From: Gemmatimonadales bacterium
Lineage (GTDB): Bacteria > Gemmatimonadota > Gemmatimonadetes > Gemmatimonadales > GWC2-71-9
DNA length: 64,000 bases
Direction: 5' to 3'
NCBI GenBank assembly: GCA_019637315.1
Contig: JAHBVU010000014.1
Coordinates: forward strand, 1-64,000
Shown here: positions 1 to 64,000 of the stretch, in pieces
Position numbering within the stretch: the first letter of the stretch is position 1
Layout of the letters: the number at the start of each line of letters is the position of its first letter
The notes under the pieces: model-generated
What the model saw: only the letters and a program-made list of their open reading frames with translations
Databases searched by the model: none
What the model was told of the DNA's origin: nothing
Position numbers and translations under genes: made by a program

Positions 1-2
1 GG

Positions 3-287
3 TTGGTCCATGCGGCGCTCCTGGTGAGCGCCATGACCTTCTTCTCGGTGGTGTTTCCGTCTCGTGGCGGGGCGGCGGGTGCGGGGCTGGCGTTCTTCTT
101 CGGCACCCTCGTGCTGGCGATCTGGCCGGTGGCTACCCGTTACAGCTTCATTGGGTTGCCTGGTGGGGTCGGCGCGGTTGTACGATCGGCGCCGTACGCC
201 GCGACCTGGCCGGTGCTTACTGGCGTCGTGGCTACCGTAGGGTTTGCGGTTGCTGCCGTTGCTGCCTTTCGTCGTCAGGAACTCTGA
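3..287 (+). CDS. C-terminal part of a membrane protein, possibly an ABC-2 type permease (5' truncated by window edge)
   Basis: The reading frame is open at the window edge, so the true start lies upstream. The visible 94 residues hold three hydrophobic stretches (roughly residues 1-17, 25-45 and 68-88) joined by short loops, and the protein ends in a charged tail (RRQEL). This pattern fits the last membrane segments of an ABC-2 family permease, but no family-defining motif is visible, so the family is a guess. A 240-base gap follows before the next gene. Other polytopic membrane proteins are equally possible. Confidence 0.5.
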   Translation: MVHAALLVSAMTFFSVVFPSRGGAAGAGLAFFFGTLVLAIWPVATRYSFIGLPGGVGAVVRSAPYAATWPVLTGVVATVGFAVAAVAAFRRQEL

Positions 288-322
288 ACGCCTGATTTGA
301 TTGGAACCTCTCGAGTGCCGGT

Positions 323-348
323 GCCGCCCGGGTAGGGTCTAGGGCGGC
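323..348. repeat. Inverted repeat downstream of the truncated membrane gene
   Basis: GCCGCCC at 323-329 is complementary to GGGCGGC at 342-348 with a 12-base loop. It lies 35 bases after the first stop codon and could be a terminator, but no T-run follows. Flanking GATTGG (about 299-304) and CCAATC (348-353) may extend the pairing. Confidence 0.35.
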
Positions 349-387
349 CAATCCAAGTAGAAATACGAGATTGCCTCAACTGCTCCT

Positions 388-415
388 TTGGGATAGCCTT
401 GTAGTGATCTATTAA
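388..415 (+). promoter_or_regulatory. Candidate sigma-70 type promoter for the HemS-like gene
   Basis: TTGGGA at 388-393 and TATTAA at 410-415 are separated by 16 bases, upstream of the HemS-like gene in an AT-richer stretch. I saw no clear Fur-type operator around it. The assignment rests only on resemblance to -35/-10 boxes. Confidence 0.35.
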
Positions 416-527
416 AGAGAGTGAGAGCCATTTCCATGTACAGACGGACGATACTTCGTACCAGGTACTGGTGCCGGCCGCCGCTTGGCGGGTGTCTGAG
501 GGTCCACGCTTTCATGATGGAGTGGTG

Positions 528-1460
528 ATGTACGAGGAATTCAGCCCCGACTCGTCGAGCCCTGCTGCCGGACCAGTTGTTACGGAAGCGGAGAGGATTG
601 CACGCGGGTGCGGTTCGGGGTGCTGGCGGCTTCTTCCGTGCTGGAACGCGCTATTCACCGAGCTCCGGCCGCTCGGGACCGTCAGGGCAATCGTCCGGGC
701 TCCTGGTGTCTGGATCGCGCGTTGCCTTGATATCCGCCGCATGGTGTCTGCGGGCGGCGTGGCGGATCTCCTAGCGGGCGCGGCCCATTTTCGAGGCGAT
801 CTGTCCAGATGGGCCAGTGTCTACCTGACGGATGAGCGTTGGGCCGACGGCCAGGCGAGGAGCGTACGCTGGTTCGATGCTGCCGGGGCGCCTGCCTTCG
901 AGCTCCACGTTCCGGCGGAGGGGTGGGGAACCCTGGATATCCTGGTTGCCGGGTTTTCCGACCCAGACCAGGCGCCCGACCAACTCGTGACCCCGGAGCC
1001 CCTCCCGAAAGAGCCTCCGAACGACGATATTGATGTCAAGGAACTCCGTGCGGCCTGGGATCGGCTGAATCCGAGGACGCCGTTCTCGTCGTTACTGGTC
1101 CGGTTTGGCATCGGGCGCCCACAGGCGTACCGGCTGGCCGGGCCGAGTCGTGCGGAGCCTGTTGATCCCGTAAGCGTGTGCCGGATTGCCTGCCAGGCCC
1201 GGAAGACTGGGCGGCCGCTGGTGATACGGGTGCATGCTGGGACCTCGTCTTTGGCCTACGCAGGGCCAATCACGGGCCAAGCAATGGCGGATGGCGTTCC
1301 GCGGATGGTCGCCACCTGCCTTGCGGTTTCGGTCCAAGTGGATCGGAGCCACAGCGCGTGGAGCGTTACACGACCGGGTGTTGCGGCGATAGTGCGCAGC
1401 TCTGGTGTACGACGAATCGAATCGGTCGCTGGCCGGGTCTGCCTTGCCCACCGAGTGTGA
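528..1460 (+). CDS. HemS/ChuS/HmuS-like heme-utilisation protein, divergent
   Basis: This 310-residue protein resembles the cytoplasmic heme carrier/degradation family HemS/ChuS, which has two similar halves. In the first half, a stretch near residue 85 (SRWAS, then a GQxRS turn and WFDAAG) and the phrase ending in FSDPDQ match the family's first repeat. The second half begins at a LRAAWDRLNP segment, followed by RPQAYRLAG, a GPIT turn and SAWSVTRPG, matching the second repeat. ATG 528 is chosen because GGAG lies 5 bases upstream; an in-frame GTG at 471 would add 19 residues. The family's axial heme histidine, normally in a xTDxHxFF-like segment, appears replaced (NPRTPF). The two halves are recognisable but diverged, so heme handling is inferred and unproven. 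Confidence 0.6.
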   Translation: MYEEFSPDSSSPAAGPVVTEAERIARGCGSGCWRLLPCWNALFTELRPLGTVRAIVRAPGVWIARCLDIRRMVSAGGVADLLAGAAHFRGDLSRWASVYLTDERWADGQARSVRWFDAAGAPAFELHVPAEGWGTLDILVAGFSDPDQAPDQLVTPEPLPKEPPNDDIDVKELRAAWDRLNPRTPFSSLLVRFGIGRPQAYRLAGPSRAEPVDPVSVCRIACQARKTGRPLVIRVHAGTSSLAYAGPITGQAMADGVPRMVATCLAVSVQVDRSHSAWSVTRPGVAAIVRSSGVRRIESVAGRVCLAHRV

Positions 1461-1513
1461 CGTCGACTCCGTGTAACCAGTGTGTGTACCGTTAATCTCT
1501 GGAGCAGTCACAA

Positions 1514-2116
1514 GTGAATCTTCGTGGTCCGAAGGGTAAGATCGCCCGGGCGCTGGGCATTCCGTTGTCCCCCAAAACGGCCAAGGTCCTGGCGGCCCGG
1601 CCCGAGCGGCCCGGCCAGCACGGCGCGGCCCCGCAGCGCAAAGTTTCCGAGTACAAGCGGCAGCTGATGGAAAAGCAGCGGCTCCGCGCGCAGTACAACC
1701 TGAGTGAGCGGCAGCTGGAAAACGCCTTTGCCGAAGCCTCCCGCTTGCCGGGCAACACGGGTGAGCGGCTGTTGCAGCTGCTCGAGCTCCGGCTCGACGC
1801 CGTGGTGCTCCGTTCCGGGTTTGCCCGGACCATCTTTGCCGCCCGTCAGCTGGTGGCGCATGGTCACGTCACGGTCAACGGCCGGATCAGCAAGGCGCCG
1901 GGGCGTCGTTTGGCGCCGGGGGCCGTGGTCGGCCTGCGTGAGCGCAGCAAGGACATCGTGCCGGTCGTGGCGGCGCTCGAGGCGCGGCCCGTTGTGCCCA
2001 CCTACCTCGACGTCCAGGGCGCGGCGCGGAAGTCGACTGTGCGTGCCTTGCCGGTGCGCGATCAGATTCCGGTGCTCTGTGAGCCGGCGCTGGTGGTCGA
2101 GTTTTACTCGCGCTAA
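1514..2116 (+). CDS. rpsD: 30S ribosomal protein S4, zinc-free type
   Basis: The 200-residue product is a ribosomal protein S4, a primary 16S rRNA binding protein of the small-subunit body. The PGQHG motif near residue 33 and the segment with NTGERLLQLLELRLD around residue 80 are diagnostic, followed by the S4 RNA-binding fold (ARQLVAHGHVTVNGR, about residues 110-125). The N-terminus begins MNLRGPKGKI and lacks the four-cysteine zinc site of the common form. A GGAG site 9 bases before GTG 1514 supports the start. The gene stands alone instead of sitting in the S13-S11-S4-rpoA operon and has its own terminator, so it could be a second S4 copy or a relocated sole copy. Confidence 0.93.
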   Translation: MNLRGPKGKIARALGIPLSPKTAKVLAARPERPGQHGAAPQRKVSEYKRQLMEKQRLRAQYNLSERQLENAFAEASRLPGNTGERLLQLLELRLDAVVLRSGFARTIFAARQLVAHGHVTVNGRISKAPGRRLAPGAVVGLRERSKDIVPVVAALEARPVVPTYLDVQGAARKSTVRALPVRDQIPVLCEPALVVEFYSR

Positions 2117-2139
2117 ACGATCAGCGCCGCAGCTGTCGA

Positions 2140-2170
2140 GAAGGGCCCTGCATACGCGGGGCCCTTCTTG
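2140..2170 (+). terminator. Rho-independent terminator of rpsD
   Basis: GAAGGGCCC (2140-2148) pairs with GGGCCCTTC (2159-2167) around a 10-base loop, followed by TTG. It starts 24 bases after the rpsD stop. The 227 bases between it and the next start hold no gene I can support; they include a small GTCCGC/GCGGAC hairpin near 2352-2370. Confidence 0.8.
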
Positions 2171-2397
2171 CTTCAGGCCGATCTGCTATCGGGTAAGTCG
2201 AACAGCCAGGTGTGCGGTCATGGGACCACCACAATCAGGATGCTGGCGAACGACGTTGGTGCTGTCTCACGGTCGATAGATCGGGTCTCTGATCGACACC
2301 GCATTTCGCGCTGGCGGGGCATACACCACGAACCATGTGGGTCCTTCGTATCCGTCCGCCGCTTGCGGACACCCGAGGGACGCGTCAGAGTTCAGCC

Positions 2398-5319
2398 ATG
2401 ACGAGTTCCCTGGTCGACCCTCCGTTGCCGGTTCAGCTGACCCGATTCATCGGCCGCGAGCGCGAAATGGCCGATCTTGGCGGTTTGCTTGGCGAGGTCC
2501 GGCTTGTCACCATCACCGGGCCGGGCGGCGTCGGCAAGACTCGGCTGGCCCGCGAGGTTGCCGCCAAAGTCCTGGCGGATGGGGGCGAAGTGGGGTGGGT
2601 GGAACTCGCTCCGCTGGCTGATCCTGCCCTGTTGGCCCAACAGATTGCCGCGTGTCTCGGCATACCTGAAGAGCCTGGGCGATCAGCCTCCGATAGTGTG
2701 CTGGACGCGCTGCAGGCTCGTCGGCTGACCCTCGTGCTCGACAACTGTGAGCACCTGGTCGACGCCTGCGCCGCACAAGTCGACCTTCTCCTGCGCCATT
2801 GCCCCGGTCTCACCATCCTGGCGACCAGCCGCGAGGGGCTCGGCGTCGATGGTGAACGGGCCTGGCTGGTACCGCCGCTGTCGCTTCCAACGGCCGGGAC
2901 CGACCTTCGGCCAGACAACCTCTTCCAGTACGAGGCGATTCAACTCTTCGTCGAACGAGCGGGTGACGTCCTTCCGTCCTTTCGGCTCACTGAAGCCAAC
3001 GCCAGCACGATCGTGCAGATTTGCCGCCGTCTGGACGGCATTCCCCTGGCCATTGAGCTGGCCGCCGCTCGGGTGCGCGTCCTGGCTCCGGAGCAGATCG
3101 CCGAGCGACTGGACGACGCGTTCCAGCTGCTGACTCGGGGCAGGCGCACCGCCATACCGCGCCACCAGACCCTCCGCGCCACCGTCGACTGGAGTTACCG
3201 CCTGCTGAGCACAAAGGAGCAGGTGCTGCTGCAGCGACTCTCGGTCTTTGCGGGCGAGTTCTCGCTGGAGGCGGCGGAAGCCGTCTGCGCAGGTGACGGG
3301 ATCGAGGCCGACGAAGTGCTCGATCTGGTGGCGAGGCTGGTGGACCGTTCGCTGGTGGTAATGCGAGAGCGGATTGGCAGCGCGGGTTATTGGTTGCTGG
3401 AGATCGTACGACAGTACGGTCGGGATCGGGGCCAGGCGGCGCCGTCGGCCGATCGCGACACGCGGGCCAGGCATGCCGCATATTTTGCCCGGCTAGCCGA
3501 GACCGGCCGTCCCGAGCTCGAGCGCACCGGGTCGAGTGCCTGGGTCACGCGGTTGCGCGGCGAGCAGGACAACATTCGGGCGGCGCTCCATTGGTCGCTG
3601 TCCGGCGGGCACGACATCGGGGTTGCGCTCGACCTTGTCTCGGCGCTCTGGCGTTTCTGGTTTCATGCCAATCAGTGGCGTGAAGGTGCGACCTGGTGTG
3701 AGGCAATGCTGGCCACCACCCCCGACCGCACGCCGGATCCCCGCTGGATTCGCGCGCTGCACGGTGCCGGCGTCTTTGCGTACCTGGCTCGCAACAGCGA
3801 TCACTGCCGTTCGCGGCTCGAGGAGGCGGAGCGATTGTCACGCCTCCTGGGCGATCCGGAGCTCCAGGCGACGACGGATTACCGTCTGGCGCACCTGTAC
3901 TGCGATCTCGGATTGGACGCACTCGCGCTGGCGCGGGCCGAGTCGGGTCTGGCACGGGCGCGCGAGAGCGGCAAGCCGTGGGTCGTGGCCGAGGTGCTGG
4001 TATACGCGGTGGCCTTCGTGCACCGGGTTCAGGGGCGCCCGGATCAGGCCGATGCCGCATTTGCCGAAGCTGCGGAGCTGGCCCAGGATTCGGCGGCGTG
4101 GATGGCGCTGGTCGAGGCGGCAATGGGTCGCGCACTGCTGGCTCTCAATCGGGACGATATGGCGGCAGCTGCGCGGCATGCGGTGCAGGCCTTTGGCGCC
4201 GCGCGAACCCTGGCCGATGACTGGTATGTCTCCCGAGCACTGCTGATTGCGGCCGCGGCATCTCGCCGGGCAGGCGATTCGGTCCGCGCTGCTCAGCTGC
4301 TGGGTTACGGCGCGGCGCTGCGTGAGGCTTCCGGCACACAGGTCTTTTCGCACGAGCAGGCCTTCTTTACAGAAACGACGGAGGGCGTTGAGCGCGCGCT
4401 GGGCCGGGACGATGCGGTCCGCTGGCGGGCGGTCGGCGCGGCGCTACCGATCGACGAGGTCATTCGGCTGGCGGAGGTGGGAAGCTCGGGGGTCGAGCCG
4501 AAGCGCTCAGGTGTACCTGGGCCGATCGCGATCGCACCAGAGGTGCCCGTGGCATCCGGGCCGCGGCTGCGCATCGTGACCCTCGGACGCACCGAGATCT
4601 ACCAGGACGGTAGGCCGCTTGCGGCAGAAGCGTGGGCCTATGCCAAGCCCATGGAACTGCTGCTGTATCTGGTGATGCATCCCGAAGGTCGGACGCGGGA
4701 GCAGATCGGGGTCGCCTTCTGGCCCGATGGGTCAGCTGCGCAGGTCAAGAACGTCTTTCATGTGTCGCTGCATCAGCTGCGCAAACGGCTCGGCCGTCAT
4801 GACTGGATTCTCTTCGAGCGGAATCGCTATCGTGTCAACGAGGCGCTCGGCGTCGAAGTGGATGCCATTCGTTTCGCCGATCGGATTGTCGCGGCGCTGC
4901 GCCTGGCCCAGGCGGGCTCGGTGCCGGTGGACGCCTTGCAGGAGGCGCTGCTCGATTACGCCGGTGATTACCTCGAAGCCAATACGGCCGGCGACTGGCA
5001 CCTGGAACACCGCGACCATCTGCGCCGCCTGTACCTGAACGGCCTGTCTGCCCTCGGACGAGGCCTGACTGCCGCGGCACGCTTCGAGGAGGCGGCCGAG
5101 GTGTACCGGAAGCTGGTGCGGACTGACGACCTGAACGAGACCGCACATCGCGGGTTGATGCACGCGCTGGCCCGCGCCGGCGATCGGGCCGGGGCGCTGC
5201 GTCACTACGAGCGGCTGGTTGCGCTCCTGGAAGCGGAACTCGAAGCGGCGCCGGAGCAGGAAACGGTCGATCTCGCGGACGCCATTCGCGCCGCCGCCGT
5301 CCCCTCGCTGGTCGATTAA
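2398..5319 (+). CDS. STAND-type ATPase regulator with TPRs and C-terminal SARP/BTAD DNA-binding module
   Basis: This 973-residue protein begins with an AfsR/NB-ARC-like ATPase: Walker A GPGGVGKT at residues 41-48, then LVLDNCEHL as the Walker B region. A long helical region with TPR character covers about residues 400-700. From about residue 722 comes an OmpR-like winged helix (LRIVTLGRTEIYQDG, later EQIGVAFWPD and LHQLRKRLG) and then a bacterial transcriptional activation domain up to the C-terminus. Such proteins are signal-sensing transcription activators. In classical AfsR-type SARPs the DNA-binding/BTAD part comes first, so the order is reversed here. ATG 2398 gives a family-like N-terminus (PVQLTRFIGRE); an in-frame ATG at 2335 is possible. 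No target is evident from neighbours. Confidence 0.88.
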   Translation: MTSSLVDPPLPVQLTRFIGREREMADLGGLLGEVRLVTITGPGGVGKTRLAREVAAKVLADGGEVGWVELAPLADPALLAQQIAACLGIPEEPGRSASDSVLDALQARRLTLVLDNCEHLVDACAAQVDLLLRHCPGLTILATSREGLGVDGERAWLVPPLSLPTAGTDLRPDNLFQYEAIQLFVERAGDVLPSFRLTEANASTIVQICRRLDGIPLAIELAAARVRVLAPEQIAERLDDAFQLLTRGRRTAIPRHQTLRATVDWSYRLLSTKEQVLLQRLSVFAGEFSLEAAEAVCAGDGIEADEVLDLVARLVDRSLVVMRERIGSAGYWLLEIVRQYGRDRGQAAPSADRDTRARHAAYFARLAETGRPELERTGSSAWVTRLRGEQDNIRAALHWSLSGGHDIGVALDLVSALWRFWFHANQWREGATWCEAMLATTPDRTPDPRWIRALHGAGVFAYLARNSDHCRSRLEEAERLSRLLGDPELQATTDYRLAHLYCDLGLDALALARAESGLARARESGKPWVVAEVLVYAVAFVHRVQGRPDQADAAFAEAAELAQDSAAWMALVEAAMGRALLALNRDDMAAAARHAVQAFGAARTLADDWYVSRALLIAAAASRRAGDSVRAAQLLGYGAALREASGTQVFSHEQAFFTETTEGVERALGRDDAVRWRAVGAALPIDEVIRLAEVGSSGVEPKRSGVPGPIAIAPEVPVASGPRLRIVTLGRTEIYQDGRPLAAEAWAYAKPMELLLYLVMHPEGRTREQIGVAFWPDGSAAQVKNVFHVSLHQLRKRLGRHDWILFERNRYRVNEALGVEVDAIRFADRIVAALRLAQAGSVPVDALQEALLDYAGDYLEANTAGDWHLEHRDHLRRLYLNGLSALGRGLTAAARFEEAAEVYRKLVRTDDLNETAHRGLMHALARAGDRAGALRHYERLVALLEAELEAAPEQETVDLADAIRAAAVPSLVD

Positions 5320-5413
5320 GCGGTTGGAGACGGGCTGTAATCGCCCGGTAAGGCCCGAGGCGGAGATTGTCGGCTCGTTTCCTGTTCGGACCCAAGCGAG
5401 CCCGAGGCCAATC

Positions 5414-6322
5414 GTGTTATCCCATCGGCGGTACCTTGCGACCCTGCTGTCGCTCACCTTTCCATGCCTGATCGTCTCTTGCGCCACGACCGGCGCCACC
5501 CTCGGCAGCGGGGTGGGGGACACCTATCTCGAGCGCCCGCCGCACTACGCGGGCGTCGGTTTGCCCGATCCCGTCCGGCCACTCGGCTATCTGCCGGTCA
5601 GCTACCAGCGAGGCGCCTCCCAATCTCCCGTATTCGACCCCGCCCCAGGGGGCGAACTGCAGAGGCTCCTGATCGAAATGACAGCGTACCTCGATTCTCT
5701 GGGCGTCGGGCCACGGCTCGGCGAGGGCGGGTCCGGGCCGCGGCCAGGCGCCGTACCCCCGGATGTGCGCTTCGGGTGTGAGACAGAGACCGGCGCGCCG
5801 GATGCCGACTGTGCCGAGCGTGGCGGCGAGGCCCTTGGGCGAGGGTACCAGCACCTCAAGCTGTCGGTCGGGCGTCCCTCGGCCGATTGGGCCAGCTGGA
5901 TCGACACGACGATGGCAACAGGGCAGGTCGAAGGAGCGCTCGTGATCACGCTCGAGATCGGTCAGTACTGGATCCGGCAGCGCGGGCTGGTTGGAAGCAA
6001 GGAGGTCGTGCTTGGCACCGATCACGTCGCCAAGTTGCCATGGCTGACGTCGCTCGAGACGCCGGTGGCGGTGGTCCAGCTCACCGGCGCGCTGATCGGT
6101 CCTGGCGGCAAAGCGCTTCGGATCGGCGCTGAGGGGCTGCTGGCGCGCCGCACCCCCTTGCTGATCAGCGCGGTGGGGGGCCAAGCGCTGGTAACGGACG
6201 ATGAGATCCGCGCGCTCGGCACGGACCGTCGGGTCGACCTGCCGGGGGAGCCGCTCGTCTGGCAGGTCGGGCTGCGCCATCTGGTGGCCGGGCTGACCGG
6301 TCGCCCTGGGGCTGGAGGATGA
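5414..6322 (+). CDS. Predicted lipoprotein of unknown function
   Basis: The GTG start at 5414 is preferred because it directly opens a signal peptide with a lipobox (IVSC, cysteine at residue 23) and has GAGG six bases upstream; the frame stays open further upstream inside the preceding gene, but those residues look like a shadow. The 302-residue mature protein has a Gly/Pro-rich segment around residues 95-115 and a mixed alpha/beta part after it. I recognise no domain. It should be anchored in the envelope. The gene follows the SARP-like regulator by 94 bases and ends at a strong hairpin, so it is monocistronic or the last gene of a short unit. Confidence 0.75.
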   Translation: MLSHRRYLATLLSLTFPCLIVSCATTGATLGSGVGDTYLERPPHYAGVGLPDPVRPLGYLPVSYQRGASQSPVFDPAPGGELQRLLIEMTAYLDSLGVGPRLGEGGSGPRPGAVPPDVRFGCETETGAPDADCAERGGEALGRGYQHLKLSVGRPSADWASWIDTTMATGQVEGALVITLEIGQYWIRQRGLVGSKEVVLGTDHVAKLPWLTSLETPVAVVQLTGALIGPGGKALRIGAEGLLARRTPLLISAVGGQALVTDDEIRALGTDRRVDLPGEPLVWQVGLRHLVAGLTGRPGAGG

Positions 6323-6327
6323 TCCCC

Positions 6328-6364
6328 GCGGTGGTCGGACCTTTGGGTCCGGCCACCGCTTTCC
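6328..6364 (+). terminator. Strong hairpin terminator
   Basis: A 14-base-pair stem (6328-6341 with 6346-6359, one G-T pair) around a TTTG loop is followed by TTTCC, a few bases after the stop of the lipoprotein gene. Confidence 0.8.
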
Positions 6365-6471
6365 ACTGCTTACCGCTGGGGCCCGCCTGACCCGTCCATC
6401 CGACTAATCGCTCGATAAGACCCGAAGCTCAGATTCGGATCATCAAACTCAACTGGAGTGAGGATCCGAGT

Positions 6472-8217
6472 ATGTGGTACAGTCTGATGCTGGTTCGGCC
6501 GGGCCGCGTGGCCCGGCGTTTTCTGATCACCCTGCTTGCCGGCGCGCTCCTGGCGGCGTGCGGCGAGGATGGGGCGGGGCCGGGGCAGCCTCCGGTGGTG
6601 GCCAGCGTGCAGGTGCAGCCTGGCCAAGGCACGGTGACCGTCGGCGACGAACTACCGTTTACCGTGCGCGCGCTCGACGCCGGCGGGCGCGAAATCACAG
6701 GGCGGCTGGTCGCCTGGTCCTCCAGCGCACCTGCCGTGGCAACGGTTACGGCAGCAGGAGTCGTCACCGCATTGAGCGCGGGCACGGCTGACATTCGCGC
6801 CGCAGTCGACGGGGTAACGGGGGCAAGCGAGCTGACGGTGGCCGAAGCTGCGGTGGCTGCGGTGACGCTCGATGTGTCCGATCTGCATCTCTGGCCGGGC
6901 GAAACCCGCCGGCTTCAGGCGGCGGCAAAGGATGCGGCCGGGCGCCTCTTGCAGGGTCGTGCTGCGGCCTGGAGCAGCGCGAGTCCTGCCGTCGCGACGG
7001 TAGGTCCGGACGGCCGCGTTCTGGCGGTGGGGCCGGGGCAGGGTGAAATCCGGGTCGTCATTGAAGGCATCGAGGCCGTGGCCCGCGTCACGGTGAGCCG
7101 CCGACCCGTGGCCTTCATCGCGATCACGCCTTTGACGCCGGTCCTGACTCTTGGGGAAGGCGTTCAGTTGACGGCCGTGACCAAGGACGCGACCGGTCAG
7201 CCGTTGGAGGAGCGGATTGTCGAGTGGTCGGTCGACAACGGCAATGCGACGATTTCCGATGACGGTCTGCTGACCGCCGTGCGTGAGGGATATGTCACCG
7301 TTACCGCGCGAAGCGAGGGTGTTGCGGCATCGATGGGTGCCACGATTGTCGATGACGCGGAGTACGAACACGATCTGCTTTATCATCGGGTGACTGCGGC
7401 AGGTTCGTCCGAGCTGTTCGTTCTCACGCTCGGCACCGGGCTCGCTCCGTTGCGGCTCAACGCCGGATCGGTGTCGCATGCGCCGACGTCCTCTCCTGAC
7501 GGGCGACGGGTGGCGTTTGCCGTCTCGATGCGCGAACTCGGCACGGGCTTGCCGGTCGACGACATCTTTGTGATCGATCGGATCGGTGGTCTCAACCTTC
7601 GACGGTTGACCGCCACCGCTGGGATCGACGATCAGCCGGTCTGGTCGCCGGCCGGGGGGAAGATTGCCTATCGTCGGGCAGCCGGTGACGGTCGCTCCGA
7701 CATCTGGGTGATGAACGAGGACGGGAGCGCGCCGGCCAACCTCACCGCCGACATGGATGCAGCCGCGGTCCGCAGCGCACCGGCGTGGACTCGGGATGGA
7801 ACCCGCCTCGCCTACAGTCAGATTCACAACGGCCCGGCGGGTACGACGGCTTCTATCTGGGTCATGAATGCCGACGGTTCCAGCAAAACTCAGCTCACGA
7901 GCACGTTAACCGGATTCGATGCATCGCCAACCTGGTCACCTGACGGAACCCGGATCGCGTTCGTTCGTTATTACGGCGCCGAGGCGGACATCACGATCCT
8001 CCGTCTGAGTGACGGTAGTCTGACCCGGATTCCGCTCGAGGGTCGACAAACGACGCCAGCCTGGTCGCCGGACGGCTGGTTGATTGCCTTCGGGCAAAAC
8101 GTTCGCGGGATCGACGAGCTGTTCACGATGCAGGTGAACGGAACCAACGTACGCCTGCGGACCTCGGATCGAAGCTGGGGCGGCGGTCTGGCGCCGGCAT
8201 GGATCCGTCGCTTCTGA
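6472..8217 (+). CDS. Lipoprotein with three BIG2 (Ig-like) domains and a C-terminal TolB-like beta-propeller
   Basis: The 581-residue protein opens with a lipoprotein signal peptide (LAAC, cysteine at residue 30). Three bacterial Ig-like BIG2 repeats follow (about residues 45-290), each with the WSSxxPAVATV-type core and a G-T/A-A-x-I/V ending. The C-terminal half carries PD40/TolB-type blades with the recurring pattern P-x-W-S-P-D-G-x-x-I-A-F (for example near 7640, 7790, 7930 and 8050). Such propellers usually bind proteins or peptides at the cell surface or in the periplasm. AGGA lies 7 bases before ATG 6472. It has its own leader after a terminator. The exact ligand cannot be read from the sequence. 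Confidence 0.88.
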   Translation: MWYSLMLVRPGRVARRFLITLLAGALLAACGEDGAGPGQPPVVASVQVQPGQGTVTVGDELPFTVRALDAGGREITGRLVAWSSSAPAVATVTAAGVVTALSAGTADIRAAVDGVTGASELTVAEAAVAAVTLDVSDLHLWPGETRRLQAAAKDAAGRLLQGRAAAWSSASPAVATVGPDGRVLAVGPGQGEIRVVIEGIEAVARVTVSRRPVAFIAITPLTPVLTLGEGVQLTAVTKDATGQPLEERIVEWSVDNGNATISDDGLLTAVREGYVTVTARSEGVAASMGATIVDDAEYEHDLLYHRVTAAGSSELFVLTLGTGLAPLRLNAGSVSHAPTSSPDGRRVAFAVSMRELGTGLPVDDIFVIDRIGGLNLRRLTATAGIDDQPVWSPAGGKIAYRRAAGDGRSDIWVMNEDGSAPANLTADMDAAAVRSAPAWTRDGTRLAYSQIHNGPAGTTASIWVMNADGSSKTQLTSTLTGFDASPTWSPDGTRIAFVRYYGAEADITILRLSDGSLTRIPLEGRQTTPAWSPDGWLIAFGQNVRGIDELFTMQVNGTNVRLRTSDRSWGGGLAPAWIRRF

Positions 8218-8248
8218 TGGTCAGGGCGAGGCGAGGAGAGAAAGGCTC

Positions 8249-9184
8249 GTGAAGGCGGCAGTGGTGACGGGGTACGGTGGTCCGGAGGCGATCAGGCTGG
8301 TCTCGCCTCCGGATCCGCTGCCTGGTGCAGGGGAACTGCTGGTGCGAGTTCACGCGGCGAGCCTCAATCCGCTGGATCTCAAGCTGCGCAGCGGGGCGTT
8401 GCGTCGTGCGATGCCCCTCCGCTTTCCGGCGATTCTGGGGTTCGACTTTGCCGGGGTCGTCGAAGGCGTCGGGCTGGGCACAGCCGGGTGGTCGACCGGT
8501 GATCCGGTATATGGCCGGGTCGACGCTCGTCGCGGTGGCATGCACGCCGAGCGAGCTGTCGTTCCCGCGTCGGTGGTCGACCGGATTCCGAACGGCCTTT
8601 CGTTCGAGGGTGCGGCGAGCCTGCCGCTGGCGGCCCTGACAGCTCTGCAGGCAATCGACCTCATCGGTCCACGGGCCGGCGATCGAATCCTGGTCTGCGG
8701 CGTGGCAGGCGGGGTTGGGTCGGTCGCCGCGCAGCTCGGCCGCACCTCGGGTGCGGATGTGATTGGCGCATTTCGTGGAAGGCCTGCCGAGCTGGGTCTG
8801 CGTCTCGGGATCCGCGGCGTCGGCCTGGTCGAGGGCGACGCGCTTCGGGGCGAGGGCCCGTTCGACGGCGTGGTCGACACGGTCTTCGGCGCCCCGACGG
8901 CGCTGGTGCGGTCGCTGCTGGCGAGCGAGGGTCGGTACGTCACGACCGGGTTCGCGCCGGGCCTGTTGCTCCAGCAGTGCCGGCGGCTCTGGTCGCGGCA
9001 GCGTTTTCGCTTTGTCCGCAGCAGCCCGAGCGGATCGCTGATGCGACGCCTCTCGGCGCTCGTCGCCTCGGGGCAGGTCCGGCCGGTCGTGGATACCGTG
9101 TTCGATCTGGCGGATGTTCAGGCGGCCCATGCGCGGCTCGATCGGGGCGGGGTGGTGGGGAAGGTCGTGCTGGCCATGAGGTGA
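8249..9184 (+). CDS. Zinc-independent alcohol dehydrogenase-like protein, NADPH:quinone oxidoreductase family (MDR)
   Basis: At 311 residues this is a medium-chain dehydrogenase/reductase of the quinone oxidoreductase branch. The N-terminal GroES-like half has the typical MKAAVVTGYGGPE opening and the LNPLDLKLRSG and GFDFAGVVEGVG segments. The Rossmann half has the nucleotide motif GVAGGVGSVAAQLG around residue 150. No catalytic zinc cysteine set is visible, as expected for NADPH-dependent quinone or enone reductases. The substrate is unknown. It starts 31 bases after the BIG2/propeller gene, with GAGAG upstream. Confidence 0.88.
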   Translation: MKAAVVTGYGGPEAIRLVSPPDPLPGAGELLVRVHAASLNPLDLKLRSGALRRAMPLRFPAILGFDFAGVVEGVGLGTAGWSTGDPVYGRVDARRGGMHAERAVVPASVVDRIPNGLSFEGAASLPLAALTALQAIDLIGPRAGDRILVCGVAGGVGSVAAQLGRTSGADVIGAFRGRPAELGLRLGIRGVGLVEGDALRGEGPFDGVVDTVFGAPTALVRSLLASEGRYVTTGFAPGLLLQQCRRLWSRQRFRFVRSSPSGSLMRRLSALVASGQVRPVVDTVFDLADVQAAHARLDRGGVVGKVVLAMR

Positions 9185-9208
9185 AACTCCTCTGGCAGGA
9201 AGCTAGCT

Positions 9209-12200
9209 TTGGAGGTCAGCCGGCGACTGCCCGGCGGAGTCGCACTCTCGATCGGGATGCCGATGTCGCCGACGATATTGTCACTGGCGCTTGTACTCCA
9301 GGCGCCAGCCACCCAACCGGACCCGCCGGGCTACTGGCAACAAAGCGTCTCCTACGCCATCGATGCCTCGCTCGACGAGGCGGCCGGAATGCTGCGGGGG
9401 TCTCAGCGCGTGGTGTATCGCAACCGATCACCCGATACGCTGAGCACCCTGTCGTTTCATCTCCATCTCAATGCCTTTCGGCCCAACTCGCGCTGGGCCC
9501 AGGCTGATCTCGCTGAGCAGCGCCGTCGGTTCAGCGATCTGCGCGATCCGGATTTCGGAATGAACCAGGTTCGCAACGTCCGAATCATGGGTCAGCCGGT
9601 TTCGCCGCTGTATCCCTTTGCCCCGGACAGCACGATCGTCCGTTTCGCGCTGCCCTCCTATTTGCCTCCGGGTGATTCGCTGGTGGCCGAACTCGATTGG
9701 ATCGCTCGACCGTCGACGATGCCCAGACGGCAGGGGCGGCGTGGCCGGGCCTTCGACTTTGCGCAGTGGTACCCTAAGGTCGTGGTCTACGACAAGTATG
9801 GATGGCAGGAGCAGCCGCTCCTCCCGGCGGGCGAGTTCTACGGTGAGTTCGGCGACTTCACCGTCGCACTGGATCTTCCCGAGGACCAGGTTGTCGGTGC
9901 CACGGGGGTTCCGATGTGCGGCGATCCCGGCTGGGAACGCGCGAATCGGAATCCTGCGCGCGCGGTGGAGTATCAGCGGGATCACTATCCCGATGCGCTG
10001 GCTGTGCTCGCGCCGGATGCCTGCGCTTCACGAGCGCCCGGCCGCAAGACGGTCGTCTGGCGCGCTGAGCAGGTCCATCATTTCGCCGTGTCGATGCGTC
10101 CCGACTTCCTCTATGAGGGCGGTCGCTATGGGCCGATAGCCGTGCACGTTCTCTATCAGCCGGGAGACGAAGCGACCTGGGGGGGCGGCCTGGTGGTGCA
10201 GCGCACCGAGGCCACGATGGCGTGGCTCGATCGGATCTTTGGCGCGTATCCCTGGCCCCAGATGACGAACGTGCACCGCCTCGAGGGTGGCGGCACCGAG
10301 TTCCCGATGATGATGGGCAACGGAAACCCGAGCCTCGGCCTGATCCTCCACGAGGCCGGTCACAACTACGTCATGGGTGTTCTCGCCAACAATGAATGGC
10401 GGGAAGGATTCCTCGACGAGGGATTTACGAGCTATCAGACGACCCGCTATTTCCTCGAACAGGGCGATTCCGCCCGCTATCACGCCGCCGAGCTCCGAAT
10501 ACTCGGGCTGGATCTCGATGGTCGCTCGCAGCCGGTGAGCTATCCCAGTCATGCTTACCGGGACTTCGCGACCTACAATGCGATGATCTACGCCCGCGGG
10601 GAGCTCTTCTTCCACCGGCTGCATGCACTGGTCGGGGCGGAGACCATGGGGCGTATTCTGCGCACCTACTATGCGCGATGGAAGCTCCGCCACGTCGACG
10701 AGGCCGCTTTTCGGCAGGTGGCCGAGGAGGTCTCGGGGCGGAATCTGTCGAGCTTCTTTGGGCAGTGGCTGCACGGCAACGTCCGATACGACTACGCGAT
10801 TCGGAAGGTGCGATCGAACCGGACCACTGACGGGCGTTGGATTACTCGGGTCCAGCTCGAACGGCGGGAGGACGGAGTGCTGCCGGTCGAGGTGTTGGTG
10901 CGCACTCCAACCGATCGAGCCCGGGCGCGGGCCGAGGGGTACGCTACCCGGGAGACGGTCACGCTGCTGACCGAAGGACGCCCGGTCGAGGTGGTGCTCG
11001 ACCCTGATGGCGTGACGCACGACTGGAATATGCTCAACAACCGGCAACGTCGCGGCTTGCTCGGGTGGTATCGGGCACCGAAGTCGGCCTACTCGATCGA
11101 CCGGCTGGTCTCGACGCCAGTGTATCGGGACCGGCGTGCAACGACGCTGCTGCCGACGGTCTGGTATAACGACGCTGGCGGGGTGACGGCTGGGTTCCAG
11201 GCGCGATCCAACTATCTGGGCCGGTTCAATCGGCTCACCTTCCGCCAGAGCATGGCAACCAGGCTGTGCTGTGAGCGTGGCGAGGCCTTCGAACAGTGGC
11301 AACTTCGTCTGGAGAACCCGACGGCTCTCTATGCCCCCCGGCTTGCCACGGCGTTCGAAGCGTTCTCGTTCGAAGGGCGGCGGGGCGCCTCGGCCCTGGT
11401 CGAAAAGGAACGGCTCGGGCACCTGGGATTCGGCCCGCGAGACTGGTACGGGTTGTCGGCGGGCTGGGTTGCCACCTCCAACATGGGGTTCCTCGACCAG
11501 GCCCTGTACGAGAACGCCGGCACGGTCGAGGCCGCCGCCCATTGGCGGACCGAGCGACGGATCGGCGCTGTTGGGGTGCGAGGCAGGATCGACGTGGCTG
11601 GTGGCGTCGAGTATCGGAATCGTGAGCAGGGGGTGGTGACCGAGAGCCGATACGACGCCCAGCCGTATGTCCGACTTTCGCTCGATGCGGCGTTTCGGCG
11701 CCCGCTCGATGCGCGGAGTGAACTTGGCGTCCGGATATTTGGCGGCGCGGTGGCCAGTGAATCCGATCCGGTCAGGCAGCGTTGGTTCTACCTGGCAGGC
11801 GCGGATCCGTATCAGCAGCTGGGCAATCCCTTCACTCGCTCGAGGGAGGCCTTGCTGACGGGCGAGGTGCACTGGCATACCCCGGGCGGCGGTAATCTGC
11901 GCGGTTTCGAGCGCGACGTGGCGGCAACTGCCCTTGCCGCGCTCAATGTCGAACTCGACCGGTCGATCCTGGCGCGGCCGGGTGCCGCCCTGTTTCGTGA
12001 CACGCGCTTGGCAGTCTTCGGCGATCTGGCCCTGAGTGACGGATTCTTTTCCTTCTCGGGGTCGGGGCGCCTGGCCGGCGACGCCGGAGCGGGTGTGCGA
12101 TTCACGCATCGGCTGGGCGAGACTACTTTCGTGACACGCTTCGACTTCCCCCTGTTCGTCTCCCACCCCGACCGGGCCGTCGGCGGTGTCTCGGGTGATG

Positions 12201-12247
12201 GACGTTTCGGGTTCCGCTGGACGATGGCCCTGAGTCCCACGTTTTGA
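9209..12247 (+). CDS. M1-family metallopeptidase with a predicted C-terminal outer-membrane beta-barrel
   Basis: The 1012-residue protein carries the M1 aminopeptidase zinc signature: HEAGH at residues 381-385, then 18 residues, then the third ligand Glu in DEGF. Upstream, GGGTEFPMM occupies the place of the family's GxMEN exopeptidase motif in altered form, so aminopeptidase action is uncertain. From about residue 640 the sequence changes to alternating aromatic/hydrophobic strands rich in Gly, Arg and Tyr, and ends in a terminal Phe, as outer-membrane barrels do. TTG 9209 has AGGAAG six bases upstream; ATG 9257 is an alternative with a similar signal peptide. The S9C peptidase gene follows immediately, suggesting joint peptide degradation in the envelope. 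Confidence 0.87.
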   Translation: MEVSRRLPGGVALSIGMPMSPTILSLALVLQAPATQPDPPGYWQQSVSYAIDASLDEAAGMLRGSQRVVYRNRSPDTLSTLSFHLHLNAFRPNSRWAQADLAEQRRRFSDLRDPDFGMNQVRNVRIMGQPVSPLYPFAPDSTIVRFALPSYLPPGDSLVAELDWIARPSTMPRRQGRRGRAFDFAQWYPKVVVYDKYGWQEQPLLPAGEFYGEFGDFTVALDLPEDQVVGATGVPMCGDPGWERANRNPARAVEYQRDHYPDALAVLAPDACASRAPGRKTVVWRAEQVHHFAVSMRPDFLYEGGRYGPIAVHVLYQPGDEATWGGGLVVQRTEATMAWLDRIFGAYPWPQMTNVHRLEGGGTEFPMMMGNGNPSLGLILHEAGHNYVMGVLANNEWREGFLDEGFTSYQTTRYFLEQGDSARYHAAELRILGLDLDGRSQPVSYPSHAYRDFATYNAMIYARGELFFHRLHALVGAETMGRILRTYYARWKLRHVDEAAFRQVAEEVSGRNLSSFFGQWLHGNVRYDYAIRKVRSNRTTDGRWITRVQLERREDGVLPVEVLVRTPTDRARARAEGYATRETVTLLTEGRPVEVVLDPDGVTHDWNMLNNRQRRGLLGWYRAPKSAYSIDRLVSTPVYRDRRATTLLPTVWYNDAGGVTAGFQARSNYLGRFNRLTFRQSMATRLCCERGEAFEQWQLRLENPTALYAPRLATAFEAFSFEGRRGASALVEKERLGHLGFGPRDWYGLSAGWVATSNMGFLDQALYENAGTVEAAAHWRTERRIGAVGVRGRIDVAGGVEYRNREQGVVTESRYDAQPYVRLSLDAAFRRPLDARSELGVRIFGGAVASESDPVRQRWFYLAGADPYQQLGNPFTRSREALLTGEVHWHTPGGGNLRGFERDVAATALAALNVELDRSILARPGAALFRDTRLAVFGDLALSDGFFSFSGSGRLAGDAGAGVRFTHRLGETTFVTRFDFPLFVSHPDRAVGGVSGDGRFGFRWTMALSPTF

Positions 12248-12254
12248 GGTGCGT

Positions 12255-14417
12255 ATGGATCGACGCATTGCGCTGCTCGCGTTCGGCGTTCTCTCGGTCG
12301 GAGCAGGATCGGCGGTGGGCCAGGGGCGAGCCTTCGCACCGGGGGACTGGTACCGCCTGACGAACGTTTCGAGCCCGGCGGTGTCGCCGGACGGCAAGTG
12401 GGTTGCGTTCACGGTCACCACCGTGCGCGAGTCGGAGAACAAGCGTCATTCCGAGGTCTGGATGGCGGCGACTGCGGGCGGTGCCCCGATGCGGATGACC
12501 TCGCCCAGCATGGCGAGTTCGAATCCGCGCTGGTCTCCCGACAGCAAGTTGCTGCTCTTCAACTCGACTCGCCCCAACAGCCGCGCAAGGACTTGGGGAC
12601 TTCGGATCGATGGTCCCAGTGGCGAGGCCTTCGAGGTCGACAGCATTCCGGACGGCTCGTTTACCCGAGATGGTCGGACAGTCTTCTGGGCTGACACGGT
12701 CGAATGGAGGCGGGACACCACCCAGCGGGATCCGTACGAGAAGACTCAGCCGATGGCACGCCCCCCGTTCGGCGCCGTCACGTCACCGGTCGATCCGGTG
12801 CGATTCGACGGTCGGCACATCATCGACCTGGGGTACAAGTTCAACAACCGCGGGTTCATTCCGGCGCCTCGGTACACGCCTCGCTGGAACCCGGCGCAGA
12901 TCTGGACGAGGAGTCTCGACGGCGGGGCCAAGCGACAGCTGACCAGCACCGTCTACTCGCATCGGCAGGTGACTGTTTCGCCGGACGGCGCCTGGATCGC
13001 ATTCGTGGCTGATGCCCGCCTGCGATCGGATTCGCTGGCTCAAGCGGAGCAGGACTCGGTTCAGCGAGCGCCGTATGATCCCAAACGGAGTGAAACACCG
13101 CGCAATGATGCTGACATCTTCGTGGTTTCTGCGTCGGGCGGTGAGCCGCGGCGGCTGACCAGTGCATCTGGAACGGAGGGCGAACTCACCTGGTCGCCCG
13201 ACGGAACGAGGCTGGCGTACATCTCGGCGCTGACGCGAACGAGTTCGCGCCGGATCTGGATGGTCGAGGCGCAGGGTGGTGCCCCGGTTGATCTGCTCGG
13301 GACCTGGGTCTACGAGCCGAACTGGATGCAGTGGCTCCCCAGCGGCGAAATCCTCTTCGGCGCGTCGGTCGGCGGACGTGACGCGGTGTTCTCCCTCGAC
13401 CCGGCAACCAGGACGCGCCGGGAGCTGGTGTCGGGGCGCCGGCGCTTGCCGGGCACTTCGACCGATGCGGCGGGCCGGATCATGGCGTACGTCAGCACCA
13501 GCATCACGTCACCGACCGAGCTGTACCTCGCCAATGCGGACGGCAGTGGCGAGCGGAAGGTGACGACCTTCAACGACAAGCTGAATCAGGAAGTGGCCTG
13601 GCCCGACGCGGAACGATTCACCTACAAGGGCGTAGGTGGCCTCGAGATCGAGGGGTGGCTCCAGAAGCCGCATGGGTATCAGCCGGGCAAGAAGTATCCG
13701 CTCGTCCTCTACATCCACGGCGGCCCGCACAGCGCGTATGGTGAGCAGTGGTTCGACGAGTTCCACAATCTGACCGGGGCCGGGATGTGGGTGCTCTTTA
13801 CCAATCCGCGCGGATCGAGCGGCTACGGCTCAGCGTTTACCTACTCCACCCGTGGCCGTTGGGGACTCGAGGATTATCGGGACCTGATGCAGGCCGTTGA
13901 CATCGCGGTCCGCAGGCCCGACGTCGATTCAACCCGTCTCGGCGTGACCGGCGGGTCGTATGGCGGGTTCATGACGGCGTGGATCACGACGCGGACCAAC
14001 CGCTTCAAGGCGGCCCAGGCCGACCGAATGATCAGCAACTGGTGGTCGTGGTGGGGCACCTCCGACGTGCCGGGGCTGACCGAGTTCGAGTTCTACGGGA
14101 TGCCATGGGAGCGCCCGTTGCTCTACGACTCACTTTCACCGATGCGGCATGTCAACAAGGTGCGCACCCCGACTCTCATCGTGCAGTCCGAGGAGGATCA
14201 TCGGACTCCAATGGCCGATGCGGAACAGTGGTTCCAGGCCTTGCGGAAGCTCAACGTGCCAGCCGAGTTCGTACGCTACCCGCGCTCGACGCACGATCTT
14301 TCACGGACCGGAGAACCCTGGCTCCTGGTCGATCGGCTCGGCCGCCTGCGGCAGTGGTTCGGGCACTGGCTCGGCGATGAGCGGCCTGCATCTGCAGGAG
14401 GGCAGGGGAGCGAGTAG
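12255..14417 (+). CDS. S9C-family prolyl oligopeptidase-like serine peptidase
   Basis: This 720-residue secreted peptidase has a signal peptide ending VGQG, an N-terminal seven-bladed propeller with PDGKW and WSPDGTRLAY-type blades, and a C-terminal alpha/beta hydrolase domain. The nucleophile is Ser568 in GGSYGGF; the Asp lies in SEEDHRTP and the His in the STHDLS segment, giving a full triad. The family (acylaminoacyl peptidase/dipeptidyl peptidase-like) trims short peptides. ATG 12255 is chosen because GAGG is placed 5 bases upstream and overlaps the previous stop; an in-frame GTG lies at 12249. It probably forms an operon with the M1 peptidase. Confidence 0.93.
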   Translation: MDRRIALLAFGVLSVGAGSAVGQGRAFAPGDWYRLTNVSSPAVSPDGKWVAFTVTTVRESENKRHSEVWMAATAGGAPMRMTSPSMASSNPRWSPDSKLLLFNSTRPNSRARTWGLRIDGPSGEAFEVDSIPDGSFTRDGRTVFWADTVEWRRDTTQRDPYEKTQPMARPPFGAVTSPVDPVRFDGRHIIDLGYKFNNRGFIPAPRYTPRWNPAQIWTRSLDGGAKRQLTSTVYSHRQVTVSPDGAWIAFVADARLRSDSLAQAEQDSVQRAPYDPKRSETPRNDADIFVVSASGGEPRRLTSASGTEGELTWSPDGTRLAYISALTRTSSRRIWMVEAQGGAPVDLLGTWVYEPNWMQWLPSGEILFGASVGGRDAVFSLDPATRTRRELVSGRRRLPGTSTDAAGRIMAYVSTSITSPTELYLANADGSGERKVTTFNDKLNQEVAWPDAERFTYKGVGGLEIEGWLQKPHGYQPGKKYPLVLYIHGGPHSAYGEQWFDEFHNLTGAGMWVLFTNPRGSSGYGSAFTYSTRGRWGLEDYRDLMQAVDIAVRRPDVDSTRLGVTGGSYGGFMTAWITTRTNRFKAAQADRMISNWWSWWGTSDVPGLTEFEFYGMPWERPLLYDSLSPMRHVNKVRTPTLIVQSEEDHRTPMADAEQWFQALRKLNVPAEFVRYPRSTHDLSRTGEPWLLVDRLGRLRQWFGHWLGDERPASAGGQGSE

Positions 14418-14440
14418 CGAGCGCGTCGGTCGGGAGCAAG

Positions 14441-14470
14441 CGAGGCGGCGCCGGGCCGCCTCGTTTCTTT
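14441..14470 (+). terminator. Rho-independent terminator after the S9C peptidase gene
   Basis: CGAGGCGGC (14441-14449) pairs with GCCGCCTCG (14455-14463), followed by TTTCTTT. It sits between two convergent genes. Confidence 0.85.
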
Positions 14471-14476
14471 GGGGGA

Positions 14477-17134
14477 TTACAGGGAGAAGTAGTAGTTGCC
14501 CTTCACCAGCAGCACGTTCCGCATGTCATCGCCGAAGATGTTGCCCAGGTCGCGCAAGGCGCGGAACCGCGGATCGCGGTCGAGGTTGGCCCGCGCCTGA
14601 TTCCAGACCAGGAACAGCGTTGATCCCGGACGGTACTCCCAGCGGAGCACCACGTTGCTGCGGAGTGAGCGAATGCTGAAGCTCGGATCGGCATAGGTGA
14701 ACGCCGGGGCAGGACCAGCGCCATCGGCGTCGACGGTCAGCGTTCCTGCGGCAGCATCGCGGGTCAGGGTCGAGGTTCCGATCCCGTAGGCAGCAAAGTC
14801 TCCGCTTCGGGCACGAAGCAGGCGCTCCGGCGATGCAAAGCTGGCGCTGGCGACGAACGGCTCGGCGTAGAGTTGCAGCGACAGCGCCGGCGTGAAGTAG
14901 AACTCGAGCCGTGTCTGAATGCCCAGCCCCTGCTGCTCGAACGGGGCAAAGACGTAGCGCCGGCCGAAGGTTTCCGTAGCGGTCGGGTCCGCGTAGCTCC
15001 CGGTATAGAAGGCGCGGTAGCTCTGCCGGGTGTAGACCGGGGTCAGCGACAGGCTGTGGCCGCGGCGCGTCTGGACGGCGGCACGCACCTCGCCCAGGAA
15101 GGTGTTGGTGCCGTCATCAGCAGCGCTCCACTGAGCCCGAACTCGTCCCGACACGGTCCGACGGGAGTCGAGGCTGTAGAGCACAGAGGCGTTCACTTTG
15201 CCGGGCGAGCGAACCAGCGGTCCTCCACGGGTCGCGCGATCGTCCTGACCCGACAGCTGGTATCCGGCGCTCAGTGAGACTGAGGAGAGCGAATGCAGTG
15301 ACAGGCCGGAGACGATATCGATGGCAGGTCCAGGGCCCTCACCGCCGAAATTGACGAACTGATTGACTCGCAGGCCGAGATTCGCGCGTCGAGTCAGGCG
15401 GGTCGGCCGAGTCCAGGTTCGGTTGACGAAACCGGCCAGACGGATCCGGTCGGCGTCGATCTGAAAGCCGGCGTCGTTGATCTCGAATCCGGGCGACGAT
15501 GCGTTCGCACCGATCGAGTAGGTCCAGTCGCCGCCCACCTTGTCCAATTGGATCTGGCCGGTAAAGCCGCTCAGGCTGGTGCGGGTTGGATCGAAGCCGA
15601 CGTAGTCCTGGTCCGGGCGCTGGAAGTAGCGGGCCGACGCAAGCTGCGTCGCGGCAATGGCCGCAGCGGAACCGTTGACGCGCGAGACGCCGAGGTTGCC
15701 GCTCAACTGGAAGGTGTTGCGCTGCCATCGGTGAAAGAAATCGGCGCCGCCAACCACCGCGCTACCGCGCAGCAGATTGAAACTGACTGAATCGGCATCG
15801 CGCTGGACCCCGGTCACGATGAAGCCGAAGCCCGACGTGCCGCGGTTGAGGTCGCGACGGACCCGCGCCACCGTGTAGTTCGACAGTGGTTCGATCGGGA
15901 CCCGCTCGATCTGGGCTCCGGAGGACGTGAGCTCGGCCGTGCGCGCGTACTCTGCCCGCGTGACGGCGTTCAGAACGCCGATCGACCAGCCCGAGCTGGA
16001 TCGTCCCGACAGCTTGGCAGCACCGAGGATGGCGGTCGAACTTGGCTGGTCGACGAACGGCGCGCGTCCCGCTGCCGAGACGCTTGGTGCGCGTCCGACC
16101 CGTCGCGAGTAGAAGAAGCGATCGCTTCCGAAAGTACCGGAGAAGGAAAACAGATCGGCGCCTTCGACGAAGAAGGGTCGTCGTTCTTCGAAGAAGGTTT
16201 CGAAGGCCGTCAGATTGACGACCGACGGGTCGGCTTCGACCTGGCCGAAGTCGGGATTGATCGTCGCGTTGAGGGTAAAGGCAGTCGAAATGCCGTACTT
16301 GAGGTCGACCCCGGCCGTTGCGGATGTCACGCTGCCGTCGTCGAAGGGGTTTCCCGGCGGAATTCCCTGGGTCAGCCGTGCCTGACTCGACAAGTATGGA
16401 AGCAGCTCGATTCGCCTGGGCGCGGGGATGTTCGCCAACCCCAGCAGGTGACCGTACTTGGACACCACCCCTGGTTCGGTCGCGGGCGACCACTCCCAGT
16501 CGACGGCCTCGGCGGCGCGGACGTTGTCGCGACGAAACTGGACCCCCCAGACCTGCTCCGGCGCCGACGAGAAGCGCAGCTGGGAGAACGGAATCCGCAT
16601 CTCGGCCACCCAGCCTAGCGAGTCGATCGAGGTCGCGGCCTCCCAGACGGGATCCCATCCGATGTCGAGCTCTCGCTGCCCGTCGCCAGTCCGAATGGCA
16701 TCGCGCCGCTCGCCCGCCGCGGTGACCCCGAAGATGACCTGGGTCTGGTGGTCGTGATGCGGGTCGAGAATGACAAAGAAAATGTCGTTGAACGACGAAA
16801 ATGAATCGCGGCGGTTGAGTCGGCGCGAAATCAGATCGGGTCGGTCGTCATAGAGACGCGCAGCAACATACAATGCATCCCGATCGAAGAGGACGCGAAC
16901 TTCAGTATCCTGCGTTGCAGGTTTGCCGTCGCTGGGCGAATCACGGCGGAAACCGCGTTCTGGGTTTGCTGCGGCCCACGCGGCGTCGTCGAGCTTGCCG
17001 TCGATCCGTGGCGGAGTGACCGTTGGCACCGCGATGGCGGCCCGCGGCACCCGTCCGTTCGGATGCATGAGCTCCGGTCGGGGCGCGACCGTGGCAGACT
17101 GCGTTTGCAGGAGAACAGCGAGCGGGAGCAGCAT
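14477..17134 (-). CDS. DUF5916 outer-membrane protein with N-terminal CBM9-like domain
   Basis: The 885-residue protein has a short hydrophobic leader (MLLPLAVLLQTQ) and then a domain resembling family 9 carbohydrate-binding modules: PRIDGKLDDAAW, VRVLFDRDALYVAARLYD and NDIFFVILDPHHDH. The remainder matches the DUF5916 family, with many short amphipathic strands, FFVEGADLFSF, and a terminal motif YYFSL typical of outer-membrane barrels. These proteins are common in Gemmatimonadota and Bacteroidota; ligands are unknown. The frame is open 270 bases further upstream, but the start at 17134 is the one that provides a signal peptide. It is divergent from the serine hydrolase gene. Confidence 0.82.
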   Translation of the reverse strand: MLLPLAVLLQTQSATVAPRPELMHPNGRVPRAAIAVPTVTPPRIDGKLDDAAWAAANPERGFRRDSPSDGKPATQDTEVRVLFDRDALYVAARLYDDRPDLISRRLNRRDSFSSFNDIFFVILDPHHDHQTQVIFGVTAAGERRDAIRTGDGQRELDIGWDPVWEAATSIDSLGWVAEMRIPFSQLRFSSAPEQVWGVQFRRDNVRAAEAVDWEWSPATEPGVVSKYGHLLGLANIPAPRRIELLPYLSSQARLTQGIPPGNPFDDGSVTSATAGVDLKYGISTAFTLNATINPDFGQVEADPSVVNLTAFETFFEERRPFFVEGADLFSFSGTFGSDRFFYSRRVGRAPSVSAAGRAPFVDQPSSTAILGAAKLSGRSSSGWSIGVLNAVTRAEYARTAELTSSGAQIERVPIEPLSNYTVARVRRDLNRGTSGFGFIVTGVQRDADSVSFNLLRGSAVVGGADFFHRWQRNTFQLSGNLGVSRVNGSAAAIAATQLASARYFQRPDQDYVGFDPTRTSLSGFTGQIQLDKVGGDWTYSIGANASSPGFEINDAGFQIDADRIRLAGFVNRTWTRPTRLTRRANLGLRVNQFVNFGGEGPGPAIDIVSGLSLHSLSSVSLSAGYQLSGQDDRATRGGPLVRSPGKVNASVLYSLDSRRTVSGRVRAQWSAADDGTNTFLGEVRAAVQTRRGHSLSLTPVYTRQSYRAFYTGSYADPTATETFGRRYVFAPFEQQGLGIQTRLEFYFTPALSLQLYAEPFVASASFASPERLLRARSGDFAAYGIGTSTLTRDAAAGTLTVDADGAGPAPAFTYADPSFSIRSLRSNVVLRWEYRPGSTLFLVWNQARANLDRDPRFRALRDLGNIFGDDMRNVLLVKGNYYFSL

Positions 17135-17230
17135 TGGTGAACAACTCGGGGGTGACGGTAAGACGCCGGCAGGTCCGAGACGCAACTTCGCAGCCGGTAC
17201 AAGGTACTGGGGCGGGTGCGGCGGTCCAAG

Positions 17231-17244
17231 GGGCCATATGGCCC
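17231..17244. promoter_or_regulatory. Perfect 14-bp palindrome in a divergent intergenic region
   Basis: GGGCCATATGGCCC is a perfect palindrome placed between the divergent DUF5916 and serine hydrolase genes. It could be an operator for a dimeric regulator, but no regulator gene lies beside it. Confidence 0.3.
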
Positions 17245-17289
17245 TACGGTTAGATTTCGGCATGCGGATCCTTTCATCTGGAGCATGCA

Positions 17290-18513
17290 ATGAGGCGAGC
17301 GTGGGGGCGGGGGGCGCTGTGGCTCGGGTTGGTCTCAGGTGCCATGACCGCCGACGCTGAGCCGTTGGCGGCGCAGCGGGGCACCCCGCCGGCTGCCTGG
17401 GCATCGGTCAAGACCTTCTTCCATGAGACGTTAGCGGCTGAAGGGGTGGTGGGAGGCAGCCTGATGGTCTTCCACGGGGACTCGATCGTGGGGCGCGAGT
17501 TCTTCGGTTTTGCCGACCTTGCCAGCCGCCGGCCCGTCGATGAACGGACGATCTTTCACTGGGCCTCGATCACCAAAACGCTGACCGCGATTGCGGTGAT
17601 GCAGCTTCGCGATCGCGGACGGCTCGGACTGGACGACCCGATTGTCCGGCATGTGCCTGAGCTCAGAGCGGTCCACAATGCCTTCGGGCCGATGGATGCG
17701 ATCACGATTCGCCAGTTGCTGTCGCATTCTGCCGGGTTTCGGGCAGGAACGTGGCCGTGGGGAGGTAACCAGCCCTGGCACCCGTTCGAGCCCCGGGAAT
17801 GGTCGCAACTGGTTGCAATGATGCCGTACACCGAGGTGACGTTTCAGCCGGGCGCCAAGTTCAGCTACTCGAACCCTGGCATCGTCTATCTGGGCCGGAC
17901 GATCGAAGGGCTGACTGGCGACGACTACGAGGTGTACGTCGATAAGAACGTGCTGAAGCCGCTGGGAATGACGAGCAGCTACTTCGACGTGACGCCCTAC
18001 CATCTCCTGCCGGATCGTTCCAACAACTACACGGTTCGATCAGGGCAACCCCACCCCAACGGTCTCGATTTCGATACTGGCATCACGGTGTCGAACAGCG
18101 GGCTCAATGCACCGCTGACCGAGATGGTGAAATACCTGCAGTTCCTTGCCGGGGCGCCGGGGTTGACCCCGGCCGCTCGCGGGGTACTCGCCCGGTCGAG
18201 CCTGAACGAGATGTGGCAGCCGATTCATCCGGTTGGCACCGCCGACGGCGATTCGATCGGGCTCGGATTCTTCATTCGTGAGCATAACGGGGTGCGCCTG
18301 GTCGGTCATACCGGAAGCCAGGCAGGCTTTCGGGCCTTTTTCTATGTCGACCCGGTTCGCAAGGCTGGCATGATCGCCGCGTTCAACACCGCCCCGTCGG
18401 GCGACGCGCGAAACCCGACGGACGAGGGGCCGGCAAAACCGAGGATACCGTTGATCTACTCAGGGTTGATCGAGCGGCTGACCGCCAACGTCTTTCCCCA
18501 TTTTCGCCCGTGA
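17290..18513 (+). CDS. Beta-lactamase-fold serine hydrolase (class C/PBP-like), secreted
   Basis: The 407-residue protein has a signal peptide and the three motifs of the serine beta-lactamase/DD-peptidase fold: SxxK at residues 93-96 (SITK), YSN at 193-195, and HTG in GHTGSQAG near the C-terminus. These proteins act as peptidases, esterases or D-amino acid hydrolases in the periplasm; drug resistance should not be assumed. GGAG stands six bases before ATG 17290. The stop overlaps the start of the next gene (GTGA), so the hydrolase and the ferredoxin are co-transcribed. Confidence 0.9.
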   Translation: MRRAWGRGALWLGLVSGAMTADAEPLAAQRGTPPAAWASVKTFFHETLAAEGVVGGSLMVFHGDSIVGREFFGFADLASRRPVDERTIFHWASITKTLTAIAVMQLRDRGRLGLDDPIVRHVPELRAVHNAFGPMDAITIRQLLSHSAGFRAGTWPWGGNQPWHPFEPREWSQLVAMMPYTEVTFQPGAKFSYSNPGIVYLGRTIEGLTGDDYEVYVDKNVLKPLGMTSSYFDVTPYHLLPDRSNNYTVRSGQPHPNGLDFDTGITVSNSGLNAPLTEMVKYLQFLAGAPGLTPAARGVLARSSLNEMWQPIHPVGTADGDSIGLGFFIREHNGVRLVGHTGSQAGFRAFFYVDPVRKAGMIAAFNTAPSGDARNPTDEGPAKPRIPLIYSGLIERLTANVFPHFRP

Positions 18514-19094
18514 GCGTTTGGGATCACGATAGCCCTTCGGACCGCCGTCAGGTTCTCCGTGACGGCCTGAACCGTTGGGTCAAGACGCTGGTCGAGCGGA
18601 CCGAGGATCGCGTCGTCCAGCAGCGTTACGTCCGTCCGCCGGGTGCGCTGCCGGAGGTTGGCTTTCTGGCGGCGTGTACCCGGTGCGGTGCTTGCGCACC
18701 TGTTTGCCCTCCCGGTGCCATTCGGACGGTCCCGCCCTCTGGCGGGCTGGCTGCCGGTACGCCGATGCTGGAGCCTGCGATCGAGCCCTGTGTTGCCTGC
18801 GCCGAGATGCCCTGCGTAGCGGCGTGTCCGACGGGTGCGCTGACGCTTCCGGATGCGGGGTGGACCGGCTACCGTTTGGGAACCGTTGAGTTCGTCCCGG
18901 AACGCTGTATCACATTCACAGGCACGGCATGTCGGGTCTGTGTGGATGCCTGTCCCATGGGCGAGGCGGCACTGATTCAGGACGAAGCGGGACGACCGGT
19001 GCTGCGGCGCGAAGGATGTGTCGGGTGCGGTGTGTGCGTGCGGAAGTGTGTGACGTCTCCATCTTCGTTTCGCTTTCATCCTGCGAGGTCTTAG
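18510..19094 (+). CDS. NapG/MauM-like polyferredoxin
   Basis: This 194-residue protein has four cysteine clusters that bind [4Fe-4S] centres: CTRCGACAPVCP, CVACAEMPCVAACP, CRVCVDACP and CVGCGVCVRKC. The arrangement and the ITFTGTACRVC segment match NapG/MauM-type ferredoxins, which pass electrons from the quinol pool to periplasmic oxidoreductases. Unlike NapG there is no visible twin-arginine signal, so it may be cytoplasmic. No nap, nos or mau gene is nearby. Its start overlaps the hydrolase stop by four bases and the next gene begins directly after its stop. Confidence 0.85.
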   Translation: MSVWDHDSPSDRRQVLRDGLNRWVKTLVERTEDRVVQQRYVRPPGALPEVGFLAACTRCGACAPVCPPGAIRTVPPSGGLAAGTPMLEPAIEPCVACAEMPCVAACPTGALTLPDAGWTGYRLGTVEFVPERCITFTGTACRVCVDACPMGEAALIQDEAGRPVLRREGCVGCGVCVRKCVTSPSSFRFHPARS

Positions 19095-19448
19095 GTGGCG
19101 ACAATTCCCTATCGCGTCGAGAAACCATGGGGATACGAACTGATCTGGGCTCGGACCGATCGCTACGTCGGCAAAGTGCTGCACGTAAACGCCGGGCACG
19201 TGCTCAGTCTGCAGTACCACAATGTCAAAGATGAAACGATGCATGTTCTGACAGGTGAACTGATCGTGCGGACGGCCGATTCCGAAGGCAACCTGACGGC
19301 CCGCCAGTTGCATGCGGGCGAGTCCATGCATATTCCTGCCAAGCTGATCCACCAGGTCGAGGCCGTGGTCGACACCGACGTGCTCGAGGCTTCGACCCCC
19401 GAGCTGGACGACCTGGTCCGCCTCAAAGACCGGTACGGGAGGAGTTGA
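19095..19448 (+). CDS. Cupin-domain protein, mannose-6-phosphate isomerase type II-like
   Basis: A 117-residue single-domain cupin. The opening VEKPWGYELIWA, the metal-site strand LSLQYHNVKDETMHVLTGE and the closing HIPAKLIHQVEA match the isomerase domain of type II phosphomannose isomerases and related sugar-phosphate cupins. Metal ligands are probably the His residues and Glu of the first motif plus the His near residue 80. It lies between the ferredoxin gene (no gap) and a nucleotidyltransferase gene, consistent with supply of an NDP-sugar. GTG is the start. Confidence 0.85.
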   Translation: MATIPYRVEKPWGYELIWARTDRYVGKVLHVNAGHVLSLQYHNVKDETMHVLTGELIVRTADSEGNLTARQLHAGESMHIPAKLIHQVEAVVDTDVLEASTPELDDLVRLKDRYGRS

Positions 19449-19450
19449 AC

Positions 19451-20428
19451 ATGCAGGTGATCATTCCGCTGGCCGGGAAGGGAACCCGGGTCCGTCCGCA
19501 TTCGCACCTGGTGCCGAAGCCGATGCTCAAGGTTGCCGGCCGGCCCGTGATCGACTGGGTGATGGATCGCCTCAAGGGACTCGACGTCTCGGAGCTGATT
19601 TTTATCACCGGCCACCTCAAGGAACAGGTCGAGGCCTACGTCACCGACCGGTACGGACTGCCCTGTCGCTTCATCGAACAGAAGGTGCAGGACGGGACAG
19701 CCGGTGCGGTGAACCTGGCCCGGCCGCACGTGACCGGGCCGGTGCTCATCATCTTCGTTGACACCGTATTCGAAGCGGACCTGACGCTGGTCAACCGGAC
19801 CGACGCCGACGGAATCATCTGGGCCAAGGAAGTCGAGGACTATCAGCGCTTCGGTGTCGTGGTCACCGACGACAACGGTTTCATGACCCGGATCATCGAG
19901 AAGCCTTCGGAGCCGGTGTCCAAACTCGCCAATATCGGGCTCTACTTCATCCGCGATGTGGCCGCGCTCTGGGCTGGCATCGACCACACGCTTGCTGCCG
20001 CACCGAACAAGGGCGAGTACTATCTCACCGATGCATTCCAGCATATGATCGACAGCGGCCGGAAGATTCTGACGGCCGAGGTGGGGGGCTGGTACGACTG
20101 CGGCAAGCTCGATACCATGCTCGAGACCAACCAGATCCTGCTCGAGAAGGGAGCTGCCAAGCGAGGGGACTACCCCGGCGTAACGTTCTTCGACCCGGTG
20201 CTCGTGGAAGATGGCGCGCGTATCGAGGGGTCGACCATCGGCCCCAATGTCACCGTGGAGCGGGGAACGGTGATTCTCAACTCGAGCGTGTCGCACTCGC
20301 TGCTGGGGCGCGACTGCCGTGTCACTGATGCCCGGCTCAGTGCCAGCATGCTTGGCAATCGAGTGTCTGTCACGGGCTTTTCCGGCAGCGTGAGCGTGGG
20401 AGACGACTCCGAGATTCGCAGCGCCTGA
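19451..20428 (+). CDS. Sugar-phosphate nucleotidyltransferase
   Basis: This 325-residue enzyme belongs to the glucose-1-phosphate thymidylyl/uridylyltransferase group. The N-terminal Rossmann-like domain shows the pyrophosphorylase signature (IPLAGKGTRVRPHSHLVPKPMLKV), DGTAGAV for nucleotide binding, VDTVFEAD for the metal, and a later GWYDCGK segment. The last 80 residues form the start of a left-handed helix with hexapeptide-like repeats (IEGSTIGPNVTVE). The NTP/sugar specificity cannot be read. A strong GGAGGAG stands before ATG 19451. It likely works with the upstream cupin to make an activated sugar. Its stop overlaps the next ATG. Confidence 0.88.
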   Translation: MQVIIPLAGKGTRVRPHSHLVPKPMLKVAGRPVIDWVMDRLKGLDVSELIFITGHLKEQVEAYVTDRYGLPCRFIEQKVQDGTAGAVNLARPHVTGPVLIIFVDTVFEADLTLVNRTDADGIIWAKEVEDYQRFGVVVTDDNGFMTRIIEKPSEPVSKLANIGLYFIRDVAALWAGIDHTLAAAPNKGEYYLTDAFQHMIDSGRKILTAEVGGWYDCGKLDTMLETNQILLEKGAAKRGDYPGVTFFDPVLVEDGARIEGSTIGPNVTVERGTVILNSSVSHSLLGRDCRVTDARLSASMLGNRVSVTGFSGSVSVGDDSEIRSA

Positions 20429-21537
20429 TGGCGCTGCTCGAGCTATACCGATCCTTTGCGGATCTCTGGAGCCATTTCGACTCGGCCGAGGCGTTCGGTT
20501 TCGGTCGAGGCTATTCGTTGCCCTCGCTGCAGCCCTTTGATGAGGAAACCTGCCACCAACACGCGGTCGCTTTCCGTTCCCTGGTCGGAGCGGTCGAGGA
20601 ACTCGAACTCGAGACGCTGGATGAAGAGATCGATCGCACCGTACTGCTCAGCGCGCTCCGGACCCGAGTCGAACGCCTCGATGTCGAGCGTCCGGAGCGC
20701 TGGAATCCGGCGCTCTGGGTCAATCGCCTGTTTCAGGCAGCGGTAGCCCGGCCGGGAGATCCCTCGACGCTGGCTGCGCTGCCGGATTGGGTTGCCCGCG
20801 CTTCGGCCACGATCCAGAAGCCATCGCTCTTCTCGTTGCAGGTGGCCCTCGGACAACTCGATGACGTTCGCAGTCGGTTGCGAGAAGGTTCCTGGAGCGC
20901 CGACCCGGATGTGCAGTCGCGCGCGCTGGCGGCCGTCGAAGCGTTTGACCGTTTCCTGCGGCACGAGGTCGAACCGGATCCGGAGCCGACGGCGGGTTCG
21001 CTCGGTGCGGACAAGGTGGAGTGGCGTCTGCACCATGAGCACCTGCTCGAGGTCTCGAGCAGCGAGGCGTTGCGGCGCCTTTCCCGTCGGGTCGCCGTGC
21101 TGACGGAACGCGCGCCCCCTCCCCCTCGGTCGGGGCCCGAGGCCGTCGAACCCGATCAGGCTGCTTTCGAGATCCGGACTCGGCTGGTCGCACCGGCGTG
21201 GGGTGAGGCCTGGATGCTGTTTGTAGCCGGGATGTCGGGCGGAAACGCTGCCGACGCGGTGCTCGCGCAGGCCCGTAAGGGGGGCCTCGACTACGCAATC
21301 CAGATGGGACAGGTTGGCCCGGTCGAGGGCATTTCGCGGCTGGGCGGTGAATCGGCCGCATTCGACGACTTGGTGGTCTTCCCGATGGCGGCGGCCGCGA
21401 CGACCCTGCTGATTGCCGAGTGGGAGGCTGTCCGCTCACGTTGGGCAGGTGACGATGCGTCATTCGTCGCGGCGGTAACCGGTCACGCAGTGCTCCATCC
21501 GGCCCTGGCCGCATGGCGCCTCGACCTCGCCGAATAA
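20428..21537 (+). CDS. DUF885-like protein lacking the zinc-peptidase motif
   Basis: A 369-residue protein whose first 200 residues resemble DUF885 family proteins (DEEIDRTVLLSALRTRV followed by NPALWVNRL), mostly helical. DUF885 members are usually about 550-600 residues and end with a putative metallopeptidase HE/PGH region; here no such motif is visible, so the C-terminal third is shortened and diverged. Catalysis is doubtful. It overlaps the nucleotidyltransferase stop (TGATG), so co-translation is likely. No signal peptide is seen. Confidence 0.72.
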   Translation: MALLELYRSFADLWSHFDSAEAFGFGRGYSLPSLQPFDEETCHQHAVAFRSLVGAVEELELETLDEEIDRTVLLSALRTRVERLDVERPERWNPALWVNRLFQAAVARPGDPSTLAALPDWVARASATIQKPSLFSLQVALGQLDDVRSRLREGSWSADPDVQSRALAAVEAFDRFLRHEVEPDPEPTAGSLGADKVEWRLHHEHLLEVSSSEALRRLSRRVAVLTERAPPPPRSGPEAVEPDQAAFEIRTRLVAPAWGEAWMLFVAGMSGGNAADAVLAQARKGGLDYAIQMGQVGPVEGISRLGGESAAFDDLVVFPMAAAATTLLIAEWEAVRSRWAGDDASFVAAVTGHAVLHPALAAWRLDLAE

Positions 21538-21579
21538 CTTGCGGTCGGGTCCGCTGACCGATACCTTCGCGCCAACACT

Positions 21580-22446
21580 ATGTCCTCCTCCGAGTTCGGT
21601 CGATCCCTGTCGTGGCAGAGCGCGGCATCCACCCGCGCCGCGGTCCTGCCGGAAACGGAAACACGACCGCAGGTTCCGCCTGGGTTCCATGGCAAAACCG
21701 TTGTCATCACGGGTGGCGCGACCGGCCTCGGACGAGCCATTGCGCTCGAGTTCGCACGGCGGGGCTGCAACGTCGCCTTCTGTTTCGTGAATCTGGGCGG
21801 GCGTGACGTCCGGGAATCCGCACTCCTCACCGAAACGACGCTCGCCGCCATGGGTGTGCGGGTATTCGCTGACAGCTGTGACGTGCGAGATCGTCGGCAG
21901 GTGGTCCGCTTCATCGAGGCCGTTCGCGAGCGGTTCGGGGAGGTCCACTTCCTCGTCAATAACGCCGGCATTGCCCGTGACGGTGCATCGTGGCGGCTCG
22001 GCGAAGACGACTGGAACGATGTGATTCAGACCAATCTGATTGGTGCCAACAATTGTCTTGCCGTGCTGGCGCCCGTGTTTCGTGCGCAGCATTATGGCAA
22101 GGTCGTCAACATCAGCTCGCATCAGGCGACTCGCCCCGGTTTCGGCGTGACCAGCTATGCCGCCAGCAAGGCAGGGCTGGAGGGGCTGACCCGTGCGGCG
22201 GCCGTCGAGCTGGGGCCCAGCAACGTCAACGTCAATGCCGTGGCGCCGGGGTTTGTTCGTACGGAGCGGTTGCAGACCCTCCCTCCCGAAGTGCTCGAGC
22301 GCGCCCGATCCAGCACGGTGCTGGGTCGGTTGGCAGATCCATCCGACATTGCACATGTGGTGGTCTTTCTGTGCTCCGACGAAGCACGTCATGTCACCGG
22401 CCAGATCATCCAGGTCGACGGCGGTCTGAGCCTCGACGTCCGCTGA
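21580..22446 (+). CDS. Short-chain dehydrogenase/reductase, FabG-like
   Basis: The 288-residue enzyme has an extra N-terminal tail of about 35 residues before the classical SDR core: NAD(P) motif TGGATGLGRAI, NNAG, the Ser of NISSHQ, and the catalytic Tyr193-x-x-x-Lys197 (YAASK), ending in GQIIQVDGG. This matches FabG-type 3-oxoacyl-ACP/acyl-CoA reductases, though many SDRs share these features. It follows the DUF885-like gene by 42 bases and may be the last gene of that operon. The substrate is not evident. Confidence 0.9.
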   Translation: MSSSEFGRSLSWQSAASTRAAVLPETETRPQVPPGFHGKTVVITGGATGLGRAIALEFARRGCNVAFCFVNLGGRDVRESALLTETTLAAMGVRVFADSCDVRDRRQVVRFIEAVRERFGEVHFLVNNAGIARDGASWRLGEDDWNDVIQTNLIGANNCLAVLAPVFRAQHYGKVVNISSHQATRPGFGVTSYAASKAGLEGLTRAAAVELGPSNVNVNAVAPGFVRTERLQTLPPEVLERARSSTVLGRLADPSDIAHVVVFLCSDEARHVTGQIIQVDGGLSLDVR

Positions 22447-22537
22447 ACGCCCGAAAATCCGGCGCCTGACCCGGGCCCGCCTCTTGCTTCCTTCCTAGTC
22501 GTTTTCCGACGCGCCTCCGACTAGATTGGACGTAGCT

Positions 22538-23182
22538 ATGTCATGTCGTTTCAACACCTTCGCCCTATTGTTCGGCCTGGCCGCAGGGCTCGGCTCGAGT
22601 CCGGCAACGGCCCAGAGGCGCCCGGTTACGCAGGCGCTCGCAACGGTCGGAATTTCCGGTCAGGGGGTAGCTATCGTTCCGGTCAACCTGCTGGTCATCG
22701 AGCCGTCGGTCGAGCCGGGGGTCTTCCCGGCCGAGCGCGTGGCCACGCTCCGACGGATCGATTCGGTCCTGGCCGACGATGCCGCCGTCCGTGCGCCAGA
22801 TGTCAACTGGATCTCGGCTGATGAACTGCGCCGCATTGCGCGGCGAAGCGGCGGGCTGATGGGTGACCCCAACCAGATGGGACAGTCGGTCATGCGCGCC
22901 TGGTCGATGGCGACGGTCCCTGACCCGCTCCGCTCCAACCTGCGAAAGCTGCTGGCCGCCGCCGGGGGGTGGCGTTACGCCCTGATCCCGGCGTCAGTCA
23001 CCTTCCAATCCGACAGCCTGGGCGCACTCGAGGCCCGGATGTCGATCGTCCTGGCGGATGTTCGCACCGGCAAGGTGGTCTGGCGATCGGTGGCGCGCGG
23101 CAGCGGTGACACGCCCGATCAGGCGCTCAAGAGTGCTGTGGCAACGGTCTTTCCCGTCGATGACGGCAACGAGGAATCATGA
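22538..23182 (+). CDS. Secreted protein of unknown function
   Basis: A 214-residue protein with a clear signal peptide (MSCRFNTFALLFGLAAGL, cleavage after PATAQ). The mature part has no motif I recognise; it contains VRTGKVVWRS, reminiscent of periplasmic lipoproteins such as the GNA1162 or curli-CsgG-like groups that begin with a nucleotide-binding-like fold, but this is weak. ATG 22538 is preferred over an in-frame TTG 12 bases earlier. Its stop overlaps the isocitrate dehydrogenase start (ATGA), so it is co-transcribed with a central metabolic gene. Confidence 0.7.
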   Translation: MSCRFNTFALLFGLAAGLGSSPATAQRRPVTQALATVGISGQGVAIVPVNLLVIEPSVEPGVFPAERVATLRRIDSVLADDAAVRAPDVNWISADELRRIARRSGGLMGDPNQMGQSVMRAWSMATVPDPLRSNLRKLLAAAGGWRYALIPASVTFQSDSLGALEARMSIVLADVRTGKVVWRSVARGSGDTPDQALKSAVATVFPVDDGNEES

Positions 23183-24195
23183 GCTATGATGTGACCCTGA
23201 TCCCCGGAGACGGGATCGGGCCCGAAATTACCACAGCAACCGTGGCGGTTCTCGAGGCGACCGGGATCTCCTTCAACTGGGACCGGCAGCTGGGCGGCAT
23301 GGCAGCCGTCGAGGCGGTCGGCACGCCGTTGCCGGATGCCACGCTCGACAGCATCCGGTCGCGGCGGGTTGCGCTCAAGGGGCCGCTCACCACCCCAGTC
23401 GGACCGGGCTACCGATCGGTCAACGTCGCGCTGCGCAAAGAGTTCGAGCTGTTCGCCAACCTGCGCCCGGCCAAGACCATCCTTCCCGGCCGATACGACA
23501 ACATCGACATCGTGCTGGTGCGGGAGAATCTCGAGGGCTTCTATACCGGCATCGAGCACTGGGTGGCGACTGCCTCCGATCCGCACGCTGCCGGCGTGAC
23601 GACGGGTGTGACGACGCGCTACGGTTGTGAACGCATTATCCGGTACGCCTTCGAGTACGCCCTGACACACGGTCGCAAGAAGGTTACCATCGTTCACAAG
23701 GCCAACATCCTCAAGATGGTGAGCGGGCTTTTCCTCGAAGTCGGCCGCGCGGTTGCCAAGGAGTACGAAGGGCGAGTCGAGGCCAACGACATGATCGTCG
23801 ACAACTGCGCCATGCAGATCGTGCTTCGCCCCGAGCAGTTCGACGTGATGGTGGCAACCAATCTCTTCGGCGACATTCTGAGCGACGAGCTCTCGGGCTT
23901 GGTGGGTGGGCTTGGACTCACGCCGGGCGCCAATATCGGGACGACCGCATCGATCTTCGAAGCGGTGCATGGCAGTGCGCCGGATATCGCGGGCAAGGGC
24001 CTCGCCAATCCATCGGCACTGATGCTGGCCGGCGCCATGATGCTCGATCATCTCGGTGAGCTCGACGCCGCAACTCGGTTGCGCAGTGCCATTCACGGTA
24101 CCATCGTGACCGACGGAATCCGCACCCGGGACCTGGGTGGCAATGCTTCGACTGAACAGTTCGGGAACAGCGTCGCAGCTCGCGTCCGGGGGTAA
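23179..24195 (+). CDS. NAD-type isocitrate dehydrogenase (isocitrate/isopropylmalate dehydrogenase family)
   Basis: The 338-residue enzyme converts isocitrate to 2-oxoglutarate, or a homologous 2-hydroxy acid substrate. Hallmarks are LIPGDGIGPEI at the N-terminus, SVNVALRKEFELFANLRPAK for substrate binding, VRENLEGFYTGIEH, and the metal/cofactor region NLFGDILSDELSGLVGGLG. Short size and the SVNVALRKEF wording favour NAD-IDH over LeuB, and no leu genes are nearby; homoisocitrate dehydrogenase remains possible. It overlaps the gene before by four bases and the following small gene by over 50. Confidence 0.88.
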   Translation: MSYDVTLIPGDGIGPEITTATVAVLEATGISFNWDRQLGGMAAVEAVGTPLPDATLDSIRSRRVALKGPLTTPVGPGYRSVNVALRKEFELFANLRPAKTILPGRYDNIDIVLVRENLEGFYTGIEHWVATASDPHAAGVTTGVTTRYGCERIIRYAFEYALTHGRKKVTIVHKANILKMVSGLFLEVGRAVAKEYEGRVEANDMIVDNCAMQIVLRPEQFDVMVATNLFGDILSDELSGLVGGLGLTPGANIGTTASIFEAVHGSAPDIAGKGLANPSALMLAGAMMLDHLGELDAATRLRSAIHGTIVTDGIRTRDLGGNASTEQFGNSVAARVRG

Positions 24196-24481
24196 CCCGG
24201 TCCCCTGCATCCAGTGCGACCGGCGGGAGACAGGCCTCTCCTGGGGGGACTTCTGCTCGGTCTGTCGCCGTGAACGGGCGCGACGAGCCGACCGACTGGC
24301 GCAACGGTGGGCTATCCTGGCGGCAGCTGCGCTCGCGGCCTGGCTGCTGTTCTGGCGGACCCCGGTTCATTCTGCGCAGCGGATCTTTGCGGCGGCGTCG
24401 GTGCTGCTCGTGTATCTCGTGATCCGCCGGCTCGTCTCCCGCGTGTTGCAGGAGCTCATGCCCAAGGAGATGAAACGATGA
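24143..24481 (+). CDS. Small membrane protein with N-terminal zinc-ribbon
   Basis: A 112-residue protein with a CxxC...CxxC zinc-ribbon-like motif (CIQCDRRETGLSWGDFC, then SVC) near residue 25, and two hydrophobic stretches in the second half that should span the membrane, then a basic tail. The start must lie inside the dehydrogenase gene (ATG 24143, or GTG 24137), because no in-frame start exists between the dehydrogenase stop and the zinc motif. It overlaps the next gene by four bases. Function unknown. Confidence 0.6.
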   Translation: MLRLNSSGTASQLASGGNPVPCIQCDRRETGLSWGDFCSVCRRERARRADRLAQRWAILAAAALAAWLLFWRTPVHSAQRIFAAASVLLVYLVIRRLVSRVLQELMPKEMKR

Positions 24482-25854
24482 GCATCGGCAGGGTGTCGCG
24501 TGGCCGCTGGTCGCTGGCGGCGGGTTTGTTCGGATTGATGCTGGTCGGTCCCGCAGCGGCCCAGACCAGCCTGACGGTCTACAGCGACGGAAGGGTCTTG
24601 CATCGGCGGTCGCTGCCGGTTCGGATCCCGGCTGGCCTGTCGAGCCACGACCTTGCGCTGGGTGCGCTGGATGCGTCCTCGATCTTTGCGCTGGATTCTG
24701 GCGTGACGATCACCGGTCTCGTCTTCGACCCTGCGGTCGATCAAGGCAACGCGCTCCGGCGTGCCGTGGGGCGCGACCTTCGGTTTGCGACCCGAGGGGC
24801 GGGCGGTGCACGGGAGGTCGTTACGGCTCGCGTGCTTGGGGTCGATCCGGAACGGTTCCGCCTCGAAGACGGTACCGTGGTGTTCGAGCGCCCTGGGACG
24901 CCTCTCTTTCCCGCTGATCTCGTGCCGGCCGAGCCTTCGACCCGGCTCACCGTGCGGAGCGATCGAGCGCGTACCGGCCTCGGACTTGGTTTCTTCTCCG
25001 ACGGCGCCTCCTGGCGTGCCTCGTACAGCATCATCCTGGGGCGGTCGCAGGCCGTGGTCAGTGGCCAGGCCCTGATCACGGCGGGACGGCTGCGGGCCGA
25101 TTCCGCCGAGCTTCAGGTTCTGGCGGGCAACGTGGGTCGGGCAGCACCGGCAATGCGCTTCTCAAGGGAAGGAGTACAGGCCGCGCCGATGGCTGCCCGA
25201 ATGGACATGGCAGCGGAAGAGAGCGTCGGGGAGGCCCATCTCTATTCGCTGCCTGGCCGGTTCACACTGCTCCCGGGTGTCGAAACGGCCGTGGCGCTGT
25301 TCGATCCCGCCCAGGCCGCTTACGAGCGAACCCTCACGGCTTCCGCACAAAATCAGTGGGCGGTCGGGTTACCGCAGCAGGGTGACGAGGAGATCCTGCC
25401 GGTGGCCGTCACCTACGTCGTCAAGCGGGCGGCGAAAACCCCGTTCGGCGACCGTCCCGTCCCGGCCGGAGTGGCCCGAATCTACGAGCGCGACCAGCAG
25501 GGCCGGCTCCAACTCGTCGGCGAGTCGTCGCTGGGCCACACCGCTGCCGGCCAGGATCTTCGGCTGAGCGCAGGTACCGCGTTCGATCTGACCGCACGGC
25601 GGACCCAGACGGCGTATCAGACCCAGCGCGAAGGGCAGCGGACGGTCGCGACCGCGAGCTACACCGTGACGGTGGCCAACGCCAAGGATTCCGCAGCAAC
25701 CGTCGACGTCCTGGAAGAGCGGCGGGGAGAGTGGTCGGTGCTGCAGAGCTCCGTTCCGGCCGAGCGGGTGTCCAGCACCATCACCAGGTTTCGGCTCCGG
25801 GTGCCGCCCAAGGGCGAAGCGACGGTGACCTATCGGATTCGTGTCGTCTGGTAG
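24478..25854 (+). CDS. DUF4139-like secreted/envelope protein
   Basis: The 458-residue protein has a signal peptide (cleavage near GPAAAQ) and an extended beta-rich mature part. The features LTVYSDGRVLHRRSLPV, ISLxxGLS-like strand pairs, and the central stretch around WRASYSIILG followed by GQALI and the SAELQVLAGNVGR phrase match DUF4139/MuiA-type proteins. ATG 24478 overlaps the preceding stop (ATGA); longer frames upstream are out-of-context. Family role is unknown; in other bacteria related proteins affect mucoidy. It stops two bases before the phosphoesterase start. Confidence 0.75.
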   Translation: MSIGRVSRGRWSLAAGLFGLMLVGPAAAQTSLTVYSDGRVLHRRSLPVRIPAGLSSHDLALGALDASSIFALDSGVTITGLVFDPAVDQGNALRRAVGRDLRFATRGAGGAREVVTARVLGVDPERFRLEDGTVVFERPGTPLFPADLVPAEPSTRLTVRSDRARTGLGLGFFSDGASWRASYSIILGRSQAVVSGQALITAGRLRADSAELQVLAGNVGRAAPAMRFSREGVQAAPMAARMDMAAEESVGEAHLYSLPGRFTLLPGVETAVALFDPAQAAYERTLTASAQNQWAVGLPQQGDEEILPVAVTYVVKRAAKTPFGDRPVPAGVARIYERDQQGRLQLVGESSLGHTAAGQDLRLSAGTAFDLTARRTQTAYQTQREGQRTVATASYTVTVANAKDSAATVDVLEERRGEWSVLQSSVPAERVSSTITRFRLRVPPKGEATVTYRIRVVW

Positions 25855-25855
25855 T

Positions 25856-26707
25856 GTGATCCGCCTCGTTCAAGTCTCCGATCTTCACTTCGGCCGGGAC
25901 GTCGATCTCGATCAGATCGACGCCCTGGCTGCGCTGGTGCCCGAGCTGGCGCCGACGGCCGTGGTCGTTGCAGGCGATCTGACTCAGCGCGCTCGTCACG
26001 GGGAGTTCCAGGCGGCGCTGGCGTTCGTGAAGGACCTCCGGAAGACCGCGCCGACGCTGGTGATTCCCGGCAACCATGATGTTCAATGGTGGGCCAGTCC
26101 GTTCGACCTCCTGGGCGTGCGGCGCAAGTACACCAAGTACCGGATCTACTTCGGTGAGGACCTTGCTCCCGGGCTCGCGCTCCCGGGAGTGGCCATCGAG
26201 TCGCTGCTCACCAGTCACGGCGTGGCGGTGGGCTCGATGACCTGGAAGTTCTGGCGCGATCCGGCCGTCAAGGGGCACCTGCCCAGTGCGGAGCTTGCCA
26301 GGGTCGCCGCTCGGTTCGCTGCCGCGCCCAGAGACGCGCTACGGGTCGTGGTCACCCATCAGAACATCCTCCGGGGCGAGATCTCGCGGCGCATGGGGTT
26401 GGCCCGCTGGAAGGCAGCGCAGCTGGGGCTCGGCGGGGTCGGCGCCGATCTGGTCCTCTGCGGACACGACCATCAGGAAGGCGCCGGCCTGCTTGACGGG
26501 CAGGTGGTGATCGCCACCTCGAGCACCCATACCGGCCGAACCCGCGGGCGGCGGCCGTCCGCATTCAACCTGATCGATGTTTCAGCCGACACCATCCAGG
26601 TTCGGCACGGGTGCTGGGACCGGACCCGCAGGCGCTTCGACCTCGCCACTCCGGCCGTCTTTCCCCGGCGGACACACCTGTCGAGCGAAGTACCGCAGCC
26701 CCGCTAA
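25856..26707 (+). CDS. Calcineurin-like metallophosphoesterase
   Basis: The 283-residue enzyme has the full binuclear metal motif set: DLH (Asp9, His11), GDLTQR, GNHD, an internal His in VVVTHQN, and GHDH near residue 203. It hydrolyses a phosphomonoester, phosphodiester or nucleotide; the substrate class is unclear. GTG 25856 is preferred because the family begins right at IRLVQVSDLHFG and the preceding gene stops at 25854; GTG 25841 would add five residues and an overlap. Confidence 0.88.
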   Translation: MIRLVQVSDLHFGRDVDLDQIDALAALVPELAPTAVVVAGDLTQRARHGEFQAALAFVKDLRKTAPTLVIPGNHDVQWWASPFDLLGVRRKYTKYRIYFGEDLAPGLALPGVAIESLLTSHGVAVGSMTWKFWRDPAVKGHLPSAELARVAARFAAAPRDALRVVVTHQNILRGEISRRMGLARWKAAQLGLGGVGADLVLCGHDHQEGAGLLDGQVVIATSSTHTGRTRGRRPSAFNLIDVSADTIQVRHGCWDRTRRRFDLATPAVFPRRTHLSSEVPQPR

Positions 26708-26716
26708 ATTGCCGCG

Positions 26717-27397
26717 GTGTCCGCCTCATTTGCCCCGGCCCAGTACGCCCTTCCGCTCGACGATCCACCGGATCTGATCGCTCGCTTGCGGGCAGCCGGA
26801 TTACCGGCCCGTATCCCGGTCACCCTTCATGCCAACCGGCGCGTCATGGTCTCCTTCGACCAGCGCGGCGGCCTCCGGGTGCACCAGGGGTACGCCGTCG
26901 CGCCGGACCGTATCGTCGCGGCCATTGCAACCTGGGCGCGCCCCTGGGTGCGCCGTCGAGACCGGAAAGCCGCCGCTCAGGTCTTTCTCGAGTTCTCGGT
27001 GCATGGCGACGCCCAGCCAGCGCCCAAGCGTCGACGGGACGCCGCTGAGCCTGGCGACGAGGAGCGACTCGAGCGCCTTCGTGCGCTCCGCGATGCGCTC
27101 AACCTGCGCTGGTTCGACGGACAGTTGGCGGCCATCGAGATTGTGCTGTCGAGCCGGATGCGACGCAAGCTGGGCCACTACGAGCCAGCCTCATCGGGTA
27201 GCCCGGCAATCGCGATCAGCCGCCGACACATCCGGCGTGACGGCTGGGGGGAGGTCGCCGAGACGCTGCTGCACGAGATGGTCCACCAGTGGCAGGACGA
27301 AAGTGGACTCGGCGTCGATCATGGCCCCACCTTCCGGAGCAAGGCCGTCGAAGTCGGGATCGAGCCCCGGGCGGTCGCCGGCCGGCCTGTGGACTGA
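26717..27397 (+). CDS. SprT-like zinc-metallopeptidase domain protein
   Basis: A 226-residue protein with a SprT-like C-terminal half: LNLRWFDGQL, the zinc motif HEMVH (His186, Glu187, His190) followed by QWQDESGLGVDHGPTF, whose His is the likely third ligand. Human Spartan of this fold cleaves DNA-protein cross-links, but bacterial SprT-like proteins are poorly understood. The first 100 residues have an arginine-rich basic segment and no named domain. It begins 9 bases after the phosphoesterase stop, so it is probably the last gene of that unit. Confidence 0.85.
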   Translation: MSASFAPAQYALPLDDPPDLIARLRAAGLPARIPVTLHANRRVMVSFDQRGGLRVHQGYAVAPDRIVAAIATWARPWVRRRDRKAAAQVFLEFSVHGDAQPAPKRRRDAAEPGDEERLERLRALRDALNLRWFDGQLAAIEIVLSSRMRRKLGHYEPASSGSPAIAISRRHIRRDGWGEVAETLLHEMVHQWQDESGLGVDHGPTFRSKAVEVGIEPRAVAGRPVD

Positions 27398-27588
27398 CTC
27401 CACCGGCTTCGCTGGCGGCCCAGTCTGGAGACGCGTTGTCGGATCGTGTCGAGAAGAGCGGCGGCGCTTCCCAGGCGATCCGGTACGCCGGGGGCGAAAA
27501 AAGGCAGAGCGGCCAACCCTACCGAGTCCCGGGGCGGTCGGCTATCTTTGGAAGTCTGGTAACTTCAGCTTTTACAAGGGGTTGGACC

Positions 27589-28782
27589 ATGTCCGTCGGA
27601 TCCGCGGCCTTTACCGGCGTCGATTTCTATCAGCTCGATTCGCTGCTGTCGGAAGAAGAACGGGCGGTACGTGATACGGTACGCAGCTGGGTCGACGAGG
27701 CGCTGATTCCCATCATCGGTGAGTACTACGACGGCGCCAAGTTTCCCAAGCAGCTGATCCCCGGTCTCGGTGAACTCGGGGTCTTCGGTGCCAACCTGCC
27801 GGAAGAATATGGCTGCGCCGGGTTGGGCAACGTCGCCTACGGTCTGATCATGCAGGAACTCGAACGCGGCGACAGCGGCATCCGTTCGTTCGCGTCGGTG
27901 CAGGGCGGCCTCGTGATGTATCCGATCTATGCCTTCGGCTCGGAGGAACAAAAGCGGCACTGGTTGCCGCGGCTTGCCAAGGGTGACGAGATCGGCTGCT
28001 TCGGTTTGACCGAGCCCGACTTCGGCTCGAACCCGGGTGGCATGATCACGACGGCGCGTGAGACGGCCGACGGTTGGGTGCTCAACGGCACCAAGATGTG
28101 GATCACCAACGGGTCGCAGGCGACCGTCGCGATCGTCTGGGCCAAGACCGGCGACATCAACGACTCGAAGTCGATCCGCGGCTTCATCGTTCCGACGGGT
28201 ACCAAGGGCTTCACGGGCAAAGATCAGAAAGGCAAGCTGTCGCTTCGCGCCTCTGATACGAGCGAGCTGCATCTCGAGGACGTGCACCTGCCCAAGGATG
28301 CCATCCTGCCCAAGTCAGCCGGGATCAAGAGCCCGCTGATGTGTCTGACGCAGGCGCGGTACGGCATCGCCTGGGGCGCGATCGGCGCCGCGATGGCCTG
28401 TTATGATGAAGCGGTTCGCTACGCCAAGAACCGCGTCATGTTCGGCAAGCCGATTGCCGCGACGCAAATCCAGCAGGTTCGGCTCGCCGACATGCTGACC
28501 GAGATTACCAAGGCCCAGCTGCTCTGCCTCCAGCTTGGCCGGATGAAGGACGCGGGCACGATGACTCCCCAGCACGTCTCGCTTGCCAAGCGGAACAACG
28601 TCGACATCGCCTGCGATATCGCGCGCGAGGCCCGGCGCCTGCTCGGCGCCAACGGGATTCTGGTGGAGTACCACTCGATGCGTCACATGGCCAACCTCGA
28701 GTCGGTTTACACCTACGAAGGCACCCATGACATGCACTCGCTGATCTTGGGGCAGGAGATCACCGGCGAAGCGGCCTTCTAG
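27589..28782 (+). CDS. Acyl-CoA dehydrogenase, glutaryl-CoA dehydrogenase-like
   Basis: The 397-residue flavoenzyme oxidises an acyl-CoA and passes electrons to ETF. It has FGLTEPDFGSNPGGM and WITNG (FAD/acyl-CoA binding), and the catalytic Glu377 in TYEGTHD; the closing LGQEITGEAAF resembles glutaryl-CoA dehydrogenases, which also decarboxylate. AAGGGG just before ATG 27589 sets the start; the longer upstream frame lacks family similarity. A 191-base region in front carries TATCTTTG (27543-27550), a possible promoter -10 element. The ETF genes come directly after it. Confidence 0.9.
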   Translation: MSVGSAAFTGVDFYQLDSLLSEEERAVRDTVRSWVDEALIPIIGEYYDGAKFPKQLIPGLGELGVFGANLPEEYGCAGLGNVAYGLIMQELERGDSGIRSFASVQGGLVMYPIYAFGSEEQKRHWLPRLAKGDEIGCFGLTEPDFGSNPGGMITTARETADGWVLNGTKMWITNGSQATVAIVWAKTGDINDSKSIRGFIVPTGTKGFTGKDQKGKLSLRASDTSELHLEDVHLPKDAILPKSAGIKSPLMCLTQARYGIAWGAIGAAMACYDEAVRYAKNRVMFGKPIAATQIQQVRLADMLTEITKAQLLCLQLGRMKDAGTMTPQHVSLAKRNNVDIACDIAREARRLLGANGILVEYHSMRHMANLESVYTYEGTHDMHSLILGQEITGEAAF

Positions 28783-28816
28783 GTCCGCAACGCCGATTAC
28801 GCACGGAGTTTCGAGA

Positions 28817-29566
28817 GTGAAGATTGCCGTTTGCCTGAAACGCGTACCCGATACGACGGCCAAGATCGCCGTGGGCGGGGACGGGAAGACCATCGATGAA
28901 GCCGGGGTCAAGTTCGTTCCGAACCCCTATGACGAGTACGCCCTCGAGGCCGCCATCGCGCTCAAGGAAAAGGCTGGCGCGGGTGAAACCGTGGTCATCT
29001 CCCTGGGCGGTGAGAGCTCGCAGGAGACGATCCGCACCGCGCTGGCCATGGGCATCGATCGTGGCGTGCTGCTGCAGAGCACCGGGTCGGCCGATGGGCT
29101 CGAGGTCGCCAAGGCGATTGCTGCGGAACTCGGCACCGGCGGCTACGACCTGATTCTCTTCGGCAAGATGGCCGTCGACGACTACAATCATCAGGTCGGC
29201 GTCATGGTCGGTGAGCTGCTCGGTCTGCCGGTCATCTCTGCAGTGTCGTCGCTCACGGTCGAGAACGGCGCCGTCTCGGCCGAGCGGGAAGTCGAAGGCG
29301 GGGTCGAGGTGCTGGGTTGCCAGCTACCGGCGGTCATCACAGCCGACAAGGGCATCAATACTCCGCGGCTGCCGTCGCTCAAGGGCATCATGGCGGCCAA
29401 GAAGAAGCCGCTCGAGTCGAAGCCGACCTCGCTTGGTGCGGGTGCTCTGACCGTAACCGGACTCTCCCTGCCCGCTGAGCGGCAGGCCGGTCGGATCGTG
29501 GGTGAGGGCGCGGACGCCGTACCCGCGCTGGTGCAGTTGCTCCGCAATGAAGCGAAGGTGATCTGA
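28817..29566 (+). CDS. etfB: Electron transfer flavoprotein beta subunit
   Basis: A 249-residue EtfB with the family's adenine-nucleotide half: KIAVCLKRVPDT at the start, NPYDEYALEAAIALKE, and DLILFGKMAVDDYNHQVG, and a C-terminal arm that binds EtfA (KKKPLESKP). EtfB binds AMP and, with EtfA, carries electrons from acyl-CoA dehydrogenases. It starts with GTG and lies 34 bases behind the dehydrogenase gene; etfA begins 2 bases after its stop. Confidence 0.95.
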   Translation: MKIAVCLKRVPDTTAKIAVGGDGKTIDEAGVKFVPNPYDEYALEAAIALKEKAGAGETVVISLGGESSQETIRTALAMGIDRGVLLQSTGSADGLEVAKAIAAELGTGGYDLILFGKMAVDDYNHQVGVMVGELLGLPVISAVSSLTVENGAVSAEREVEGGVEVLGCQLPAVITADKGINTPRLPSLKGIMAAKKKPLESKPTSLGAGALTVTGLSLPAERQAGRIVGEGADAVPALVQLLRNEAKVI

Positions 29567-29568
29567 CC

Positions 29569-30540
<972 letters not shown>

Positions 30541-30547
30541 ATCGTCG

Positions 30548-31399
30548 ATGGCAGAGCGGCTTCCGGACCTCTCGGCCGACGCGGCGCGCCTGGCAGCCGT
30601 CGCGCTGGCCGAGGATGGTCCGGTCGATCTGACCACGGCTGTTACCGTTCGGGGTGCTCCCGCAGGCACTGCAATCATCGAAGCCCGGACGGCCGCTGTG
30701 GTGTCCGGGCTTCGCTATGCCGAGGAGGCCGCTCGGCTGGCAGGGTGCGACATCGGCTGGCGGGTCACCGAAGGGCAGGCGGTCGAGCCGGGCGAGATCG
30801 GTCGCCTGACCGGTGATCTGACCGCGATCCTGCACGCCGAGCGGACGGTGCTCAACCTGCTGCAACGCGCCTGCGGGATTGCCACGGCAACGTGTCGGTA
30901 TGTCGAGGCAATGAGCGGAACCGGGTGCCGCGTGCTCCATACCCGAAAGACGGCGCCCGGCCTTCGATTGCTCGACGTGGCGGCTGTCGTTGCCGGTGGT
31001 GGAACGATCCACCGGATCGATCTGGCGCACACGGTCATGGTCAAGGACAACCACTGGCGCGCCCTGGAACGGGATGGGCGCAGTCTGGCTGAGGCCCTCG
31101 AGGAGGCGCGAGCCCGAGGCGCCGTGGCATGCCAGGTGGAGGTGGAGACCGAGGCCCAGTTGGTCGAAGCCTGCGAGGCGGGCGCCGACCGACTGCTGAT
31201 CGACAATCAGACGCCGGCGACTGTCCGCGTCTGGGCGGCGGTTGCGCGCAATCGGCGGCCCGGCATTGCCATCGAAGCAACCGGCGGCATCACGCTCGAG
31301 AATGTGCGCGAGTATGCGCTGGCCGGGGCGGACTTCATTTCCATCGGGGCGCTGACGCATAGCGTGCGCGCGGCCGACATTTCGTTGAACCTGCTGTAG
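30548..31399 (+). CDS. nadC: Nicotinate-nucleotide pyrophosphorylase (carboxylating)
   Basis: The 283-residue enzyme makes nicotinate mononucleotide from quinolinate and PRPP, with release of CO2, in de novo NAD synthesis. The markers are ERTVLNLLQRACGIAT, TRKTAPGLRLLD, HRIDLAHTVMVKDNH and IAIEATGGITLENV. The gene lies between etfA (7-base gap) and the ETF:quinone oxidoreductase gene (43-base gap), which is an unusual place; nadA and nadB are not in the window. Confidence 0.95.
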   Translation: MAERLPDLSADAARLAAVALAEDGPVDLTTAVTVRGAPAGTAIIEARTAAVVSGLRYAEEAARLAGCDIGWRVTEGQAVEPGEIGRLTGDLTAILHAERTVLNLLQRACGIATATCRYVEAMSGTGCRVLHTRKTAPGLRLLDVAAVVAGGGTIHRIDLAHTVMVKDNHWRALERDGRSLAEALEEARARGAVACQVEVETEAQLVEACEAGADRLLIDNQTPATVRVWAAVARNRRPGIAIEATGGITLENVREYALAGADFISIGALTHSVRAADISLNLL

Positions 31400-31442
31400 A
31401 CGGGCCTGTCCCGTTACACCGAGCCACGTGAGGATGGCCTTC

Positions 31443-33086
31443 ATGTCTCGTATCCTGCCGGTCAAGCATCAGCCAGCCCTTCCGGTCGATCGGTTCATTC
31501 GCGCCGACGCGCCGAGCGCCGAGGCCATCGAAATGGACGTGCTGTTCGTGGGCGCCGGTCCGGCGGGACTCGCAGGTGCAATCGAACTGTCCCGTCTCGC
31601 CAAAGCGGACGGAACGCTGGGAGAGCTCAACATTGGAGTCCTGGAAAAAGCCGGCAGTCTGGGCGAGCACAACCTGTCTGGCGCCGTAGTCAATCCAATT
31701 CCGTTTCGCGAGCTGTTTCCGGACGTGCCGATCAGTGAGTTGCCGTTCCGCCAGGCAGTAACCGGTGAGGCGGTCTACCTGATGACCTCGACCGGCTCGA
31801 TCCGGATCCCGACGCCGCCGACGATGAAGAACCACGGCAACTACGTGGCCTCACTCTGTGAAGTCGTCCGCTGGATGGGCGAGCGTGCTGAGGCGGAAGG
31901 CGTCAACATCTTCGCGGGTTTTCCGGTCGACGCGCTTCTGGTCGAGGGCTCCGGTGTCGTCGGGGTGCGGACCACGCCGTCAGGGCTCGACCGCAACGGC
32001 GAGCCGGGCGAGGGCTATGCGGAGCCAACCGACCTGACGGCCAAGGTCACCGTCCTCACCGAGGGCACCCGCGGTCCGCTCGCGCAAGCGTGGCGGAGCT
32101 GGCGCGGCGTTTCGTCTCCCAATCCGCAGATCTATGCGTTGGGCGTCAAAGAAGTGTGGGACGTCAAGAAGCCGCTCGATCGGATCATCCACACACTGGG
32201 ATGGCCGCTCCCGCGTGACGCGTTCGGCGGCACCTTCATGTATCCGATGGGACCCAGTCAGGTTGCCATCGGCCTCGTCGTTGGACTCGATGCGCGAGAC
32301 GCCAATCTCGACGTCCACGAACTGCTCCAGCGCACCAAGCTGCATCCGCTCTTCCGGCAGTATCTGGAAGGCGGCGAACTGGTGGAGTGGGGCGCCAAGA
32401 CGATTCCTGAAGGCGGCTATTACGCGCTGCCGGATCGGTTCTCCGGCGATGGCCTTCTGATGGCCGGCGATTGTCTCGGCACGGTCGAGGTGGCGAGCCT
32501 CAAGGGCATCCACTACGCCATGCAGTCCGGCATGTACGCCGCGCGCGCCGCATTTCAGGCGCTCAAGGCGGGCACGACCGACGGCTCGACCCTGTCGGCC
32601 TACGACACGATGCTGCGCGAGAGCTATGTCGTCTCTGATCTCAAGAAGCGCCGGAACATGCGGCTGGCCTTCAAGCAGGGGTTCTATGTCGGCGGCATCA
32701 AGAATCTGCTGCTGACTGCGACGGGGGGCGCGTTCCCGGGCGGTAAGATCCATAGCGAGGAGGACGCCGAGGAGGCGCGCGATGTCTCGGCGGCTGTGCC
32801 GTTCGTGCCGGACAACGCACTGACCTTCAGCAAGGTCGACGCCGTCTTCAAGTCGGGCAACGCGACGCGTGATACGATTCCGTCGCACCTGATCGTCGGG
32901 CAGGATGTCACGCCGGAGGTGGCAGATTTCTACAGCCATGTCTGCCCGGCTGGCGTCTATGAACGCGTCGGCGACGAGCTGCGAGTCAACCCGCCCAACT
33001 GTGTCGACTGCAAAGCAACCGATGTGCTGGGCCCACGGTGGACGCCGCGTGAGGGCGGGAGCGGCCCCAAGTACCGGGTGATGTAG
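31443..33086 (+). CDS. Electron transfer flavoprotein:ubiquinone oxidoreductase
   Basis: This 547-residue enzyme moves electrons from ETF to the quinone pool at the membrane. It has the FAD motif VGAGPAGLAGAIELSR, YNLSGAVVNP-like wording (HNLSGAVVNPIPF), and CLGTVEVASLKGIHYAMQSGMYAA. The C-terminal iron-sulfur region keeps three cysteines (CPAG, then NCVDC) but the fourth expected cysteine (usually CxxCxxC, here CKAT) is Thr. ATG 31443 is chosen because GAGG precedes it by 9 bases; ATG 31434 and GTG 31428 are alternatives. It closes the acyl-CoA to quinone electron route in this cluster. Confidence 0.92.
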   Translation: MSRILPVKHQPALPVDRFIRADAPSAEAIEMDVLFVGAGPAGLAGAIELSRLAKADGTLGELNIGVLEKAGSLGEHNLSGAVVNPIPFRELFPDVPISELPFRQAVTGEAVYLMTSTGSIRIPTPPTMKNHGNYVASLCEVVRWMGERAEAEGVNIFAGFPVDALLVEGSGVVGVRTTPSGLDRNGEPGEGYAEPTDLTAKVTVLTEGTRGPLAQAWRSWRGVSSPNPQIYALGVKEVWDVKKPLDRIIHTLGWPLPRDAFGGTFMYPMGPSQVAIGLVVGLDARDANLDVHELLQRTKLHPLFRQYLEGGELVEWGAKTIPEGGYYALPDRFSGDGLLMAGDCLGTVEVASLKGIHYAMQSGMYAARAAFQALKAGTTDGSTLSAYDTMLRESYVVSDLKKRRNMRLAFKQGFYVGGIKNLLLTATGGAFPGGKIHSEEDAEEARDVSAAVPFVPDNALTFSKVDAVFKSGNATRDTIPSHLIVGQDVTPEVADFYSHVCPAGVYERVGDELRVNPPNCVDCKATDVLGPRWTPREGGSGPKYRVM

Positions 33087-33103
33087 ACAGGTCGCACCTC
33101 ATC

Positions 33104-34267
33104 ATGGCTTTGAACCCGGCTGTTCCCGCGCCGACTCGGCGCCCGTTGAGCCGGGTTCGTCGTTTCTGGGCGCCACCCGACGAGTACCAGCGTATCGCAG
33201 GCAAGGCGGGCGAGTTGCTGATCGCCCGGATCCGGCTTGGGCTGGTTCTCGCGTTGACAGTGATTCCCGCGATCAACGTCAACATCGTGTCCTCGGAGCA
33301 GCGCAGCCAGCATATGGCGGCGCTCTGGGTTGGCGTGATTGCCTCGCTCATTGCCGGCTTCGTCTACTGGGCCGTGGCGCGTGATCGCCGACAGGCTTGG
33401 CTTCCGCTCGCTACCACCTTGCTCGATGTCACACTGATTTCGGGCGCGCTCGGTGCCTACGCTTTCACTGGTGATCCACACCTGGTCACCAACAGCAAGA
33501 GCACATTCGAGGCGTATTTCATCGCGATCGGCGCCACCTGTCTCCGCTACGACTGGCGGTTGTCCTTCGTTGCCGGGGTCGCGGCGGTGACACAGTACCT
33601 GATCCTGCTGATCGTGGTGGTAGGGCTTTTCAACCTGGATGCGCCGGACCTCGTCAGTGAGTTCGGCCGCTTCCGCTGGACCGATCAGCTCTCCCGCCTG
33701 GTCCTCCTGGCCACCGCGACCGGTCTGGCCATGCTGATCGTACGGGAAATGCAGCGCCAACGCGAATTGGTGACGACCGACCCGCTGACCGGGATCTTCA
33801 ACCGTCGCTTCTTCGACGACTATTTCACCAACGAGATTGCCCGCGCGCGTCGTGCCGAGACGCCGGTGTCGGTCGTCATGGTGGATATCGACCACTTCAA
33901 GCAGTTCAACGACACCCACGGCCACGCGGTCGGTGATGCGGTGCTGCGTCGTGTGGCGGAGCTGTTGCGCGATGGGGTTCGGCGGAGCGATCTGGTGGCT
34001 CGCTATGGAGGCGAGGAATTCGTCGTCATCTTCCGCGACACAACCGCGGAGCAAGCAATCGATCGGGTTGACCTGATCCGAAAGGCTATCGGCGCCGAGG
34101 CGCTGCCTGTGCGCAATGCCGGGCCGGTGTACGTGACGGTAAGTGCCGGTGTAGCCACTTGGTCTGCCGACGGGGGCGCCCCGGAGGTGCTGCTGGCCGA
34201 GGCGGACCGCCGGCTCTTTCAGGCCAAAGACGCCGGGCGCAATCGCGTAGTGGGCCCGCCGGGCTAG
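33104..34267 (+). CDS. Membrane-bound diguanylate cyclase (GGDEF domain)
   Basis: The 387-residue protein has five to six hydrophobic membrane segments in its first 200 residues and a C-terminal GGDEF domain. The active site is GGEEF in [11 protein letters not shown], and an RxxD inhibitory site (RRSD) stands five residues before it, so feedback inhibition by c-di-GMP is expected. [16 protein letters not shown] opens the domain and [14 protein letters not shown] is the nucleotide-binding motif. No sensory domain besides the membrane part is seen. It starts 17 bases after the ETF oxidoreductase gene; its stop overlaps the convergent hutU stop by four bases. Confidence 0.93.
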
Positions 34268-35934
34268 AGTATGCCAGGCAGCGTGAGGCCGGCATTCCGT
34301 GCTGTCTCCACAGCAATCGGATACCCTGCGTCTGCATGCCGCATGACCCCCGTGGCAGGGTCGTTCCAGAGGACGCGACGCAGCCGAGCTGCTGCCTCGG
34401 GAGTGCCGTCCGCAACGATCACGACCCCCGCATGCTGTGAAAACCCCATGCCGACCCCGCCGCCGTGATGCAGTGAGACCCAGGTTGCCCCGCTGGCGGT
34501 GTTGAGCAATGCATTGAGCAGCGGCCAATCGGAAACGGCGTCCGAGCCGTCCTGCATGGCCTCCGTCTCGCGGTTGGGTGAAGCGACCGAGCCCGAATCG
34601 AGGTGGTCTCGCCCGATCACGATCGGCGCCTCGAGTTCTCCGGAGGCAACCATCTCGTTGAACGCCAGGCCGAGTCGATGCCGGTCGCCCAGGCCGACCC
34701 AGCAGATTCTGGCGGGCAGGCCCTGGAAGCTGATTCGCTCGCGGGCCATGTCGAGCCAGTTGTGCAGCTGCCGGTCGTCGGGGAGCAGCGCTTTGACTCG
34801 CTGGTCGGTCTTGTAGATATCCTCGGGGTTACCGGACAGCGCGACCCAACGGAAAGGCCCAACGCCGCGACAGAAGAGCGGACGGATATACGCGGGCACG
34901 AAGCCCGGGAAGTCGAAGGCGTCCTGGACGCCCTCCTCCAATGCCATTTGTCGGATGTTGTTGCCGTAATCGACCGTGGGAATGCCGGCCCGATGAAAAT
35001 CCAGCATGGCGCGGACCTGCACCGCCATGGAACGCCTGGCCTCCCGAGCTACCAGGGCAGGATCGGTTGCCCGAGCGGACTCCCATTGCTCCAGCGTCCA
35101 CCCGATCGGGAGATACCCATTGACCGGATCGTGTGCCGACGTCTGGTCCGTGACGCAATCGGGGCGAATGCCCCGACGAACGAGCTCGGGAAACACGTCG
35201 GCCGCATTGCCCAGCAAGGCCACGGAAACAGCCCGGCCGTCCTGCTTAGCGCGCTCGAGCAGGGCCAAAGCATGGTCGAGGTCATCTGCCTGGATATCGA
35301 CGTACCGCGTGCGCAGCCGGAAGGCGATTCGGCTGGGCTGGCACTCCACGGCCAGGCACGATGCGCCGGCCATGGTTGCGGCGAGCGGCTGAGCACCACC
35401 CATGCCGCCAAGTCCCGCGGTGAGGATCCACCGGCCGCGCAGGTCGCCGCCATAGTGCTGCCGACCCATTTCCACGAAGGTCTCGTAAGTGCCCTGAACG
35501 ATGCCCTGGCTGCCGATATAGATCCACGAGCCGGCCGTCATCTGGCCGTACATCATCAGCCCTTTGCGATCCAACTCGTTGAAGTGCTCCCAGGTTGCCC
35601 AGCGCGGCACCAGGTTCGAGTTGGCCAGCAGGACGCGTGGCGCATCAGGGTGGGTCGTGAAGACCCCCACCGGTTTGCCCGACTGAATCAGCAGCGTCTG
35701 ATCCGCCTCGAGCGCACGCAACGCATCGACGATCTCATCGAACGCTGCCCAGTTCCTTGCAGCTTTGCCGATGCCGCCGTACACGACCAGGTCTTCGGGG
35801 CGTTCTGCTACGTCCGGATCGAGATTGTTCATCAGCATCCGAAGGGGGGCTTCAGTCAGCCAGGTCTTCGCGGATCGGTGCCGGCCTCGCGGGCTGCGGA
35901 CCAGGCGTGCGCTGGCGCTGTTCCGTGTTGTCAT
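34264..35934 (-). CDS. hutU: Urocanate hydratase
   Basis: The 556-residue enzyme adds water to urocanate to yield 4-imidazolone-5-propionate, the second step of histidine degradation, with a tightly bound NAD+. It carries [41 protein letters not shown], and [17 protein letters not shown] near the C-terminus. The start at 35934 is selected because GAGG stands 8 bases before it and the family begins there; frame continues upstream into hutH as a shadow. It is the last gene of hutI-hutH-hutU and lies 43 bases after hutH. Confidence 0.95.
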
Positions 35935-35977
35935 CGGAGGGACCTCGAACGGGGACGGAAGGCGCAGGATCGGCTGG

Positions 35978-37528
35978 TCATGGCGCGACATCCGGGAGCA
36001 TGTCGGTGCCGACGGCCTCGGCCAGGAGACCGGATTGCACCAGGTGGGCTGCCATATCGAGGTCCGGCGAGAGGTATCGGTCATCGGCCAGTGGGGCAAC
36101 GAACTCGCGAAGTCGGGCGCGAGCCCGTTCGAGCGGGTCGCTGGTGCGGAGCGGTGCGTGGAACTCGCAAGCCTGGGCTGCAACCAGGAGCTCGATCCCG
36201 ATGATCGCCGCCGTGTTCCTGGCCATTTTGAGCAGCCGGTAGGCGCCATGGGTGGCCATCGAGACGTGGTCTTCCTGGTTGGCGGAGGTGGGGATCGAGT
36301 CCACACTCGCGGGATGAGCGCACTGTTTGTTCTCGGCGACCAGCGCTGCTGCCGTGACCTGTGCCATCATGAAGCCGGAGTTGAGCCCAGGTACCGGGGT
36401 CAGGAACGCCGGCAAGCCCGAGAGGGCCGGGTCGATCAGCATCGCGATCCGCCGCTCGGCAATCGAGCCGACCTCGCAGAGCGCCAGCGCGATCATGTCC
36501 GCGGCGAAGGCCACGGGCTCCGCATGGAAGTTACCCCCCGAGATCACCTCGCCCGTGTCGGCAAAGACGAGCGGGTTGTCGGAGACGCCATTGGCCTCAT
36601 CGGCGAGTGTCTGTGCTGCGTGGCGCAGCAGGTCGAGGCAGGCACCCATGACCTGCGGTTGGCAGCGGAGGCAGTAGGGGTCCTGAACCCGGGCGTCACC
36701 CACCAGGTGCGAGGCGCGGATGGCCGATCCCGCCATCAGTGCCCGCAGTGACGCAGCCGCGTCGCGTTGGCCGCGGTGGCGCCGAAGGGCGTGGATCCGC
36801 TGGTCAAACGGTCCATCCGAACCCTTCGCTGCATCGGTCGAGAGCGCGCCGGTGATCAGGGCGGCCCGGAGGACTGCCTCGGCTTCGAACAGGCCGGTCA
36901 GGGCAAGCGCGGTCGAGACCTGGGTGCCGTTTAGCAGCGCGAGTCCCTCTTTCGGTCCGAGCACCAGCGGTTCGAGGCCGGCCTCGGCGAGAGCCTGGTC
37001 AGGTGGCAGAACCGCTTGGCCGAGCACGCTGCAGTGACGGCCGACGCCCATCAGCGCAGCGGTCAGGTGCGCTAGCGGAGCGAGGTCGCCTGAGGCACCG
37101 ACTGAGCCCTGGTGCGGAATGCCGGGGATGAACCGGGCCGCGAGGCATGCCTCCAGGTGCTGTATCGTTGTCCAGCGGACTCCAGAGGCACCCTGCCCCA
37201 GGCTGGCCAGCTTGAGGGCCATGATCAGCCGAACGATCGGAACGGGTAGTACGTCCCCGACGCCGACCGCATGCGACAGGACCAGGTTGCGCTGCAGCGT
37301 GGCCAGGTCGGCAGCGTCGATCCGCACGCTCGCCAGCTTCCCGAAACCGGTGTTCACACCGTAGACGGGACTGCCCTTGGAGACGATGCTCTGGATCGTT
37401 CTCGCGCCAGCATCCACGGCTGCCTTGGCGCTGGCGTCGAGCCTAACGTTCGAACCGCGATAGATGCTGCGCCAGGTGTCGAGCGAAACCTCGCCGGGAT
37501 TGAGCGTCAGAATCGTGCTATCGGTCAT
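35978..37528 (-). CDS. hutH: Histidine ammonia-lyase
   Basis: The 516-residue enzyme converts L-histidine to urocanate and ammonia. The Ala145-Ser146-Gly147 triad (in [12 protein letters not shown]) forms the electrophilic MIO prosthetic group. Further markers are YGVNTGFG near residue 60, [10 protein letters not shown], and QEDHVSM. Length matches the family. Its ATG overlaps the hutI stop by four bases, showing translational coupling. Confidence 0.96.
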
Positions 37529-38727
37529 CTACCCCTCCAGACCCGCCGGAACAGCGGGTTGTATCCCATCCGGTATACCAGCTCGGCGGGACGATCGATG
37601 CTCCAGATGGCCAGGTCGCAGGCCTTGCCGGGTTCGAGCGTGCCGCGGTCAGGCAGACCCAGCGCCCGCGCCGCGTGGTAAGTCGTGCCCAGCAGGCACT
37701 CGGTTACGGTCAGTCGAAACAAGGTGGCGGCGAGGTTCATCGCCAGCAGGACCGAGGTCAGTGGGGAAGTGCCCGGGTTACAGTCCGTGGCGACAGCCAT
37801 GGGAACCCCGAGCCGGCGGAACGCCTCGATGGGAGGAATGCGATCTTCGCGCAGCGCATAGAAGGCGCCCGGCAGCATCACGGCCACGGTTCCGCTGGCT
37901 GCCAGCGCGGCTGCCCCAGCTTCGCTGGTGTACTCGAGATGATCGGCCGAGAGTGCGTTGTAGCGAGCGGCCAGAGCGGCGCCGCCCGAATCCGAAAGCT
38001 GGTCGGCATGCAGCTTGACCGGCAGGCCGTGAGCCGCGGCTGCCTCGAACACTCGCGCGATCTCGGCCGGCGTGAATGCGATTGTCTCACAGAATCCGTC
38101 GACCGCGTCGGCCAGCGACCCCGCTGCAACGGCCGGAATCATCTCCCGGCAGAGTCGGTCGATGTACCCGTCACGATCGTCCGCCGCTTCGGGCGGGACG
38201 GTGTGCGCACCAAGAAACGTCGTGCAGACCGACACCGGTCGCTCACGGCCGAGTCGTCGTGCTGCGGTCAGGCACCGAAGCTCGCTGGTGAGCTCGAGTC
38301 CGTAGCCCGACTTCACCTCGAGTGTCGTGACACCTTCCGCGATCAGGTGGTCGAGCCGGGGGAGGGCGGCCGCGGTCAGCTCATCCTCGGTTGCGGCGCG
38401 GGTGGCCCGCACTGTCGACGCGATGCCCCCGCCCGCGCGGGCGATCTCTTCGTAGCTGGCCCCGTCGAGGCGGGCTTCGAACTCGGCAGCGCGGTCGCCG
38501 CCGTAAACGAGATGGGTGTGGCAATCGATCAGGCCCGGGGTAATCACTCTGCCGCCACAGTCGATCTCTTCCGGGTCGGGGCCGGCGAGCGCCCGGGTCA
38601 GGCCGGTCTCGCTGCCAGCGTATCGGATCAGGCCGCCAGACGCGATCAGAGCCCCGTTCTCGATCGGCTCGAGCCCGTCCGCCATGGTGACGAGCCGCGC
38701 GTTGCGGTAGATCCGGGTTCCGGTCAC
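37525..38727 (-). CDS. hutI: Imidazolonepropionase
   Basis: This 400-residue amidohydrolase hydrolyses imidazolonepropionate to N-formimino-L-glutamate, the third step of histidine degradation. It shows the metal site [35 protein letters not shown] with a metal-binding His, and [10 protein letters not shown]. It heads the operon; a HutC-type operator lies about 60 bases upstream. No hutG or hutF gene follows, so the formiminoglutamate step is encoded elsewhere. Confidence 0.95.
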
Positions 38728-38787
38728 GTCAGGTCGCTGTGGGTTTTGGCAGGATCAAGCTCGGCTCCGAGGCGCGATCGGAGATAT

Positions 38788-38795
38788 GTATAGAC
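38788..38795. promoter_or_regulatory. Probable HutC operator in front of hutI
   Basis: GTATAGAC fits GT-N-TA-N-AC, the core recognised by HutC-subfamily GntR regulators. Reading on the minus strand, it overlaps likely promoter core elements (TTGCAC about 15-17 bases upstream, then TATACAT) of hutIHU. The adjacent gene codes for HutC, which fits binding that is relieved by urocanate. Confidence 0.6.
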
Positions 38796-38811
38796 CAATG
38801 AGGTTCTGTGC

Positions 38812-38841
38812 AAGAAGGCCAGATTCGCATCTGGCCTTCTT
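38812..38841 (-). terminator. Terminator of hutC
   Basis: A perfect 12-bp stem (AAGAAGGCCAGA at 38812-38823 with its complement at 38830-38841) around a 6-base loop. It separates hutC from the hutIHU promoter; the T-rich run in the stem's end is short. Confidence 0.7.
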
Positions 38842-38871
38842 GGGAGTTGGTACGGTCGGAGGTCGCGCCTG

Positions 38872-39627
38872 TCAGGCCGATGGCGCGAACCGGGCAACCA
38901 GTTGATGAACCGATCCGGGATAAGTCAGCGTCACATGGGTGACCGTATGATCGGTGCGCCAGGTTCGGCGCTCGACCACCAGGCAGGCGGTGCCCCGCGG
39001 AATCTGGAGCTGATGCGCCATCTCGGCGCTGGCCGGAACCGCCCGAATCCGGTGCTCTGCTTCGGTCCAGGGCACATGATTGACGAGCCAGGACCCTGGC
39101 GACGTATCGGCAAAGCTTTCCTCGGCAGCCTGCGGCACGGCTGCCAGGTTGATGACCCGCCGTTCGTGGCAGAACGGCTGATCGGCGGCCAGGTGCAGGC
39201 CGTTCACTTCGAGCACCGGAGAATCGCTGTCGAGCTCGAGATGCTGCCGGTCGCTTGGATTGGCCGGGCGCGCCGCGCGATCGATGATCCGGTAATCGTA
39301 GCTCATGCCTAACGCGCTGACTTCGGCTTTGAGGTCATGAATCTCGAGCACGGCAGCTTGCGAGTGCGGACGTTTGACGAAGCTGCCGGTCTTGCGCTTC
39401 CGCTCGATCAGGCCGGCGTTGGCAAGTCGCGTCATGGCTTTGTTGACGGTCATGCGTGAGCAGCCATAGTAGGCAGTCAGCTCGCGTTCGGACGGAATTC
39501 GGTGACCAGGCAGCCAGTTGCCCGCGATGATCTTGTGCTCGAGTTCTTCCTGGATCCGCTGATGCAGCGAAGTGGCCAGGGTTGCCGTGCCGCCGTTGTT
39601 GCCGTAGCTCGTTGTCGCCATCGTCAT
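38872..39627 (-). CDS. hutC: Histidine utilisation repressor, GntR family with UTRA domain
   Basis: The 251-residue protein has an N-terminal GntR winged helix (LHQRIQEELEHKIIAGNWLPGHRIPSEREL, then YYGCSRMTVNKAMTRLANAGLIERKRKTGSFV in two parts) and a UTRA effector domain that should bind urocanate. ERRTWR and THVTLTYPG are HutC-typical. ATG 39627 is supported by GAGG six bases upstream; ATG 39621 is possible. It is transcribed ahead of hutI in the same direction, with its own terminator and a probable binding site downstream of it. Confidence 0.93.
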   Translation of the reverse strand: MTMATTSYGNNGGTATLATSLHQRIQEELEHKIIAGNWLPGHRIPSERELTAYYGCSRMTVNKAMTRLANAGLIERKRKTGSFVKRPHSQAAVLEIHDLKAEVSALGMSYDYRIIDRAARPANPSDRQHLELDSDSPVLEVNGLHLAADQPFCHERRVINLAAVPQAAEESFADTSPGSWLVNHVPWTEAEHRIRAVPASAEMAHQLQIPRGTACLVVERRTWRTDHTVTHVTLTYPGSVHQLVARFAPSA

Positions 39628-39706
39628 TGTGATCCTCGAGTCAGCGGGCCGCCGCAGCTTCAGGCGGGATCGGTTGTGCCGGCAAGTGCCAGAGCGCTCT
39701 CATTGC

Positions 39707-40159
39707 CTACAGAGGTTTCAAACCTTCGGTGGTCCAGCGCACTTCGTCGTCGATTGCCTGGCGTGAGTAGTCGACTTCGAGCGAGATCGGCACGCCGGTC
39801 TCGCCATCGAAGCGGACTCTGACGTCATCCGCCTGGGCATAGGCTCTCTGGATTTCGACGAAGAGTCCGGGAACGTCGGGGTACCATGGTGCGAGATCGT
39901 CCTGAATCGGGGCACCGGTCGCGACCACCGTCCGCGACACAACGAGGCCATCCTCGACCCGAACTCTGACAGGGATATTGGCTTGGGGGCAGAAGCAGAC
40001 CCTGTTTACGGTCAACTCGTAGCTCCGGAGCCCGGCTTCGTCCCAGCGACGCATGGCGTCGGCGAGTCGGCTGGCGGGACTGCCTGGTTCGAACGCGCAC
40101 GCGCCGAGCGCGAGTGTCAACAGCGCCAGGGTAACGCGAGTACCCAGGGAGTGTTTCAT
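39707..40159 (-). CDS. DUF6174-type lipoprotein
   Basis: A 150-residue lipoprotein: signal peptide MKHSLGTRVTLALLTLALGAC with lipobox LGAC at residue 21. The segments SYELTVNRVCFCP and EIQRAYAQADDVRVRFDGETGVPISLEVDYSRQAIDDE (split here) match DUF6174, in which a CxC-like motif and acidic ending recur. The role is unknown. Its start overlaps the serpin gene's stop by four bases (ATGA), so they are co-expressed. Confidence 0.82.
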   Translation of the reverse strand: MKHSLGTRVTLALLTLALGACAFEPGSPASRLADAMRRWDEAGLRSYELTVNRVCFCPQANIPVRVRVEDGLVVSRTVVATGAPIQDDLAPWYPDVPGLFVEIQRAYAQADDVRVRFDGETGVPISLEVDYSRQAIDDEVRWTTEGLKPL

Positions 40160-41388
40160 GGGATCGACAGAATCCGGCCGACGAAGAGCACCGTACCCGA
40201 CAGCCGTTCCCGAATCACGACGAGGTAGGGCCGGTCCACCGTAACGGTGACTCGCGCCGGGGCGCTGGTGACCCCAACGCCGACCGAGGTGACGGCTGCG
40301 GCCTCGGTGCCTTCTTCGTTGATGTCGACGAAGGTCTTATGGTCGACTCGGGTAAGCCGAAGGGGGTCGGCTTGCGAAATGCCACTCAGGTCGGCCTGAC
40401 GGCTGAAGGCGATGCCCATGCCAAGCTGGCTCAATACCGCCTCAAGCGAGTAAGTGTCTTCCAGGCGTAGCTTGGGCATGGCGAGCACGACGTCGGTTTC
40501 CCGGAGTCCGCTCGCGATCGTCGTGAACTCATCGGCTGTCAGGCGCCCGACCAGATCATTGGCGGATGTGGTTCCGGTTGGGACTACCACCGTCATGGAA
40601 TACGCACCCGAGCCGTACCAAAGGTCGACGGCATGGAAGTCGCTGCCTGCGTAGTAAGGACCGCGCGCTTCCCGGTGCATGAACGGCACCTGCTGCTGGC
40701 GCCCGTCCTCGGCATGGAAGGTTCCGGTCCGGGTCTCGGCGGGTCGGAACTGTCTCCGCCAGGTACCTTTGAAGTGAATCGCGTTGACGGCAAAGAGGAC
40801 TTCGTCCGGTGTGATACCATCGAGGATCGTCGGGATCTTGCCGGCCGTTTTACGGTTGACCCAGTCGTTGATGGTCGCCACCGCCGCTGGCGAGCGGAAG
40901 TCGAGGACGTCGGCTTCTGCGTCGAAGTAGGTTCGCGCGTTGCTCAGAAAGGCCGGAGCGATCGGAAAAGTCTGCTCAGCCCAGATGGAATTGGCGATGG
41001 TGAGCTGTATCTGCGCATCAAGCGAAACGAGCAGCCTGATCAGGTCGCGATAGCCGGCGTTGATGGCCGCGGGCGGAAGCGTCCCGAACCCGAGGGTACT
41101 GGCCATGGCCTCGCGGGTGGAGCCTCGCGCCCCATCCATGACCATTCCGAGCGCCAGGGAAACGGATAACGGCGAGATGAACACGTTCTCGGTCGCGTTC
41201 GTTGCGACCACCCGCCCGAGCAGGTTGAATGCGAAGGTGTTGTTGGCGCGGATGGCCGTCAGCTCGTCGGAGGAGAGCGTCCGCGGCAACTGCTGCAGCA
41301 ACGGTGGTTCGACCGTCGGATCGACGCCGGTCGCGGATTCGCAACCCTGGAGCAACAGCAGCCCCAGCCACAACATTCGGATCCGCAC
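40156..41388 (-). CDS. Serpin-family protease inhibitor, predicted lipoprotein
   Basis: The 410-residue protein is a serpin: NVFISPLSVSLALGMV and NDWVNRKTAGKI are family-typical, and near the C-terminus the hinge EEGTEAAAVTSVGVG precedes a reactive loop and RPYLVVIRE. The small-residue hinge fits an inhibitory serpin; the predicted P1-P1' is a Thr-Ser or nearby Val-Thr pair, suggesting elastase- or subtilisin-type targets. Its signal peptide ends in a lipobox (LQGC, residue 16), placing it on the envelope. GTG 41388 is chosen for GGAG 9 bases upstream; ATG 41376 is an alternative. Bacterial serpins are uncommon. The 297 bases upstream hold no gene I can support, only small hairpins. Confidence 0.9.
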   Translation of the reverse strand: MRIRMLWLGLLLLQGCESATGVDPTVEPPLLQQLPRTLSSDELTAIRANNTFAFNLLGRVVATNATENVFISPLSVSLALGMVMDGARGSTREAMASTLGFGTLPPAAINAGYRDLIRLLVSLDAQIQLTIANSIWAEQTFPIAPAFLSNARTYFDAEADVLDFRSPAAVATINDWVNRKTAGKIPTILDGITPDEVLFAVNAIHFKGTWRRQFRPAETRTGTFHAEDGRQQQVPFMHREARGPYYAGSDFHAVDLWYGSGAYSMTVVVPTGTTSANDLVGRLTADEFTTIASGLRETDVVLAMPKLRLEDTYSLEAVLSQLGMGIAFSRQADLSGISQADPLRLTRVDHKTFVDINEEGTEAAAVTSVGVGVTSAPARVTVTVDRPYLVVIRERLSGTVLFVGRILSIP

Positions 41389-41453
41389 CGGACTGTACTC
41401 CCGCTCAGGTCGCGGTAGTGTAAGGCAATCGTCGTGCCCTCGGGTGGTGCCGG

Positions 41454-41475
41454 CGTTACTCTTTGCAGAGCAACG
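41454..41475. repeat. Small inverted repeat upstream of the serpin gene
   Basis: CGTT-A-CTCT-TTGC-AGAG-C-AACG forms an eight-pair hairpin with one mismatch, about 65 bases before the serpin start. It may be a regulatory structure; nothing else supports it. Confidence 0.25.
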
Positions 41476-41581
41476 ATTTACAGCGGCGCCCCGGGGGTCG
41501 CCTATGACGGATCGACACACCGGCGCGGGGAGGCGCGTTGTCGCTCCGACACGCCCGATTATGTGAGATCGGTCAGGCCCG

Positions 41582-41605
41582 GCTCCGGCTCGGCGGAGCC
41601 GGAGC
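41582..41605. repeat. Inverted repeat between terC and the serpin gene
   Basis: GCTCCGGCT (41582-41590) pairs with AGCCGGAGC (41597-41605). It lies beyond the terC terminator and may be an additional transcription stop; there is no T-run next to it. Confidence 0.35.
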
Positions 41606-41649
41606 GTCCCGGAGGTGCGTTGCGCCAGGGTGAACGCTAGGTGGGAAGA

Positions 41650-41670
41650 GCGGGGCGCCGCAGGCCCCGC
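41650..41670 (-). terminator. Probable terC terminator
   Basis: GCGGGGC (41650-41656) pairs with GCCCCGC (41664-41670), 16 bases after the terC stop on the minus strand, followed by TCTTCC. Confidence 0.6.
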
Positions 41671-41685
41671 CCGGTTGGGCCACCC

Positions 41686-42603
41686 TCAAACTGCCGGCGT
41701 GCGACGCGACTTGATGATCGACATCGCGATCGATCCCGTCAGTACCGTCAGGATGAAGCCGAGTGATATCGCGACCGGCAAGTGAAACCATTTGATGAAG
41801 ATCATCTTGACGCCGACGAACGCCAGAATCAGCCCGACGCCGGGCTTGAGGTACTTGAACTGCTGGATCGCGTCCTGAATCACGAAGAACATTGCGCGCA
41901 GCCCCAGGATGGCGAAGATGTTCGAGGTGTACACGATGAACGGATCACGGGTGATGGAGAGAATGGCCGGAATACTGTCGATGGCAAAGACGACGTCGGT
42001 CCACTCGATCACCAGGACGACCACGAACAGCGGCGTCGCGAGCCATCCGGCGGGCGTCTTGACGAAGAACCGCGCGCCTTCGTAGTTCGGCGTCATTGGC
42101 ACCAGTCGCTTGGCCAGCTTGACGAGCGGATTCTTTTCCGGCTCGATCTCATCCTCGTGCTCTTTGAACATCCGGGCGGCCGTGAACAGCAGGATCACCC
42201 CCAGCACGATGAAGAGCCAGTCGAAGCGGCCCAGCACGGCCGTGCCCACCACGATCATGATGCCGCGCATCGCGGCCGCGCCGAACACACCCCAGTTGAG
42301 CACCTTCGAGTGGGCAACTGGCGGGACCGCGAAGTACTGAAAGATCAGAATGAAGACGAACAGGTTGTCGACCGAGAGGGACAACTCTACCAGATAGCCG
42401 GCGTAGTACTCGAGTGCCGACGTCGGCCCGCTCCGCCAGAGAACGATCAGGCCGAAGAGGAGAGATGTCGACACGACGACGGCGGTCCACCGCGACGCCT
42501 CGCGCATCGACAGGACGCGCGCCTTTCGATGTACAATGAAGAGATCGGCCGCCAGCAAGGAGAATGCGACGGCCGCAAACAGAAACCACTCGATTGAGTG
42601 CAC
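41686..42603 (-). CDS. TerC/Alx-family integral membrane protein, probable manganese exporter
   Basis: This 305-residue protein has about nine membrane segments and TerC/Alx-family motifs: VELSLSVDNLFVFILIF near residue 75, DVVFAIDSIPAILSIT around residue 205, and LGLRAMFF. The aspartates inside the membrane are thought to bind metal. Alx and MntP-like relatives are manganese exporters or metalation helpers under yybP-ykoY riboswitch control, and such a riboswitch stands upstream of the operon. It starts 10 bases after the htpX stop. Confidence 0.93.
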   Translation of the reverse strand: MHSIEWFLFAAVAFSLLAADLFIVHRKARVLSMREASRWTAVVVSTSLLFGLIVLWRSGPTSALEYYAGYLVELSLSVDNLFVFILIFQYFAVPPVAHSKVLNWGVFGAAAMRGIMIVVGTAVLGRFDWLFIVLGVILLFTAARMFKEHEDEIEPEKNPLVKLAKRLVPMTPNYEGARFFVKTPAGWLATPLFVVVLVIEWTDVVFAIDSIPAILSITRDPFIVYTSNIFAILGLRAMFFVIQDAIQQFKYLKPGVGLILAFVGVKMIFIKWFHLPVAISLGFILTVLTGSIAMSIIKSRRTPAV

Positions 42604-42613
42604 GGATTATTGC

Positions 42614-43450
42614 CTAGCGCGCGTTCGCCATCTCCATCAGCTTGGCGACCCGTTCCGCGGTTGGAGGATGGGTGGAGAAGAGCTTGGTGAGCCCGCCGCC
42701 CGTTGCCGCCAGCGGGTTGACCTGGGCAAGCGGAGCCGCCGCCGGAGTGATCTGCATCGGGATGCGCTGGGCCATGGCGTCGAGCCGCGTGAGCGCGTTG
42801 GCCAGCGAGCGTGGCCGCCCCAGAATCTCGGCGCCAACCCGATCGGCCTCGAACTCCCGCTGCCGCGAGACGGCCATTTGAATGATTCCGGCGGCCAGAG
42901 GGCCGAGGATCAGGGCTGCCAAGCTCGCAATCGGATGGCCGCCCCCGTCCTCACGGTCCCGCCCGAACATGATCAGCCACGGCAGGTAACCGATTGCGCC
43001 GGCAATACCGGCTGCGATGGTCGAGATCAGCATATCGCGGTTCTTGATGTGCGCCAGCTCGTGGGCCACGACACCCTCGATCTCGTCGACTGGCAGCGCA
43101 CGCAGCAGCCCCGTGGTGACCGCGACGACCGCCTTTTCCGGACTCCGGCCCGTGGCAAACGCGTTAGGCTGAGCTTCGTCCGTGATCGCGACGACGGGCA
43201 TCGGTAACCCAGCGCGCTGGCGCAGCCGGTCGACCATCCGATACAACTCCGGCGCTTCCTGCTCGCTCACCACCCGAGCCCGGTACATCCGAAGCACCAT
43301 CTTATCGGAAAAGAAGTACATGATGAAATTCATGGCCGAACCGACCACGAGGGCAAGCACCAGCCCCTGGCTCCCGCCGATGAGCTGCCCCAGCGCCAGA
43401 AACAGCGCCATCAGAGCCGCCATCAGAACAAACGTCCGCATGTTATTCAT
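42614..43450 (-). CDS. htpX: HtpX-like M48 membrane metalloprotease
   Basis: The 278-residue protease has two N-terminal membrane segments, zinc motif HELAH (His130, Glu131, His134), two further membrane segments and the third ligand in REFEADRVGAE. HtpX degrades misfolded membrane proteins. ATG 43450 is chosen as the family's start (MNNMRTFVLM); the frame upstream runs through the riboswitch and does not encode protein. terC follows after 10 bases, so both genes share the riboswitch-controlled transcript. Confidence 0.94.
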   Translation of the reverse strand: MNNMRTFVLMAALMALFLALGQLIGGSQGLVLALVVGSAMNFIMYFFSDKMVLRMYRARVVSEQEAPELYRMVDRLRQRAGLPMPVVAITDEAQPNAFATGRSPEKAVVAVTTGLLRALPVDEIEGVVAHELAHIKNRDMLISTIAAGIAGAIGYLPWLIMFGRDREDGGGHPIASLAALILGPLAAGIIQMAVSRQREFEADRVGAEILGRPRSLANALTRLDAMAQRIPMQITPAAAPLAQVNPLAATGGGLTKLFSTHPPTAERVAKLMEMANAR

Positions 43451-43480
43451 AGTGCAAAACCTGGCACTCCTGCCGTTGGT

Positions 43481-43547
43481 GTGCAAGAACAAAGCGAGAC
43501 CCTCGTCACCGCCCTCACGGAGTGAGGCGGTTGACGAAGGTCTCGCT
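43481..43547 (-). terminator. Riboswitch expression platform: intrinsic terminator
   Basis: On the minus strand a long hairpin (AGCGAGACC and then about 14 more pairs with two bulges, TCC loop, spanning 43547 down to 43493) is followed by TTGTTCTT. It lies before the htpX start. The 5' arm begins with the last two bases of the aptamer's P1 strand, so P1 formation would compete with the terminator base. Confidence 0.8.
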
Positions 43548-43652
43548 CGAGTCGTTCGCCGACCCGGGATAGCCGTGTTGGCCTCGCAGCCAACAGTCTT
43601 GACGACCACCCCGTCCGTCTTTCGCGACGGATAAGCTACTCCCCTTCTCGAG
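43546..43652 (-). ncRNA. yybP-ykoY (manganese) riboswitch aptamer
   Basis: On the minus strand the element runs CTCGAG (P1 5' strand, 43652-43647), then AAGGGGAGTAGC containing the class-defining GGGGAGUAG loop, a CCGTC-GCGAAA-GACGG hairpin, a GTTGGC-GCCAAC hairpin, GGCTATCC that can pair with AGTAGC, GGGTCGGCG, and the P1 3' strand CTCGAG (43551-43546), followed by CGAGACCTTCG. Order and wording match the yybP-ykoY motif, which senses Mn2+. It controls htpX and terC here, the latter being a known target family. Confidence 0.88.
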
Positions 43653-43658
43653 GCGAAC

Positions 43659-43686
43659 GGTACACCCTGGGCGGCTGCCATGTCAA
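43659..43686 (-). promoter_or_regulatory. Probable promoter of the riboswitch/htpX/terC transcript
   Basis: On the minus strand a consensus TTGACA (43686-43681) and a weak TGTACC -10 (43664-43659) with a 16-base spacer place transcription start near 43652, exactly at the riboswitch P1 5' strand. Confidence 0.5.
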
Positions 43687-43713
43687 TCGGAGTGGTCGAA
43701 AATCGGTGGGGTG

Positions 43714-45009
43714 ATGACGCCCGCTGAACGCGTTCGAGATCCCGTCCTGATCGTCGGGTCGGGACTGCCGGCGGCCGCCGTGGCGCGGGCCGTAGCCACC
43801 GCCGGTTTGCGGGCGGTCCTGGTCGACGAACGGGAGCCCGTCCGCGAGGGCGGGGGCGAGGGCCTTTGGTACGCGCCCTGGTGGCCGGGTGGGGAGCCGC
43901 CGATCGTGCAGCTGACCGAGGCCGGAATCGACCGGCTCGAGGCAGTCTACCGCGAGAGCGGCGAAGGGTTCAGCGCCAATCGGCGCGGCCGGCTGATCGT
44001 CACCGGGCGGCCCGAGCTTGCGCGCTTGCTGCGAAGCATGGCCGGTCGCCAGGCCGCGCTGGGACACGGGCCGCTTCGCGAGCACACCACGACGGACTGG
44101 TATCTGCCCTCACCACCCGACGGCTTTCGCGGTGTGCCGGACGGCTTCGATCTGCTGGAAGGTGCTGGTCTTCGAAGCGCCTTTCCGTTCCTGGATCCCG
44201 GCATGGTGCTTGGTGTGCACGTCCGCCGGGCCGGGTGGGTCGATGCCCGCGCCCTCCGTCGCTGGCTGATCGGCGCCATACGGGGAGCAGGCGGGGTCGT
44301 CGTCTCGGAACCGGTGCGAGGAATCGAGTTCACCGGAGACGGCTGGCGGATTACGACCGTCTCCGGTGCGCGCCTTTCGGGACCGACCCTGGTGCTGGCG
44401 GGATCTCGCGTGCGCTCGCTCGGGCGCCTCGCGGGGTTCGAGCTGCCCTGGGCCGACTACACGCGACTGGTTGGTGTGCTGGCGGGCGGCGCACGCGCCA
44501 TGCCTGGCTCCTGTCCAATGATCGCCGCTGATCTGGATGGTTGGGGCGCCGTGGGGCCTGCCGGCGAACTCGGCGCTGAGGCAGCGTGGGGCTTGCCGTC
44601 GTTGCTGGCAGACGGTGACGGGGGGCTTCGACTCGAGGCGGCCATGCCCGGCGTGCCGGCGGCAGCCGAGGTCGGTCGGCTGGGCGAGGCGTTGCTCGAG
44701 CGCCTGGGACAGGCGGTGGCGACGCTGCGTAGCTATCGTGGTCCGCCTGGCGGGCTCGAGGTGGCGGCCTATCCGATGCCCCTTGCCCCCGATCTGCGAC
44801 CCGCCATCGGAATGGCCGATCGCCGGGGCGGCTTCGTCGTGGCGGGGGTCGGGATGACGGTGGGGCTGGTCCTCGGGGCCGCGGATCTGCTGGCGGCCTA
44901 CCTGGCCGGGGCTCCGCTGCCCGGCTATGCGCCGGCGTTCGTGCCCGGGCGGTTCGGTCCCTTATCCCTGCGCCCACCCGACGGCACGACCAGCCGGGTT
45001 GATTTCTAG
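43714..45009 (+). CDS. FAD-dependent oxidoreductase, DAO-like
   Basis: The 431-residue protein starts with an FAD-binding motif (VLIVGSGLPAAAVARAVATAGL, shown in two parts) and DEREPV, and ends with the second FAD strand GGFVVAGVGMTVGLVLGAADLLAAYL. The middle has the RxxGWVDARALRRWL substrate domain wording of DAO-type oxidases. The substrate is unknown; amino acid or amine oxidases are typical. ATG 43714 is preferred over GTG 43711; GGTGGGG is upstream. It is divergent from the riboswitch operon, with 27 bases between the -35 box of that promoter and this start. Confidence 0.85.
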   Translation: MTPAERVRDPVLIVGSGLPAAAVARAVATAGLRAVLVDEREPVREGGGEGLWYAPWWPGGEPPIVQLTEAGIDRLEAVYRESGEGFSANRRGRLIVTGRPELARLLRSMAGRQAALGHGPLREHTTTDWYLPSPPDGFRGVPDGFDLLEGAGLRSAFPFLDPGMVLGVHVRRAGWVDARALRRWLIGAIRGAGGVVVSEPVRGIEFTGDGWRITTVSGARLSGPTLVLAGSRVRSLGRLAGFELPWADYTRLVGVLAGGARAMPGSCPMIAADLDGWGAVGPAGELGAEAAWGLPSLLADGDGGLRLEAAMPGVPAAAEVGRLGEALLERLGQAVATLRSYRGPPGGLEVAAYPMPLAPDLRPAIGMADRRGGFVVAGVGMTVGLVLGAADLLAAYLAGAPLPGYAPAFVPGRFGPLSLRPPDGTTSRVDF

Positions 45010-45092
45010 CCCCCCGGGCTCCTATTTCCCGGGTTGGCGGGCGGGACACACCCATGACCCCGCAGGACTCAAGTCTCAAGGGAGAAGCAGCG

Positions 45093-45629
45093 ATGACTCG
45101 ACGTAACGGCATCTGGGCGGCGGCATTCGCCGCAACCGTGGCGCTGGCCGGAGTGGCCGAGGCCCAGCAGCAGCAACCGGTCCTGTCGCCCCGGGACACC
45201 ACCAAGGCAACTATTGCCGGCGCCACCATCATCGTTGACTACGGTCGGCCATCGAAGCGGGGGCGGCAGGTGGTTGGCAATCTGATTCCGTACGACAAGG
45301 TCTGGCGCACCGGCGCCAACAAGGCAACCCACCTCGTGACCGACAAGGGGCTGATGTTCGGGAACGTGATGGTGCCGGCCGGGACCTACACGCTGTACAC
45401 CTTTGCGTCGGAAACGGGCAACTGGAAGCTGGCCATCAACAAGCAGACGGGACAGTGGGGCACCGAGTACAAGCCCGAAGAGGATCTGGCCCGGATCGAT
45501 CTCAAGGTGGCCACGTTGCCGCAGTCGGTCGAGCAGTTCGTCATCAAGATCGAGCCGACCCGAGGCGGGGGCATCCTCAAGCTCGAGTGGGACACGGTTT
45601 CGGCCAGCGCCGCCTTCATGGTCCACTGA
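45093..45629 (+). CDS. DUF2911 secreted protein
   Basis: A 178-residue protein with a signal peptide (cleavage after AEA) and a DUF2911 domain: VDYGRPSKRGRQVVGNLIPYDKVWRTGANKATHL (written here only as its known hallmark), then VPAGTYTLYTF and NKQTGQWGTEY. DUF2911 proteins are frequent in Gemmatimonadota and Bacteroidota with unknown role. GGGAGAAG seven bases before ATG 45093 decides the start. The next gene begins 3 bases after its stop. Confidence 0.9.
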   Translation: MTRRNGIWAAAFAATVALAGVAEAQQQQPVLSPRDTTKATIAGATIIVDYGRPSKRGRQVVGNLIPYDKVWRTGANKATHLVTDKGLMFGNVMVPAGTYTLYTFASETGNWKLAINKQTGQWGTEYKPEEDLARIDLKVATLPQSVEQFVIKIEPTRGGGILKLEWDTVSASAAFMVH

Positions 45630-45632
45630 TCG

Positions 45633-46556
45633 ATGCGCGAAGCAGACCGGGCGCCGCTGGCATCGATTGCGCTGATTGCGGCCTTTGCCGACGGGTTCCG
45701 CAGTCCCGAGGAAATGGCGGAGCTCGAGCGCATTGCGGCGCAGATCGGCGGCTCCGACTACGACGAGGTGGCTCATCGCGTCGTTTCGGAAGGAGCAGAC
45801 CTGCCTGGTCTGGTGTCGCAGCTGTCCAGCACCGAAGCCCGCGTCGCAGCGCTGGAGCTGGCGTCGGCGGTGATTCACGCTGACGGTGTGGCCACCGAAA
45901 GCGAGCAGGCGTTTCTCCGCCAGTTGAGCCGCCTGCTCGAGCGCAGTGGCATCGATGCCCCGGAAATTCGACGCGCCGCAGAAGTCGCCGAGGCGTCCAT
46001 GTCAGCCCCGGATGCAGTGGTCGTGGCTGGGACGATGACGACCGCCGAGATGGATCGCTTGATCCTCGACAATGCCGTGCTCGCGGCGGCGCTGGAGTTG
46101 TTGCCGCAGGGCCTGGCCACCCTCGGCATTGTTCCACTCCAGCTCAGGATGGTCTATCGAATCGGACGTGATCACGGCCAGGCGTTGGACATGAACCAGA
46201 CCAAGGATCTCGTCGCCGCCATGGGAGTCGTGGTTAGCGGGCAGGTCCTGGAAGGGGTCGCGCGGAAACTGCTGGGCGGGGTGACGCGCGGCCTGCTCGG
46301 TCGCCTGGCCGGGGGCCTGGTCGGAGCAGCGGCCGGTGCCGCGCTGACGTTCGCGACGACCTATGCGCTCGGGCACGCGACCCGCCAGTACTACGCTCAG
46401 GGGCGATCGCTCAGTTCGGGCGATCTCAAGTCGCTGTTTACTCGGCTGCGCGAGGAGGCGCAAGGGCTGTTTCCGTCGCTCGAATCCCAGGTCCGGGATC
46501 GCGCGGCAAAGGTGGATGTCGAAACCGTCATGCGGGAGCTTCGAAGTTCGACTTGA
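45633..46556 (+). CDS. TerB-like N-terminal domain with DUF697-like C-terminal domain
   Basis: The 307-residue protein has a helical N-terminal half with the TerB-type acidic pattern (AFADGFRSPEEMAELERIA, then ASAVIHADGVATESEQAFL), which binds divalent metal in TerB. The second half carries LPQGLATLGIVPLQLRMVYRIG and two hydrophobic glycine-rich stretches, matching DUF697. Such proteins are membrane-associated and of unclear function. It follows DUF2911 by 3 bases and ends at a terminator. Confidence 0.78.
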   Translation: MREADRAPLASIALIAAFADGFRSPEEMAELERIAAQIGGSDYDEVAHRVVSEGADLPGLVSQLSSTEARVAALELASAVIHADGVATESEQAFLRQLSRLLERSGIDAPEIRRAAEVAEASMSAPDAVVVAGTMTTAEMDRLILDNAVLAAALELLPQGLATLGIVPLQLRMVYRIGRDHGQALDMNQTKDLVAAMGVVVSGQVLEGVARKLLGGVTRGLLGRLAGGLVGAAAGAALTFATTYALGHATRQYYAQGRSLSSGDLKSLFTRLREEAQGLFPSLESQVRDRAAKVDVETVMRELRSST

Positions 46557-46579
46557 TAACGCCATGAGGTTCGGACTCG

Positions 46580-46605
46580 AAGGGAGGCCCTCGGGCCTCC
46601 CTTTT
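46580..46605 (+). terminator. Rho-independent terminator
   Basis: AAGGGAGGCCC (46580-46590) pairs with GGGCCTCCCTT (46593-46603) around a tight loop and continues in TTTT, 24 bases after the TerB/DUF697 stop. Confidence 0.9.
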
Positions 46606-46695
46606 GCGTTGTGTCCTACCTGGGTGCCGACGGCGCCCGTGAGCCAGTCCCGCTTTGTTCTGCGCGTGATTCCGAAGCGTCTTCAGCCAGGCGAC

Positions 46696-46727
46696 TTGAC
46701 GACCGGAACCGGGGGACAAAGTATTAT
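46696..46727 (+). promoter_or_regulatory. Candidate promoter of the ECF sigma gene
   Basis: TTGACG (46696-46701) and TATTAT (46722-46727) lie 20 bases apart, which is longer than usual; a GGAACC (46705-46710) between them could instead be an ECF -35 box. The start codon follows 20 bases later with no clear ribosome site. Confidence 0.35.
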
Positions 46728-46747
46728 GAGTCACTCAGCGGCCGCCT

Positions 46748-47311
46748 GTGGAATCCTCTCAGTCCGAAGTCACCCAGCTGCTCACCCTCGTCTCGGATGG
46801 CGAGCCGGACGCGCTCGACCGCCTTTTGCCGCTCGTCTACGACGAACTCAAGGTGCTTGCCGCGAGCCATTTGCGTCGGGAGCGGGGCGATCACACTCTG
46901 AGTCCGACCGCGCTGGTGCACGAAGTCTTTCTCCGGATGGTCGGGCAGCACTCGGTCAACTGGGTTGGCCGGGCGCATTTCTTCGGCATCGCCGCCCAGG
47001 CAATGCGCCGGATTCTGGTCGACCATGCCCGGCGCCGCACCGCGCGCAAGCGGGGCCGGCAGCATCAGGTCACCCTCGATACCGATGCCGATGTGCCGGA
47101 CGATCTGTCGTCCGACGAAGTCATGGCGGTCGACGAGGCGCTTGCCCAGCTTGCCGAGCTGGATCCGCGGCAGGCCAAGCTGATCGAGCTGCGCTACTTC
47201 GCCGGGTTCTCCATCGAAGAGACCGCCGCCGTGCTCGGAATCTCGACGGCAACGGTCAAGCGCGACTGGGCCCTGGCACGGGCCTGGTTGCAGCACCGGC
47301 TGGGGCCGTGA
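46748..47311 (+). CDS. ECF-type sigma factor (TIGR02999-like)
   Basis: The 187-residue protein has sigma region 2 (LPLVYDELKVLAASHLRRERGDHTLSPTALVHEVFLRM in the family's form) and a region 4 helix-turn-helix (FSIEETAAVLGISTATVKRDWALARAWL). This subfamily pairs with Ser/Thr kinase genes in Acidobacteria, Planctomycetes and Gemmatimonadota. GTG is the start. The kinase gene follows 31 bases later, so they form a signalling pair; no anti-sigma factor is visible. Confidence 0.93.
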   Translation: MESSQSEVTQLLTLVSDGEPDALDRLLPLVYDELKVLAASHLRRERGDHTLSPTALVHEVFLRMVGQHSVNWVGRAHFFGIAAQAMRRILVDHARRRTARKRGRQHQVTLDTDADVPDDLSSDEVMAVDEALAQLAELDPRQAKLIELRYFAGFSIEETAAVLGISTATVKRDWALARAWLQHRLGP

Positions 47312-47342
47312 TCGCGCCGACGCGCGCTGGCCAGGTGGGCAC

Positions 47343-49829
47343 GTGACACCGCAACTGACCCCCGATCGCTGGCGCCTGGTCAAGGCCGCCTTTGCCGAGT
47401 TGTCCGAGCTGCCGACCGACGAACGCGCCCTTCGGCTCGACCAGATGACATTCGGTGACTCGGCCCTGCGGGCCGAGGTCGAAGCGCTGCTTGCGGCGGC
47501 CGACGCCGTGGGCGACCGTTTCGAGCGCTCGCCGCTCGAAGCGCTGGCTCCCGATGCCGTGAGCGACCCGGTCGGCTGGCGGGTCGGGCCCTACCAGATC
47601 ATCAGGCCGATCGGTCGGGGTGGGATGGGTGCGGTCTACGAGGCGCACCGGGCCGACGCCGACTTTCACAAGCGCGTCGCGGTCAAGATGGTGGCGCGTG
47701 GGCGGGACTCCGACGCGATCCTGCGGCGCTTTCGCTATGAGCGCCAGATTCTGGCGCGGCTCGAGCACCGGAACATTGCCGCCCTGCTCGACGGTGGGGT
47801 CACCGACGACGGGCAGCCGTACTTCGTGATGGAGTACGTCGAGGGTGAGCGGATCGACCGCTACTGCTCGGCAGCGCAGCTGGGCATCCATGACCGCTTG
47901 CGGCTCTTCCGTCAGGTTTGTACCGCCGTCCAGTATGCCCATCAGAATCTGGTCGTTCACCGCGATCTCAAGCCGAGCAACATCCTGGTCAGCGCCGACG
48001 GCACCGTCAAGCTGCTCGACTTCGGCATTGCCAAGGTGCTCGACCCCGAGGAGTCGGATGCCGAGCCGATGACGCAGACGGGCGTCGCCCCGATGACGAC
48101 CGCGTACGCCAGTCCGGAACAGCTGATGGGCAGCCCCGTCACCACGTCGAGCGACGTGTACTCTCTCGGTGTGCTGCTTTACGAGCTGCTGACCGGGCGA
48201 CCGCCGTTCGATGTTACGGACTTGCCCGTGCTCGAAGCCCGGCGCCGGATGGCGGAGTCGATGCCTGACCTGCCAAGCCGCGTGGTCGCCGCCGAGACCA
48301 TGTCGTCGACCGCCGAGCCGACCACGCGGCGCCTGCAGCGCGCCATCGAGGGTGAACTCGACGATATCGTGATGATGGCGCTGCGGAAGGAGCCGGAGCG
48401 CCGATATTCCTCGGTGGAGGCCATGTCCGAGGACATCTTGCGCTTCCTGGCCGGGCTGCCGATTCAGGCCACCCCCGACTCGGTACGGTACCGGATCGGC
48501 AAGCTGGTGCGGAGGAATCGGGCTGCGGTCGCTGCGCTGGCGGTGGCGGTGGTCGCCCTCGTGGCCGGCACGGCCGTCAGCGTGTGGCAGGCGGGGCGGG
48601 CCCGCGCCGAGCGGGACCGGGCGGAGCTCGAGTTGGCCAAGGCCGAGAGCGTCACGGAGTTTCTCCGTTCCGTCTTTCTCGCCGCCACTCCGCAACAGCT
48701 GGGCCGGCAGGTCACCGTCGTCGATGCGATCGATGCCGCCGTGCCCCGGGTCGACTCGGCGTTTCACGACCAGCTGGCCGCGCGCTCGGCGGTCAAGGTC
48801 ATCCTGGCCACGACGCTGTTCGACATGGGCTTGCTGGACCGGGCGGAACCTCTGGCGCGCGAAGCGCTGCAGCTGCAGACCTCGCTCGACAGCGGGCGGG
48901 TCACCTGGGCCGGCGCCACGACACGCTACAACCTGGCAATGGTCGAGCGTTCGCTCGGTCGTCCGGATGCTGCGGAGCCGCTGCTGCGTGAGGCACTGGC
49001 ACAGTACGAATCACTGCCCGGGGTCGATCCGGCGGAAATTGCGGTCGGGTGGGCCGAGATGGCGCTGCTGCTGAGCGAGCAGGGGCGCCACGAGGATGCC
49101 ATTACCCTGCAGAGCCGGGTCGTTCAGCTGCTGCGTCAGCGGGGCGCCGGGCAAGTCCGTCGCCGTTCGGTGACCATCGCCAACTATGCCAGCCTGCTGA
49201 CCGAAGTGGGTCGCCTGGCGGAGGCGGAGCCGCTCCATCGGGAGAGCATTGCGCTGGCGGAGGAGGCGCGCGGACCGGATGACCCGCTGGTCGGCAGCAT
49301 TCTACAACCGTTTGCGATCAACCTGCTCTATGCCGGTCGGCCGGCGGAAGCGGAGTCGGTGGCGCGTCGCAGCTATCGGATTCTGTCGCATCACTTGGAC
49401 CCGTTCAACCCGGCCACGCTGGTGGGTTTGCGCGGCCTGCTCAACGTGCTGGTGGAGCATGGCGGGTGTCGCGAGGCCGTGAGTCTGGCGGAACCGGTCA
49501 TTGCGGAGCGTGGCAAGCGGGTCCCCGAAAGCGAGCTGTCGCTTGGCTCGGCTTACCTCGCCGCAGGCGACTGCCTGGGGCGCGACGGTGACCCCGTCCG
49601 AGCGGAGGCCCTGCTGCGGGAAGCGGTTCGGCTACGCCAGCGAACCTTGCCGGCCGGGCATTGGGCCACCGGGCACGCCGAGAGCCTGCTGGGAGAGTTT
49701 CTGGTCCGTCACGGTAAGAAGGATGAGGGACGGTCGCTCGGGGCGGGCGCAGTTGCTGCGCTCGAGGCCGCCCTGGGCAGCGATCACTACCGGACCCTCC
49801 AGGCCCGAGCCCGTCTTTCGCGCGATTAG
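47343..49829 (+). CDS. Ser/Thr protein kinase with membrane segment and TPR sensor region
   Basis: This 828-residue protein has an N-terminal tail, then a Hanks-type kinase: glycine loop IGRGGMGAVYEA near residue 90, VAVKM lysine, HRDLKPSNILV near 205, DFGIAK near 225 and YASPEQL. A membrane segment (about residues 393-415) leads to an extracytoplasmic region of TPR-like helical repeats. It probably phosphorylates the neighbouring sigma factor or related targets in response to an envelope signal. The start is GTG. Its stop overlaps the convergent moeA stop by four bases. Confidence 0.94.
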   Translation: MTPQLTPDRWRLVKAAFAELSELPTDERALRLDQMTFGDSALRAEVEALLAAADAVGDRFERSPLEALAPDAVSDPVGWRVGPYQIIRPIGRGGMGAVYEAHRADADFHKRVAVKMVARGRDSDAILRRFRYERQILARLEHRNIAALLDGGVTDDGQPYFVMEYVEGERIDRYCSAAQLGIHDRLRLFRQVCTAVQYAHQNLVVHRDLKPSNILVSADGTVKLLDFGIAKVLDPEESDAEPMTQTGVAPMTTAYASPEQLMGSPVTTSSDVYSLGVLLYELLTGRPPFDVTDLPVLEARRRMAESMPDLPSRVVAAETMSSTAEPTTRRLQRAIEGELDDIVMMALRKEPERRYSSVEAMSEDILRFLAGLPIQATPDSVRYRIGKLVRRNRAAVAALAVAVVALVAGTAVSVWQAGRARAERDRAELELAKAESVTEFLRSVFLAATPQQLGRQVTVVDAIDAAVPRVDSAFHDQLAARSAVKVILATTLFDMGLLDRAEPLAREALQLQTSLDSGRVTWAGATTRYNLAMVERSLGRPDAAEPLLREALAQYESLPGVDPAEIAVGWAEMALLLSEQGRHEDAITLQSRVVQLLRQRGAGQVRRRSVTIANYASLLTEVGRLAEAEPLHRESIALAEEARGPDDPLVGSILQPFAINLLYAGRPAEAESVARRSYRILSHHLDPFNPATLVGLRGLLNVLVEHGGCREAVSLAEPVIAERGKRVPESELSLGSAYLAAGDCLGRDGDPVRAEALLREAVRLRQRTLPAGHWATGHAESLLGEFLVRHGKKDEGRSLGAGAVAALEAALGSDHYRTLQARARLSRD

Positions 49830-51079
49830 AACGCCGGGTCGGCCCGGTGACAAGGTTCGTCGAGGCGAATCGCGTGCAGTTCCGCGCCTGCCGGCGTCTC
49901 ATGCTGGCCTTCCGGCACGATCATCAGCCCGTCGGCGCGCGCCATCGAGGTGAGCACACCTGAGCCTTGTGATCCGGTCACCCGCGCGGTCGGGCAGACG
50001 GGGTCGCCGTGCAGCGACACCCGCAGAAAATGCTGCAGGACGGGGCCGAGTGAAATCGCGGTTTCGGTCCGCACCCGGATGCCCTCGCGGAAGGGCAGTC
50101 GGTGCCCCATCAGCACCCGAACCGCGGCCCGCCCGAAGAGCTCGAATGTCACCATGGTACTGACCGGATTGCCCGGCAGACCGATCCATGGCGTCGGTCC
50201 CAGGCGCCCGAATCCCACCGGAGCGCCGGGTCGCATCCGCAGCCGCCAGAAATCGAGCTGTCCTCCCATGGTCTCGATGACGCTGCGCAGATGGTCGTGC
50301 TCACCGACACTGATCCCGGCGCTGGTGATGAGGAGGTCGCAATCGGCTGCACGTTCGAGCTGGGCGCGAATACTCTCGGGCGTATCCTGTGCCAGGCCAA
50401 GGTCCACCGGTTCGCCGCCGGCCTCACGTACCAGCGCAGCAAGGGTATAGCTGTTCGAGCTGGCGATTCGCTCGCCGCGCAGGATCAGGTCGGGCTGGTC
50501 GAGTCGCGCCAGCTCGTCGCCGCTGGCGGCAATCCCGACTCGGGGTCGGCGCCAGACCATGGGGTGCGTTACGGCCAGGGACGCAAGCACGCCGAGATGG
50601 GCCGGGCGCAGTTCGGTGCCGGGTTCGAAGACGACGGCGCCACGGGGTATGTCCTCGCCTGCCTGGCGCAGGTTGGCGAGGCAGTCGCGATCGCCGAAGA
50701 TCCGAACCTCGGGCTCACCGAGATCGGTGTCTTCCTGCCGGATCACGCTGTCGGCGCCATTGGGAACCGGAGCGCCGGTGAAGATGCGGGCGCATTGTCC
50801 GGGGCCGATCGACCGGCTCGGCACGGCGCCGGCCGGAATCCGCTCGATCACGGTGAGCCGACGCGGTTGTTCGGCTGAGGCGCCTCGAACATCACTGCCG
50901 CGAACGGCATAGCCGTCCATGGCAGCGTTGGTTCGAAACGGGACGTCGATCGGGCTGGTGATCGTTTCGGCGAGGACGCTTCCCAGCGCGCCTTCGAGCG
51001 GCACGCGGAGAGGCGGCTGCGGGGTCAGCGCGTCGGCGATCCGCCGGGCTGCCTCGCGGGCAGTCAGTCGAGTGTCCAT
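49826..51079 (-). CDS. moeA: Molybdopterin molybdenumtransferase
   Basis: The 417-residue enzyme inserts molybdate into adenylated molybdopterin. It has FRTNAAMDGYAVR near residue 50, FTGAPVPNGADSVIRQEDT, GISVGEHDHLRSVIE and GLPGNPVSTMVTFELF. The gene stands ahead of its partners mobB and mobA in the same direction? No: transcription on the minus strand runs mobA, mobB, moeA, so it is the last of the three, 20 bases after mobB. Confidence 0.95.
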   Translation of the reverse strand: MDTRLTAREAARRIADALTPQPPLRVPLEGALGSVLAETITSPIDVPFRTNAAMDGYAVRGSDVRGASAEQPRRLTVIERIPAGAVPSRSIGPGQCARIFTGAPVPNGADSVIRQEDTDLGEPEVRIFGDRDCLANLRQAGEDIPRGAVVFEPGTELRPAHLGVLASLAVTHPMVWRRPRVGIAASGDELARLDQPDLILRGERIASSNSYTLAALVREAGGEPVDLGLAQDTPESIRAQLERAADCDLLITSAGISVGEHDHLRSVIETMGGQLDFWRLRMRPGAPVGFGRLGPTPWIGLPGNPVSTMVTFELFGRAAVRVLMGHRLPFREGIRVRTETAISLGPVLQHFLRVSLHGDPVCPTARVTGSQGSGVLTSMARADGLMIVPEGQHETPAGAELHAIRLDEPCHRADPAF

Positions 51080-51098
51080 CCGGCGCAGATGGCTGGTG

Positions 51099-51623
51099 TC
51101 AGGAGGGCTCGAACCGCCGGGCGCGATCCCACACGAGCGCGGCGAGAAACTGCAGCCACATGGTGTCGGTGAAGCGAAGCACGGAGCACTTGATTGCAGG
51201 CAGCTCGATGTCGCTCAGCACGGCGATCCAGTCCTGCTGCACTGAACTGGTGGTCGCGAGCGGCGCGGGGCCGAGCGAGGAGCGAAAGACCTCGATCTTC
51301 GGGATGCCGTCATCGGTCAGATTGTCTGCCAGGACGAGATCGCGGTCGCTGAAGTAGCGGAGCGCCAGCTCGGCGGTGCTCGGCTCAGTGTCCGCTCGCT
51401 CGAGCAGCATCCGGGTGCCCCGTCCGACCTGCAGAAAGCCGTCCAGCTGCCCCTCGTGAAGGATCGATCCGGCATCGCTGGCTCGGTCGAACTGTTCCAA
51501 AGGATCCCCCACGGCGCGGATGGCCGCTACCCGCTTGCCTCGCCGAGTCAGTTCTCGGGCGAGCATGGCGAGCAGGGTGGTTTTTCCGACGCGCGGATGG
51601 CCGACAATCGAAATGAGCCGCAT
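51099..51623 (-). CDS. MobB-like GTPase for molybdenum cofactor dinucleotide synthesis
   Basis: A 174-residue P-loop protein: GHPRVGKT at residues 8-15, followed by an MobB-type wording (ARELTRRGKRVAAIRAVGDPLEQFDRASDAGSILHEG). It binds GTP and assists MobA. The second half (from residue 85) is less conserved than in typical MobB. It lies between mobA (103 bases) and moeA. Confidence 0.8.
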   Translation of the reverse strand: MRLISIVGHPRVGKTTLLAMLARELTRRGKRVAAIRAVGDPLEQFDRASDAGSILHEGQLDGFLQVGRGTRMLLERADTEPSTAELALRYFSDRDLVLADNLTDDGIPKIEVFRSSLGPAPLATTSSVQQDWIAVLSDIELPAIKCSVLRFTDTMWLQFLAALVWDRARRFEPS

Positions 51624-51726
51624 GGCACCACGGGGACCAGCCCCGCCTCCGGGTGAGTTCGGCCTGGTCTCGCCGAACTCCGAAAGTGTACTTGGCTTGT
51701 GGTGGGAAGTCGAGTCGCCGTGAGAG

Positions 51727-52317
51727 TCAGGGCAACACCGCGTTGGCTCGGGCCAGGTCGTCCGCGGTATTGATATTGAGGAAGAGTCGCGACGTTTCGC
51801 CTAGCGCAGCAAGCGATTCCGGGGGGATCCGGTGGACCCGCGCTCCCGGCAGCCACCCGGTCACGCGACGCTCGCCTCGGGCCAGCGCCGCTTCGATGAT
51901 CGGCAGAGCGCCGGGGCCATAGCCGGCGCAGAGCGGTTCGAGCCGCCCCGGGCTGCTTTCCGGAATGACCGCGTCGAACTGGTCGAGTGGTGCCGCCACC
52001 GCAGTGAGCAACTCCGGGGTCACGAAAGGCAGGTCCCAGGCAAGACAGATCACCGAGCCACCCGCCGCGCGGATCGCGGTTTCAATGCCGCCGAGCGGGC
52101 CCAGGCCGGCAAGACGGTCCGGCACGACCGTGAGGCCAGGAACCCACCGGTGCGCGGCTGGCGAGCTGGCAATCAGCATCGGGGGCCGCCCGAATGCAGC
52201 TTGGCAGGCCGCGACGATCCGGTCGAGGATGCGATGCCCGTGCACTTCGAGCAGGCCCTTGGGTAATCCACCGAGTCGACGGGCATCGCCCCCGGCAATC
52301 ACGGCGCACTGTACCAT
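51727..52317 (-). CDS. mobA: Molybdenum cofactor guanylyltransferase
   Basis: The 196-residue enzyme attaches GMP to molybdopterin. The N-terminal AGGDARRLGGLPKGLLEVHG is the nucleotide signature, LAWDLPFVTPELL binds metal, and EPLCAGYGP matches the central MobA motif. The start at 52317 (MVQCAVIAGG) is taken from the family's N-terminus; the longer frame upstream has no signature and no clear ribosome site is visible for either. Confidence 0.88.
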   Translation of the reverse strand: MVQCAVIAGGDARRLGGLPKGLLEVHGHRILDRIVAACQAAFGRPPMLIASSPAAHRWVPGLTVVPDRLAGLGPLGGIETAIRAAGGSVICLAWDLPFVTPELLTAVAAPLDQFDAVIPESSPGRLEPLCAGYGPGALPIIEAALARGERRVTGWLPGARVHRIPPESLAALGETSRLFLNINTADDLARANAVLP

Positions 52318-52372
52318 CAGCGAGGCGCCCTTGCGCGCAGCAACCTGGAGTCGCGCGGTGCGGAGCCGACCG

Positions 52373-53092
52373 TCAGAAGAAGGGATTCCGGAAAGCGTAG
52401 CCCAGCCCGGCGTGCAGTACCGGCGTCGGCGCCCATTGCTTGAGGGGTTGGTTGGCCAGCAGCGGCTCCATCGGCCCCAGTCCGTCCGGGTCATAGGTTC
52501 GGTACAGCGCCGGGTATGACAGGTTCACGAAGATGGCACGAGCCTCGGCGCGGACATAGAGGCGCCGGGTGAGGAAGGTGCGCATCCCGACGGCGGGCGC
52601 AAAGTAGAACTTGGTGCCGAACCGGTAGCCGGACCGGTCTTCCGGAACGTTCTCGCCGAATGCCAGACCGAGGCCCAGACCGATGTACGGGGCGACGCTG
52701 TTCCAAGTCTTGTTGCCGGTCAGGTTGAGCTGGACCAGCCCCTCGGCGAACCAGACGTTCTGGTCGACCGGGCCCCGGAAGCCCTGGCCGGACAACGAGG
52801 TATCGGCATAGTTCCGCTGCAGCTGTGCGTAGCCGGCGCCGAGCCCGATCGTCAGGGCGCGATCGGCGAGGAACTCGTGGCGGGCCCAGATCGAGGGGCC
52901 ATCGTGGGGGCCGAGCCCGTAGGAGCCGCCCTTGCCGAACGCCTGGCCGGCTGACACGGAAAGGAACTGCCCCCAGCGCAGGTCGCGATAGGGAGATCGG
53001 GCCGGGTCATGGCCGACCTGAGCGGCTGCCTGCCCGGCCAGAGCAACGGCAAGAGCGGCAGCCGACGTGATGCGCAGCAGGTAACTAGGCAC
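52373..53092 (-). CDS. Outer-membrane beta-barrel-type protein, unknown function
   Basis: The 239-residue protein has a signal peptide (cleavage near GQAAAQ), then alternating hydrophobic/polar strands with Gly and aromatic residues (GLGLGLAFGENV, VGMRTFLTRRLYVRAEAR), and ends in FRNPFF with a terminal Phe typical of outer-membrane barrels. It resembles small Gemmatimonadota/Bacteroidota barrel proteins. It overlaps the gpmI stop by 8 bases, so it is translated after gpmI. Confidence 0.75.
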   Translation of the reverse strand: MPSYLLRITSAAALAVALAGQAAAQVGHDPARSPYRDLRWGQFLSVSAGQAFGKGGSYGLGPHDGPSIWARHEFLADRALTIGLGAGYAQLQRNYADTSLSGQGFRGPVDQNVWFAEGLVQLNLTGNKTWNSVAPYIGLGLGLAFGENVPEDRSGYRFGTKFYFAPAVGMRTFLTRRLYVRAEARAIFVNLSYPALYRTYDPDGLGPMEPLLANQPLKQWAPTPVLHAGLGYAFRNPFF

Positions 53093-54629
53093 GAGACAGA
53101 CTCCGGCCGGTCATTTCGACCGGCTGATCGAGGCCAAGCAGATCGAGGACGGTCGGCGCCACATCACAGAGGGCGCCGCCTGATCGAAGGCCGGTGAAGG
53201 AGGTACCCACGGCCACGAACGGGACCGGGTTGGTCGTGTGTGCGGTATGCGGTCCGCCCGAGACGGGATCGACCATCATCTCGCAGTTGCCGTGGTCGGC
53301 CGTGATCAGAACGCGGGTGCCGCTCCGCTCGGCAGCTTCGAGAATTCGCCCGAGGCAAACGTCGATCGTTTCGACGGCTCGGAGGATGGCCGACGGGACC
53401 CCAGTATGACCGACCATGTCCGCGTTGGCAAAGTTGCAGAGGAAAAAATCGTGGGCTCGCCGTGTCATGGCGGTGCAAAGCGCGTCGGCAATGCCGGCGG
53501 CGCTCATTTCGGGCATCAGATCGTAGGTGGCCACCTTGGGCGATGGAATCAACTGCCGTTCTTCGCCGGGGTAGGGTGGTTCGACGCCCCCGTTGAAGAA
53601 GTACGTGACGTGCGGGTACTTCTCCGTCTCGGCGGTGCGAAACTGGGTCCGCGAGGCATCGGCCAGCACTTCGGCCAGGATCCGGGCCAGGTTGAACGGC
53701 GCAAACGCGGTGGGCAGCGCAAAAGTCCCGTCGTACTGCGTCATGGTGACAAGAGCAACGGCCGGGCGGTCGTCGACGGGAAATCCGTCGAAACCCTCGA
53801 TGGCCAGCGCCCGGACGATCTGGCGCATCCGGTCGCTGCGGTAGTTGAAGCAGAAAATGCCGTCGCCGTCCCGGAGCAGCGCGGCAGGCACGCCGTGCTG
53901 CTGAATCACGATCGGTTTGATGAACTCGTCGGTTTCGCCCCGATCGTAGGCCGCTTTGATGGCCAGGACCGGATCGGTGGCAGCAGCGCCGACGCCATGG
54001 ACCATCAGATCGTAGGCAAGCCGGGTCCGCTCCCAGCGTCGGTCGCGATCCATTGCGAAGTACCGGCCGATCAGGCTGGCCAGGACTCCGCGATCGCCGG
54101 TTATGCGTCGGATGTCCGCCGCCAGGGCTTCGACGAAGCCCAGTGCCGACATCGGCAGGGTGTCGCGCCCGTCGAGAAAGGCGTGAACCGCAATCCGCCG
54201 GACGCCCAGACGCATCCCGAGTTCCAGCGCGGCAAGCAGGTGGGTATCGATGGCGTGGACGCCACCATTGCCGACCAGCCCGACCAGGTGCAGGGTGCCA
54301 CCCGTGCGGGCCAGGCGGACGCCGAGTTCGCGAAACGCTGGGAGATCGAAGAACGCTCCGGTACGGATGCTCTCAGATATCCGGACCAGGTCCTGCATGA
54401 CGACTCGGCCCGCGCCGAGGTTGAGATGGCCGACTTCGCTGTTGCCCATCTGCCCGGCGGGCAGCCCGACGGCAAGGCCGCTCGCGTCGAGGAGCGTGCG
54501 CGGCGACGCGTTCCAGACCTGGTGCCAGACCGGGGTCCGTCCGAGTTCGATCGCGTTGTCTCTGGGGTCGCTGCGATAGCCCCAGCCGTCGAGGACGATC
54601 AGTGCGACCGGGGCGGCATGGTTTGACAT
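53085..54629 (-). CDS. gpmI: 2,3-bisphosphoglycerate-independent phosphoglycerate mutase
   Basis: This 514-residue enzyme interconverts 2- and 3-phosphoglycerate in glycolysis using two Mn2+ ions. The nucleophile is Ser64 in GQMGNSEVGH; LIVLDGWG opens the protein, HAFLDGRDT and DRDRRWERT are substrate-binding motifs, and NFANADMVGHTG and TADHGNCE hold metal ligands. It has a divergent partner, the SH3 gene, 29 bases away. Confidence 0.96.
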   Translation of the reverse strand: MSNHAAPVALIVLDGWGYRSDPRDNAIELGRTPVWHQVWNASPRTLLDASGLAVGLPAGQMGNSEVGHLNLGAGRVVMQDLVRISESIRTGAFFDLPAFRELGVRLARTGGTLHLVGLVGNGGVHAIDTHLLAALELGMRLGVRRIAVHAFLDGRDTLPMSALGFVEALAADIRRITGDRGVLASLIGRYFAMDRDRRWERTRLAYDLMVHGVGAAATDPVLAIKAAYDRGETDEFIKPIVIQQHGVPAALLRDGDGIFCFNYRSDRMRQIVRALAIEGFDGFPVDDRPAVALVTMTQYDGTFALPTAFAPFNLARILAEVLADASRTQFRTAETEKYPHVTYFFNGGVEPPYPGEERQLIPSPKVATYDLMPEMSAAGIADALCTAMTRRAHDFFLCNFANADMVGHTGVPSAILRAVETIDVCLGRILEAAERSGTRVLITADHGNCEMMVDPVSGGPHTAHTTNPVPFVAVGTSFTGLRSGGALCDVAPTVLDLLGLDQPVEMTGRSLSRA

Positions 54630-54658
54630 GGTTTGGAGCGTCGTCTACAATCCGAAAC

Positions 54659-55792
54659 GTGTTAAAGCTGCCGCAATCTAGTCCGGGGCTGGGTCGCCTA
54701 CCAGCCTGTCTCGCGATCGTTCTGGTCGCCCTCGCTGCGCCGCTGTCCGGCCAAAACCGACTTCGTGCCAATTCCGCTGCGCCCCTGCTCAAGGACCCGA
54801 ACGGAATCCGGCTGGCCACCCTCGTTGCCGGGACGACCTACCCTGTCGGTCGTACCCGCGAAGGGCATGTCCAGGTCACCCTCGAAGGGTGGCTGCCGAC
54901 GGCATCGGTGCAGGCGACCAACCGAGACGGGTTCGATCTCGTCGTCACCGCGCGGTCGGGCGAGGCGCTCAGGACCGGGCCCGGTACCGGCACGTCCGCT
55001 CGGCTACAGGAGGGGACGTTGCTGACTCGGGCCGAAACTCGGGGGGCCTGGGTCCGGGTTCGCCGGGAAGGCTGGGTCGTTCGGTCCGGACTCAGCGACC
55101 CGACGGTCGAGACGGCGGCCACCCCGCCGCCTGGACGCACCACGCCCGCTCCTGCGCCTACACCGTCGCCAGCGCCGGCTACGACGGGCCCAGCATCAAC
55201 CCAGCCGACCGTGGTGGCTCCGACGGACTCGGTTTCGGCCGAGCGCCGGACGGCTGCTGCGACAGATGCGGAGACACCGACGAGCGTCGCACCGGGAATG
55301 GCCGCGCTCCGCGCCGGAACCGGGATTGCACCTACTCGGGACGGAAAACCGGCTGCCACCGCCTCGGGCGGGTCGACCGTGACTGTGCTCGAACGCGACG
55401 GCGAATGGGCGCGGGTGCGTCTCGAGGGCTGGATCCGGGCCGAAGACGTCATCGATGACGCGCCACTCATCCCGGCTATTACGGGTGCCATGATCCGGCA
55501 AGCCCCCGACCGCTATATCGGCCAGACGGTAACCTGGCGGCTGCAGTTCCTGGCCGTGCAGGAGGCGGATGCGCTCCGCCCCGAAATGCCGCTTGGGCAG
55601 CCGTATCTCCTCGCGCGTGGTCCGCTGCCCGAGAGCGGCTTCACCTATGTCATGGTCAGTCGTGACCAGGCGGCTCAATTCCGCCGGATGACCCCGCTCG
55701 ATGAAGTCACGGTCGAGGCGGTACTCCGGTCCGGCCGGACCAAGTTTCTGCCAACGCCGGTTCTCGAATTCGTCAGGATGGTCAATCGATGA
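54659..55792 (+). CDS. Secreted protein with two SH3-like domains
   Basis: The 377-residue protein has a signal peptide (GRLPACLAIVLVALAAPLSGQ) and two bacterial SH3-like domains, each with GxxAxLRxGxGTxxxxxAxxxEG and ending WVRVRREGWV or WARVRLEGWI, separated by a low-complexity Pro/Thr/Ala linker (around residues 150-195). A third, mixed domain without a name follows (residues 270-377). SH3b domains often bind cell-wall peptides. GTG 54659 begins a signal peptide; frame upstream is open but spurious. Its stop overlaps the next ATG (ATGA). Confidence 0.82.
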   Translation: MLKLPQSSPGLGRLPACLAIVLVALAAPLSGQNRLRANSAAPLLKDPNGIRLATLVAGTTYPVGRTREGHVQVTLEGWLPTASVQATNRDGFDLVVTARSGEALRTGPGTGTSARLQEGTLLTRAETRGAWVRVRREGWVVRSGLSDPTVETAATPPPGRTTPAPAPTPSPAPATTGPASTQPTVVAPTDSVSAERRTAAATDAETPTSVAPGMAALRAGTGIAPTRDGKPAATASGGSTVTVLERDGEWARVRLEGWIRAEDVIDDAPLIPAITGAMIRQAPDRYIGQTVTWRLQFLAVQEADALRPEMPLGQPYLLARGPLPESGFTYVMVSRDQAAQFRRMTPLDEVTVEAVLRSGRTKFLPTPVLEFVRMVNR

Positions 55793-56166
55793 ACGACAAC
55801 CTCAAGCAGCGGATCATGCGGCGGCTGGAAACGCTGAGCGACCAGCGCGGCTACCAGATTCTCGACTACGTCGAGTTCCTCGAGAGCAAATACGCCGAGC
55901 GGGTGGCCCCGACCAACGTCTTCGCGCGCATGACTGAAACGGTCGAAGACGTGCTGCGGGCAGGCAAGGTGCCGGTCAAAGCGATCTCGGGCACCATGGG
56001 TGTGATGGACAGTGCCAGCAAAGTCATGCGCGGTGTGGCGGCCGCCGCCCAGGCGGTCGTGGATGAGGCAATCCAGGCAGTCGAGCGGCCGGCGGACAAG
56101 CCGGTTCCCCCGGGCACTGCGCCGGACCGGGTGCCGGGCGGCTCCGGTGCGTCCGAGGGGCGTTAG
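55789..56166 (+). CDS. Small conserved hypothetical protein, mostly helical
   Basis: A 125-residue protein with a charged N-terminus (NDNLKQRIMRRLETLSDQRGYQILDYVEFLESKYA) typical of small DUF2281-like helices, a central helical part and a Pro/Gly-rich tail. The stretch LDYVEFLESKYAER and VFARMTETVEDVLR suggest amphipathic helices; no catalytic motif is seen. It overlaps the SH3 gene stop by four bases. Confidence 0.65.
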   Translation: MNDNLKQRIMRRLETLSDQRGYQILDYVEFLESKYAERVAPTNVFARMTETVEDVLRAGKVPVKAISGTMGVMDSASKVMRGVAAAAQAVVDEAIQAVERPADKPVPPGTAPDRVPGGSGASEGR

Positions 56167-56190
56167 GCTCGCCATCGGCACCCGTCGTTC

Positions 56191-56219
56191 TTGATTCGAC
56201 TGCCCCCTTACCCTAGATT
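56191..56219 (+). promoter_or_regulatory. Promoter of guaB
   Basis: TTGATT (56191-56196) and TAGATT (56214-56219) are separated by 17 bases, an ideal sigma-70 type spacing, 65 bases before the guaB start. A near-palindrome TGTTCTGCAGGACA (56240-56253) follows downstream. Confidence 0.65.
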
Positions 56220-56283
56220 CGTCCATGCTCGCCGCCCGATGTTCTGCAGGACACCGTACCCACGCAATTGAGATGTGTACCCG

Positions 56284-57741
56284 ATGAGTTCGCTTCGCGT
56301 TGGCGTTGCGCTCACGTTCGACGACGTACTTCTCGTCCCGCGCGAAAGCGCCGTTCATCCGCGAGACGTTTCCGTTCGGACCCAGCTGACCCGCCGTATC
56401 CCACTCAACATCCCGCTCATAGCCGCCGCCATGGATACCGTCACCGAGGCGGAAATGGCCATCGCCATGGCGCGCGCGGGCGGCATCGGTGTGGTCCACA
56501 AGAACATGTCGATCGATCGCCAGGCAGCCGAGATCGATCGGGTCAAGCGCAGCGAAAGCGGGATGATTCTCAACCCGATCACGCTCGGCCCGGATCGACC
56601 GATTCGTGAGGCCGCGACGCTGATGACCCGCTTCCGGATCTCGGGCGTTCCGATCGTCGATGCGCACGGCAAGCTGATTGGCATCCTGACGAACCGCGAC
56701 CTGCAGTTCGAGCGGGATCTCGATCGCCCGATTCAGGGCGCCATGACCAAAGACAACCTGATCACGGCGCCCGTGGGCACGACGCTCGACGAGGCGGAAC
56801 GGATCCTGGCGCAGCATCGAATCGAGAAGCTGCCAGTCGTCGATGACGCGGGTGTGCTCAAGGGGCTGATCACGGTCAAAGACATTTTCAAGCGTCAGCG
56901 GCACCCCGAAGCGAACAAGGATGAGCATGGTCGACTTCGCGTCGCGGGTGCGCTTGGCGCGGGTCCTGATACCTTGGCACGAGCCAAGGCGCTGCTTGAT
57001 GCGGGGTGCGACGTTCTGGTACTGGATTCTGCGCACGGGCACAGTGCGGGCGTTCTGGAGATGATCGACAGATTGCGCGAAGCGTTTCCCGATGCACAGC
57101 TGATTGGCGGTAACGTGGCCACCGAAACAGGGGCTCGCGAACTTGCCCGGCGCGGCTGCGATGCCATCAAAGTCGGGATCGGACCCGGGAGCATCTGTAC
57201 GACCCGCGTCGTTACCGGGGTCGGGGTGCCGCAGATCACGGCCATCATGGACGCGATTCGCGGGGCCGGGGAGGTTCCGGTCATCGCGGATGGCGGAATC
57301 AAATATTCAGGCGATATTGTGAAGGCAATGGCAGCAGGGGCCTCCTCGGTCATGATGGGGTCGATGCTCGCCGGAACCGAGGAAAGCCCGGGCGAATCCG
57401 TCCTGGCCGAAGGACGCCGGTTCAAGATGATCCGCGGCATGGGCAGCCTCTCTGCCATGCAGGACGGGTCAGCCGACCGGTACTTTCAGGAGGGTGAGCT
57501 GGCGCCCTCCAAGATGGTTCCCGAGGGGATCGAGGGCAGGGTGCCCTATCGGGGGCCTGTGGGTGATGTCTTGTTTCAGATGGTGGGTGGCCTGCGAAGC
57601 GGCATGGGATACTGCGGGGCGGCCGATCTGGTCGCGCTTCGGCGGGATACCGAAATGGTTCAGATCACGGCGGCGGGCTTGCGAGAATCCCATCCGCACG
57701 ATGTGACCATCACCAGGGAAGCACCCAATTACAGCAAGTAA
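56284..57741 (+). CDS. guaB: IMP dehydrogenase
   Basis: The 485-residue enzyme converts IMP to XMP with NAD+, the committed step of GMP synthesis. The catalytic Cys305 lies in [11 protein letters not shown]; two CBS domains are inserted around residues 95-210 ([14 protein letters not shown] and [14 protein letters not shown]), and [39 protein letters not shown] is the IMP site (quoted in pieces). ATG 56284 is preferred over GTG 56275; both are possible. A promoter lies upstream. Confidence 0.96.
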
Positions 57742-57876
57742 GGCTCGTCGCTGGTCCGCTGGTCTGTAGGGTTCGTCAGTTCACTCGAATGTTGAATGTC
57801 CGTGCCGCCGGATCGGGTCTCGCTTGACCCGTCCGAGCGGCTTATGCGTGGTCTCATCACTGCGAGTACTGCCTAT

Positions 57877-59331
57877 ATGTCGATTTTTCGTCGGAAAGCG
57901 ATTGCCGACTTACAAGCGGAGGCAAGCGCCGAACACGGGTTGCAACGGGTCCTCGGACCCCTCAACCTCACGTTCCTGGGTATTGGCGCCATCATCGGAA
58001 CCGGGATATTCGTCCTGACCGGTACGGTGGCGGCGAAGAACGCGGGACCGGCCATCATCCTGTCGTTCGTGCTCGCAGGGTCGGCGGCCATCTTTGCCGC
58101 GTTCTGTTACTCGGAGTTTGCGGCATTGGTTCCGATCGCGGGCAGCGCGTACACCTACGGGTACGCAACCCTGGGTGAGATTTTTGCCTGGATCATCGGC
58201 TGGGACCTCGTACTCGAGTATGCGCTTTCCGCGACAACAGTGGCCATCGGCTGGTCCGGCTATCTCGTCTCATTCCTCAACAACATAGGAATACACATAC
58301 CAGCCGCATTCTCCGCGGCAGCCGGCACTCAGGTGACCATGGCTGATGGCTCCCAGGTCACGGCCATCCTCAACCTGCCGGCCATCTTCATCGTGCTCGT
58401 GGTGACCGCGATCCTGGTTCGCGGCATCAAGGAGTCGGCCACGCTGAACAACATCGTGGTGTTCATCAAAGTCGGCGTCATCCTGCTCTTCATCCTCTTT
58501 GCCTGGCGGGCCATCGACCCGGCGAACTGGCAGCCGTTTATCCCGGCCAATCTCGGCCATCGGGAAGAGTTCGGCGTCACCGGTATCATTGCCGGCGCTG
58601 GTATCGTCTTCTTTGCGTATATCGGGTTCGACGCGGTGAGTACCGCAGCGCAGGAAGCCAAGAATCCGCAGCGCGACATGCCGATCGGCATCATCGGATC
58701 GCTGCTCATCTGCACCATCCTCTACATCGTAGTCTCCGCGATTGCGACCGGCGTCCTTCCCTACCAGGAACTGGACGTGCCGGATCCGATTGCCAAGGTG
58801 GCGACGGCAGCTGGACTGGGTTGGATGGCGCGCCTGATCGAGCTCGGTGCGATTGCTGGGCTCTCATCGGTCATTCTGGTGCAGCTGATGGGTCAGGCCC
58901 GCGTCTTCTGGTCGATGTCCAACGACGGTCTGCTGCCGGCGGTGGTCAACAAGATCCACCCCAAGTTCAAGACCCCCTGGATCACGCAGATCGTTCTCGG
59001 CGTCGCGGTGGCGATTCCTGCCGGGTTCCTCAATGTGCGTGAAGCCGCGTCGCTGGTGTCGATCGGGACTCTGCTGGCCTTCGTGATCGTGTGCTCAGCG
59101 GTGTTGGTGCTCCGAGTCCGTGAACCAAACCTTCGTCGCCCGTTCAAGGTTCCGGCGGTGTGGATCATCGCGCCCGCGGGTATTCTTTCGTGCGCGTACC
59201 TGATGTACTTCCTGCCGTGGCGAACCTGGGAGCGTCTCCTGATCTGGCTCGCCATTGGTGTGGCGTCGTATTACCTGTATGGCTACCGCAACTCCAAGCT
59301 CGCCAAGCGGGCGCGGGGTGAGCAGGTCTGA
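57877..59331 (+). CDS. Cationic amino acid-type APC permease
   Basis: The 484-residue transporter has about 12-14 membrane segments and the APC/CAT signature LTFLGIGAIIGTGIFVLTG near residue 30, then GSAYTYGYATLGEIFAWIIGWDLVLEYA, and the FFAYIGFDAVSTAAQEAKNPQRD loop typical of YfnA-like cationic or broad amino acid transporters. ATG 57877 is selected because family members begin at SIFRRKAIADL-like sequence; an in-frame ATG at 57796 would add 27 residues that do not look like family sequence. It is monocistronic, with a terminator behind. Confidence 0.9.
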   Translation: MSIFRRKAIADLQAEASAEHGLQRVLGPLNLTFLGIGAIIGTGIFVLTGTVAAKNAGPAIILSFVLAGSAAIFAAFCYSEFAALVPIAGSAYTYGYATLGEIFAWIIGWDLVLEYALSATTVAIGWSGYLVSFLNNIGIHIPAAFSAAAGTQVTMADGSQVTAILNLPAIFIVLVVTAILVRGIKESATLNNIVVFIKVGVILLFILFAWRAIDPANWQPFIPANLGHREEFGVTGIIAGAGIVFFAYIGFDAVSTAAQEAKNPQRDMPIGIIGSLLICTILYIVVSAIATGVLPYQELDVPDPIAKVATAAGLGWMARLIELGAIAGLSSVILVQLMGQARVFWSMSNDGLLPAVVNKIHPKFKTPWITQIVLGVAVAIPAGFLNVREAASLVSIGTLLAFVIVCSAVLVLRVREPNLRRPFKVPAVWIIAPAGILSCAYLMYFLPWRTWERLLIWLAIGVASYYLYGYRNSKLAKRARGEQV

Positions 59332-59357
59332 TCCCTGACGCGGTTCGGAAGGACAAT

Positions 59358-59390
59358 AGGCCGGTGGAGAGCTTCCACCGGCCTTTGTCA
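59358..59390. terminator. Bidirectional terminator between convergent transporter genes
   Basis: AGGCCGGTGG (59358-59367) pairs with CCACCGGCCT (59375-59384), followed by TTTGT on the plus strand; the convergent symporter gene ends at 59411. Confidence 0.85.
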
Positions 59391-59410
59391 CTTGCGGCAG
59401 CGGACGCGTG

Positions 59411-60637
59411 TCACGTCTGTTCTTCCAGTGCGCCGTCCCAGCGGGCCACCACGGCCGTCGCCAGGCAGTTGCCCAGCACGTTGACTGCGGTGCGGGCCAT
59501 GTCCATGAAGACGTCGACGGCCAGGATGACCGCAATGCCCTCGAGCGGCAACCCGAACTGCGACAGGGTGCCGGACAGGATCACGAGCGAGGCGCGGGGT
59601 ACGCCGGCCACGCCCTTGCTCGTGAGCATCAGGGTCAGCACCATCGCGACCTGGGTTCCGAACGACAGGGTGATCCCAGCCGCTTGCGCCACGAAGACCG
59701 AAGCAAGCCCGAGATAGAGTGTGGAGCCTGCCAGGTTGAACGAGTAGCCGGTCGGCAGCACGAACGATGCGATGCGGCGGGGCACCCCGAATCGTTCCAT
59801 ATTCTCGAGCGCACGCGGCAGGGCCGCTTCCGACGACGCGGTGGTGAACGCGATCAGGGTGGGCTGCCGGCTCCAATGCCAGAACCGCCCGATCCTGAGC
59901 CGGGCAATGAGGGCCGCGGGGAGCATGACACCGAGCACGAAGACGAGCAAGGCTCCGTACAGCGTCAGGACCAGCTTGCCGAGGCTCACCACCACGCCAA
60001 GACCGTTGGTGCCGATCGCGACGGCAACAGCCGCTGCCACGCCGACCGGAGCATAGAGCATCACGAGCCCGGTGAACTTGAACATCACCTCTGCCAGGCT
60101 CTCGCACATTTCCAGCATGACTTCGCGTGGCCGGCCGCGGACCTGCGTCAGGGCCGCGCCGAAGATCAGGGCAAAGAAGACGATCTGCAGGGTTTCGTTG
60201 CGCGCCATCGCTTCGACGATGCTGGCCGGGACGGCATTCTCCAGGACCCCCTGCCAGGTGGTTCGGGTACTGGCCAGTCTCTCGCCGGCTTCGGCCGATC
60301 CAGTAAGGCTCAGGCCGGCGCCCGGCTGGCCGAGATGCGCGGCAACCATCCCGATGATGAGGGCCACGGTCGTGACGATCTGAAAGTAGATCAGCGCCCG
60401 GAGGGCCACCCGCCCGATCTGGCGGACGTCGTCTCCTTGGCCCGCGATGCCGATGACGAGAGTGGCGAAGATGAGGGGGGCGACCAGCGACTTGATCAGC
60501 CGGATGAAGATCGTTGCAAACGGACGCATCACGGCCGCGAGGTCGGATCCGAGCCAGACGTAGAAATCCAGGTAGCCGATCACGGCGCCGACCAGCGTAG
60601 CAATCAGGATCCAATGCGTCAGGGTGAGACGGCGCAT
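59411..60637 (-). CDS. Dicarboxylate/amino acid:cation symporter (DAACS family)
   Basis: The 408-residue transporter is a GltP/DctA-type symporter with about eight membrane segments and two re-entrant loops. Markers are FIRLIKSLVAPLIFATLVIGIAGQGD, TASSEAALPRALE near residue 265 (the serine-rich hairpin), and PTGYSFNLAGSTLYLGLASVF. It imports glutamate, aspartate or C4-dicarboxylates driven by Na+ or H+. It starts at ATG 60637 and is divergent from the nrnA-like gene. Confidence 0.93.
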   Translation of the reverse strand: MRRLTLTHWILIATLVGAVIGYLDFYVWLGSDLAAVMRPFATIFIRLIKSLVAPLIFATLVIGIAGQGDDVRQIGRVALRALIYFQIVTTVALIIGMVAAHLGQPGAGLSLTGSAEAGERLASTRTTWQGVLENAVPASIVEAMARNETLQIVFFALIFGAALTQVRGRPREVMLEMCESLAEVMFKFTGLVMLYAPVGVAAAVAVAIGTNGLGVVVSLGKLVLTLYGALLVFVLGVMLPAALIARLRIGRFWHWSRQPTLIAFTTASSEAALPRALENMERFGVPRRIASFVLPTGYSFNLAGSTLYLGLASVFVAQAAGITLSFGTQVAMVLTLMLTSKGVAGVPRASLVILSGTLSQFGLPLEGIAVILAVDVFMDMARTAVNVLGNCLATAVVARWDGALEEQT

Positions 60638-60770
60638 CTGTCACCATGGTTCGTAGAGGCGGTGCTGGGCGCGCCGGAGTGGCGCAAAGGTGGTCAAAGA
60701 TGCTGGAAGGCAAGCGGCACCGAAAGAGGCGGGCTCGCCAAGCGATAATGGGTCGGTCTATTTTGTTCCA

Positions 60771-61790
60771 ATGCCTATCAATTTGACCGACGACAAACGG
60801 TCCGCCGCTCGCGAATTGGCGCAGGCCCTGACGCCCGGCGCATCGGTCTGCCTCACGACGCACGTCAATCCGGATGGTGACGGCCTTGGCAGCGAAATTG
60901 GCTTGGTGCACCTGCTGCGGGGCATCGGTGTCTCGGCCACCATCGCCAACCCGACTCGCACGCCAGCCCGCTTCAACTTCCTTTTCGAAGGACTTCCCGG
61001 CGTCGATCGCAGCGAAGAGGCGGTCAAGGCCTTGCGCCGAGCCGATTTCATCGTGGTGCTCGATATCAGTGACATCGAGCGCCTCGGGATGCTGGCGGAT
61101 ACGGTCAGAGAACGGGGCGTACCGGTCGGCTGCATCGATCATCACGTCAGTCAGGGAACCCTGCCTAACGGTCCCCGTTATGTCGATCCGTCGGCTGCGG
61201 CCACCGGGGAACTGATCGTCGAGATTGCCGCAGCCAACGGCTGGCCGCTCACCCATGCAGTGGCCCGCGCCCTGTACGTCGCCATTCTAACGGATACCGG
61301 CGGCTTCCGGTTCAGCAATACCCACCCGCGCACGCTCCGTATCGCGGCGGAACTGCTCGATCAGGGCATCGACCCGGAGGCGATCTACCTCGACGTCTAC
61401 GCCGGCGCGCCCGAAGGGCGGGTTCGGCTGCTTGCCGAGGTGCTGCAGACCCTGGTCGTCGAGCCGGACACCGGTTTGGCATGGGTCACTGTGCCACCAG
61501 GCGCCGTCGAGCGCCATCGCGTCAGCTCGGACGACTTGGACGGCATCATCGAACATGCCCGGTCGATCGCAGGCGTCCGCATGGCGCTCCTCTTCCGCGA
61601 GATCGGGCAGGGACGGATCAAAGTCTCGCTCCGGTCCGTCGGGCCCGTCGATGTCGCCGGCTTTGCCAAGCCCTTTGGGGGGGGAGGACACGTCAAGGCC
61701 GCAGGTCTGTCGCTCCCGGGGGCCCTCTCCGAAGTGCAAGCCCAGGTTCTCTCGGCCGCGAGGGGCTATCTGGAGGCTTATCGGGGCTGA
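60771..61790 (+). CDS. DHH/DHHA1 phosphoesterase, NrnA-like (oligoribonuclease/PAP phosphatase)
   Basis: The 339-residue enzyme resembles NrnA, which degrades short oligonucleotides and dephosphorylates pAp. It has HVNPDGDGLGSEIG (metal-binding DxD), DISDIERLG, CIDHHVSQG (the DHH motif), DTGGFRFSNT and, in the DHHA1 part, GGGGHVKAAG. ATG 60771 matches the family start; upstream residues in frame do not. pGpG, the breakdown product of c-di-GMP, is another known NrnA-family substrate, and a diguanylate cyclase is in the window, though far away. Confidence 0.9.
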   Translation: MPINLTDDKRSAARELAQALTPGASVCLTTHVNPDGDGLGSEIGLVHLLRGIGVSATIANPTRTPARFNFLFEGLPGVDRSEEAVKALRRADFIVVLDISDIERLGMLADTVRERGVPVGCIDHHVSQGTLPNGPRYVDPSAAATGELIVEIAAANGWPLTHAVARALYVAILTDTGGFRFSNTHPRTLRIAAELLDQGIDPEAIYLDVYAGAPEGRVRLLAEVLQTLVVEPDTGLAWVTVPPGAVERHRVSSDDLDGIIEHARSIAGVRMALLFREIGQGRIKVSLRSVGPVDVAGFAKPFGGGGHVKAAGLSLPGALSEVQAQVLSAARGYLEAYRG

Positions 61791-61816
61791 CGGTCCCGAC
61801 GATGTAAGGCCTCTGC

Positions 61817-61848
61817 CGGCCGGCTCGGATTCGAGTCGGCCGTTTCAT
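61817..61848 (+). terminator. Rho-independent terminator of the nrnA-like gene
   Basis: CGGCCGGCTC (61817-61826) pairs with GAGTCGGCCG (61833-61842, one G-U pair), then TTTCATTT. Confidence 0.85.
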
Positions 61849-61851
61849 TTA

Positions 61852-61880
61852 TTGACGTTTTAGTGCCTGCATGCTACTAT
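61852..61880 (+). promoter_or_regulatory. Promoter of the ADOP permease gene
   Basis: TTGACG (61852-61857) and TACTAT (61875-61880) are separated by exactly 17 bases, directly after the preceding terminator and 98 bases before the ADOP start. Confidence 0.75.
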
Positions 61881-61978
61881 GCTGGCCGAGGTATCATTGG
61901 ACGGATGTGCCGGCAGGAGCTGTTCCAAGCCAGGTTCGGCTTCGGCCTGGTCTGGCCGGGACGCGCGGAGAGCTGATC

Positions 61979-64000
61979 ATGCGATTCAGAAATGCTGGAT
62001 TGTCGGGGCGGCTCGACCGCCTGAGCGTGGAACGGCTGGCGTGTGCTGCCGGCCTGCCGCGCCCGCTGGCTGCACGGGTAGCGGAGGTCATCGTGGAGAG
62101 CCGGCTGCCGGATGAGCGCAGAGAAGAAGTCTTTCGGGAGCTGGTTGCGCACTTCGAAGACGGCATTGCCGCCGGACGGACACCCGAGGAACTCCTGACG
62201 GCCTTCGGCGACGGCAAGCAGGCGGCCGCCCTGATCGGTCGTTCCAAACGCACCGTCACGCCGGAGCTGCTGGGTGGGTCGGGCCCGCGGGATAGCTGGG
62301 CTCACCAGGCCGTTCGGGATCTCCGCTATGCCGTCAGGCGCCTCGCGGCTCGGCCGGCTTTCACCGTGATCGCGGTGCTGTCGCTTGCGTTGGGCATCGG
62401 GGCCAACGCGGCGGTCTTCACCCTGGTCAACGATGTGATCTTCCGGAAGCCTCCCATCGAACGGCCCGAGCAAGTCGTCGAGATCTACCGGACCGATGCG
62501 GAGAACGACTTTCTTCCGATCTCCTATCCGGATCTGGAAGACCTGAATCGCCTCGATGCGTTCGAGGGGGTCGGGGGCTTCCGCATGGCCTACGCATCGA
62601 TCGTCGGCCAGCCAGAGCCCGAACGCATCACGCTGCAGCTCGTGTCGGGCAACTTCTTCTCGATCCTGGGCATCAAGGCCGAGCGGGGGCGGATGATTCA
62701 GGCCGCCGATGCCCCCGCGCCGGGGGTCGGCTCGGTGGCGGTGCTCAGCGACCGCTACTGGCGCCGCGTCTTCGGAGCGGACCCGTCCGTCATCGGCCGC
62801 ACGCTCTCGCTGACGGCGGGTGACTATACGATAATCGGTGTGGCAACCCCGGCCTTCGAAGGGAGCCTGCGCGGCATCTCGACCGACGTCTACATCCCGC
62901 TGACCAGGACGGTCGATCTGACGCCGGGAAGCCGCAACGAAGCCACCGACCGCGCCAACCATTCGATCTTCGTCCGGGCTCGCCTGCGGAGCGGTGGTTC
63001 GATCCCTGAAGCCGAGGTGGCAACCCAAGGGCTGGCCGCCAGCCTTCGCGAGCAACGGCTCGAATCGTGGGAAGGCAAGGCAGACTTCACCATCATACCG
63101 GCCGCAGACGTGATCTTCTACCCACCTGTCGACAGCATGCTCCGACCGTTGATCACGGTCCTGATGGTTGTCGTCGGCCTCGTCCTGGTGATTGCCTGTG
63201 CTAACCTGGCGGGATTTCTGCTGGCGCGAGCTATCGATCGCCGGAAGGAAATCGGCGTCCGGCTGAGCCTTGGTGCAACGCGCGGCCAGTTGGTGCGGCA
63301 GTTGCTGGTCGAAACCGTGCTGCTAGGTGCGGTCGGTGGCGTGCTCGGTGTCATTGTCGGCCGCCTGTCACTCCGCGCCGTGCTGGCGGCCGACTTACCG
63401 CTCCCGGCACCCGTGACGCTCGATTTGCCGCTGGATTGGCGCGTTTTGACCTTCACAACGGCCGTTTCGATCGTCGCCGGCCTTCTGGCCGGACTCGCGC
63501 CGGCTCTGCAGGCAACCCGTGTCGATCTTGCCGGCGTCATTCGTGAGGAAAGCGCCGGCGGCGGGCGCCAGAAGAGCGGGCTTCGCAATGCGCTGGTGAC
63601 TGCGCAGGTGGCGGTATCCGTCGTGCTTCTCCTGGCGGCTGGGCTGTTTGTCCGGAGCCTGAGTGCGCTCCGGAGCGTGGACCCCGGGTTCGGCAAGGAC
63701 CCGGCCGCGCTCGTCTGGGTCATGTTCGGCGGAAGCAATACGCCAGAAGGGATTCGGCAATCGGCCGCTCGGATGCATGAGGCGGTTCGGGTGCTGCCTG
63801 GTGTGACGGCGGTCGGAGTTGGGCAGAATGTCCATCTCAACCTGCTCAACCGGAACATGGCCACTATCACCGTCGACGGCGTCGAACCGCCTCCGGGTGA
63901 GGTTGGATTTGCCCTCGACCGTATGAGCATCGACACAGGCTATGTTCGCGCGGTCGGCCTGCGCCTCACGGCCGGCCGCAACCTGACCGCGACCGATCTG
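61979..64000 (+). CDS. ADOP-type ABC transporter permease, N-terminal part (3' truncated by window edge)
   Basis: The frame is open to the window end: 674 codons are visible. The N-terminal 100 residues are helical, with the ADOP-type pattern ELVAHFEDGIAAGRTPEELLTAFGD. A first membrane segment (AFTVIAVLSLALGIGANAAVFTLVNDV) opens an MacB/FtsX-like periplasmic domain, followed near residue 385 by three membrane segments and RRKEIGVRLSLGATRGQLVRQLLVE, a typical FtsX-type loop. A second permease module begins near residue 530 (RNALVTAQVAVSVVLLLAAGLFVRSL). ATG 61979 has GGAGAG upstream. ADOP proteins occur in Acidobacteria and Gemmatimonadota and are presumed to export peptides or lipids; no ATPase gene is visible here. 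Confidence 0.9.
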   Translation, partial: MRFRNAGLSGRLDRLSVERLACAAGLPRPLAARVAEVIVESRLPDERREEVFRELVAHFEDGIAAGRTPEELLTAFGDGKQAAALIGRSKRTVTPELLGGSGPRDSWAHQAVRDLRYAVRRLAARPAFTVIAVLSLALGIGANAAVFTLVNDVIFRKPPIERPEQVVEIYRTDAENDFLPISYPDLEDLNRLDAFEGVGGFRMAYASIVGQPEPERITLQLVSGNFFSILGIKAERGRMIQAADAPAPGVGSVAVLSDRYWRRVFGADPSVIGRTLSLTAGDYTIIGVATPAFEGSLRGISTDVYIPLTRTVDLTPGSRNEATDRANHSIFVRARLRSGGSIPEAEVATQGLAASLREQRLESWEGKADFTIIPAADVIFYPPVDSMLRPLITVLMVVVGLVLVIACANLAGFLLARAIDRRKEIGVRLSLGATRGQLVRQLLVETVLLGAVGGVLGVIVGRLSLRAVLAADLPLPAPVTLDLPLDWRVLTFTTAVSIVAGLLAGLAPALQATRVDLAGVIREESAGGGRQKSGLRNALVTAQVAVSVVLLLAAGLFVRSLSALRSVDPGFGKDPAALVWVMFGGSNTPEGIRQSAARMHEAVRVLPGVTAVGVGQNVHLNLLNRNMATITVDGVEPPPGEVGFALDRMSIDTGYVRAVGLRLTAGRNLTATDL

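Follow-up and report, generated by a model that had tools for sequence, protein, structure and literature searches.

A yybP-ykoY-class riboswitch, predicted to respond to manganese, in front of an htpX-terC operon of Gemmatimonadota

On the minus strand of the 64,000-nucleotide stretch of Gemmatimonadales DNA analysed here (the window), a structured leader precedes the genes htpX and terC, which raises the question of what this leader senses and how it would act on the two genes. The first gene, htpX (42614-43450, minus strand, ATG at 43450), encodes a 278-aa M48 membrane metalloprotease bearing the HELAH motif; the product matches PF01435 of Pfam (1.3e-34) and the NCBIfam HtpX model (1.9e-107) with 358.7 bits, slightly under its cut-off of 369. 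The second gene, terC (41686-42603, minus strand), begins about 10 bp past htpX, and its 305-aa product of the Alx subfamily scores 366.9 bits against TIGR03718 (R_switched_Alx, cut-off 246.4). Past terC, and likewise on the minus strand, comes a gene for a serpin-family protein (40156-41520; PF00079, 5.8e-107). Elsewhere in the window's genome we found three M48 proteins and two Nramp-like importers, and a search of this genome for MntP gave no match.

The 211-nt htpX leader folds more strongly than its own shuffles (z = -6.4). In order along the minus strand come TTGACA, an L1 motif, a structured region, a strong GC-rich hairpin with a U-rich tail, htpX and terC. The initial annotation had proposed a manganese riboswitch with its own terminator at this place, and the features that it named ahead of htpX (TTGACA at 43686-43681, GGGGAGUAG at 43644-43636 and the terminator hairpin with its U-rich tail) are all present on the minus strand. 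Its remark that a long open frame covers the element also holds: a 355-aa ORF from 43681 spans it, and the htpX start at 43450 is backed by homologous HtpX proteins. Taken as a whole, the locus is very probably a transcriptional Mn2+-ON yybP-ykoY riboswitch of htpX-terC.

At Rfam gathering thresholds no RNA family was detected in the window. Relaxing the settings brings up a partial RF00080 match of 5.2 bits at the htpX leader, the gathering cut-off being 45. The initial annotation had staked the class assignment on such a hit and the score does fall below the cut-off, yet the test is invalid: the leader of E. coli mntP, whose switch is verified, reaches 41.6 bits with RF00080 and also fails, and therefore the threshold cannot exclude membership. 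The 45-bit score is a curation threshold and no defining biological feature. E. coli alx is absent from the RF00080 matches at E<=0.01. RF00080 of Rfam 15 leaves E. coli mntP under the cut-off and overlooks the Gemmatimonadota sub-family; many members of the class may have gone unannotated. Other relaxed-threshold Rfam matches on the leader hairpins were only microRNA or other chance families, and Yfr20 (18.9 bits against a cut-off of 44) was sub-threshold; these candidates were rejected.

R1, a covariance model trained on 14 Gemmatimonadota leaders and free of E. coli sequence, scores 104.9 bits (E=1.6e-22) on the window, whose locus is one of the 14 training rows. Run against 9 kb of E. coli DNA, R1 ranks mntP highest (37.7 bits, 1.1e-7) and alx next (28.3 bits, 1.7e-5). 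In the reverse test RF00080 matches R1 loci of sister genomes, with the best E value, 7.9e-7, at the htpX leader of G059. These reciprocal matches are the deciding test; together with the covariation and the invariant motifs presented below, they make membership well supported, and the class named by the initial annotation stands: the htpX-terC leader appears to be a genuine yybP-ykoY-class riboswitch. The class is a known one; this locus is a further member with an unusual, phylogenetically recurrent target, htpX.

Leaders of relatives were gathered via DNA and TerC searches, and 14 were aligned with MAFFT. Under the proposed structure 92.1% of the alignment cells are paired and 16 of 28 pairs show double changes; none of 500 shuffles matches the real alignment on any of five covariation measures, and sliding the partners by 1-3 columns as a control left 31-45% paired. 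MAFFT placed some of the P2 and P3 rows imperfectly, a bias that runs against the structure. Invariant in all 14 leaders are GGGGAGUAG, UCGUCA and GCGAGACC.

The predicted Mn2+ aptamer occupies 43648-43535 and runs into an intrinsic terminator (43485-43548) with its stem at 43548-43492 and the U-rich tail TTTGTTCTT at 43493-43485, all on the minus strand, as are the features that follow. Its putative four-way junction comprises P1.1, P1.2, P2, P3 and P4, with covariation for P1.1, P2 and P3, whereas P1.2 hardly varies and P4 comes from folding alone. The 5' strand of P1.1, GAAGG (43643-43647), is assigned by covariation and fold; its partner CCUUC (43536-43540) is common to the 5' arm of the terminator. 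The L1 motif GGGGAGUAGC (43635-43644) contains the invariant GGGGAGUAG, and the P2 hairpin (43614-43631) is backed by covariation and the predicted fold. P3 (43566-43612) encloses the internal loop L3, and both its helices covary, with double changes at 7 of 10 pairs in the lower and 4 of 5 in the upper. P4 (43549-43565), predicted by folding from the inferred start, differs in sequence among relatives. The 3' core motif GCGAGACC lies at 43539-43546. At 43600, within CGUCA, stands the invariant L3 adenosine, counterpart of the Mn2+-contacting A41 of L. lactis and A48 of X. oryzae (PMC6754395).

Is this arrangement peculiar to the window? R1 has matches in 79 of 395 Gemmatimonadota genomes, and the comparison of htpX leaders suggested by the initial annotation bears fruit: in many of these genomes htpX or terC is preceded by the aptamer motifs, with the spacing between them unchanged. 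Of the 74 aptamer loci examined, htpX lies downstream at 40, spread over three or more families within the phylum. The gene following htpX is terC at 20 of these 40 (20 of the 74 overall), while 16 have no terC within the stretch read and 4 offer too little downstream sequence. The gene order is conserved, and the proposal of htpX-terC as a regulated operon, predicted to be co-transcribed, is supported. A further 25 of the 74 aptamers lie directly before terC and four before an SPFH/Band 7 lipoprotein gene (one recognised by Pfam, the rest by sequence likeness); one each precedes a Usp gene, an SNF transporter gene and an unidentified gene, and two reach contig ends. The SPFH/Band 7 loci (L147, L160, L162 and L166, in G357, G212, G382 and G058) belong to one genus and encode a membrane quality-control type of protein. 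The single loci L145, L169 and L171, where R1 aptamers precede genes for a universal stress protein, a sodium:neurotransmitter-symporter-family protein and the unidentified gene, are possible further Mn2+ targets.

Within the window's genus, G001, G004 and G005 possess the leader, htpX and terC; in G002 and G003 terC is present, and neither an R1 leader nor htpX was detected. The named records with the aptamer-htpX pattern are all Gemmatimonadetes/Gemmatimonadales MAGs. Orthologous htpX genes of G033 and G043 have no switch, so that the link between htpX and the switch is not universal. In G008 (L041:2250-2700, minus strand) the leader lacks P3 and retains the terminator, and terC is immediately preceded by a short stretch that looks like the beginning of htpX; either the sensor core and htpX seem to have been deleted, or the assembly is at fault here. 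In G333 the strongest aptamer (C83) precedes terC, and a weaker R1 match of 46.9 bits (C134:17936-18055, minus strand) is found some 1.4 kb ahead of htpX. The survey covered Gemmatimonadota genomes, and restriction to the phylum is not claimed.

Since some relatives' aptamers precede Usp, SNF-transporter or SPFH genes, the same fold might bind a ligand other than Mn2+, or respond chiefly to pH or another divalent ion; E. coli alx, too, is reported to be tied to alkaline pH. Against this, a motif scan finds CGUCA, which holds the Mn2+-contacting L3 adenosine, in 72 of the 74 leaders, the L1 motif is intact, and TerC/Alx is a classic Mn2+ target. We consider a different ligand improbable, and Mn2+ the likely effector.

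How would Mn2+ binding reach the downstream genes? The -35 hexamer TTGACA (43681-43686, minus strand) has its equivalent in most family leaders, a TTGA(C/T) some 40 to 45 nt ahead of the aptamer's GGGG. The -10 region (43657-43664, minus strand), read as TGTACC or TACCGT, is a weak match placed by consensus, relatives having TANNNT in the same place. The promoter is kept in the relatives' leaders, with TTGA(C/T) at about -42 and TANNNT ending at about -13 from GGGG. A simple promoter scan of the leader called no promoter because the -10 fits poorly, and comparison with relatives was used in its stead; the transcription start is predicted near 43650. Folds computed from 43650 contain P1.1 (43647-43643 with 43540-43536), P2, P3 and P4, and the terminator later captures CCUUC. 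The 3' strand of P1.1 lies entirely within the terminator stem, so the two structures are mutually exclusive. The three strands (P1.1 5', P1.1 3' and terminator arm) change in concert among relatives, reading GAAGG/CCUUC/GAAGG, AGUGG/CCACU/AGUGG or GAAAG/CUUUC/GAGAG; a shared strand that still pairs with either partner after such changes marks a two-state switch. On this comparative evidence, P1.1 GAAGG/CCUUC is the true switch helix.

The initial annotation had drawn the switch otherwise. It closed the aptamer with a helix of CGTTCGCC (43659-43652) and GGCGAACG that overlaps the base of the terminator by two bases, and one could keep the same aptamer and terminator with this helix as the main switch, the more so as it appears in the minimum-energy fold once upstream sequence is included and in the aptamer's centroid structure. 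The CGTTCGCC strand, which is the 5' strand of this helix, however, overlaps the predicted -10 and sits ahead of the predicted start; with a start near 43650, most of it would probably not be transcribed. Equivalent pairing does not exceed chance in most relatives, whereas P1.1 covaries. We rejected the CGTTCGCC/GGCGAACG helix, which is very improbable as the main switch. What survives of the earlier geometry is the overlap of aptamer and terminator, its extent being the whole 5-nt 3' strand of P1.1 plus the GCGAGA core instead of two bases.

With P1.1 as switch helix, the co-change of P1.1 and terminator supports Mn2+-ON antitermination of the L. lactis type, the direction also proposed in the initial annotation. 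In L. lactis, Mn2+ was measured to stabilise P1.1, the 3' segment of which otherwise joins the terminator (PMC11087558). The full-length minimum free energy here is -96.3 kcal/mol against -76.6 kcal/mol with P1.1 enforced, a terminator state more stable by about 20 kcal/mol at the level of secondary structure; therefore the default would be termination, and the ligand must act during transcription. The U-tract TTTGTTCTT is imperfect, and several f2 and f6 terminator tails are without a clear U-run. We propose that RNA polymerase, starting near 43650, transcribes the four-way-junction aptamer. At high Mn2+, L1 and L3 would come together around the ion and hold P1.1 in place, CCUUC would be barred from the terminator and htpX-terC would be transcribed; at low Mn2+, the 3' strand GAGCGAGACCUUCGUCA would pair with UGACGAGGGUCUCGCUU and transcription would stop. 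That the leader is an ordinary terminator or attenuator without ligand sensing, its aptamer likeness due to chance, could draw on the RF00080 score below the cut-off, but the reciprocal matches with E. coli mntP and alx, the covariation and the phylum-wide conservation refute it as far as sequence can, leaving it scarcely credible.

Two products would thus be induced together by excess Mn2+: a membrane quality-control protease and a TerC/Alx-type protein acting as Mn2+ exporter or metalation factor. Our literature search, which brought up at most the TerC paper, gave no account of htpX as a yybP-ykoY target; this is weak evidence, as subscription papers were largely beyond the search. Adding htpX to the target set would tie Mn2+ sensing directly to a membrane protease. 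By analogy with B. subtilis, a role shared by HtpX and TerC in membrane-protein quality control is plausible, and HtpX may be needed under Mn2+ stress. More broadly, and tentatively, since we put it at somewhat below an even chance, the Gemmatimonadota riboswitch may govern a membrane quality-control set made up of HtpX and TerC (as metal exporter or metalation factor), joined in one genus by an SPFH/Band 7 protein. If so, the cell would read surplus Mn2+ as a danger to its membrane and secreted proteins and respond with protease and exporter at once, which would give independent genomic support to the proposed TerC-secretosome link. The sub-family scores far below the public model's threshold and would be missed in annotation.

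Among known systems, the L. lactis yybP-ykoY switch before yoaB is alike in its four-way junction, the L3 motif UCA-A, a P1.1 3' strand within the terminator and transcriptional Mn2+-ON control (PMC11087558, PMC6754395); it differs in its target, which here is htpX-terC, and the window's P2-P4 are GC-rich. E. coli alx and mntP share the aptamer, as matched by R1, and alx is of the TerC family like the second gene here; unlike in the window, htpX is not involved there, and control of mntP is translational according to the available part of PMC11647493. B. subtilis ykoY (meeY) likewise places a TerC-family gene under a Mn2+ riboswitch. The accessible part of PMC10550928 describes no riboswitch control of htpX in that organism; it reports that B. 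subtilis TerC proteins export Mn2+ and help metalate exported enzymes, and that HtpX, FtsH and flotillins are recovered along with MeeF, one of the TerC proteins, on purification, a finding that the htpX-terC pairing in Gemmatimonadota matches. Flotillins, which according to the same portion of that source co-purify with B. subtilis TerC, are SPFH proteins too, as are those encoded behind the aptamer in one Gemmatimonadota genus.
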